Shown here one piece after another: positions 1 to 41,362 of a DNA stretch of 41,362 bases. The translations under genes and the position numbers were made by a program. Origin of the DNA: Chloroflexota bacterium (GTDB taxonomy: Bacteria > Chloroflexota > Limnocylindria > QHBO01); assembly GCA_013816405.1 (NCBI GenBank), contig JACDEL010000018.1, forward strand, positions 1 to 41,362, given 5' to 3'. The stretch's first letter is position 1; every line of letters begins with the position of its first letter. The notes below the pieces were generated by a model. The model did not search any database. It was given only the letters and a program-made list of their open reading frames with translations, and was not told where the DNA came from.

Positions 1-2
1 AT

Positions 3-1058
3 ATGGAGCTGGTTCAGTTCCATCCCACCGGCATGCTGCTGCCGGAGGAGGCCGCCGGCACGCTGGTGACCGAGGCCGTGCGCGGCGAAGGCGGGCGGCT
101 GTACAACGCCCAAGGCGAGCGCTTCATGCAGCGCTACGACCCCCAGCGCATGGAGCTGAGCAGCCGCGACCGCATCGCCCTGGCCAACTACACCGAGATC
201 AAGGACGGCAGGGGCGGCCCCAACGGCGGCGTCTTCCTCGACGTGACCCACCTCGGCAAGGACGTGATCCTGGAAAAGCTGCCGCGCATGTACCGCCAGT
301 TCGTGGAATATCAGATGCTCGACATTGCCAAACAGCCGATGGAGGTCGCGCCCACGGCGCACTACTCGATGGGCGGGATCGTGGTCGATCCGCCGACCCA
401 CGCCACCGAGGTTGGCGGCCTGTACGCCGCCGGCGAGTGCACGGCGGGACTGCACGGCGCCAACCGACTGGGTGGCAACTCGCTGGTTGAGACACTGGTG
501 TTCGGCCGTCGCGCCGGTGAGGCAGCGGCGCGATGGTCACGGGAGTGCGAATCGCAGCTGCGCTCCAAGTCAGTCATCGACGAGGCACACGACGACCTCG
601 ACAGCCTGATCCACCACGGCACCGAGCTCAGCCGGGCACTGCAGCGCGCAGTCCGCAACATCATGTGGGAGCACTGCGGAGTGGTGCGCGAAGGCAGCGC
701 CATGGGGCAGGCGCTCGGGATGCTGGACGAGGTCCGCTCGGTGCTGCCCAACGTCGACGTGCGCCACAGCGAAGAGGGATGGGGCGACCTGGCCCACGTC
801 CTCGACCTCCAGGCGATGCTGGGCACCGCCGAAGCCACACTGCGCGGGGCGATCGCTCGCCAAGAGACGCGGGGTGCCCACAACCGCTCGGACTTCCCAG
901 AGCTGGATCTGAAGATGGAAGTCAATTTCATCGTGGGGCGCAGCAGTCACACCCGGATGACGCTCGAACCCGCGCCCGTTGCGGCGGTCCCCGCGGAGCT
1001 CACAGCGTGGCTCGCGCGATCTGGGGATCCCGACCCCGAGGGAAAGCTTCTCGAATGA
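3..1058 (+). CDS. Succinate dehydrogenase/fumarate reductase-type flavoprotein subunit, 5'-truncated by window edge
   Basis: Protein has ELVQFHPTG, HGANRLGGNSL and AHYSMGGI motifs typical of SdhA/FrdA/NadB flavoproteins; reading frame is open to the window edge. Confidence 0.93.
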   Translation: MELVQFHPTGMLLPEEAAGTLVTEAVRGEGGRLYNAQGERFMQRYDPQRMELSSRDRIALANYTEIKDGRGGPNGGVFLDVTHLGKDVILEKLPRMYRQFVEYQMLDIAKQPMEVAPTAHYSMGGIVVDPPTHATEVGGLYAAGECTAGLHGANRLGGNSLVETLVFGRRAGEAAARWSRECESQLRSKSVIDEAHDDLDSLIHHGTELSRALQRAVRNIMWEHCGVVREGSAMGQALGMLDEVRSVLPNVDVRHSEEGWGDLAHVLDLQAMLGTAEATLRGAIARQETRGAHNRSDFPELDLKMEVNFIVGRSSHTRMTLEPAPVAAVPAELTAWLARSGDPDPEGKLLE

Positions 1059-1160
1059 CGCGCCCGGCCTGCTCCCAACTCCGTACCGAATCCAGTACGA
1101 CGTGCGGGTCGCGCCGGCCTCAGGGGGAAGCCGGTGAAGGTACCCGCCTCGGTGCCACGG

Positions 1161-2462
1161 TCAGGATGACGGGTCCGAGGGTGCCGTCGGCCCGGAGCCA
1201 TCCGCCTCGTCGATGATGACCTCAAGCCTGGACCAGGCGGCGCGGAGGGCCGTCTCCACCGCACGTGGCGTCGCGGCCCGGGCGAACAGGAAGCCGAGGT
1301 AGCGGTCGCCCTCGGGCAGCGGAACAAGCGCCTCCCCGCGCGGCACCGTGATCGACAGGCCGTCGATGTCGGGGACGGCTCGGGCGGCCGCCTGACCGCG
1401 GACCTCGCGCAGCCGCCCGGCGTGCCGGATCGGGAGCATGAGGACGCCCGAAGCGGACCGCTCGCGGGGGTGGGGCGGCAGCTCGAGCCCGGCGGCGTGG
1501 CGGAGGATAAGCTCCTCCAGGCTGACGCCGGCGCCGAATCGAAGGGTCCGCGCGCAGAGCCCGCCGATCGACCGAGCCGCGACCTCGAGGATCCATGCCC
1601 CCTCGCCGTTCAGGCGGACCTCGGCGTGGATCGGGCCTTCGCGCAGGCCGAGCGCCCGGGTGGCCCGGGCGACGGCCGCCTCGACCTCGCGTCGGCGGTT
1701 CGGAGCGAGCCGCGACGGTGTCACGAACAGGGTCTCCTCGAAGAACGGTCCGTCGAGTGGGTCGGGCTTGTCGAAGACCGCGAGGACCTCGAGCTCACCG
1801 GCGCGGAGCAAGCCTTCGACCGCCACCTCGACACCGGGAATGAAGTCCTCGACCAGGATCCCGCGGACGTCCCCCGCTTCAGCGGGCCTGGCGGCGGTGG
1901 CGGGAGTCGCGTCGCAACCGAGGATCCGGGCCACCCGCCCGAACGCGGCAACCAGCTCAGCCGGGTCGTTCGCCCGGATGACGCCCTGGCTGCCCGACCG
2001 GTCGAGTGGCTTCACCACGCACGGATAGCGGGTCGCGGCCGCGAGTGCCGCGAGGGCAGCCGGGCCGGACGTGGCCGGATACGTTGCGAAGCGTGGGTTC
2101 GGCAGGCCGGCGGCGGCGAACGCCGTGCGGGCTTGCGCCTTGTCACGACTCCGCTCGACCGCGGCTACCGAGTTGTGCGGCAGGCCAAGTCGTTCGGCTG
2201 CCGCGGCGGCGACGAGGGTCGACCCGTCGTCGACGCCGACGACGGCATCGAGGCGACGTTCGCAGGCGTAGCGCTCGATCGTCGCGGCGCCCCGCTCGGG
2301 ATCGTCGAGCTGGACGCGGATCGTCCCGGCACCGGCCACCGACTCGAGCACATTCCGTCGCTCCGCACCGACCACGACGTCCAGGCCGAGGCGATCTGCA
2401 GCGGCGAGAAAGTCGGCCGTGCGATAGGTCCGCGTCGGGAGCAGCAGGAGGATCCGGGTCAT
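1161..2462 (-). CDS. ATP-grasp domain protein (biotin carboxylase/CPSase-like ligase fold)
   Basis: Long ORF with 'YPCVVKPLDRSGSQGVIRAND', 'VEDFIPGVEVAVEGLL' and 'IHAEVRLNGEGAWILEVAARSIGG' ATP-grasp motifs; start placed at MTRILLLLP. Confidence 0.88.
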   Translation of the reverse strand: MTRILLLLPTRTYRTADFLAAADRLGLDVVVGAERRNVLESVAGAGTIRVQLDDPERGAATIERYACERRLDAVVGVDDGSTLVAAAAAERLGLPHNSVAAVERSRDKAQARTAFAAAGLPNPRFATYPATSGPAALAALAAATRYPCVVKPLDRSGSQGVIRANDPAELVAAFGRVARILGCDATPATAARPAEAGDVRGILVEDFIPGVEVAVEGLLRAGELEVLAVFDKPDPLDGPFFEETLFVTPSRLAPNRRREVEAAVARATRALGLREGPIHAEVRLNGEGAWILEVAARSIGGLCARTLRFGAGVSLEELILRHAAGLELPPHPRERSASGVLMLPIRHAGRLREVRGQAAARAVPDIDGLSITVPRGEALVPLPEGDRYLGFLFARAATPRAVETALRAAWSRLEVIIDEADGSGPTAPSDPSS

Positions 2463-2497
2463 GCTTGGATTCTGCGCCATTGGCGTACGATTCCCCG

Positions 2498-3085
2498 ATG
2501 GACGCCCCGCTCCTCCTCATCACGCCCGAGGCGCAGGCCAAGGTTGCGGCGGCCGCCAGGAGCGCCGGCCACCCCGACGCTCGGCTTCGCGTGGCGATCG
2601 CCGGTCGGCGCGGTGCGGGCTTCGCGTATGACCTCTCGCTCGTTGCGCCAGACCGGGTCAAACCGACGGACCTCATGGTCGAGACCCCACACGGCGTCGT
2701 GTATGTCGCGGCGGCCGATGCCGAGCGACTGCGCGGCGCCACCATCGGCCTGGACCCGAGCGTATCCGGCGGAGCGATCGCGATCGACAACCCGAATGTG
2801 GGCTGGAGCGATCCAGTCGCCCTGCGGGTCCAGGTCGTCCTCGACACGCAGGTCAATCCTGGCGTCGCCGCCCACGGTGGCTCCATTGACCTGCTCGAGG
2901 TCCGGGACGGGACGGCCTATATCTCGATGGGCGGCGGCTGTGTCGGCTGTGCCCAGGTGGACGTCACCCTCCGTCAGGGGGTCGAGGTCGCGATCAGGCG
3001 GTCCGTGCCAGAGATCGTCGCCATCGTCGACACGACCGATCACGCTTCGGGCACCAACCCGTACTACCAGTCCGCCAAGAAATAG
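2498..3085 (+). CDS. NfuA-like Fe-S cluster scaffold/carrier (A-type-like N-terminus plus NifU C-terminal domain)
   Basis: C-terminal GGGCVGCAQVDVTLRQGVE (CxxC NifU-type); N-terminal HesB/IscA-like region; ATG at 2498. Confidence 0.88.
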   Translation: MDAPLLLITPEAQAKVAAAARSAGHPDARLRVAIAGRRGAGFAYDLSLVAPDRVKPTDLMVETPHGVVYVAAADAERLRGATIGLDPSVSGGAIAIDNPNVGWSDPVALRVQVVLDTQVNPGVAAHGGSIDLLEVRDGTAYISMGGGCVGCAQVDVTLRQGVEVAIRRSVPEIVAIVDTTDHASGTNPYYQSAKK

Positions 3086-3172
3086 GAAAGAGGGCGCTGA
3101 CCCGACCATGCAGCGTGCCCAGGCTCGGGTTCGTTCCCCGTCTGACCCCTGGGCCGAGCTGCCAGATCCCGG

Positions 3173-3883
3173 TTAGGCAGCGATCCGGCCGACCACCGCG
3201 CCGCTGGCGGCGACCTCGACCAGAGTGGGCACGAGCGCGATGCCGTACTTGCGCGCCAGGTCGGGGCGCTCCCGCACGTCGATCCTCACGTAGCGGCGCC
3301 CTGCGGCGCGCAGCGCCGCCTCCACCTTGAGGCAGTCGGTGCACAGCGGATGGCTGAAGGCGACGATCAGGCCACCATCCACTTCGATCGGGCCGATGTC
3401 GCCGAGCTCGACGCGATCGAGGCGTCTCCCGGCGATCCCGCGCAGGCGCGCACCCAACCGATAGAGCTGGCAACCGGCGCACAAGCCGGTGCTGGCGGCC
3501 AGCAGCGCCAGCGCCGCGACCAGCCCTCCCAAGGTCACGCCAACCGGGCCCAACGACAGGCCATAGGCGACCGAGGCGGCGCTGAGGAACACGAAGCCGA
3601 CCTGGTTGGCGAAGCGCGGCGGCCGGGCGTCTTCGATCGGACCTTCACCCATGATCGGCTGCAGGAGCTCGAAGTAGACCAGGCACGGCATGCAGTAGCG
3701 CCGGCCGAAGCGCAGCCCGATCCCCAGCTGAGCGGCGAGGAGCGCGAGGATCGGCCACCAGCCGCTCAAGACGGCCGCCAGCGACAGGAGGCCGACGGTG
3801 GCCTGATTGAACCTGGGCGCACGAGCGTCGATGACGTCGAGGTCGCGATACGGGTCGGCCGTGCGAGAGACGGTGTGAGGCAT
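3173..3883 (-). CDS. DUF4395 membrane domain fused to a C-terminal thioredoxin-like domain (CTDC)
   Basis: 'PRFNQATVGLLSLAAVLSG...FGRRYCMPCLVYF' DUF4395-like region, then 'AFSHPLCTDCLKVEAAL...DLARKYGIALVPTLVEV' thioredoxin fold; ATG at 3883 preceded by AGGTGG. Confidence 0.85.
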   Translation of the reverse strand: MPHTVSRTADPYRDLDVIDARAPRFNQATVGLLSLAAVLSGWWPILALLAAQLGIGLRFGRRYCMPCLVYFELLQPIMGEGPIEDARPPRFANQVGFVFLSAASVAYGLSLGPVGVTLGGLVAALALLAASTGLCAGCQLYRLGARLRGIAGRRLDRVELGDIGPIEVDGGLIVAFSHPLCTDCLKVEAALRAAGRRYVRIDVRERPDLARKYGIALVPTLVEVAASGAVVGRIAA

Positions 3884-3997
3884 GGGATCCACCTGCCAAG
3901 GGAGCGCCGGCGGGCGCGTGGAACGGAGGAATGGGAAATGACGGAAGGAGACCGAGCAGGACGGAGGCCGGACTGGACGGAGGGAAGCCCCTTCCGT

Positions 3998-4060
3998 CTA
4001 GCGACAGATGCAGCAGCGTTTGCGGCGGTGCTCGAGCACGATTGCGCAGCAGCGTAGCAC
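3998..4060 (-). other. Possible 20-aa Cys-rich leader ORF (VLRCCAIVLEHRRKRCCICR*) upstream of the DUF4395-thioredoxin gene
   Basis: Manual minus-strand translation from GTG at 4060 to TAG at 3998; 5 Cys in 20 residues, followed at once by a hairpin-capable ACGGaAGGG-GCTT-CCCTCCGT. Confidence 0.3.
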
Positions 4061-4117
4061 GCCTGTCGCATCGTCACCGTCGCGGCACCCGGGAGCGCTC
4101 TTCTCGTCCGCCTCCAC

Positions 4118-4645
4118 CTACTTGCCGGCAGGTAGCAGCGGGACGAGCTCGTCGTCGATCACGGCAGCCGTGACGGCGCCGAATTGCTTGAAGCGGACAA
4201 TCCCTTCCGCGTCGATGAAGTAGCTCTCCGGCGGGCCGGTGACCCCAAAGTCAATGGCAAGCCGTCCGCCGTCGTCGACGAGGTTCCGCCAGCCCCCGTC
4301 GCCGTACCGCGCCAGAAAAGCCAGCGCGTTCGAGGCCTGGTCCTGATAGAGGACGCCCACGATCGCGACCCGTGGCCCGTACCGCCGCTGCGCCGCCAGC
4401 AGCACGGAATACTCGGCAACGCATTCCGGGCACCAAGATGCCCAGGAATTGATGATCGTCGGGCGTCCGCGGAGTTGCGCTGAGCTGACCTGCGACCCGT
4501 CGATAGCGACGAGTTCAAAGGCGGGCAGGGGCTTACCGATCAGCGGAGAGGGTAGGGCGCGCGGATCGTGTCCTAGGCCTTGGAACAGGACCCAGGTGAC
4601 GCCGAGCATAAACACAGCGGCTGTCACGATCTTGAGGAGGCGCAT
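4118..4645 (-). CDS. TlpA/CcmG(DsbE)-like thiol:disulfide oxidoreductase
   Basis: N-terminal hydrophobic anchor, 'INSWASWCPECVAEYSVL' with WCPEC active site, 'GVTGPPESYFIDAEGIV'. Confidence 0.9.
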   Translation of the reverse strand: MRLLKIVTAAVFMLGVTWVLFQGLGHDPRALPSPLIGKPLPAFELVAIDGSQVSSAQLRGRPTIINSWASWCPECVAEYSVLLAAQRRYGPRVAIVGVLYQDQASNALAFLARYGDGGWRNLVDDGGRLAIDFGVTGPPESYFIDAEGIVRFKQFGAVTAAVIDDELVPLLPAGK

Positions 4646-4708
4646 CGAGCTCCCCTCGTGAGCGGCGCACGACCGCGAAATGGCTACCGTACCGTCGTAG
4701 TTGGGAGG

Positions 4709-5932
4709 ATGAGGCGCAGCGGGACGGTGGAGGCCGGGATCGAGGAGCTTGTGCGCGATCGGCGAGCATGGATGACGCGACTGACGACCCGTATCGCCGA
4801 AGGGCCACGCGGTCCATGGCTCCGCGCGTTGGCCGCCGCCTTGACCCTGAGCGCCGGCCTTATCCACCTCGCGCAGATCTCGGTCCACCTCGCCGAGAGC
4901 TGGATGTTCGCCGTGTTCTTCGTCGGGGTCGGAATAATCCAGGTGGTCGCTGCCGGTTTGGTGCTGCTGCGACCCTGGCCGCGCATCTGGTTCGTGCTCG
5001 GGATCGTGGGGAGCGGGCTGACCATCGCGATCTGGGTCGTGTCACGCACGAGCGGGCTGCCGATCGGCCCGAATCCGGGCGCGGCGGAGGCGCTGGGTAC
5101 CGCGGACGCGGGATCCTCGCTGTTGGAGGCGCTCACCATCGCCTTGCTGGCGCTGTGGCTGATCCAGGATTCCGCGTGGATCCGGCGAGGTGCGCTCATG
5201 GCGGCGATGGCGTCGCTGGCTTTCGGCGGACTGTGGCTGCTTGCACGCGCCAGTGGGAGCTTCGACCCCGACCCACGCGCGACCACCTTCCTGCCCGAAC
5301 TGGCAGACCGCGTGGTAGCGCCGCTGGTCTCCGCCGTCGCCGTCAGCCTGGGACTGCTGGCTGGGCGAGAGCCGCTGCAACGGCACCGCTGGTGGCGATC
5401 CTCGCTGCGCAGCGCGGTTGTTCTCGTCTTTGGCGCCTCGCTGGGCCTGGCCCTGGTCACCCTGCCGGCACAGGCTGCGCAGAACGGCGACTGCCAATAC
5501 GCGCCCATCGCGGCGGAGGCTGGGTTTGGGCATGAGCACCTTCCCGCGCCGATTCCGATCAGCCGCGGGACGTCCCGATTCCTTCCCCTCCTGACGCTCG
5601 TCGCCTGTGGCCCGCGACCCGTCACCGTTGACGCAGCCGTCACCCTCAACAGCCGCAGCAGCGGCGCCACGGTCCTTGACTACTGGCTGCTGCCGGCCGG
5701 CCAGGCGATTCCGCAAGCTGGCATCAATCGCCAGCGGTCAGGGGCGGAGCGCATCGGGCCCGTCCAGCTCGACGCGGGAGAGCGACGCGAGCTTGTGGTC
5801 CGGGTGGTGGGCAACGGCGGAGCGTTCGCTCTGGATTCCATCCGCCTCTCATATCGCCAGGATGGCACGCACGGAACCTTTGGGTTCGCCACCTTCCTGC
5901 GCCTGTGCAGCCCCTCTAACTGCGCTCCGTAG
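4709..5932 (+). CDS. Hypothetical multi-pass membrane protein
   Basis: Long ORF with several hydrophobic helices and a polar C-terminal extracytoplasmic domain; start uncertain (4709, 4751 or 4772). Confidence 0.75.
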   Translation: MRRSGTVEAGIEELVRDRRAWMTRLTTRIAEGPRGPWLRALAAALTLSAGLIHLAQISVHLAESWMFAVFFVGVGIIQVVAAGLVLLRPWPRIWFVLGIVGSGLTIAIWVVSRTSGLPIGPNPGAAEALGTADAGSSLLEALTIALLALWLIQDSAWIRRGALMAAMASLAFGGLWLLARASGSFDPDPRATTFLPELADRVVAPLVSAVAVSLGLLAGREPLQRHRWWRSSLRSAVVLVFGASLGLALVTLPAQAAQNGDCQYAPIAAEAGFGHEHLPAPIPISRGTSRFLPLLTLVACGPRPVTVDAAVTLNSRSSGATVLDYWLLPAGQAIPQAGINRQRSGAERIGPVQLDAGERRELVVRVVGNGGAFALDSIRLSYRQDGTHGTFGFATFLRLCSPSNCAP

Positions 5933-6169
5933 TGGCCCCACCAAGTGCCGCCAGCACAAACGATAGGGAGTTCTCCAGAGCCTGCCTCGTGGCAACCCTC
6001 CTGAACAGCTCGACGAATTGATAGCTGCGGTTTCGATATGCATAGGTCGCCCGATTCGACCTTTAGTGGCGATTCTCGAGCGCCGGCAGCGGGTACACGG
6101 AGCGCCGAGCGGCGTGTCGTCAGGCACGACGGCAACCTTGTCGCGAGGTTGGGAGGTCATGATGGGGCC

Positions 6170-6664
6170 GTGAATCCGGGGAGGGTCCTGACGCCATCCG
6201 CCCGGGCGGTCCTGGCGGATGCCCGCCGCGCGATCCTGGCGACGGTGGCTCCGGACGGTCGACCTCGCCTGGTGCCCGTCTGCTTCGCGCTGGCCCCGGA
6301 CGACGATGCGCGCGGCCGACCGATCCTGTACACGCCGCTCGACGAGAAGCCCAAGCGGGTCGCCGACCCGCACCAGCTCGCCCGCGTCCGCGACCTTGTG
6401 GTGCGGCCGGACGTCACGCTGCTGGTAGACCGCTGGGACGAGGATTGGCAGCATCTTGCCTGGGTGCGCCTCGACGGCTCGGCCGCTCTGCTTGAACCGG
6501 ACGCCAATCAGCAACACGAGCACGCCGCTGCCGTCGCCGCCCTGCGCTCCAAGTACCCGCAGTACGCGCGCCAAGACCTCGAGGGGCGGCCCCTCATCCG
6601 GGTGGTTGTCGCGCGGGCACGCGCCTGGCAGGCGCACGAGGAGCGCCCCAGCAGCGTCGAGTAG
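6170..6664 (+). CDS. PPOX-class/pyridoxamine 5'-phosphate oxidase-fold, F420-dependent-like oxidoreductase
   Basis: 'RRAILATVAPDGRPRLVPVCFAL...LLVDRWDEDWQHLAWVRLDGSAALLE' typical of the PPOX-class F420-dependent family; GTG start with upstream GGAGGT. Confidence 0.85.
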   Translation: MNPGRVLTPSARAVLADARRAILATVAPDGRPRLVPVCFALAPDDDARGRPILYTPLDEKPKRVADPHQLARVRDLVVRPDVTLLVDRWDEDWQHLAWVRLDGSAALLEPDANQQHEHAAAVAALRSKYPQYARQDLEGRPLIRVVVARARAWQAHEERPSSVE

Positions 6665-6721
6665 AAGGTCGCGGAATGATCTGCCGGCTGCCGTGCCAGT
6701 GGTCACCGAACTCCGGACCCC

Positions 6722-6743
6722 GACACGATGGCAAGATCGTGTC
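6722..6743. repeat. Perfect inverted repeat GACACGAT-GGCAAG-ATCGTGTC
   Basis: 8-bp arms read directly from sequence; intergenic. Confidence 0.8.
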
Positions 6744-6906
6744 CGACACTTGTACTCCTCGAGGTTATTCCAAGGCCCCGTTCATAGCCGTGGCGGGGAT
6801 AAATCGGGCGCCCGCCGACATCCGACCCCAGGGAGCGAGTATGCTCCACGCACCCGTGACCTGAGTGGGGGGTGATCGCACCTGTGATCGATGCTCCGGG
6901 GCAGGC

Positions 6907-6957
6907 CGGCCCGAGGCCGAGAACCTCGTCCAGGACACGCTGTTGCGCGCCATGCGC
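6907..6957 (+). pseudogene. Remnant of ECF sigma factor region 2 (RPEAENLVQDTLLRAMR)
   Basis: Matches the conserved ECF sigma 'DAEDLVQDTLLRALR'-like motif; no sigma-4 region or flanking domain. Confidence 0.55.
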
Positions 6958-6984
6958 ATAGCGATCGAGAGTGAAGGAGACACG

Positions 6985-7806
6985 ATGACGGACATGGCGA
7001 CGTCACCTGATCTCGCCGCGATCAAGCAGCGCCAGCAGGCGACCTGGGCGAGCGGCGATTACCACATGATCGGAACCCAGATCCTGATCGTCTCGGAACT
7101 GCTCATCGAAGCGCTCGACCTGCGGTCCACCGAACGCGTTCTCGACGTCGCCACCGGCAGCGGCAACGCGGCCCTTGCCGCAGCTCGCCGCGGGTGTACC
7201 GTCGTCGGCCTCGACTATGTGCCAGCGCTCCTCGAGCGGGCCCGGCGGCGGGCCGAGGCCGAAGGCCTGGAAGCCGACTTCGTGGTCGGCGACGCCGAGG
7301 CGCTGCCGTTCGACGACGCCAGCTTCGATGTCGTCAGCTCGGTCTTCGGCGCGATGTTCGCGCCGAACCAGGAGCGGACGGCGAGCGAGCTCGCGCGCGT
7401 CTGCCGGCCGGGGGGCCGAATCGGCCTCGTCGCGCACACGCCCGAGGGCTTCACCGGCCAGCTCTTCAAGACGAATGCGAAGCATATCCCGCCGCCGGCC
7501 GGACTGCGCGCGCCCGTCCAGTGGGGCGAGGAGGAACGGCTGCGTGAGCTCTTCGGCGACGCGATCGCCGAGATTCGTGCCGAGAAGCGACCCTACGTCT
7601 TCCGCTACCGCTCGCCGGAGGTGTACCTCGAGTACTGGCGGCGCTACTACGGGCCGACGATGAAGGCCTTCGAAGCCGTCGGCGAGGCCGGGAGCGCGGC
7701 GCTCGCGGCCGACTTGCTCGACCTCATCGCCCGCTTCAACCGCGCCGACGACGGCAGCATGGTCGTCCCCACCGAGTACCTCGAGACGGTCATAGTCAGG
7801 CGGTAG
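6985..7806 (+). CDS. Class I SAM-dependent methyltransferase (UbiE/Methyltransf_11-like)
   Basis: 'ERVLDVATGSGNAALAAARRG...VVGDAEALPFDDASFDVVSSVFGAMFAPN'; ATG 6985 with upstream GAAGGAGA. Confidence 0.93.
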   Translation: MTDMATSPDLAAIKQRQQATWASGDYHMIGTQILIVSELLIEALDLRSTERVLDVATGSGNAALAAARRGCTVVGLDYVPALLERARRRAEAEGLEADFVVGDAEALPFDDASFDVVSSVFGAMFAPNQERTASELARVCRPGGRIGLVAHTPEGFTGQLFKTNAKHIPPPAGLRAPVQWGEEERLRELFGDAIAEIRAEKRPYVFRYRSPEVYLEYWRRYYGPTMKAFEAVGEAGSAALAADLLDLIARFNRADDGSMVVPTEYLETVIVRR

Positions 7807-8093
7807 GCGTTCGCTGCGCCGCAGGGAGCTTGAGCCACCTGCAGACCGGCACGATCAGGTCATCGTGTCGCGGCGGGCAAGACTGTGGCCGGTCTGGCGG
7901 CCGGCTCTTCGTTCGGCCGATCAAGCGACCACCGACGTCCGGCGGAGCAGCGGGCGCGAGAGCCGTGGGTTGAGCAGGTTCGTGGAGCCTTCCGAACGGG
8001 TGGTGTCCGACCCAAGGCCGCGTTGAGGCAGCGTTCGGGAGGTCGAGTAGCCCCGTGGATATGGGGTCCCCTTTCTGTCACGTGGCCGCGCCG

Positions 8094-8166
8094 GGCCGAG
8101 CCGACCGCACAACACCTCGCCGACCTGCGTGCGAGCCGACTACCCCGCGAAAACCTGTTGGATTAG
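8094..8166 (+). pseudogene. Fragment resembling the HTH recognition-helix region of the gene at 9452
   Basis: RAEPTAQHLADLRASRLPRENLLD* compared with RPSTAKRHLADLRARSGLTTEQLI; nucleotide identity is also visible (CACCTCGCCGACCT-CGTGCG). Confidence 0.4.
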
Positions 8167-8196
8167 AGGCGAGAGCGGTCATGAGATCGGCGTCGA

Positions 8197-8659
8197 GCCA
8201 CCGGCGCCGTCCTCATGGGCCGGCGGGCGTTCCAGATGGCCGACGATTTCGACTGGCACGTCGGGAACTACGAGTTCCAGGTGCCGATCTTCGTGCTGAC
8301 CCACGAACCACCTGCCGTGCCTCCGAAGCGGGATGAGCGCCTGACCTTCACATTTCGTGGCCGACGGTCTCGAGTCAGCGATCAGCCGGGCGACGGTCGC
8401 CGACGGCGACAGGGCCGTCACGGTGGTCGGCGGCGTCAACGTGATCCGGCAGCTCCTGCGTGCCGGTCTCGTCGACGAGCTCCGGATAGACATCGTGCCG
8501 GTCATGCTCGGCGGCGGGATGCGACAATTCGACGATGACGCTCTCAAGCCGGTCCGACTCGAGAAGGTCCGCGTGGACGAGATCGGAGCGAGAACCAGCC
8601 TCAGGTTCCCCGCGATCCAGAGTCAGTCGCCGGATCCGGTCTCGCGAGCCATCACGTGA
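8197..8659 (+). pseudogene. Dihydrofolate reductase/RibD C-terminal-fold family protein, 5'-truncated and frameshifted
   Basis: 'TGAVLMGRRAFQMADDFDWHVGNYEFQVPIFVLTHEPP...LTFTF' in one frame continues as 'VADGLESAISRATVADGDRAVTVVGGVNVIRQLLRAGLVDELRIDIVPVMLGGGMRQFD' in the next; one extra base near 8356. Confidence 0.85.
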
Positions 8660-8747
8660 GCTGAGCTTCAACCGGAGGCGCTCGACCCCGCACCTGGCGC
8701 GAGACGCGTGGCCGAGCAGGCGGGCGGCGACGCGCGGGCTTCGACCC

Positions 8748-9140
8748 CTACGCCTGCGCCGGCGTCAAGGCATCATGGTTGACGTAGCCCAGGATGCGCC
8801 ACGGTTGAGGTCCGACGAGCTGATACGAGGTCCGGAAGTCCCGGACCACCGCGCCATCCGCGGCACGGACATGCCAGTGGACAGTCGCGATCGCCGCGCC
8901 CTCACCCTGTTCCAGGACGTCGAGCTCGACGACGTCCGCCGCAGCGGCGCCGGCCGCCCGGTACGAGGCCATCAGGCCTGCGAGGTGGTCCACCAAGGCC
9001 TCCCGATCGCCGAGGTGGATCGGCGACCCCGATCTGACGGCGGTGAACGGCACTTCGCACATGTCGGCCACGGAGTCCGCGTCACCGGCCATGTAGCGCT
9101 CCGCGTAGCGCTCAAAGAAGGAGGACAGGTTACCGGTCAC
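8748..9140 (-). CDS. SnoaL/NTF2-like family protein
   Basis: 'FFERYAERYMAGDADSVADMCEVPFTAV...VHWHVRAADGAVVRDFRTSYQLV...WRILGYVNHD'; start uncertain. Confidence 0.75.
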   Translation of the reverse strand: MTGNLSSFFERYAERYMAGDADSVADMCEVPFTAVRSGSPIHLGDREALVDHLAGLMASYRAAGAAAADVVELDVLEQGEGAAIATVHWHVRAADGAVVRDFRTSYQLVGPQPWRILGYVNHDALTPAQA

Positions 9141-9451
9141 GGCGGCCCTGGAGTGGCAGGCTAGGTCGCCGCGGATCGTACAGGGGAGGGACTCGGTTGG
9201 CAAATCTCCGGTCGACTGGCAAGAATTCACCCCCTCGGAACCGTTCGCTCAGTTTCGGGGCCAGTTAGGGGCTCGCACATGGCGACGGCAGCCGGCAGCC
9301 CTAGGTCATGTTTCGAGCTGCCCGGGTGTGGCGGACCGCAACCTTGAGGGGAGGCTGGCCGCGACAAAAATAGAATTGATGTAGTGGCGTCCCCGGCAGG
9401 TGTTGGACGCGCGATTACAACCTACAGGATCCCTATTGAAGGCCGCGATGA

Positions 9452-9718
9452 GTGGCCCGCCGCCGCGAGCGTCCGATCGGCATGAGGGACCGGAAGCTCG
9501 GCGGCTCAATCTCAGGGCGAGCAACCCCGCGCCAGGTCGACGTCCTCACCGCATACGTCGCATCCGCCGGGTCGATCCCGGACGCGGCCGACCTGGTTGG
9601 CATCCGGCCGAGCACCGCGAAACGTCACCTCGCCGACCTCCGTGCGCGGTCGGGTCTAACCACGGAGCAGCTAATCTACGCCGGGCGAGCTGCTGGATGG
9701 CTCTTAGGGCCTGTGTAA
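9452..9718 (+). CDS. Small HTH (LuxR/GerE-like) protein, 88 aa
   Basis: 'TPRQVDVLTAYVASAGSIPDAADLVGIRPSTAKRHLADLRARSGLTTEQLIYAGRAAGWL'; GTG start. Confidence 0.65.
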   Translation: MARRRERPIGMRDRKLGGSISGRATPRQVDVLTAYVASAGSIPDAADLVGIRPSTAKRHLADLRARSGLTTEQLIYAGRAAGWLLGPV

Positions 9719-9776
9719 TGAATCCGCGGGCCGACCGCTGGCCAGACTGGTCAATCACCCACCGCAGGAGGAACCG

Positions 9777-10175
9777 ATGGAGAAGGAGATCATCTGGACC
9801 AAGGACGCGCCGGGGAGCGCCGCGTGGGAGGCTGGCAGCTCTGCCTTTAGCCAGGCGGTTCGGGCGGCGGGCCTGGTGTTCGTATCGGGACAGGGCCCGT
9901 TTGACCCAGCCTCGGGAGCGATGGTCGGCACCACCATCGGCGAGCAGACCCGCCAGTGTCTTGCCAACGTCGAGGCGATCCTGCGGGCAGCCGGCAGCTC
10001 ATTGGAGAACGTGGTCAACGCTACCTTCTTCCTGCGCCATTCGGCTGATTTCGCCGGCATGAACGAGGAGTGGGTCCGCTGGTTTCCCGAGGATCCGCCG
10101 GCCCGCCAGGGCGCCCAGCACCCGCGCGACATCGAGGGCCTGCGAATCGCGATCGCGGTCATCGCCCTCGCCTGA
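9777..10175 (+). CDS. RidA/YjgF/YER057c/UK114 family protein
   Basis: 'AGLVFVSGQGPFDPASGAMVGTTIGEQTRQCLANVEAILRAAGSSLENVVNATFFLRHSADFAGMNEEW'; upstream AGGAGG. Confidence 0.93.
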   Translation: MEKEIIWTKDAPGSAAWEAGSSAFSQAVRAAGLVFVSGQGPFDPASGAMVGTTIGEQTRQCLANVEAILRAAGSSLENVVNATFFLRHSADFAGMNEEWVRWFPEDPPARQGAQHPRDIEGLRIAIAVIALA

Positions 10176-10703
10176 TGGCAACCGTCCGCCTCGGGACGGC
10201 GCTGCCCTGGATCCGCTCCCCGACTTTAGTGCTTCCAGTTCGACGCGGACAAGGATGCGGCCGGCCGTTACCGCTCGGTCCAGAGCGGAGGAATCGGGAC
10301 TGCCATCCAGTCCCGCCGGGATCCCGGCCAGGCGTCGGAACCAGGGGTGGTCGCGGAACAGGCGCTCGTGCTCAGCCCGGGACTCAGCCGGGTCCAGCAG
10401 CGGCAGAGCGCTCCCCTGCTGCCAGCGCCCGGCGATCCGCATCGTGACCGGTGCGCCGTCGGTGAGGTTCCGCCACCAGCGGTCCCCGGTCGTCACGTAG
10501 GCAGTCGTTCCCTCGCGCACATACGAGACGGGCGTCGAGTAGCGTCGGCCAGTCTTCCGACCGTTCCAGGCGAGCACCGCGAACCAACGGCTCAGTGGCC
10601 AGTGCAGAGGAGAGTCGAGCAGGCGTCGCATGAGGGGGTTCCACACCCGCAGTAGGGCACCGAGGGGCGTCCCGCGCAGTCCAGGGGCCGAGACTCGGCT
10701 CAT
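9999..10703 (-). CDS. Deazaflavin-dependent nitroreductase (Ddn-like) family protein
   Basis: 'WFAVLAWNGRKTGRRYSTPVSYVREGTTAYVTTGDRWWRNLTDGAPVTMRIAGRW'; C-terminus overlaps ridA antisense by ~177 nt. Confidence 0.78.
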   Translation of the reverse strand: MSRVSAPGLRGTPLGALLRVWNPLMRRLLDSPLHWPLSRWFAVLAWNGRKTGRRYSTPVSYVREGTTAYVTTGDRWWRNLTDGAPVTMRIAGRWQQGSALPLLDPAESRAEHERLFRDHPWFRRLAGIPAGLDGSPDSSALDRAVTAGRILVRVELEALKSGSGSRAAPSRGGRLPSGEGDDRDRDSQALDVARVLGALAGRRILGKPADPLLVHAGEISRMAQEEGSVDHVLQ

Positions 10704-10814
10704 CGATCGAACCGGCTGACGAGCGCGTCCACATCGGCCGGAAGGCGCGCGGGTTGTCCCATCCACCCATGGCTGCGATAGCGCCCTAGTTCCCGGCAGG
10801 CGAGCCAGCCACTG

Positions 10815-11080
10815 ATTCGCCTCGACGATCTACGGGACACCAGCGCGACCCTGATGCTCACTGGCAGCGTTCCCCGAAGGTCGTCTCCGAGATGCTCGGG
10901 CACAGTAGCGTGGCGATCACCTTGGATCGTTACTCACACCTCATCCCGAAGACACAGGAGGAAGCCGCGCTCCAGATGGACCGACTGCTCTCGGAGTCCG
11001 GTAAGGGTACAAGCAAGGGTACGGCGGGTTCCGCGGACACGAAAGAGTCATCGGATCGCATACGGGATGTTCGTCGGATC
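10815..11080 (+). pseudogene. Tyrosine recombinase/phage integrase C-terminal fragment, frameshifted
   Basis: 'IRLDDLRDTSATLMLTGSV' then 'PKVVSEMLGHSSVAITLDRYSHLIP' in the next frame; one base missing at ~10872; N-terminus absent. Confidence 0.88.
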
Positions 11081-11184
11081 GTCCCTGCGTTCCAATCTGG
11101 TACGAGCTCACGCCCGATGCGATCGAGCTCGGCCTCGACGCCGCGCTACCGCGCATCTACCATCTCACAGGCCAGATCGGTGAG

Positions 11185-11263
<79 letters not shown>

Positions 11264-11310
11264 ACCGTCCACCGGGTTCCGATGGGACGGGCAGTCTACC
11301 AGCCGCTCCG

Positions 11311-11640
11311 CTAGGTGTCGCTGGCCGACAGGGCGAGCTGTGCGAGCCTCTCCCATTGCGCGGACTGCGCGAGCGGGACGACGACCCAGGCCTTCATCGG
11401 CCGGCCGAGCCCCGAAGGATCGAACTGCTGCGCACCCTCCAGGTGGAGCGCGTCGGCGAGCGCTCCGGGGGCGAGCTTGAAGGTCATGGCATCGCCCCAC
11501 AGGCCGCCGATCGCCTTGCCGTTGCGCTTGAGGGTCGGCATCCCGAACATGCTGCTGGCCTTGACGCCGGCTACCTCGAGCCCAGCCGCGATCTCGTCAT
11601 AGCGGCGTTGCGTGACGGAGGAGACGGGCCGCCGATCCAT
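11311..11640 (-). CDS. TfoX N-terminal domain-like protein
   Basis: '[31 protein letters not shown]' typical of TfoX-N/DUF1801-adjacent small proteins. Confidence 0.75.
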
Positions 11641-11643
11641 GGC

Positions 11644-12072
11644 TCAGGCCTCAAGGATCGTCTTGAGCGTCTCGAGGTTGTGGACCTCGCTCTCCATCGT
11701 GCCCTGCACCGCGCGACCCATCAAAAGTCGCCTCCACCCGGTCAGCGTCGCGTCGAGGGCGAGACTGAGCCTTGTGCCGTCGCCGTCTGGAGAAAATCGA
11801 TACTCACCGGTCGGTCGCACCGGACCCGCGATGGCGCGGAACGCGATGCGGCGATCCGGCTCGAAGGCAGTGACCTCGTAGTCCGCGGCGATCCGACGGC
11901 CGCCCGGTCCCTTGACCCCCTGGTGGTAGATCGCGCCGAGCCCCTCGCCGGACTGGTGCTGAACGTCAAGCACGCCCGGCCGCCAGCGCATGGCGTTCTC
12001 TCCGTCGGCGACGAACGTGAACACTTCGCCGACCGGCCGCCTGATCGAGACCGAATGCTCCGCGGATGGCAT
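11644..12072 (-). CDS. SRPBCC family protein (polyketide cyclase/dehydrase-like)
   Basis: 'SVSIRRPVGEVFTFVADGENAMRWRPGVLDVQ...TRLSLALDATLTGWRRLL'; internal start chosen at MPSAEHS. Confidence 0.85.
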   Translation of the reverse strand: MPSAEHSVSIRRPVGEVFTFVADGENAMRWRPGVLDVQHQSGEGLGAIYHQGVKGPGGRRIAADYEVTAFEPDRRIAFRAIAGPVRPTGEYRFSPDGDGTRLSLALDATLTGWRRLLMGRAVQGTMESEVHNLETLKTILEA

Positions 12073-12150
12073 CGTGGCGCCTCGCGCTTGGTGGGTTGCG
12101 ATGAGGGTAGCGCCTCGCAGCTGTCCGTGGCTCGCCCGTACACTGCCGCG

Positions 12151-13317
12151 ATGGCGTGGCTCACCGAGACCGATCGTCGCCTGATCGCCCTCACCTGGGT
12201 CGTCAAGCTCGGCGTCCTGCTGGTTGGAGCGATCGCCTACGCGTCGTTCCGCAACGGTGTTGTCGACTCGCCGGGCGACATCCTGCATATGTGGAGCCAC
12301 TGGGACGCCCCGCACTACCTTGACCTCGTCGTCTTCGGTTATCGGGATGGCGATTCGAGCTCGCTCGTGGGACCGAACGGGTACCGCTCCATTTACCCCG
12401 AGGACCTGGCGCTGTACATCGTCTTCTACCCGCTCTTCCCGTGGCTGGGGAGCGTCGTCAACGCCGTCGTCGGCGACCCGCTGGTGAGCGTTTTCGTGGT
12501 AACGACGGTGGCGTCGATGTTCGTCGCCCCGCTCCTCTACCGGCTGGTACGGCACGACGAAGACGCCCCGGTCGCCCTGCGCGCGGCCTGGTTCCTGCTC
12601 ATCTTCCCGACCGCCTACTTCCTGCACATCGGCTACACCGAAGCGCTCTTCATGGCGCTCGTGCTGGGGTCGTTCCTGGCGGCGCGCACCGATCGGTGGT
12701 GGTTGGCAGGCCTGCTCGGCGGGCTGGCTGCGCTGACCCGGATCAACGGGCTCGTCCTGATCCCGGCGCTGGCTGCGGAGGCCTTTACCCAGTGGCTGCA
12801 GCGTCCTCCCGAGGAGCGGAGGCTCCGGGTGGAATGGCTGGCCATCGGCCTGGTGGCGGTCGGGTTCGGCCTCTACCTGGCGCTCAACTACCTCGTCTAC
12901 GGCTCGCCGTTCGAGTTCCTGCGCATCCAGCATGAGCACTGGTTCAAGTCGCTGGCGGCGCCGTGGGACGCGATAAGCGGCGCGTTCGGCTGGTTCGAAA
13001 GCGACAAGCCGGACAACCGGCTGATGTACGGCTTCATGGAGCTGCTGTTCGTGGGGATCGGCCTGGCCGGGACGATCTTTGCGGCCGTCCGCTTTCGGCC
13101 GTCGTGGTTCATCTGGATGGCCGGCAACATGCTCCTGTTCGTCTCGACCTCGTTCCTGCTCTCCACCCCGCGCTATGCGCTCACCCTTTTCCCGCTCTTC
13201 GTATCCCTTGCCCTCGTCAGCGCGCGGACCTGGGTGCTGGTGCTGCTTTCTGCTCTGAGCATCGGTGGCCTCGTCTACTTCGCCGGGCGCTTCGCGGCGG
13301 GCATCTGGGCCTTCTGA
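12151..13317 (+). CDS. PIG-V-like mannosyltransferase family integral membrane protein
   Basis: Multi-pass membrane ORF with 'HWDAPHYLDLVVFGY', 'FYPLFPWLG', 'FPTAYFLHIGYTEALFMAL', 'GGLAALTRINGLVLIP'. Confidence 0.82.
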   Translation: MAWLTETDRRLIALTWVVKLGVLLVGAIAYASFRNGVVDSPGDILHMWSHWDAPHYLDLVVFGYRDGDSSSLVGPNGYRSIYPEDLALYIVFYPLFPWLGSVVNAVVGDPLVSVFVVTTVASMFVAPLLYRLVRHDEDAPVALRAAWFLLIFPTAYFLHIGYTEALFMALVLGSFLAARTDRWWLAGLLGGLAALTRINGLVLIPALAAEAFTQWLQRPPEERRLRVEWLAIGLVAVGFGLYLALNYLVYGSPFEFLRIQHEHWFKSLAAPWDAISGAFGWFESDKPDNRLMYGFMELLFVGIGLAGTIFAAVRFRPSWFIWMAGNMLLFVSTSFLLSTPRYALTLFPLFVSLALVSARTWVLVLLSALSIGGLVYFAGRFAAGIWAF

Positions 13318-13357
13318 CACATCAGGAGTGGCGGCGAGAATTTGGTAGCCTGATCCC

Positions 13358-14143
13358 ATGAGCCAGACTGACGCCGACGAGGAGGGCTGGCGCGGCGCGT
13401 TGAGCGAGCCGGGGTTCGCACCGCAGGCGCGCATCTTCAAGTGGCTGCCGTCCAACCCTCGCTGTCCCCTCTGCCAGGCCCCGTACGGCCTGCCGTTCGG
13501 GCCGATCGTCCATCTCCTGGGATTCGGCCGCTCGAAGCGATATCCGCAGCTCTGCAACCCGTGCTTCAGGCAGATGGAGCGCTATCGCGGTGGGGCCGAG
13601 GTGGAGGTCACAGTCCTCTTCGCCGATGTCCGCGGCTCGACCGGAATGGCCGAGCGATCTTCCGCGTCCGAGTTCAACCTGCTCCTCAGCCGCTTCTACG
13701 CGCTGGTCACCCAGGCGGTGCGCGATGAGGGCGGGATCATCGACAAGTTTCTCGGCGACGGCGTCATGGCGCTCTTCATCCCGTCGTTCACCGAGAAACG
13801 GCACGCCCAGCACGGGCTGAACGCCGCCAGGCGGATCCTGCGCGACGCAGAGCTGCCGATCGGGGTCGGGCTGAATACCGGCAAGGCATTCACCGGCTTC
13901 CTCGGCCCCTCGGACGAGGTGGCCGGGTTCAGCGCCGTCGGCGATGCCGTGAACGTCGCCCATCGGCTGGGCGAGGCTGCCGGCCCCGGTGAGCTGTTGG
14001 TGGGAGGGGATGAGCTGAGCTTCGCCGAACCGCCGGCTGCCGATCCTGGTGGGACGTGGGACAAGCGCGAGCTGCAGGTCAAGGGCCGGGACCAGGCGGT
14101 GCGGGCGTGGAGCCTGCAGCTGCAGCGGGAGGCCGTGGCCTGA
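13358..14143 (+). CDS. Class III adenylate/guanylate cyclase domain protein with N-terminal Cys4 (CPLC...CNPC) motif
   Basis: 'VTVLFADVRGSTGMAE', 'IDKFLGDGVMALF', 'FSAVGDAVNVAHRLG'; upstream CPLCQAP...LCNPCFRQM. Confidence 0.9.
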   Translation: MSQTDADEEGWRGALSEPGFAPQARIFKWLPSNPRCPLCQAPYGLPFGPIVHLLGFGRSKRYPQLCNPCFRQMERYRGGAEVEVTVLFADVRGSTGMAERSSASEFNLLLSRFYALVTQAVRDEGGIIDKFLGDGVMALFIPSFTEKRHAQHGLNAARRILRDAELPIGVGLNTGKAFTGFLGPSDEVAGFSAVGDAVNVAHRLGEAAGPGELLVGGDELSFAEPPAADPGGTWDKRELQVKGRDQAVRAWSLQLQREAVA

Positions 14144-14267
14144 CTTCCGGCGGACACGAAGAGTCCCGAAGGAACCGCGGCGACCGTTGATGTAATCTCC
14201 AGTCGGCCAGCTGCCCCTCCGGGACGCCCCTAGCATGGCAGCCGCCGGCGGCGGGGCACAAGGGGGG

Positions 14268-14307
14268 TTATCCACAGTTTCTGGCCGATCGCCCGCAGTT
14301 ATCCACA
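14268..14307 (+). promoter_or_regulatory. Two consensus DnaA boxes (TTATCCACA at 14268-14276 and 14299-14307)
   Basis: Exact match to the 9-mer consensus twice, same orientation, 31 bp start to start; the second lies inside IR GCCGATCGC(14284-14292)/GCGATCGGC(14316-14324). Confidence 0.75.
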
Positions 14308-14338
14308 CGCTGTCCGCGATCGGCGACGCAGCAGCCGG

Positions 14339-15967
14339 TCAACCCCCGATGGCGATCGCCAGAAGGCCCGGCATCGCGTCGACCGAGTCGGCTCGCTTAA
14401 GCGGAATCCATGCCGCCAGGTGCCCGTCGGGTCGAACCAGGTAGGCCGAGGACCCTGCCTCGCCATAGGCTCCCCGTATCTCGCCCTCCGAGTCGACAAG
14501 CGCGGTCACCCCGGCGAGCGGTCCGTCGGCGCCGATGGCGACGATCCTGCATGGCGCCGGCCAGGCCAGCCGAGAGGCGCGAATCGCGGCCATGGCGGCC
14601 TCGCGCGGCGAAGCGACCACAAGGAGCGCCACGAAACCCCTCCCGAACAGCTCCCGGAGGCGCGTCACGTTTGCCTCGTCGAGCGACCTGCACGGGGCAT
14701 CCGGTGCGACGCTGCCTATGGCAGGGATCGGGGCGTCGCGCTCGTCGGCCACCACGATTGGCGAACCGGCGTAGGTGAATGGCTGCGCCAGCCGCCCCGA
14801 GTTGACGAGCCGCCGCAGCTGGGGCAGCCGCAGGCTCCCCCGCAGGATCGCGTTGCGCAGCAGTCGCCGCAGCCGCCCGCGCGGGACCATGAACTTCATG
14901 CTGGCGTCGGTGACCGCCAGGTTCTCGAGCGCGGCCTCACGGCGCTCGGTGTGGAAGCTCTCCAGCAGGTCGTCCGAGGCGCGGCCGACCAGCACTGTGG
15001 CCAGCTTCCAGGCGAGGTTCTCGGCATCGGCCACGCCAGAGTTCAGGCCCCGGGCGCCAAACGGGCTGACGAGGTGCGCCGCGTCACCCGCCAGGAACAC
15101 CCGCCCAATTCGGAAGCGCTCGACCAGGCGCTGGTGAAACCGATACGGCGTGAGCCACAGCAGCTCGTAGTCGGTGGTGGGACCGATCACCGCCCGCACG
15201 CGACGGTCGAGCCCGCCGCTCGTTCGCTCGGCCTCGACATCGGTTCCAGGCGGGACCTGCCAGTCGATGCGCCAGGTGTCGTCCGGCTGGGGATGAATCA
15301 GCACCTGGCGCCCCGGGTTCCAGGGTGGGTCGAAGAAGAATCGTCGCTCGCGCGGGAAGGGCAGCCGGGCCCGGATGTCGCAGATCAGGAACAGGTCCGG
15401 GAAGGAGTGCCCCGGAAAGCCCATCCCGGCGGCGTTCCGCACGGCAGAGTGGGCTCCATCCGTACCGACCAGGTAGGCAACGCGGAGGGTCCTCTCGCCC
15501 GAGGGCGTATCGCAGCGCAGGCTGACTCCACCGGCGTCCTGCGAAATGCCGACCAGGCGATGGCTCCAGCGCAGGTCGACCTCGCGGAGCTCGTTGATGC
15601 GGGCAAGCAGCATCGCCTCGACCTCGGTCTGGTTGATGTTCACGAACGGCGGGAAGTGGTCTCGAGTCGAGCTCGGCAGCCGGACCTGGAAGAGCTCGCG
15701 GCCGCGGAAGTAGGTGCGTCCCAGGTTCCACTGCACCCCGCGCCTCGCCACCTCCTCGCCGATTCCGAGGCGGGCCCAGATCTCGAGCGTCTCGCGCTGC
15801 ATGCAGAGGGCCTTGCTCCCCTCTCCGGTGTGCTGGGGGTGCTGCTCGAGGAGGATGACCCGCACCCCCATCTGCGCCAGCCGCCCGGCCAGGGTCATGC
15901 CGACCGGACCTGCGCCGACGACGGCCACCTGGGCGTCGAAGGTTGGCTCGGGGTCGGAGTGAGCCAT
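14339..15967 (-). CDS. FAD-dependent aromatic-ring monooxygenase (MhpA/PheA/TfdB-like)
   Basis: 'VAVVGAGPVGMTLAGRLAQMGVRVILLEQ', 'GTDGAHSAVRNAAGM', 'GRVFLAGDAAHLVSPFGARGLNSGVADAENLAWKL'. Confidence 0.92.
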   Translation of the reverse strand: MAHSDPEPTFDAQVAVVGAGPVGMTLAGRLAQMGVRVILLEQHPQHTGEGSKALCMQRETLEIWARLGIGEEVARRGVQWNLGRTYFRGRELFQVRLPSSTRDHFPPFVNINQTEVEAMLLARINELREVDLRWSHRLVGISQDAGGVSLRCDTPSGERTLRVAYLVGTDGAHSAVRNAAGMGFPGHSFPDLFLICDIRARLPFPRERRFFFDPPWNPGRQVLIHPQPDDTWRIDWQVPPGTDVEAERTSGGLDRRVRAVIGPTTDYELLWLTPYRFHQRLVERFRIGRVFLAGDAAHLVSPFGARGLNSGVADAENLAWKLATVLVGRASDDLLESFHTERREAALENLAVTDASMKFMVPRGRLRRLLRNAILRGSLRLPQLRRLVNSGRLAQPFTYAGSPIVVADERDAPIPAIGSVAPDAPCRSLDEANVTRLRELFGRGFVALLVVASPREAAMAAIRASRLAWPAPCRIVAIGADGPLAGVTALVDSEGEIRGAYGEAGSSAYLVRPDGHLAAWIPLKRADSVDAMPGLLAIAIGG

Positions 15968-16920
15968 CAGCCGGTCAGCGCGTCCCACACTTCGCGGTCG
16001 CGCTCCACGGTCCAGATCCGTGGGTGATCGATGCCGTCCAGCTCGTCCCAGGCGCGCTGCACGTTGAACGGCATGGTGTGCTCGAAGATGGGGAAGCTGC
16101 CGTACCTCGGCTCGAGGGCTGCGCGCGTGGTCCGATACGCCTCCGCCGGCGTCCCGCCCCCATCCCTGACGGCGCGCGTCCCGTCGAATACCGCCAAGAG
16201 GAAGGCTCGCGTATCGTCGATCGCCTGCGCCACCGCCTCGTCGCGCACGACCGGCCCACGTCCGCCCACGAGCTGGCGCGCACCCAGCGCCGCGACCGCC
16301 TCGAGCGTGGCCCCGCGCCAGTCGCCGATGTGCCCGTCGCCCATGTAGGGAGCGGCCTCGGCCTCGACCAGGTCGCCCCCGAAGCAGATCCGCTCGTCCG
16401 GGAGCCAGACCACGATGTCGCCGGCGGTGTGCCCGCGACCGAGGTAGCGCAGCTCCACCACCCGGTCCCCCAGGTCGAGCGCCATCAGGTCGTCGAACGT
16501 GTCGGTGGGTCGGGTCAGGCCTGGGATCGTGTCCGCTCCCTCGAACAGGCGAGGCATGCGGCCCGCCTCGCTCGCCCAGTCCTGCAGGCCGCGCTCCTCG
16601 ATCCAGGCCGCCGTGTTGCGGTGCGCGACGATGCGCCTCGCCCCGAATGCGGCTGCCCCCAGGACGCGGACTGCGTGGTAGTGGGTCAGCACCAGGTCGC
16701 CGAAGGGGAGATCGGTGACGCTCCGGATGACGTCGATCCAGCGTTGGGCCATGACCGGCGTGGCACGCGCCTCGATGGCCAGCACCGCATCGGTCCCGAC
16801 GATGCATCCGACGTTGGGGTCGCCTTGCGCGGTGTAGGCGTAGACCCCGGGCGCGAGCTCCTCCAGGGTGGCGGTCTTCTCGGCCAGGTCGGCCGACGAT
16901 GCGAAGGGCCTGCGGCTCAC
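15967..16920 (-). CDS. MBL-fold metallo-hydrolase
   Basis: 'DLVLTHYHAVRVLGAAAFGARRIVAH', 'LGRGHTAGDIVVWLPDERICFGGDLVEAEAAPYMGDGHIGDW'; ATGA overlap with the monooxygenase. Confidence 0.9.
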   Translation of the reverse strand: MSRRPFASSADLAEKTATLEELAPGVYAYTAQGDPNVGCIVGTDAVLAIEARATPVMAQRWIDVIRSVTDLPFGDLVLTHYHAVRVLGAAAFGARRIVAHRNTAAWIEERGLQDWASEAGRMPRLFEGADTIPGLTRPTDTFDDLMALDLGDRVVELRYLGRGHTAGDIVVWLPDERICFGGDLVEAEAAPYMGDGHIGDWRGATLEAVAALGARQLVGGRGPVVRDEAVAQAIDDTRAFLLAVFDGTRAVRDGGGTPAEAYRTTRAALEPRYGSFPIFEHTMPFNVQRAWDELDGIDHPRIWTVERDREVWDALTG

Positions 16921-16977
16921 GCCGCGGATGATAGGCCGATGCTTTGAGCACGGCGGGCGGGCCTGAAAGATTCCCTC

Positions 16978-17008
16978 TTGACATTGGAGTCACTCCAAGG
17001 TCTAGGGT
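16978..17008 (+). promoter_or_regulatory. MerR-type promoter: TTGACA-19 bp-TAGGGT with dyad TTGGAGT-C-ACTCCAA in spacer
   Basis: TTGACA 16978-16983, TAGGGT 17003-17008, perfect dyad 16984-16998; a MerR gene lies at the end of the downstream operon. Confidence 0.85.
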
Positions 17009-17049
17009 TGCCTCGCATGGGGGCCACATGCGACTCGGAGGGTGACAAA

Positions 17050-17487
17050 ATGATCAAGTATCGGATCGAGGAGACGATCAACCGCCCGGTTCACGAAGTG
17101 TTTCCGTACCTGGCCGATCCGACGCTCCACCCGAAGTGGTCGCCCGTGACAGACGTCCGCGTGGCGCCGCCCGGCGAGATGCGGGTGGGGACTACGGTCC
17201 GCGAGATGATGAAGGTCGGCTCGAAGATGGCGCCCTTCAGCTGGGAGGTCACCGAGTACAGCCCCGGAGCGAGCTTTGCATTCCATACGATCGAGGGTCC
17301 GATGCACTGGGACGGCTCATATGCGGTTGCGCCCGGTGCGGATGGGGGGACGCGGGTCATCGGCCTGGGACAGGTGGGCCTCAAAGGTTGGCAACGACTG
17401 CTGGAGCCTTTCATGAAGGGTGAGATCCGGCGCGGCGAGGCTGCCGAGCTCAGCCATCTCAAGGACCTGCTCGAGCGACCGGCATGA
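17050..17487 (+). CDS. SRPBCC family protein
   Basis: 'YRIEETINRPVHEVFPYLADPTLHPKWSPVTDVRV...FSWEVTEYSPGASFAFHTIEGPMHWDGSYAV'; strong SD GGAGGGTG. Confidence 0.88.
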   Translation: MIKYRIEETINRPVHEVFPYLADPTLHPKWSPVTDVRVAPPGEMRVGTTVREMMKVGSKMAPFSWEVTEYSPGASFAFHTIEGPMHWDGSYAVAPGADGGTRVIGLGQVGLKGWQRLLEPFMKGEIRRGEAAELSHLKDLLERPA

Positions 17488-18530
17488 GCACGACCACAGG
17501 GCTCGAACGCGTCTGTCTCCTGCTCGCCGACCTTTCCGGGTATACGGCCTACCTGTCCAACTCGGAGCCTGACCACGCGCCTGCGCTTGCCGGCGACCTC
17601 GTGGAGACCGTGGTGCGGCAACTGAGCCCCACCTTTCGGCTTGCCAAGCTGGAGGGAGACGCGGCCTTCCTGGTCGCACCCCTCGACCGCCTGGACGGGC
17701 CGATGCTGCTCGACGCCATCGACGCGGCCTATGACGCCTTCCATCGGCGAATGCAGAGCGTCACCGGGGCGACGACCTGCGACTGCGCCTCCTGCACTCG
17801 CGTGCCTGACCTGGACCTCAAATTCGTGGTCCATGCAGGGAGCCTGGTGAGGCACCGCGTCGCCGGGCGCGAGGAGCTGGCAGGCACGGAAGTGATCCTC
17901 GCTCATCGCCTGCTGAAGGCGGCATCGCCGGCGGTGGCTGGCTTCACTCGCTATGCCCTGTTGACCGGCTCGCTGGTGGACACCCTTGGGTTGGACGCCG
18001 GAGCCCTCGGACTCGTCGCCGCCACCGAGCAGTTCGAGCACCTCGGGGAGGTGCCCGTGCATCTGCTGAACCTGGAACACCGCACGGCCACCGAGGGACG
18101 CCCATGGACACCGCCGCGGCGCGCGGCATTGGCAGAGGCGAAGCTTCGGCTGCCCGCGCTACCGATGGCCGTGTGGGAGCAGCTCACCTCACCGCGTCTT
18201 CGCCCGGGCTGGGAGGGGCTCGAGCGCGTCGAGGAGGCAACCGTCGCAGGCCGACGCGGGGTCGGCACGATGAATGCATGCGTCGCTGACCGACTGGCGT
18301 CTGTCGAGGAGATCCTCGAGTGGCGTCCGTTCGAGGCATTCGTGCGACGGGCAAACGTGCCCGGTGCCGGACGCCTATCTGTGAGATACGAGCTGACCCG
18401 CGAGGACGACGCGACGCGCCTTAGCGGTCGATGGTACGGACCCGCGTCCACCGCTGGGCTGGCTGCGGCTCAGCGTTCGAACCTCGATCGGTTGGCAAAC
18501 GCACTGGAGGTGCGAGATGCGGATCGGTGA
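17484..18530 (+). CDS. DUF2652/cyclase-homology domain protein with C-terminal SRPBCC-like domain
   Basis: 'CLLLADLSGYTAYLSN', 'FRLAKLEGDAAFLVAPL', 'TCDCASCTRVPDLDLKFVVHAG'; C-terminal 'ILEWRPFEAFVRR...LSVRYELTREDDATRLSGRWYGP'; ATGA overlap with the upstream gene. Confidence 0.85.
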   Translation: MSTTTGLERVCLLLADLSGYTAYLSNSEPDHAPALAGDLVETVVRQLSPTFRLAKLEGDAAFLVAPLDRLDGPMLLDAIDAAYDAFHRRMQSVTGATTCDCASCTRVPDLDLKFVVHAGSLVRHRVAGREELAGTEVILAHRLLKAASPAVAGFTRYALLTGSLVDTLGLDAGALGLVAATEQFEHLGEVPVHLLNLEHRTATEGRPWTPPRRAALAEAKLRLPALPMAVWEQLTSPRLRPGWEGLERVEEATVAGRRGVGTMNACVADRLASVEEILEWRPFEAFVRRANVPGAGRLSVRYELTREDDATRLSGRWYGPASTAGLAAAQRSNLDRLANALEVRDADR

Positions 18531-18987
18531 ACTCGCGCGCGAGCTGGGGGTGAGCACCGACACCCTGCGATTCTATGAGCGCGAGGGGTGGCTGCCCCGG
18601 CCGGTACGGGCTGAAAACGGGTACCGCAGCTACCGTTCAGATGACGTCGAACACCTTCGTCTGCTCCTCAATCTCCGGCGGATCGACCTGCCGCTCGAGG
18701 AGGCTGCGCGCCTCGCCTCCTGGTGCCACGCCGGCCATTGCGAGACCACCTCGTCGAGCCTTCCGGCGCTGATCGCGACGCGTCGATCCGACGTGCGTGC
18801 CCGGATCGACGAGCTCCGTCGTCTGGACGAGCGGCTGGATGAGCTGCAGGCTCATCTGGTGGGCAGAACTGAGCTAAGCGTGATCGGGCCATCCACGTCG
18901 TGCTGCTCGGCTGCGGCGGCCATTTTCGATGCCGTGGAAGGCAGCTGTCGTTGCTGTGCCGTCGCCAATGCCGAGGGCGACGCCTGA
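18517..18987 (+). CDS. MerR family transcriptional regulator, Cys-rich effector domain
   Basis: 'MRIGELARELGVSTDTLRFYEREGWLPRPVRAENGYRSYRSDDVEHLRLL' MerR HTH; 'SWCHAGHC' and 'TSCCS...GSCRCC' Cys clusters. Confidence 0.95.
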   Translation: MRIGELARELGVSTDTLRFYEREGWLPRPVRAENGYRSYRSDDVEHLRLLLNLRRIDLPLEEAARLASWCHAGHCETTSSSLPALIATRRSDVRARIDELRRLDERLDELQAHLVGRTELSVIGPSTSCCSAAAAIFDAVEGSCRCCAVANAEGDA

Positions 18988-19002
18988 CACGGGGTCCGAG
19001 GC

Positions 19003-20598
19003 TCAGGCGGGCAGCTCGACGAGCTGTGCGTGGATCATGCCGGGGATGGCTCGCAACCCGTCGAGCACCTCGGCGGGGATCGCGTCGTCGACGCTGACGA
19101 ACATCATCGCCTCGCCGGCAGCCGACAGGCGAGACAGCTCGAGGGAGCTGATGTTGACGCCCGCTGCGGCGAGCGCGCTTCCGACTGCGCCAACGATGCC
19201 GGGCTGATCTCGGTGCCGGGTCACCAGGATCGTGCCCGCCAGCTCGGCATCGATGGCGAAGCCATCCAACCCGGCAAGGTGTGGCCGCCCGTGTGCCGAG
19301 GAGCCGGATAGCACCACCCGACCCGCGCCCTCCCCGACCTCCAGGACCACGAGCGAGGCGAAGGGACTGGCCGCATCCGTGCGCTCCTCGGAGACCGTCA
19401 TCCCTCGCTCGCGGGCAAGCACGTCGGCATTGACCGCATTCACGCGCTGGTCGGCGACGGTCTCGAGCAGGCCAGCCAGAACCGCCGCTCGGATCGGACC
19501 CCCATCCCAGGCCGATATCTCGCCGGCGTAAGTGAGCGTCAGCGCATCGAACGGGCCGGGAGCGAGCTGCCGGGCAAGGATCGCCAGCCGCTGGCCGAGC
19601 TCAACATAGGGGTGCAGCTGCGGTGCGACCTCGCGGGCAACGGACGGGGCGTTCAACGCGTACGGCGGCGTCACCCCTGACAGCGCCATCAGCAGCTGCT
19701 CGGCCATCTCGACGCCGACCCGGCCCTGCGCCTCCGAGGTGGACGCGCCGAGGTGTGGCGTCAGGATCGTGTTCGGTGCATCACGGAGCGGGTTGTCGGC
19801 CGCCATCGGCTCGGCCGAGAACACGTCCACGGCCGCGCCAGCCAGGCGTCCGTCACGTAGCGCATTGGCCAGGGCAGCCTCGTCGACGAGGCCGCCGCGC
19901 GCCACGTTCAGCAGGACCGCATCGGGCTTCATCGCCCCGATCTGCGCCTCGCCGATCAGCCCGCGCGTCTGGGCGATGAGCGCGACATGGACGGTGATGA
20001 CATCGGCACGCAGCAGCAGCTCGGGGAGGCCGACCAGCCTGGCAGCGTTCTCATCGGCCTGCTCAGCCGTCATGAACGGGTCGTAGGCGAGGACCCGCAT
20101 CTCGAAGGCGGCCGCTCGGCGCGCCACGGCCTTGCCGATCTTGCCAAGGCCGATGATCCCAAGCGTGCGGTGCCGCAGCTCGGCGCCGATGAAGCGCGCC
20201 CGCTCCCATTCGCCGCGGCGCACCGAGGCATCTGCGCCGGGGATCCGCCGCAGCAGGGCCAGCATGAGCGCCATGGTGTGCTCCGCCGCCGCGATCGTGT
20301 TGCCGGTCGGGGCGTTCACGACCATGACCCCACCGTGGGTGGCCGCGGCGATATCGACCCGATCGGTCCCCACGCTGGCGACCCCTACCACGCTGAGGCG
20401 CGGGGCCCCCGCTGCCAGCAGCTCGGCGTCGACCCGTGTCTGGGAGCGCACTACCAGCGCGTCCCAGCCGCCCTCCTCGCCCAGCGACTCGAGCAGGGCC
20501 GCGCGCGGCAGGTTCAGGCGAACGGAGGTCTCATGGGCATCAGCGAGGATGTCGAGCCCGGCCTGGGCAACCGATTCGGCGATGAGGATGCGGGACAT
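19003..20598 (-). CDS. serA: D-3-phosphoglycerate dehydrogenase with C-terminal ACT domain
   Basis: 'RTLGIIGLGKIGKAVARRAAAFEMRVLAYDPF', 'LLNVARGGLVDEAALANALRDGRLAGAAVDVFSAEP', C-terminal ACT 'ILVTRHRDQPGIVGAVGSALAAAGVNISSLELSR'. Confidence 0.96.
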   Translation of the reverse strand: MSRILIAESVAQAGLDILADAHETSVRLNLPRAALLESLGEEGGWDALVVRSQTRVDAELLAAGAPRLSVVGVASVGTDRVDIAAATHGGVMVVNAPTGNTIAAAEHTMALMLALLRRIPGADASVRRGEWERARFIGAELRHRTLGIIGLGKIGKAVARRAAAFEMRVLAYDPFMTAEQADENAARLVGLPELLLRADVITVHVALIAQTRGLIGEAQIGAMKPDAVLLNVARGGLVDEAALANALRDGRLAGAAVDVFSAEPMAADNPLRDAPNTILTPHLGASTSEAQGRVGVEMAEQLLMALSGVTPPYALNAPSVAREVAPQLHPYVELGQRLAILARQLAPGPFDALTLTYAGEISAWDGGPIRAAVLAGLLETVADQRVNAVNADVLARERGMTVSEERTDAASPFASLVVLEVGEGAGRVVLSGSSAHGRPHLAGLDGFAIDAELAGTILVTRHRDQPGIVGAVGSALAAAGVNISSLELSRLSAAGEAMMFVSVDDAIPAEVLDGLRAIPGMIHAQLVELPA

Positions 20599-20647
20599 GG
20601 CGTTCGGAGTGTAGGGCGGAACGATCTCCGACCGGCCCCGCCGCGAC

Positions 20648-21718
20648 CTAGACGATCCTGCGGATCCCCGGCACCTGCCGCAGCAGAAGCACGATCGCGA
20701 GCGATACAGCGAAGGTCGCGAGTACGCACGCGACAAACGCGAGTGGCACGAAGAAGGATCTGATCCCGAGGCCGATGGCACCGAGGCCCTGCATCACGAG
20801 TGGGTGGACCACATAGATCCCGAGGGTCGATCCTGCCAGCACCGACAACGTTCGACGCGGCAGGCGCGCCGCGATCCCATCAAGCTGCGGTGCCGACCAG
20901 GCAAAGAGGAGAAAGACCGCGAGGCTGGTGGGTACCGTGGTCACCGAGAGATATTCGTAGAGGTAGAAGCCTTTCCCGAAGCCGATATTCGCGAGCAGGA
21001 GATCCGTCCCCACTGCCGTCGCGATCACGCCCAGGGCGGCAACGCACGCTGCAGTCACGATCCGGCCCCTGGACGACGGCATGCCGCTCAACAGGGCCCC
21101 CGCGAGGAAAAAGCCTGTGTACGGCACGAATCGCGTGACAGCATTGACGCCACCCGTACGGCCCCAGACAACGAGGAGGTCATCGACCATCGCCATCGCG
21201 AGCAGCACCACCACAGCGATCGTCAGCACACGCCTGCCGGGCAGTGCAACGAGTGGGCGCAGGAAGGGCGCCACGAGGTACAGCCCAGCGATCAGGTACA
21301 GGAAGTACAGATGGAAGTACGGGCGACCGGCGAGGACGTAGGCGACCGCATCCGCCAGCGTCCGTGGATTGTTCGCGTTGAAATGGCCGTAGATGAGGTA
21401 GACGGCGCTCCAGACGATGAGCGGCGGCAGAATCCTCAGAAAGCGCCGCCGGTAAAAGGAGATCGGATCGTTCGCGGAGTCGGCGCGCAGCAGTAGCGAG
21501 CCGCTGAGCATCACGAATGCGGGAACGGACCACCTGGACGCCGAGTCCACGAGGTTCCCAAACCACCAGCTCTGGGGAAGTGCTCGCTGAGCCAGCAGCG
21601 ATGCAACCGTGTGAATGGCAATGACCGCGACGATGGCCGCTATTCGCGCAGCATCAATCCAGGCCAGCGATTGCGGGCCTGCACCTTGGGAACGCTCGGC
21701 GGTGGGACTCCCTGACAT
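20648..21718 (-). CDS. Acyltransferase family 3 (OafA/WecH-like) membrane protein
   Basis: 'SLAWIDAARIAAIVAVIAIHTVA...SRWSVPAFVMLSGSLLL...FYRRRFLRILPPLIVWSAVYLIY'. Confidence 0.9.
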   Translation of the reverse strand: MSGSPTAERSQGAGPQSLAWIDAARIAAIVAVIAIHTVASLLAQRALPQSWWFGNLVDSASRWSVPAFVMLSGSLLLRADSANDPISFYRRRFLRILPPLIVWSAVYLIYGHFNANNPRTLADAVAYVLAGRPYFHLYFLYLIAGLYLVAPFLRPLVALPGRRVLTIAVVVLLAMAMVDDLLVVWGRTGGVNAVTRFVPYTGFFLAGALLSGMPSSRGRIVTAACVAALGVIATAVGTDLLLANIGFGKGFYLYEYLSVTTVPTSLAVFLLFAWSAPQLDGIAARLPRRTLSVLAGSTLGIYVVHPLVMQGLGAIGLGIRSFFVPLAFVACVLATFAVSLAIVLLLRQVPGIRRIV

Positions 21719-21769
21719 GGCCTCGGCGAGTCTAGAGGGGCCGGAGGGCGCGGCAGCCGTCGATATGGT

Positions 21770-22660
21770 CTACGAGGGCGTGACGGCCCCTGCCTGGTCT
21801 GAAGACGCGCCGGCGCGATGAGATTCCGACGCCGCTTCGATGTCGGCCGAATCGATGGGGGAGAGAGCAGAGTCGTGCCAGACGTCGTAGGCCTCGCCCA
21901 CAGCGGTCTCGAACCGGAGACCCATCAGCACAACACCGGCAAAGCCGGACGTCCTGGCCCGGTTGGCGATTCCCTTGGCAATCCGCCAGGCAAAGTCACG
22001 CCTCTGCGAATCCGGGGTGCTCGCGAGCCGATCGCGGAGCGCATCGCTGATCTTGACGGTGCCGACCCCTTCGAGCCGCTTCACCCAGCCTGGGGAGAAT
22101 GGCGGCGTGACCTCCAGGTAGACCGGCGGGTCGCCGGCCTGCAGCTCGAGCCGCTCGGCGCAGGGCCCAACCGACTCGGGATCCATCACCGGACCGGTGG
22201 TGAAGAACTGCCCGCCGACCTCGATCCTGCGCCTGAACATCCAGCTGCGGGAGCGGGTGCTCATCCCGACCTCGAATTCCACAGGGCTGACGGCCTCCTG
22301 CAGGTTGCGCAGGTGTTCGACGATCTCGTAGTTGTTGCTCCAGTGCTCGACCTCCGGGAGCATGTCGCCCTGGACCACCAAGAACGAGCCGACCCCGTTG
22401 GCCAGGGCACCGCGCACCTCGCTCTCGATGGCCAGGATGTTCCGATCACGGGTGGAGCAGACCACCGTCGGCTGGACCTCGGGGATGTCGTGGGTGATAC
22501 GCGCGGCGAAGGCGTACGGGGAGACCCGCACCTGCTTGAACGGATTGTCGGTGATCAGGACCCGCGGCCATCGACCGCGCAGCTCGCGGTGGAGCATGCT
22601 CGGAAGACGCGGCGGGTTGACCTCGACCATCTCCACCCAGCCATCGGGGGCAGAGAGCAC
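21770..22660 (-). CDS. Methylenetetrahydrofolate reductase family protein (MetF-like)
   Basis: TIM-barrel MTHFR features 'HDIPEVQPTVVCSTRDRNILAIESEVRGALANGVGSFLVVQGDML'; adjacent to metE. Confidence 0.82.
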   Translation of the reverse strand: MLSAPDGWVEMVEVNPPRLPSMLHRELRGRWPRVLITDNPFKQVRVSPYAFAARITHDIPEVQPTVVCSTRDRNILAIESEVRGALANGVGSFLVVQGDMLPEVEHWSNNYEIVEHLRNLQEAVSPVEFEVGMSTRSRSWMFRRRIEVGGQFFTTGPVMDPESVGPCAERLELQAGDPPVYLEVTPPFSPGWVKRLEGVGTVKISDALRDRLASTPDSQRRDFAWRIAKGIANRARTSGFAGVVLMGLRFETAVGEAYDVWHDSALSPIDSADIEAASESHRAGASSDQAGAVTPS

Positions 22661-22664
22661 GTGC

Positions 22665-24869
22665 CTAGGCGCTTTCCGCGGCGACGGCGGCGGACGGCTG
22701 AGCCGCTGCCCGTCGCGCCCGCGCCGCTTCGACCATGTCAGTCAGCTGGCGTTCGATCTCGTCCCAGCCGCGGGTCTTCAGCCCGCAGTCGGGGTTGACC
22801 CACAGGTCGGCAACGTCCATGAATCCCTCGAAATGACGCAGACGCTCGTCCATGACCTCACGACCCGGTGAATACGGCGAGTGGACGTCGAACACTCCGG
22901 GGCCGATCTGCAGATGGCCGTCGGCGAACAGGTCGTAGAAGAGCCGGATATAGCTGTCGTCCTTGCTGCGGCTGAACTCGATGGAGGCCACGTCCACTCC
23001 GGCGTCCGACCAAAGCGGCACGATGTCGCCGAAGTCGCCATAGCACATGTGCGTGTGCATCTGCACCTGTTCCGGCTGGTTGAAGACCCGGTTCAGCGCG
23101 GCTCGCACGCCACGCGCATAGATCGCGCGCAGCTCCGTCGCTTCAGGGGTTGGCAGCGGCCATCGCTCTCTCACAGCTGGCTCGTCCACCTGGACGATAC
23201 GGGCGCCGGCGTCGACCAGGTGACCGACCTCCTCGGCGATCGGACCCGCCACGGCCCAGAAGAGCCGATCGTCAGGCACTCCGCGAGGGCGGAAGCTCCA
23301 GTTCACGATGGTGACCGGCCCGGTGAGCATTCCCTTGACCGGCTTGCTCGTGGCGCGCTGGGCGATCTGCCACTCGGTGACGGTCATCGGAGCGGAGATC
23401 GACGGTGGCGCGGCCAGGATCGGCGGCCGCGTACAGCGGCTGCCGTACGAGAGCACCCACCCATTCCGGGTGGTGTGGAATCCGTCCATCCGCTCGGCAA
23501 AGAATTCGACCATGTCGGTGCGCTCGAACTCACCGTGGACGAGCACATCGAGGCCCTTTGCCTCCTGCCAGCCGATCCCTTCGCTGATCAGCCGCGCCAT
23601 CTCGCCGTCATAGGCGGGGCGGTCAATTTCCCCGCGCGAGAGCTGTGCGCGGAGGTGGCGAACATCGGCAGTCTGGGGCAGCGACCCGGTCGTGGTGGTT
23701 GGAAATGGCGGAAGGTCGAGGTCGGCCTGCGCCGCGCGACGCTGGTCCCTGGCTGCCCGCTCATGGAGAGCTCCGGGGGCGGGCCACTCGGCTGCGGCCG
23801 GCTCGGTCGGCGGCGTGAGGGCCGCCCCCCCGAGCGCCGCGCCCCAGGAAGCCAGGGCACGGGCCTTCTCACGCGCAAATTGGAAGCCGTCCGGCAGGTC
23901 CTCGCCCTCAACCGTCACTGGCAGGAACATCAGGCTGGTGGTTGGAACGAGGCGCAGAACCCCGTCCTGCGTCAGCGATTCCCTGAGTGCGTCCTGTACC
24001 GGGCTGAACTGGTCCGGCCAGACGCTTCGGCCATCCATCACGGAGACCACGTGCTCGGGCTGCGCATCCCATGCCCCGCTCTCCTGCAGGCCGGCGACGT
24101 CCTGCAGGCGAATCTGCACCGCGAAGCCCAGCGCGCCCAGTGCCTGTACGGTGTCGCTCGACGCATGACCGAACTGGACCGTCACGATCGGCGGGGCGCC
24201 AATCCCCGTTTCGGCAAGCTCCTGATATGCGGCCACGATCAGTGCGCGGTCATCGCCGGCGGACACCAGGCCGAGGCAGGGCTCATCGAGCTGCAGGCGG
24301 AACCCGGGCAACTCGGTCACGGTCTGTCGAACCCAGTCGGCCAGCGCGCGCGAAAGTGACTGAATGAGACTGCGCTCATCGGTCCGGGGAGCGAGCTGGC
24401 TGAGGCGCACGAGGCTATACGGGCCGAGGACTGGCCACGTAACATCGGTGTCGGGGGTCGGCTTGCGCCAGGGCAGGGGCGTGAAGCGCTCGACCTGGCC
24501 ACTCTCCAGCTGGGGGACGACAACGTGGTAGTTGGTGTCGAACCACTTCGTCATCTCCCACGCCTCGTGGTCGTCGGTGCCACGGGCCAGAGCCGTGAGC
24601 TGGTCGAATCGGTCCCCCGCCGGGGCCGCCTGGCTCCCAGCGCCGAACATCATGGCGGTCTCGAGAGCCTCGTCGTAAAGGAAGTAGTCATCGACCACCG
24701 AGCCGATCAGCTCGCGCTGCTCAGCCAGGTGCAGGCCCCGCTGCTCGGCGATCCGGGCGTCGAAGTCCTGTGGTCCGATCCGTCCGGACCAGCGCCGCTC
24801 GAGAAGCCATTTGAGCTCCCGGTTGGGGCCGATGCGCGGATAGCCAATTAACTGCGGGACAGCCTTCAT
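22665..24869 (-). CDS. metE: Cobalamin-independent methionine synthase
   Basis: 'IGYPRIGPNRELKWLLERRWSG', 'TTTGSLPQTADVRHLR', 'VHGEFERTDMVEFF', 'THMCYGDFGDI', 'GPGVFDVHSPYSPGREVMDERL', 'LWVNPDCGLKTRGWDEIERQLTDMV'. Confidence 0.97.
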   Translation of the reverse strand: MKAVPQLIGYPRIGPNRELKWLLERRWSGRIGPQDFDARIAEQRGLHLAEQRELIGSVVDDYFLYDEALETAMMFGAGSQAAPAGDRFDQLTALARGTDDHEAWEMTKWFDTNYHVVVPQLESGQVERFTPLPWRKPTPDTDVTWPVLGPYSLVRLSQLAPRTDERSLIQSLSRALADWVRQTVTELPGFRLQLDEPCLGLVSAGDDRALIVAAYQELAETGIGAPPIVTVQFGHASSDTVQALGALGFAVQIRLQDVAGLQESGAWDAQPEHVVSVMDGRSVWPDQFSPVQDALRESLTQDGVLRLVPTTSLMFLPVTVEGEDLPDGFQFAREKARALASWGAALGGAALTPPTEPAAAEWPAPGALHERAARDQRRAAQADLDLPPFPTTTTGSLPQTADVRHLRAQLSRGEIDRPAYDGEMARLISEGIGWQEAKGLDVLVHGEFERTDMVEFFAERMDGFHTTRNGWVLSYGSRCTRPPILAAPPSISAPMTVTEWQIAQRATSKPVKGMLTGPVTIVNWSFRPRGVPDDRLFWAVAGPIAEEVGHLVDAGARIVQVDEPAVRERWPLPTPEATELRAIYARGVRAALNRVFNQPEQVQMHTHMCYGDFGDIVPLWSDAGVDVASIEFSRSKDDSYIRLFYDLFADGHLQIGPGVFDVHSPYSPGREVMDERLRHFEGFMDVADLWVNPDCGLKTRGWDEIERQLTDMVEAARARRAAAQPSAAVAAESA

Positions 24870-24952
24870 CTCGCCAAGGATCTCCTCTTTTGGAGTCGCC
24901 AGTCTACGCGGCGCTCCCAACCCCTGCCGCGGGAGCCCCTACTATTCCCGGC

Positions 24953-25768
24953 GTGCACGAGAGACTGCCGCTCATCACCGTGGTCACGCCGTCATATAAC
25001 CAGGCGCCGTTCCTGGAGCGAACCATGCGGTCAGTGCTCGAACAGGGCTATCCAAACCTCGAGTACATCGTGATGGACGGGGGCTCCACGGACGGCAGCC
25101 GGGAGATCATCGAGCGATACGCCGATCGCATCGACTATTGGCAGAGCGAGCCAGACGGTGGGCAGTCTGCAGCGATCAACGCGGGCTGGCGGCGGGCGCG
25201 GGGGGATGTCCTCTGCTGGCTGAACTCAGATGACGAGTATCTGCCAGGCACCCTCGGCTTCGTGGGTGAGTACATGGCACAGCACCCTGAGCTGTGGGTC
25301 GTCTACGGGAGCTGGGAGGCCGTCGACGAGCTGGGCCGACATCAGAACTACGCGGGCAGGTCATTCAGCCGATCGGTCATGGTCCTCTCACAGAACTGCA
25401 TTCCGCAGCCGAGCTCGTTCATTCGCCGCGCAGCGATCGACGCGGTCGGGTTCCTGGACGAGCGGTTGCGCTACACGATGGATCTCGACCTCTTCATGCG
25501 GATCGCGGCTCACCAGGCGCCCAGGTTCGTGTCGCGAGTCATGGCACGCGCCACCTTCCACTCCGAGGCAAAGACGGTGAAGGAGCGGGACGCGATGGCC
25601 GCGGAGCGGTTCGCGGTCCGCCGCCGGTACGCTCGCTGGTATGAGTTCCCGCTGGTCCTGCTCCAGCCGCTCGCGTCGTGGCTCTACCATCACCTTCCCG
25701 GACCGTTGATGCGCATCGCCGCGCGGTTACGACCGGCGCGAACGTTTTCCAAGCCGCTCGACGGCTAG
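24953..25768 (+). CDS. Glycosyltransferase family 2
   Basis: 'LITVVTPSYNQAPFLERTMRSVLEQGYPNLEYIVMDGGSTDGSREII...GDVLCWLNSDDEY'; GTG start. Confidence 0.94.
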   Translation: MHERLPLITVVTPSYNQAPFLERTMRSVLEQGYPNLEYIVMDGGSTDGSREIIERYADRIDYWQSEPDGGQSAAINAGWRRARGDVLCWLNSDDEYLPGTLGFVGEYMAQHPELWVVYGSWEAVDELGRHQNYAGRSFSRSVMVLSQNCIPQPSSFIRRAAIDAVGFLDERLRYTMDLDLFMRIAAHQAPRFVSRVMARATFHSEAKTVKERDAMAAERFAVRRRYARWYEFPLVLLQPLASWLYHHLPGPLMRIAARLRPARTFSKPLDG

Positions 25769-26634
25769 ATGCTCGGCTCCTTGGAGGCCAGGAAGCTGTA
25801 CAGGCGGCCGGGCCGCGGCCGCTCCAGCCATCGACGCGCGAGCCAGGCGCCGCCTGGTGCCGACGCAACGAGCTTCCCCAGTCGTCCAAGACGCTGCCCG
25901 GCAAGCGTCAGCGGCAGCTCGGCCAGCTCCTGGTCGGTGCGGGCCATGGGGAACGCGTTAATCACCGAGTCCCACGGTCCGAGCTGCCGCTGAATCGTCA
26001 GGCCAGCAGCCTCGATGGCGGAGACGTAGTCGCCAAGTGCAAAGGCATGCTCGCCACCGGCGAGGCGGTGGATGGGATGCGCCGCCAGGAACTGCTCCAG
26101 CTGGCGGGCGTCGTCGACAACGTGCTCCCGGCACGCGATGAAGGTCCCGCCGGGTCCCAGCACTCGGGCGCACTCGCGAAGCATCAGCGGCAGGTCCAGC
26201 GCGTGGTGCAGCGCCTGGCGGCAGTAGACGATATCTGCAGTACCGTCGGGCAGGTCGATCCGCTCGCCCCAGCCGTCGACGATCTCGAGTCCGGGGCGGC
26301 TGCCCAATCGCTGGATCGCGCCGCGACCAACCTCGTCGCTCGAGTCTGGTTCCAGCGCGATGGCGCGGTTGGCGCCACTGGCCAGGAACGCCGCCGACGC
26401 AATGCCCGTGCCGGCTCCCACATCAAGCACTGTTGCACCACGAAGGCGGTCTCCGAGGAGGGTGCGCACCGCCACAAACTCGGCGGATGCAAGGAAGCGC
26501 GTCGCCGAATCCTCGACATCCCTGCCCAGGTAGGCATCCCGCACCAGGTCGCCGCTGGCAGGGTCGGCGCGGAGGATGCGGATCGCCTCGTCAACCGACG
26601 GCAGAGGCGTTGCCTCCATGGGTTGGTCCATCAC
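25765..26634 (-). CDS. Class I SAM-dependent methyltransferase
   Basis: 'GATVLDVGAGTGIASAAFLASGANRAIALEPD...DIVYCRQALHHALDLPLMLRECARVLGPGGTFIACREHV'. Confidence 0.92.
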   Translation of the reverse strand: MMDQPMEATPLPSVDEAIRILRADPASGDLVRDAYLGRDVEDSATRFLASAEFVAVRTLLGDRLRGATVLDVGAGTGIASAAFLASGANRAIALEPDSSDEVGRGAIQRLGSRPGLEIVDGWGERIDLPDGTADIVYCRQALHHALDLPLMLRECARVLGPGGTFIACREHVVDDARQLEQFLAAHPIHRLAGGEHAFALGDYVSAIEAAGLTIQRQLGPWDSVINAFPMARTDQELAELPLTLAGQRLGRLGKLVASAPGGAWLARRWLERPRPGRLYSFLASKEPSI

Positions 26635-27911
26635 ACGAACGGGGGCGCCGACAAGGCGAGCTGATCCGCGGGGCTTATCAGGCGACCGGCAACGAGGCGG
26701 TAGAGCGCGCGGTAGGTCGCCGCGATCGGTTCAGGGTCGAACAGGCGCGCGCGTGCCAGCCCGCGCTCGGTGAGTTGCCTCCGCCGGACATCGTCGGACC
26801 ACAGGGTAGCGGCAGCCGCACCAATCGATTCGACGTCGTAAGGATCAAAGACGAAGGCTGCATCGCCGACCATCGACGGCAGCGAGGTCACGTTGCTGGA
26901 GGCGACCGGCGTACCAGCCTGGAACGCTTCGACGATGGGGATGCCCCACCCCTCGAAGAGGGACGGGAAGATAAGGCCGACGGCCAGCCGGTAGAGCGCC
27001 TGCACCTGCAGCGGCGTTACGAACCCGAGGAATCGAACCTGCTCGCTGAGGCGGAGACGCCGCACCAGCGACCGGATCTCCGGAAAGTGCTCGTTCTGAT
27101 AGCCGGTCAGCACGAGATTGACCGACGTTTCCCGGGTGTCCCGCAGGTGCGCGATCGCTTCGATCAGCCTGATGTGATTCTTATGTGGCCAGGTCTGGGC
27201 CGGATAGAGCAGGAAGCGGTCTGGCAGGTTGAAGGTCACCCGGGCAGCGGCAAGGTCCGCGGCCGACGGGGGCGGGGCGGTGTCGAGGTCATTGGCAACG
27301 GGGATGACGACGATCTTCTCCTCGGCGATGCCCATCTTCTGCATGAGGTCCGCCTTCGTCCAGCTGCTCGCGGCAACGACCCGCATGGCGCGGTCGCAGA
27401 AGGCGCGGTATGTGATCTCGCGCCACTGCAGCTGTTCGGCCGTAAAGAATTCCGGCAGGTGCAGGTGCTGCAGGTCCCAGGGATGGTAGATGCTCGGGAG
27501 CTCGGTCAGGAATGCGGACTGGCGAACGAAGTGCATCACCTCGACACCAGCTTGCTCGACCGTCCCGTCGGTGCGCGGCACCCTCATTTCGATCCGTCGC
27601 GACGCGATGTTCGAGCGAACGCGCCGGAGAAAGGGTGCGCGGCTCACGACGATGCGCCGAGCCGCCCCGAGCAGACCCTGGCGCATCATGGGCAACGGTG
27701 CGTCCAGCGAGCGGACGCGGTGCCCGAGGGCGGGCATGAGCCACGCCCGATCATCGGCGTACGAGAGCGCAAGGTAGTCCACATCCCTGTCCGGCAGCCG
27801 GTCAAGGCTCGCAAGGAGACCAACCGTGAACTGCTGCACGCCCCCCGTGGAGCCGGTGCGCGATCTCGCGTCGATTGCCACTCGCAGCCCGTTGCCCTTC
27901 ACGGCCTTCAC
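26631..27911 (-). CDS. Glycosyltransferase family 4
   Basis: 'GVQQFTVGLLASL', 'FLLYPAQTWPHKNHIRLIEAIAHL', 'FPSLFEGWGIPIVEAFQAGTPVASSNVTSLPSMVGDAAFVFDP'; GTGA overlap with the upstream gene. Confidence 0.94.
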   Translation of the reverse strand: MKAVKGNGLRVAIDARSRTGSTGGVQQFTVGLLASLDRLPDRDVDYLALSYADDRAWLMPALGHRVRSLDAPLPMMRQGLLGAARRIVVSRAPFLRRVRSNIASRRIEMRVPRTDGTVEQAGVEVMHFVRQSAFLTELPSIYHPWDLQHLHLPEFFTAEQLQWREITYRAFCDRAMRVVAASSWTKADLMQKMGIAEEKIVVIPVANDLDTAPPPSAADLAAARVTFNLPDRFLLYPAQTWPHKNHIRLIEAIAHLRDTRETSVNLVLTGYQNEHFPEIRSLVRRLRLSEQVRFLGFVTPLQVQALYRLAVGLIFPSLFEGWGIPIVEAFQAGTPVASSNVTSLPSMVGDAAFVFDPYDVESIGAAAATLWSDDVRRRQLTERGLARARLFDPEPIAATYRALYRLVAGRLISPADQLALSAPPFV

Positions 27912-29008
27912 GCCGACGCGGATGCGTCGCTGAGCATCTCCTCGAGGAAGGAGTCCAGGCCCACTCGCGGCGCCCAACCGAGTTCGATGCGCGCTCGCGA
28001 AGGGTCGGCCTCGATGACAAGCGGGTCGTTCACGCGCAGCAGTCCGCGATCGACGCGCACGGCCGCGACATCGGTCTCGCGGAAGCGAGCTCCCCATGCG
28101 CCGGGATCCTCCCCGGAGAAGTCCCAGGTGAGCTCAAATCCGCCTAGCTGAAAGGCTCGATCAATGAGCTCCCATACCGCATGGCTCTGCCCTGTTCCCA
28201 GGACGTAGTCACGGTAGGCGCTGGCTACGTCAGGTTCCGGTTCCGCACCCTTGACCTCGCCGCGGACGACAACCTGGCGCAGGATTCGGCACATGCCATC
28301 GACATAGTCGGGCGCAAAGCCCCAGTCGCGCCTGGCCTTGAGGTTGCCTGCGCTCAATGGCTCGGCAGAGGGAGGCGATGGATTGGCGCGCAGAGCGCGG
28401 ACGTGGTCGGTGACCTTGCGGGTCAGGAAGTTGGGGCCACGCCGACGCGATTCGTGGTTGAACAGGATTCCGCACGCGATCCGGAGGCCGTACGCGCGCC
28501 GATAGGTGCCGCATAACAGGTGCGCTGCCGCCTTGGCCGAGGCATAAGGGCTCTGTGGCAGCAGCGGTGCATCCTCGCTGTGCGTTACCGCGCCCCCGGG
28601 CACCCAGCCGAACATCTCGCTGGACGATGCCTGGTACAGACGGGTGGAGGGGCAGAATCGCCGCACCGCCTCCAGCAGATTGGCGACCGCCACGGCATTC
28701 GTGAGCCACGCCAGGTAGGGGTCTGCGAAGGACCGTGACACGCTGCTCAGACCCGCGAGGTTGTAGAGCTCGGTCGGCTGCACCGAGGCGATGATCTCGG
28801 TCATCCTGGCATCGTCGAGGATGTCCGCTTCGAGGAAATCGACGGCATCTCCATCCCCCGTCCTGGTCGCCGGAGCGTCGGCCAGGCTGCGGACGATGGC
28901 GTGGACACGGAATCCCTCCGCGGCAAGTCGAGCCACCAGCAGCGCACCGTCCTGTCCGGAGGCTCCGGTGACCAGGGCGTTGGGTCGCTTCTGGCTGGCT
29001 GGCGTCAT
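27908..29008 (-). CDS. GDP-mannose 4,6-dehydratase-like NAD-dependent epimerase/dehydratase (paralogue)
   Basis: 'ALVTGASGQDGALLVARLAAEGFRVHAIVR', 'YQASSSEMFGWV', '[48 protein letters not shown]'. Confidence 0.88.
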   Translation of the reverse strand: MTPASQKRPNALVTGASGQDGALLVARLAAEGFRVHAIVRSLADAPATRTGDGDAVDFLEADILDDARMTEIIASVQPTELYNLAGLSSVSRSFADPYLAWLTNAVAVANLLEAVRRFCPSTRLYQASSSEMFGWVPGGAVTHSEDAPLLPQSPYASAKAAAHLLCGTYRRAYGLRIACGILFNHESRRRGPNFLTRKVTDHVRALRANPSPPSAEPLSAGNLKARRDWGFAPDYVDGMCRILRQVVVRGEVKGAEPEPDVASAYRDYVLGTGQSHAVWELIDRAFQLGGFELTWDFSGEDPGAWGARFRETDVAAVRVDRGLLRVNDPLVIEADPSRARIELGWAPRVGLDSFLEEMLSDASASA

Positions 29009-29021
29009 CTGTGGGAGCGGT

Positions 29022-32427
<3,406 letters not shown>

Positions 32428-32498
32428 TGGTCTCCATCCAGCCCGCTGCCTGTGGCGGGGGGAAGTATAGGGGCACGCCCGGGAGGCGCCTGCCCGCT

Positions 32499-33911
32499 TC
32501 AAATGGGGCGGCCCGTGACCGCTTCGCCCATCGGATTGCCCTCGTTGGGCTGTGTACCGGGGCCCGTAGCGAACGCCCCCAGCACCAGGGCGAGCAGAAC
32601 GCCAGTCGCCCCGACTTCGAAGAGATTGTTGAACATGCCCTGCGCGAGGAAGCCGCCAATGGCGAGGGCCGCGGCCACGAGAAGCGGATCACGCCGTTTC
32701 CACCCGCGCCACGCGTAACGCAAGGCGACCAGCGCAATCCCGATATTGATTGCCGCCGCTGCGAGGGCGCCGGCGACGCCCGTCTCCGCACCGGCGAGGA
32801 GAATGGTGTTGTGCGCCGAGTTCGTTGCCGTCCCGTACGGCGTCCGACTGTAGCGTTCGGGATCGGCCTTCAACACCGAATCCATATTTCCGAGCCCGAT
32901 GCCGGCGATCGGGTAATCGAGCGTGATGTGCGCCGCCGCGTACCAGAGCGCCAGGCGGTCGTTGCCGTCGGAGAATCGGCCACCCACGACGTCAAGCGGG
33001 TCACCCGGGAGCCCGTGCCCGCCGGAACCCACCGCACACCCCAGCGACAGCATCACGAACAGGACGGCGATCGATGCTGCGGCCATGAACACGAGCATCA
33101 CCACCTTCCGATAGACGAGGAGGAAGACGAGGGGCACGACAAGCCCCAGGAGGATCGATGACCTTGTAAAGGTCAGAACCAGGGCCACCACCTGCAGCAC
33201 CGCGGCAACGGTCCACGCCCATCGCTGCCAGCCGGTTCGTGACATCGCCTGGCCGATGGTCATCGGGAGCGTGACCACGAACACCGCACCGAGATGGTTG
33301 GGCGAAAGACCCATCGTCCCGGCGATGCGGCCAGGACAGACGCCGTACAGGCTGGTGAGGCGGCGGGCCGCTTCGATGCCAACACCGCCCGGCAGCGGCA
33401 CGGCAAAGGCAATGAGTCCGAAGGCAGCCTCGAATGTGCCCACGGATGCGATGGCGAGCGCGACGAAACGCCGACGCATCTCCTCGGGTATGGCCATTGC
33501 CGTGTAGCCGGCGATTCCAACCAGCAGGACCGGCCGCGCGACGGCCTTCGCAAGCATGCTGAGCGTTCCGGCAACCTCCCCGCCGTTGACCAGCGCCGAA
33601 AGCACCCGCGCCAGGATGGTGACGGCAACCGCCAGCAGGATGACCCGCAGGAGGGTGTCGGTCGTGATTCGAGGAACGGGCGATCGCCACGCGAGCATCG
33701 CGAGGCCCACGATCGGCAAGAGGTCGTCCAGCGAAAGGCCGGATATTAGGGGGACGTATGGGACGAAGGGGACCGCCGCTATGAGGGCGATTGGACCGGC
33801 GGGCTCCCAGCCAGCCCTTCGAGAGATCAACCGCGCAAGGAGGCCAGCCGCGACCAGCAGGACGATTGCGCCGCCGAGAAGTGCGATGCGATTCGCTAGG
33901 TCAGTGGGCAT
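32499..33911 (-). CDS. O-antigen ligase/polymerase (Wzy/WaaL-like) membrane protein
   Basis: Multi-pass membrane protein with '[30 protein letters not shown]...[21 protein letters not shown]', typical of the O-antigen ligase (Wzy_C) family. Confidence 0.9.
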
Positions 33912-33913
33912 GA

Positions 33914-34990
33914 CTAGTGGCCGCCGAGCGATTGGTACACGGTGAGCGTCCGCCTGGCAATTGCATCGATATCGTGCTCGAGGGCCTTCGCCATCCCCCG
34001 CTTTCTCAGCAACTCCCGGCGTGCCGGGTCCACCGCCGATGCTACCCCCAACGCGTCACGCAGGGCGGCCGTCAATGCGGCGACATTGCCCGGCTCCACG
34101 AGCCAGCCTGTCTCCCCATCCTCGACCAGTTCGCCGATCGCACCAGCCGCGGACGCGACGGTCATCGCCCCGGCTGCCATAGCCTCGAGCGCAGCCAGCC
34201 CCAGGCCCTCCGGGTGGATTGACGGCATGGCGATCACCGCCGCCTGGCGCATGCGCTGAGCCGCCTCGAGGTGCGGCAGCGGCCCGGTGAACTCAGCTCG
34301 AACGCCAGCCATCGCCGCGGCTTTCTCCAACCCGGCGCGCTCGGGTCCGCCTCCCACGAACCGAAGCCTAACCTGTGCGTCGCCCAGGTCCGCTGTGGCC
34401 TGCATCAGCTCATAGACGCCCTTTTGGGACGAGAGCCAGCCAACGTAGAGGATCTCCCTGGGGTAACGGCCGAGGTCGGGCCCCGAGAAGAGGCCGAGGT
34501 CAACCCCCGGCGAAAGGACGATGAGACGCGCCGGCTTGATGCCATAGCGCGACTCGAGCAGATCCCGAGTGAAGATGCTGTTCGCCACGACCAGCTGAGC
34601 GCGCTTGAGCAGCCACATGGCAATGGCGTGGTGACTCGATGAACGGAGGGCGAGCCCCATGACGTCGGTCCCGTGACAGTAGACGACGAGCGGTGCTCCG
34701 GCGAGGCGGGCTGCGAGGAGCCCGATGATCGCTGTCGGATACGCCACGTGAGCCTCCACCACCTGAGGACGGGCATGTCGCACTCGTGCGGCCAGCCCCG
34801 CCCAGACGGCTCGAACCGCGAGCGACAGATATTTTCGTACTTGTGCCCGATGGACGCGCACCCCGCTGATGGCGACCACCGCGACATCGGCTCCAGCTCG
34901 CCTCAGCGCGTCCGCGTGCGCGGCGACGAAGGTCCCGAAGGCAGGCTGCCGAGCATCCGGATACAGGTTTGAGACGATGAGCACACGCAA
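33914..34990 (-). CDS. Glycosyltransferase family 4
   Basis: 'VLIVSNLYPDARQPAFGTFVAAHADALRRAGADVAVVA', 'ILYVGWLSSQKGVYELMQA', 'MPSIHPEGLGLAALEAMAAGAMTVASAAGAIGELVEDGETGWLVEPG'. Confidence 0.95.
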   Translation of the reverse strand: MRVLIVSNLYPDARQPAFGTFVAAHADALRRAGADVAVVAISGVRVHRAQVRKYLSLAVRAVWAGLAARVRHARPQVVEAHVAYPTAIIGLLAARLAGAPLVVYCHGTDVMGLALRSSSHHAIAMWLLKRAQLVVANSIFTRDLLESRYGIKPARLIVLSPGVDLGLFSGPDLGRYPREILYVGWLSSQKGVYELMQATADLGDAQVRLRFVGGGPERAGLEKAAAMAGVRAEFTGPLPHLEAAQRMRQAAVIAMPSIHPEGLGLAALEAMAAGAMTVASAAGAIGELVEDGETGWLVEPGNVAALTAALRDALGVASAVDPARRELLRKRGMAKALEHDIDAIARRTLTVYQSLGGH

Positions 34991-35096
34991 CGCGGGCGGC
35001 CCTCAGCAGGGGGCTGTACGGGAAGGACGACAACTTGCCTCGCGCGGAGGAGGCGTCGTCCGTACGAATCGATCGAATGCCCCCTACTCTAACGCT

Positions 35097-35840
35097 GTGG
35101 CACCAGACCCGCAGCTCCCGAGCCCACTGCACAGCCGCGCGGCAGCGCTCTTTCCGTCCGCATCGATCCGTGGGCTGATGACGTTCGCCCCGCCCCGGGT
35201 AGCCGAGCTGATCGACCTGCTCGACGGGAATGCGGGGATCATGGTTGCGATCAATGCGGAGAAGATCGCCAGCGCCGATCCGGCCGTAGCGGATCTGAGC
35301 GCAAGGCACCTCGGCTATCCGGACGGCGTCGGTGCGGTCCTGGCCCTGCGACGGCGTGGCATCCAGGCAACCAGAATGCCCGGCGCCGGCCTGTGGCTCA
35401 CCATCATCCAACGATACGCGGGACGGCGGTCCTTTCTCCTGGTGGGTGGGACCGAGGAGGTGATCCAGGTGGTGACCAAGCGGCTCGTGAGGCGATATCC
35501 GGGGATACGCCTGCGGTCGCGAAACGGTTACCTTTCGGAGGCCGATGTACAGGAGCTCGCGGCTGAGATCGGCGACTGGATGCCGGACTTCGTGTTCGTG
35601 GCCATCGGCTCGCCGCGCCAGGAGATCCTCATGGAGCGCCTCTTCTTGGTCCATCCCGCGGTGTACATGGGCCTCGGCGGAAGCTTCGACATCTATGCCG
35701 GCAGAAAGCCGAGAGCGCCCCGCTGGCTTCAGGGAATGGGACTGGAATGGGCCTATCGCTTTGTCCGCGAACCGGTGCGGCTTCGGCGCCTGCCCACATA
35801 CCTGCGATTCGCCGCGCTGTTGGCAACGGGGAGGTGTTGA
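35097..35840 (+). CDS. WecG/TagA/CpsF family glycosyltransferase (GT26)
   Basis: 'GIMVAINAEKIASADPAVADL...YPDGVGAVLALRRRG', 'FLLVGGTEEVIQVV', 'PDFVFVAIGSPRQEILMERL', 'GLGGSFDIYAGRKPRAPRWLQGMGLEWAYRFVREPVRL'; GTG start. Confidence 0.93.
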   Translation: MAPDPQLPSPLHSRAAALFPSASIRGLMTFAPPRVAELIDLLDGNAGIMVAINAEKIASADPAVADLSARHLGYPDGVGAVLALRRRGIQATRMPGAGLWLTIIQRYAGRRSFLLVGGTEEVIQVVTKRLVRRYPGIRLRSRNGYLSEADVQELAAEIGDWMPDFVFVAIGSPRQEILMERLFLVHPAVYMGLGGSFDIYAGRKPRAPRWLQGMGLEWAYRFVREPVRLRRLPTYLRFAALLATGRC

Positions 35841-37066
35841 TGCTCAACCGGCCTTCGGTGTGCGTCGTGGGGCTCGGCTACATCGGACTCCCGACCGCCG
35901 CGATGCTTGCGAACTCGGGCCACGCCGTGGTCGGAGTCGACATCAATGCCGATGTGGTCGATACCATCAACGGGGGACGAGTGCACATCGTCGAGCCGGA
36001 CCTGGCGGCCCTCGTTGGCGACGTGGTTCGTTCCGGCAGCCTCAGCGCGAGCACCGAGCCGGTGGCTGCGGACGTGTTTCTCATCTGCGTGCCGACTCCC
36101 TTTGCGGGCGATGCGGGAACGCCGACCCCCGACATCAGCCATGTGCTCGCCGCCGCGCGGTCGATCGCACGGGTGCTGGTCGACGGCAACCTGGTGATCA
36201 TCGAATCCACCTGCCCGGTGGGCACGACGGAATTGATTCGAGATGAACTGGCGGCCCAGGGGGTGCAGGTGGATCGGGTCCGTCTCGCGTACTGTCCCGA
36301 GCGCGTGCTGCCTGGCAGGATCCTGCACGAGCTCGTCTCCAACGACCGCATCGTCGGAGGGATCGATGAGGCGTCGTCTGCGGCTGCGGCAGCGTTCTAC
36401 CGGACGTTTGTGAAAGGGTCTGTCCCCACCACCAGCAGCCGGACAGCAGAGATGGTGAAGCTGGTCGAGAACAGCTTCCGGGATGTGAACATCGCCTTCG
36501 CCAACGAGATCTCTGTCCTGTCCGAGCACCTGGCGATCGACCCGTGGGAGGTGATCCGCCTCGCCAACCGTCATCCGCGCGTCGACATCCTTCAACCAGG
36601 GCCGGGGGTTGGCGGTCACTGCATCGCGGTCGACCCGTGGTTCGTCGTCGCCAAGGATCCCGCTACCGCGCGCCTCGTGCGAACCGCCCGGGAAGTGAAC
36701 GATGCGAAGACGGAGTGGGTGATCGCCCAGGTTCGCGCCACGGCGGCCGCGATCGGCGCCGGACTTCCTCGGCCGGTCCGCGTCGCCTGCCTGGGGCTGG
36801 CGTACAAGCCCGACGTCGATGACCTTCGCGAGTCTCCAGCGCTTCGAGTGGCACTGTCGCTGGCCGCGGCGGGGATCGAGGTGCTTGCCTGTGAACCGCA
36901 CCTGACCGAGCATCCCCTGCTGAAGCTCTACCTGATGGAGGACGCCGTCTCGGAATCGGACCTGGTGGTGGCCCTGGTCCGCCACTCACAGTTCATCGGC
37001 CTGTCCTTCGGCGACAGACGCGTGCTCGACTACTGCGGGCTGACGGCTTCCGCCACCCCGGCGTGA
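35840..37066 (+). CDS. wecC: Nucleotide sugar dehydrogenase (UDP-N-acetyl-D-mannosamine dehydrogenase, WecC-like)
   Basis: 'VCVVGLGYIGLPTAAMLANSGHAVVGVDIN', 'STCPVGTTELIRDEL', 'AYCPERVLPGRILHELVSNDRIVGGID', 'GPGVGGHCIAVDPWFV'. Confidence 0.92.
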   Translation: MLNRPSVCVVGLGYIGLPTAAMLANSGHAVVGVDINADVVDTINGGRVHIVEPDLAALVGDVVRSGSLSASTEPVAADVFLICVPTPFAGDAGTPTPDISHVLAAARSIARVLVDGNLVIIESTCPVGTTELIRDELAAQGVQVDRVRLAYCPERVLPGRILHELVSNDRIVGGIDEASSAAAAAFYRTFVKGSVPTTSSRTAEMVKLVENSFRDVNIAFANEISVLSEHLAIDPWEVIRLANRHPRVDILQPGPGVGGHCIAVDPWFVVAKDPATARLVRTAREVNDAKTEWVIAQVRATAAAIGAGLPRPVRVACLGLAYKPDVDDLRESPALRVALSLAAAGIEVLACEPHLTEHPLLKLYLMEDAVSESDLVVALVRHSQFIGLSFGDRRVLDYCGLTASATPA

Positions 37067-38190
37067 TGCCCAACGCAGATGGCAGTCATCGCGCCGCGGT
37101 CGTCATTGGCACGCGGCCAGAGGCGATCAAGCTGGCACCGGTGGTCAGCGAGCTCCGCAAGCGCGGCATCGAGACCACCATCATCGGCACTGGCCAGCAC
37201 CGGGACCTCGTCGACCCAGTGCTCGAGCTGTTCGGGCTCGCGCTCGACCTTGATCTGCAGATCATGGAGGCGGAGTCCAGCCTCAACGCTGTCCTGAGCC
37301 GGGCCATCGAGCGCCTCGGGTCTGCGCTTGAGACGCTTCGCCCCGACGTGGTCGTCGTGCAGGGCGACACGAGCAGCGCCGTTGGCGGCGCGCTTGCCGC
37401 GTTCAACTCGCGCATCCCGGTCGCCCATGTCGAGGCGGGGCTCCGCTCGCACGACCTCGCCCTGCCGTTTCCGGAGGAGATGCATCGGCGCGTCATCAGC
37501 ATCGTCACGCGCTGGCATTTCGCACCGACCGAGCACGCTGCCGCCGAGCTGGCAGCCGAGCGCGTTCCCGGCCAGGTCCTGGTGACGGGCAACACCGTTG
37601 TGGACGCCGTCAACTACATCCTGTCGGTGGCGACGACGCACCCTCACACCGTCGCGGCACCGGAAGGCCCGTACCTGCTGGCCACCGCCCACCGCCGCGA
37701 ATCGTGGGGTGCGCCGATCCGCAATATCGCACTGGCATTGCGCGACGTGCTGGAGGAACATTCTGACCTCTCCGTCCTGTTCGCCACGCACCCCAACCCA
37801 AAGGCGCGCCACCCCGTCGAAGAAGTTCTCTCGGCGCAGCCGCGCGCCAGCGTCGTTGGGGCGATGGAGTACGACGAGTTCCTCGCGGTCCTGCGCGGTG
37901 CCGTTCTCGCCGTCACCGATTCCGGCGGCGTCCAGGAGGAGGGGCCTACGCTGGGTGTGCCGGTCCTCGTCACCCGCGAAGTGACCGAGCGGCCAGAGGG
38001 ACTTGCTGCCGGCGCTGTGCGAATGGTCGGCACAGGTCGCGTGAACATTCGGCGGGTGGTCGGCCAGCTGCTCGACGACCCTGCGGAGCGGTTGCGCATG
38101 GCAACGGCCGGCCGCAGTGTCTACGGCGACGGGACAGCAGCCACGCGGATCGTTGACACCCTCGTCTCGGAACTCGGCGGATCCGTTTGA
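37063..38190 (+). CDS. wecB: Non-hydrolysing UDP-N-acetylglucosamine 2-epimerase
   Basis: 'IGTRPEAIKLAPVVSELRKRG', 'GDTSSAVGGALAAFNSRIPVAHVEAGLRSHDLALPFPEEMHRRVIS', 'ATAHRRESWG', 'TDSGGVQEEGPTLGVPVLVTREVTERPEG'. Confidence 0.96.
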   Translation: MMPNADGSHRAAVVIGTRPEAIKLAPVVSELRKRGIETTIIGTGQHRDLVDPVLELFGLALDLDLQIMEAESSLNAVLSRAIERLGSALETLRPDVVVVQGDTSSAVGGALAAFNSRIPVAHVEAGLRSHDLALPFPEEMHRRVISIVTRWHFAPTEHAAAELAAERVPGQVLVTGNTVVDAVNYILSVATTHPHTVAAPEGPYLLATAHRRESWGAPIRNIALALRDVLEEHSDLSVLFATHPNPKARHPVEEVLSAQPRASVVGAMEYDEFLAVLRGAVLAVTDSGGVQEEGPTLGVPVLVTREVTERPEGLAAGAVRMVGTGRVNIRRVVGQLLDDPAERLRMATAGRSVYGDGTAATRIVDTLVSELGGSV

Positions 38191-38279
38191 TCTCAGAGGC
38201 CATACTCGCGTAGAGTGCTCGCCGTCGCACCGCCCCCGGACACGCGTGGGCACCCGTATCGAGGAGTTCGTCGAGCCAG

Positions 38280-39689
38280 ATGATCCGGCGACACCTCATG
38301 CCACTCCGCGTCGCGCTCATGCTTGGCGACGGCGTGACCGCGGCATCGGTGTTCCTGCTCATCTCCTTCGTTCGGTTCGGTGACGGCGCCTGGACGACCT
38401 TCTGGTCTCGTACCGGCATCGACATTCGTGCCGCGGCGATCATGTTCGGGATCGGGTGGGTGATTGCCCTCTGGTATCACGGCCTCTATCGCCTTCGGGT
38501 CAGCTGGCAGCTGCGGACCGAGGCCAAGGACATTGCGCGCTCGACCTTGGCGGTCGCAGCCATCACGCTCGCGTCCCTGTTCCTGATGCACCAGGACGGC
38601 GTCAGCCGACTCCTGCTGCTGGCCCTCTTCATCACGCAGCCGTTGGTGACCTTCGCCGAGCGGGGGGTCCTCCGACTTGCGTTCAATCAGGTGCGCAAGC
38701 GCGGGTACAACACCCGCCGCATGCTCATCGTCGGGACCGGGCGTCTTGCCCAGGACTTCGCCGACCTGGTGGAGGCGCGACCGGGCCTGGGGATCCAGGT
38801 CATCGGCCACCTGTCGGTGCCGGGCGAGGTACAGCACCTGGCCACCCGGCCGATCCTGGGCACCATTGACGAGATCGAGGCGGTCTTCCACACGAACGTT
38901 GTCGACGAGGTTGCGGCTTGCCTGCCTCCCGAATCGGCCAGCTACCTCGAGCCGGTGGCCAGCCTGGCGGCCGATGAGGGCAAGACCGTTCGAATCCCGA
39001 TCGATCCGCACGACGGCGCCATGCTCCACGCGCGCGCCGAGGAGTTCGAGGGGCTGCTCGTTCGATCGATGATCCACGACGGACATCGGGAAGCGGGCCT
39101 CGCCGTAAAGCGACTGATGGATATCGCGGGAGCGACGTTGGGACTGGTGATCCTCAGTCCGGTGCTGCTTGTCACTGCCCTCGCGATCCGGGCGCTGGAT
39201 GGGCCACCGGTCCTCTTCCGGCAGACGCGCGTCGGGCTTCATGGACGGCCGTTCACCATCATCAAGTTCAGGACCATGGCGCCCGACGCCGAGGAGCGCC
39301 TGCACGAGGTGGCGCACCTCAACGAGCTGGAGGGTGCGGCCTTCAAGGCCTCGAACGACCCACGCATGAGCTCGGTTGGAGCGGTGCTGCGACGAACGAG
39401 CATCGATGAGCTGCCGCAATTGTGGAACGTGCTCAGGGGCGAGATGAGCCTGGTCGGCCCGAGGCCCCCACTGCCATCCGAGGTGGTGGATTACGACATC
39501 TGGCATCGTCGCCGGTTGAGCATGAAGCCGGGCATCACGGGCCTGTGGCAGGTCGAGTCGCGGCACGAGCCGAACTTCGACCGCTGGGTCGAGCTGGACC
39601 TCAGCTACATCGATCGCTGGACCCTGTGGCTCGACCTCAGCATCCTCTTGCGCACGATGCCGAGCGTGCTGATGGCTCGCGGGCGCTGA
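38280..39689 (+). CDS. Polyprenyl-phosphate sugar-1-phosphate transferase (WbaP/WcaJ-like initiating transferase)
   Basis: N-terminal membrane helices plus 'KRLMDIAGATLGLVILSPVLLVTALAIRALDGPPVLFRQTRVGLHGRPFTIIKFRTM...RRTSIDELPQLWNVLRGEMSLVGPRPPLPSEV'. Confidence 0.96.
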   Translation: MIRRHLMPLRVALMLGDGVTAASVFLLISFVRFGDGAWTTFWSRTGIDIRAAAIMFGIGWVIALWYHGLYRLRVSWQLRTEAKDIARSTLAVAAITLASLFLMHQDGVSRLLLLALFITQPLVTFAERGVLRLAFNQVRKRGYNTRRMLIVGTGRLAQDFADLVEARPGLGIQVIGHLSVPGEVQHLATRPILGTIDEIEAVFHTNVVDEVAACLPPESASYLEPVASLAADEGKTVRIPIDPHDGAMLHARAEEFEGLLVRSMIHDGHREAGLAVKRLMDIAGATLGLVILSPVLLVTALAIRALDGPPVLFRQTRVGLHGRPFTIIKFRTMAPDAEERLHEVAHLNELEGAAFKASNDPRMSSVGAVLRRTSIDELPQLWNVLRGEMSLVGPRPPLPSEVVDYDIWHRRRLSMKPGITGLWQVESRHEPNFDRWVELDLSYIDRWTLWLDLSILLRTMPSVLMARGR

Positions 39690-39693
39690 TTCG

Positions 39694-41058
39694 CTAGAAG
39701 GCCTCCAGGTAGCGGTCGACCTCCCAGCTGCTGACCTGCTTGCGGTATTCGTCCCATTCCTCGGTCTTGGCCTCGAGGAATCGCTCGAAGACATGCTCCC
39801 CAAGCGCCTCGCCGATAACCGTGTCCTTCGACAGCTCGTCAAGCGCTTCGCGTAGGGTGCCAGGCAGCTGGCGAATCTTGCGGCTCTCGAGCTTCGCGGC
39901 ATCGAAGTGGTAGAGGTTCTCCTCGACCGGATCGGGCGGCGAGAGCTTACGCGCCACGCCGTCGAGGCCGGCCGCGACCATGCAGGCGAAGGCCAGGTAC
40001 GGGTTCGACGACGGATCGGGACAGCGCAGCTCGATGCGCGTGCTGTTGAGCTGGCCCTTGCTGATCTGCGGGATCCTGATCAGGGCCGAGCGGTTGATCC
40101 GCGCCCAGCCGATGTAGACCGGCGCCTCGTAGCCGGGAACGAGGCGCTTGTAGCTGTTCACCAGCGGCGCCAGGACGGCGATCATGCCCCGGGCGTGCTC
40201 AAGGGTGCCGGCGATGTAGCTGCGGGCGATGGCAGACAGGCCGTAAGAATCCGAGGCGTCGGCGAAGGCGTTCTTGCCCTTCTTGATGTCCCACAGGCTC
40301 TCGTGACAATGCATCCCTGACCCGTTGATGCCGAAGAACGGCTTCGGCATGAAGGTGGCGTACAACCCCTTCCGAGCAGCCACCGCCTTCAGCGTGGTCT
40401 TGAACGTCACCGCGTTGTCGGCGGTGCGCAGGGCATCGGCGTACTCGAAGTCGATCTCGTGCTGGCCGGTGGCGACCTCGTGGTGGGCCGTCTCGACCTT
40501 GATCCCGAACGCCTCGAGGTCGTTCATCATCTCCTTGCGGACCTCGGTCCCGAGGTCGCTGGAGAGGTCGAAGTAGCCAGCCGCGTCATGCGGCAGCGCC
40601 TCGACCGCGTCGTCGCTCCGCTTGAGAAGGAAGAACTCGAGCTCCGGCCCGGTGTTGAGGACATAGCCGAGCTTCTTCGCCTTCTCGAGCTGCCGGCGCA
40701 GGACCCAGCGCGGGTCGCCCGGGAAGGGCTCGCCATGAGGCGTGAAGACGTCGCAGATGACCCGCGCTGCGCCGGTCGGGCCGGGCTTGCCGTCGAGCCC
40801 GAAGCCCGGCTCCCAGGGGATCTCCGCAAAGGTGTCGAGGTCAGGCACGAGGAACATGTCGGACTCGGCGATCCGCGCGAAGCCCTCGATGCTGCTGCCG
40901 TCGAACCACTTGCCATGCTCGACCGCTTCCTCCAGCTGATGCATCGGCACCTGGACCGATTTCACCTGCCCCACGATGTCGGTGAACTGCAGGCTGACGA
41001 AGCGCAGGTTGCGGTCCTCGGCGAGCTTCAGGGCGGCGGCGAGCTGCTTGGTGGCCAT
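39694..41058 (-). CDS. glnA: Glutamine synthetase type I
   Basis: 'KWFDGSSIEGFARIAESDMFLVPD', 'GYVLNTGPELEFFLL', 'GSGMHCHESLW', 'NSYKRLVPGYEAPVYIGW'; SD AAGGAG upstream. Confidence 0.97.
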   Translation of the reverse strand: MATKQLAAALKLAEDRNLRFVSLQFTDIVGQVKSVQVPMHQLEEAVEHGKWFDGSSIEGFARIAESDMFLVPDLDTFAEIPWEPGFGLDGKPGPTGAARVICDVFTPHGEPFPGDPRWVLRRQLEKAKKLGYVLNTGPELEFFLLKRSDDAVEALPHDAAGYFDLSSDLGTEVRKEMMNDLEAFGIKVETAHHEVATGQHEIDFEYADALRTADNAVTFKTTLKAVAARKGLYATFMPKPFFGINGSGMHCHESLWDIKKGKNAFADASDSYGLSAIARSYIAGTLEHARGMIAVLAPLVNSYKRLVPGYEAPVYIGWARINRSALIRIPQISKGQLNSTRIELRCPDPSSNPYLAFACMVAAGLDGVARKLSPPDPVEENLYHFDAAKLESRKIRQLPGTLREALDELSKDTVIGEALGEHVFERFLEAKTEEWDEYRKQVSSWEVDRYLEAF

Positions 41059-41153
41059 CCACGGTCTCCTTGAGGTGGGGGAAGTGTCACCCCGAGCCTA
41101 GGCATGGTGCCTCACGACCGACAGTCGATCTGGAGCCTGCCAACCGCAAATCG

Positions 41154-41170
41154 TTGTGCAGTATGCACAA
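41154..41170. promoter_or_regulatory. Perfect dyad TTGTGCA-GTA-TGCACAA upstream of glnA, candidate operator
   Basis: 7-bp perfect arms read from sequence, in the 121-bp gap between the PucR-type stop and glnA start. Confidence 0.7.
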
Positions 41171-41179
41171 ACGCGCCGG

Positions 41180-41362
41180 TCAGGCTCGCCGGCGGTCGGC
41201 GTCCGACAGGATCCGAAGCGCGTCCTCCGGTCGACGCGGGTCCAGGCCGCGTTCGGCGCGAGCCGTCCGCAGTCGGTAGAGCACAGTATTGCGGTGGACG
41301 CCCAGCGCCCGGGCGGCAGGTGCGATCCGGCCATTGCTGCGGGCGACTGCCAGGAGCGTGGC
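41180..41362 (-). CDS. PucR/CdaR-family regulator, C-terminal HTH (5' part outside window)
   Basis: Manual minus-strand translation: ATLLAVARSNGRIAPAARALGVHRNTVLYRLRTARAERGLDPRRPEDALRILSDADRRRA*, matching the PucR C-terminal HTH (LGVHRNTVxYRL). Confidence 0.88.
   Translation of the reverse strand, partial: ATLLAVARSNGRIAPAARALGVHRNTVLYRLRTARAERGLDPRRPEDALRILSDADRRRA

Follow-up and report, generated by a model that had tools for sequence, protein, structure and literature searches.

We found that the two DnaA boxes in the non-coding region studied here probably belong to the promoter of a small RNA gene. The simplest reading of the locus is that it is a small RNA gene with a DnaA-controlled promoter and that it is part of a cell-cycle regulon; based on the sequence comparisons below, we consider this reading probable. 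The window (the whole stretch of DNA analyzed, 41,362 nucleotides) is contig C97 of the host assembly (2.50 Mb, 102 contigs). The genomes with which it was compared are all assemblies, mostly metagenome-derived. Comparing them established an RNA family, the strand on which the RNA is encoded, its promoter, a fixed register of boxes in that promoter, and the occurrence of the same box in the dnaA-dnaN spacer and in several cell-cycle promoters. The features of the locus are listed in Table 1.

Table 1. Sequence features predicted at the small RNA locus (positions in the window; promoter positions relative to the RNA start)
Feature	Position	Strand	Description
Small RNA gene	14151..14225	-	63-nt hairpin (14225-14163) with 13-bp outer stem GUCCCGGAGGGGC/GGUUCCUUCGGGAC, then short T-rich tail (UCUUCGU)
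Invariant hairpin loop GAGAUUACAUCAA	14187..14199	-	family consensus GAGAUNRCAUCAA
-10 element CATGCT	14232..14237	-	at -12 to -7; family consensus TATnnT
-35 element TTGTGC	14256..14261	-	at -36 to -31
DnaA box 1, TGTGGATAA	14268..14276	-	GTGGATAA core spans -50 to -43, immediately upstream of -35
DnaA box 2, TGTGGATAA	14299..14307	-	core spans -81 to -74; spacing to box 1, 31 bp
Degenerate third box GCGGACAG	14310..14317	-	at -92, 11 bp beyond box 2; family consensus GTGGA
9-bp inverted repeat	14284..14324	.	arms GCCGATCGC (14284-14292) and GCGATCGGC (14316-14324); probably incidental; left arm not conserved in same genus

The small RNA, its strand and its distribution

A DNA search with positions 14100-14420 gave matches in 24 of 101 genomes (own genome included), mostly from the same family and often with one to three copies per genome. 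The matched region spans about 14148-14324. The aligned copies share a ~65-nt hairpin followed by a spacer and by boxes at fixed distances, and RNAalifold gave a 13-bp outer stem. Covariance model R1 matches the window at 14151-14227 on the minus strand (86.5 bits). Standard pairs make up 97.5% of the pair cells among 94 distinct sequences; 149 cells are double-changed and none of 500 shuffles reaches the observed score, in an alignment that was fitted to the model and leans towards the structure. The outer stem pairs in 1128 of 1150 cells (98.1%) on the minus strand, compared to 925 (80.4%) on the plus strand. Because wobble pairs make the stem pair better on the minus strand, we take this to be the strand of the RNA, and a plus-strand RNA was rejected on the same counts. 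Inspection by eye revealed no ORF with a conserved start inside the RNA. A search of Rfam 15 gave no credible match above the gathering threshold, and known RNA families were rejected as the identity of this RNA; matches to them were at chance level only. Taken together with the promoter described below, the alignments make it very likely that both the RNA and its promoter exist.

It is extremely improbable that the hairpin is merely the terminator of the convergent genes and that the boxes are there by chance. Such a terminator would fit the location of the hairpin between convergent genes and its T-rich tail, but not the invariant loop, the covariation, or the conserved promoter and boxes. 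In addition, other copies of the RNA are found in other settings, for example divergent to a phosphatase-like gene.

Model R1 matches 125 of the 177 genomes of the host class. There are up to about four copies of the RNA per genome, and the own genome has four, on contigs C97, C80, C17 and C54. The broader model R2 was applied to 400 genomes from across the phylum and matched 38, every one of them in families f1 and f3 of the host class; this sample held no credible match elsewhere in Chloroflexota. Occurrence of the RNA in another class, suggested by two f10 genomes at 33 bits, was rejected when these matches were gone under R2. RNA-pattern matches among named records came mostly from Chloroflexi assemblies, including CF_167 (host genus), QHBO01 (family f1) and CSP1-4 (family f3), and single matches scattered outside Chloroflexi were, by rough estimate, about as many as expected by chance. 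These records place the host class as Candidatus Limnocylindria, for which CSP1-4, P2-11E and QHBO01 are listed as members (PMC10608941), with P2-11E ancestral and Limnocylindraceae genome-reduced (PMC13212565). We infer that family f2 is P2-11E and that family f5, with genomes near 1 Mb, is Limnocylindraceae; the RNA is absent from both families. If these assignments hold, the RNA originated after the divergence of P2-11E and disappeared with genome reduction.

In 11 loci the window-type RNA comes after a mannosyltransferase-like gene, and in 8 loci it neighbors a gene for an FAD monooxygenase. The gene with a guanylate/adenylate-cyclase domain at 13358-14143 is found in the own genome only; the rest of this locus is syntenic in relatives. 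From this comparison the gene seems to have been inserted. A link between the RNA and the cyclase gene was rejected because this gene is absent from the orthologous loci, which retain the mannosyltransferase-like and FAD monooxygenase genes.

The promoter and the register of its boxes

The first-pass annotation had reported the 9-mer TTATCCACA twice in this region, and both copies are present on the plus strand, 31 bp apart, with no further exact copy in the window. It had also argued that such a pair is unlikely by chance, and our counts agree. We defined a paired box as two copies of GTGGANAA 13-43 bp apart and used the reversed pattern as a control. There are 5 paired boxes in the own genome and 26 over five genomes, and the reversed pattern gave 0 in all five. 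The 9-mer itself occurs 12 times in 2.50 Mb, compared to 4 times for its reversed pattern. The boxes are kept in relatives, and the 31-bp spacing is common to two families.

The flanking ORFs converge as described, ending at 14143 (plus strand) and 14339 (minus strand). However, the view that a promoter role is therefore unlikely was not supported: immediately downstream of the boxes, read on the minus strand, there is a conserved promoter with -35 and -10 elements, which faces the unannotated small RNA. In the window this promoter is of the sigma-70 type (TTGTGC / 18 bp / CATGCT), with the RNA start at 14225; its -10 element and the terminator U-tract are both weak. In copies aligned at the hairpin start, TTG at -36 to -34 and a -10 element are present in families f1 and f3, and in f1 the TTG is well conserved (T.96, T.84, G.92).

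The boxes hold a fixed position relative to this promoter. Of 49 f1 copies, 44 have a G[TG]GGANAA core that begins at exactly -50 and 40 have one that begins at exactly -81, and columns -92 to -88 are conserved in f1 as a weaker third box. The box positions are conserved in f3 as well. The commonest spacings between boxes in these 49 copies are 31 bp (41 times), 11 bp (32 times) and 42 bp (30 times). The same three spacings recur in the 42 copies from f3 (11 bp, 29 times), of which only 5 have no box. Three boxes facing the same way, 31 and 11 bp apart, would lie on about one face of the helix. Both window boxes match TTATNCACA at nine of nine positions. In the family, box 1 frequently has a final G (TTATCCACG) or reads TTCTCCACG, and dnaA-adjacent spacers carry the same variants. 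These variants are weaker by the E. coli rule.

The inverted repeat described earlier is real in the window sequence, but it is not kept even within the genus: the left arm is GACGATCTT in the nearest relative (G002). It is probably incidental because of this difference, on which we also ruled out the repeat, or a cruciform, as a functional unit.

Of the earlier proposal that the site is a datA/DARS-like titration or regulatory locus rather than oriC, one part stands: it appears to be a DnaA-box regulatory locus and not oriC. The dnaA-dnaN spacer, located on a different contig, has the same box and is the putative oriC. The titration or datA/DARS part is not needed, because the boxes sit upstream of a conserved promoter for a predicted small RNA. 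We consider it highly unlikely that the locus serves in DnaA titration or reactivation and has no relation to the nearby RNA. Such a locus could well have two perfect DnaA boxes between convergent genes, in non-coding DNA distant from dnaA, but over 91 copies in two families the boxes hold one register with the -35, the -10 and the RNA start, and the RNA is present in several copies per genome at different loci. E. coli datA and DARS1/2 (PMC4585315) are likewise non-coding clusters of DnaA boxes away from oriC. A locus of the datA/DARS kind would be expected to work without a promoter or transcript, whereas the sites described here are multi-copy and in promoter register, and an RNA is predicted to be made from them.

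Boxes at the dnaA-dnaN spacer and at cell-cycle genes

The recognition helix of DnaA is canonical (GGRDHSTV) in the host and in nearly all relatives. We searched de novo for the commonest 8-mers in the dnaA-dnaN spacers of 29 genomes and found GTGGATAA (21) and GTGGACAA (19). GTGGAYAA occurs 52 times in 7,250 bp of dnaA-dnaN spacer, compared to 0 times in 28 kb of dnaA coding sequence; mononucleotide shuffles of the spacers gave a mean of 0.2 and a largest value of 3. The spacer of the own genome has variant boxes only (TTGTCCACG, TTCTCCACC), which are also seen in RNA promoters. We infer that the dnaA-dnaN spacer is oriC. As the first-pass annotation had said, dnaA and dnaN are absent near the window site; both are on contig C27, and the window site, which neither gene adjoins, was rejected as oriC.

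From these similarities, DnaA is likely to bind the window boxes. It is also plausible that the boxes activate transcription, because they are upstream of the -35 in a class-II-like position. In the mechanism that we favor, DnaA would bind and activate from these boxes, and the transcript from the sigma-70-type promoter would be a hairpin RNA of roughly 75 nt, with its own stem and a T-rich tail at the end. If DnaA binds and activates in this way, then output of the RNA would follow DnaA activity through the cell cycle. It is possible, but unlikely, that the RNA and promoter are real and that the boxes are recognized by some other activator whose site resembles that of DnaA, such as an OmpR-type regulator preferring 11-bp direct repeats. 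Tandem direct repeats of 11 bp do recur upstream of the RNA, and positions 3 and 9 of box 1 in the aligned copies do not follow the strict 9-mer. However, the same octamers, with the same variants, dominate the dnaA-dnaN spacers de novo, and the remaining box sites are at division or replication genes, both of which argue for DnaA.

The 26 paired-box sites in the five genomes comprise 12 RNA promoters, 4 dnaA-dnaN spacers, 4 ftsA-ftsZ spacers and 3 sites that precede a DivIC-like gene; the other 3 are elsewhere. FtsA, FtsZ and DivIC of the own genome were confirmed by Pfam, and their counterparts in relatives were recognized by sequence. The conserved ftsA-ftsZ pairs are at G000:C11:4589-4618 (L272), G002:C4:937380, G004:C26:15681 and G011:C45:29370. 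In the three of these promoters that were read, the boxes are 27-28 bp before a TAGAAT -10. We saw no -35 TTG at ftsZ. The DivIC gene is preceded by a 31-bp box pair (G000:C65:11705-11743; L005, L287), one box of which is inside the promoter spacer, suggesting repression or a different mode of control. Given the missing -35 TTG at ftsZ and the box inside the divIC promoter, regulation may differ in sign between genes.

Single boxes are found 27-30 bp before a -10 at ftsZ, thyX and parA, which is the register of box 1. Those before thyX and parA are at G000:C99:43406-43446 (L010) and G000:C101:8134-8177 (L012), respectively; thyX was named by Pfam (Thy1) and parA from its sequence by eye. There are five such box-before-(-10) sites per genome in the own genome and in G002, and the reversed control gave 0.

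Two other sets of sites were seen in the own genome. Paralogous SnoaL-like genes at G000:C24:2151 and C89:14430 (L003, L007) each have TTATCCACA just upstream of a TTG -35-like element. Similar stretches (TTGACAA...GCACCA.GTTATCCACACTCGCG) are found ~2 kb apart at G000:C16:26622 and 28698 (L001, L002), and could be a duplicated promoter.

In Caulobacter, DnaA has been reported to be a direct activator, and DnaA boxes are in the promoters of gcrA, ftsZ, mipZ and hdaA (PMC3193534). The candidate regulon described here is similar in that DnaA boxes are in cell-cycle promoters, including that of ftsZ. It differs in that paired boxes are found most often at a small RNA family and in that the boxes are in one fixed geometry. 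A small RNA is also connected with DnaA in B. subtilis (PMC12112137). That RNA is antisense, overlaps the dnaA leader and regulates DnaA, whereas the RNA described here is distant and has DnaA boxes in its promoter.

The loop motif and possible functions of the RNA

The loop GAGAUNRCAUCAA is nearly invariant, whereas the stems vary. Some copies have two loops (L046, L097), and long forms with four loops are found in other Chloroflexota records (L152:5452-5600, L162, L174, L209; GAGATNRCATCAA loop). In the full sequences of L152 and L162, the four loops are within the same outer stem and behind the same kind of promoter. We rejected extended antisense pairing between the loop and mRNAs: when no more than one mismatch was allowed, the 13-nt complement was found almost only at the RNA genes, with one other site in the own genome. 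None of the shorter loop matches that were folded was within a comparable hairpin. Because the loop is tandemly repeated and there is no extended complement in the genome, the RNA would act in trans, and the partner of its invariant loop would most likely be a protein or else several RNAs. Protein sequestration is our first guess, and a tentative one. A more elaborate notion, which we hold to be somewhat doubtful, is that DnaA directly drives multi-copy decoy RNAs whose tandem GAGAUNRCAUCAA loops sequester an RNA-binding protein, as a post-transcriptional arm of the cell cycle beside DnaA control of ftsZ, divIC, thyX and parA.

The Csr-type sequestering RNAs CsrB and RsmY (PMC7652899) also have one invariant loop motif, tandem repeats and several gene copies. 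They differ in having repeated GGA in their loops; here the base preceding GAGAU varies (G, C or A), so that GGA is not conserved and not obligatory, and the loop is usually single. The Chloroflexi-1 motif (RF01698, PMC2864571) is, like the RNA described here, a candidate structured RNA from the same phylum. It was described from Chloroflexus aggregans, and the window RNA had no Rfam match at the thresholds used. Our searches of the open-licence literature revealed no earlier description of a small RNA family whose promoter has conserved DnaA boxes.

The RNA family described here would be an addition to what is known of this class of uncultured soil bacteria, which has been little studied. They also offer a testable cell-cycle regulon for uncultured Chloroflexota that comprises oriC, ftsZ, divIC, thyX, parA and the small RNAs. 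Judging from the shared boxes, the protein that starts replication probably turns on cell-division genes and, in addition, a small RNA. If this is true, then the output of DnaA in these bacteria includes small RNAs, and replication initiation would be coupled to post-transcriptional control.
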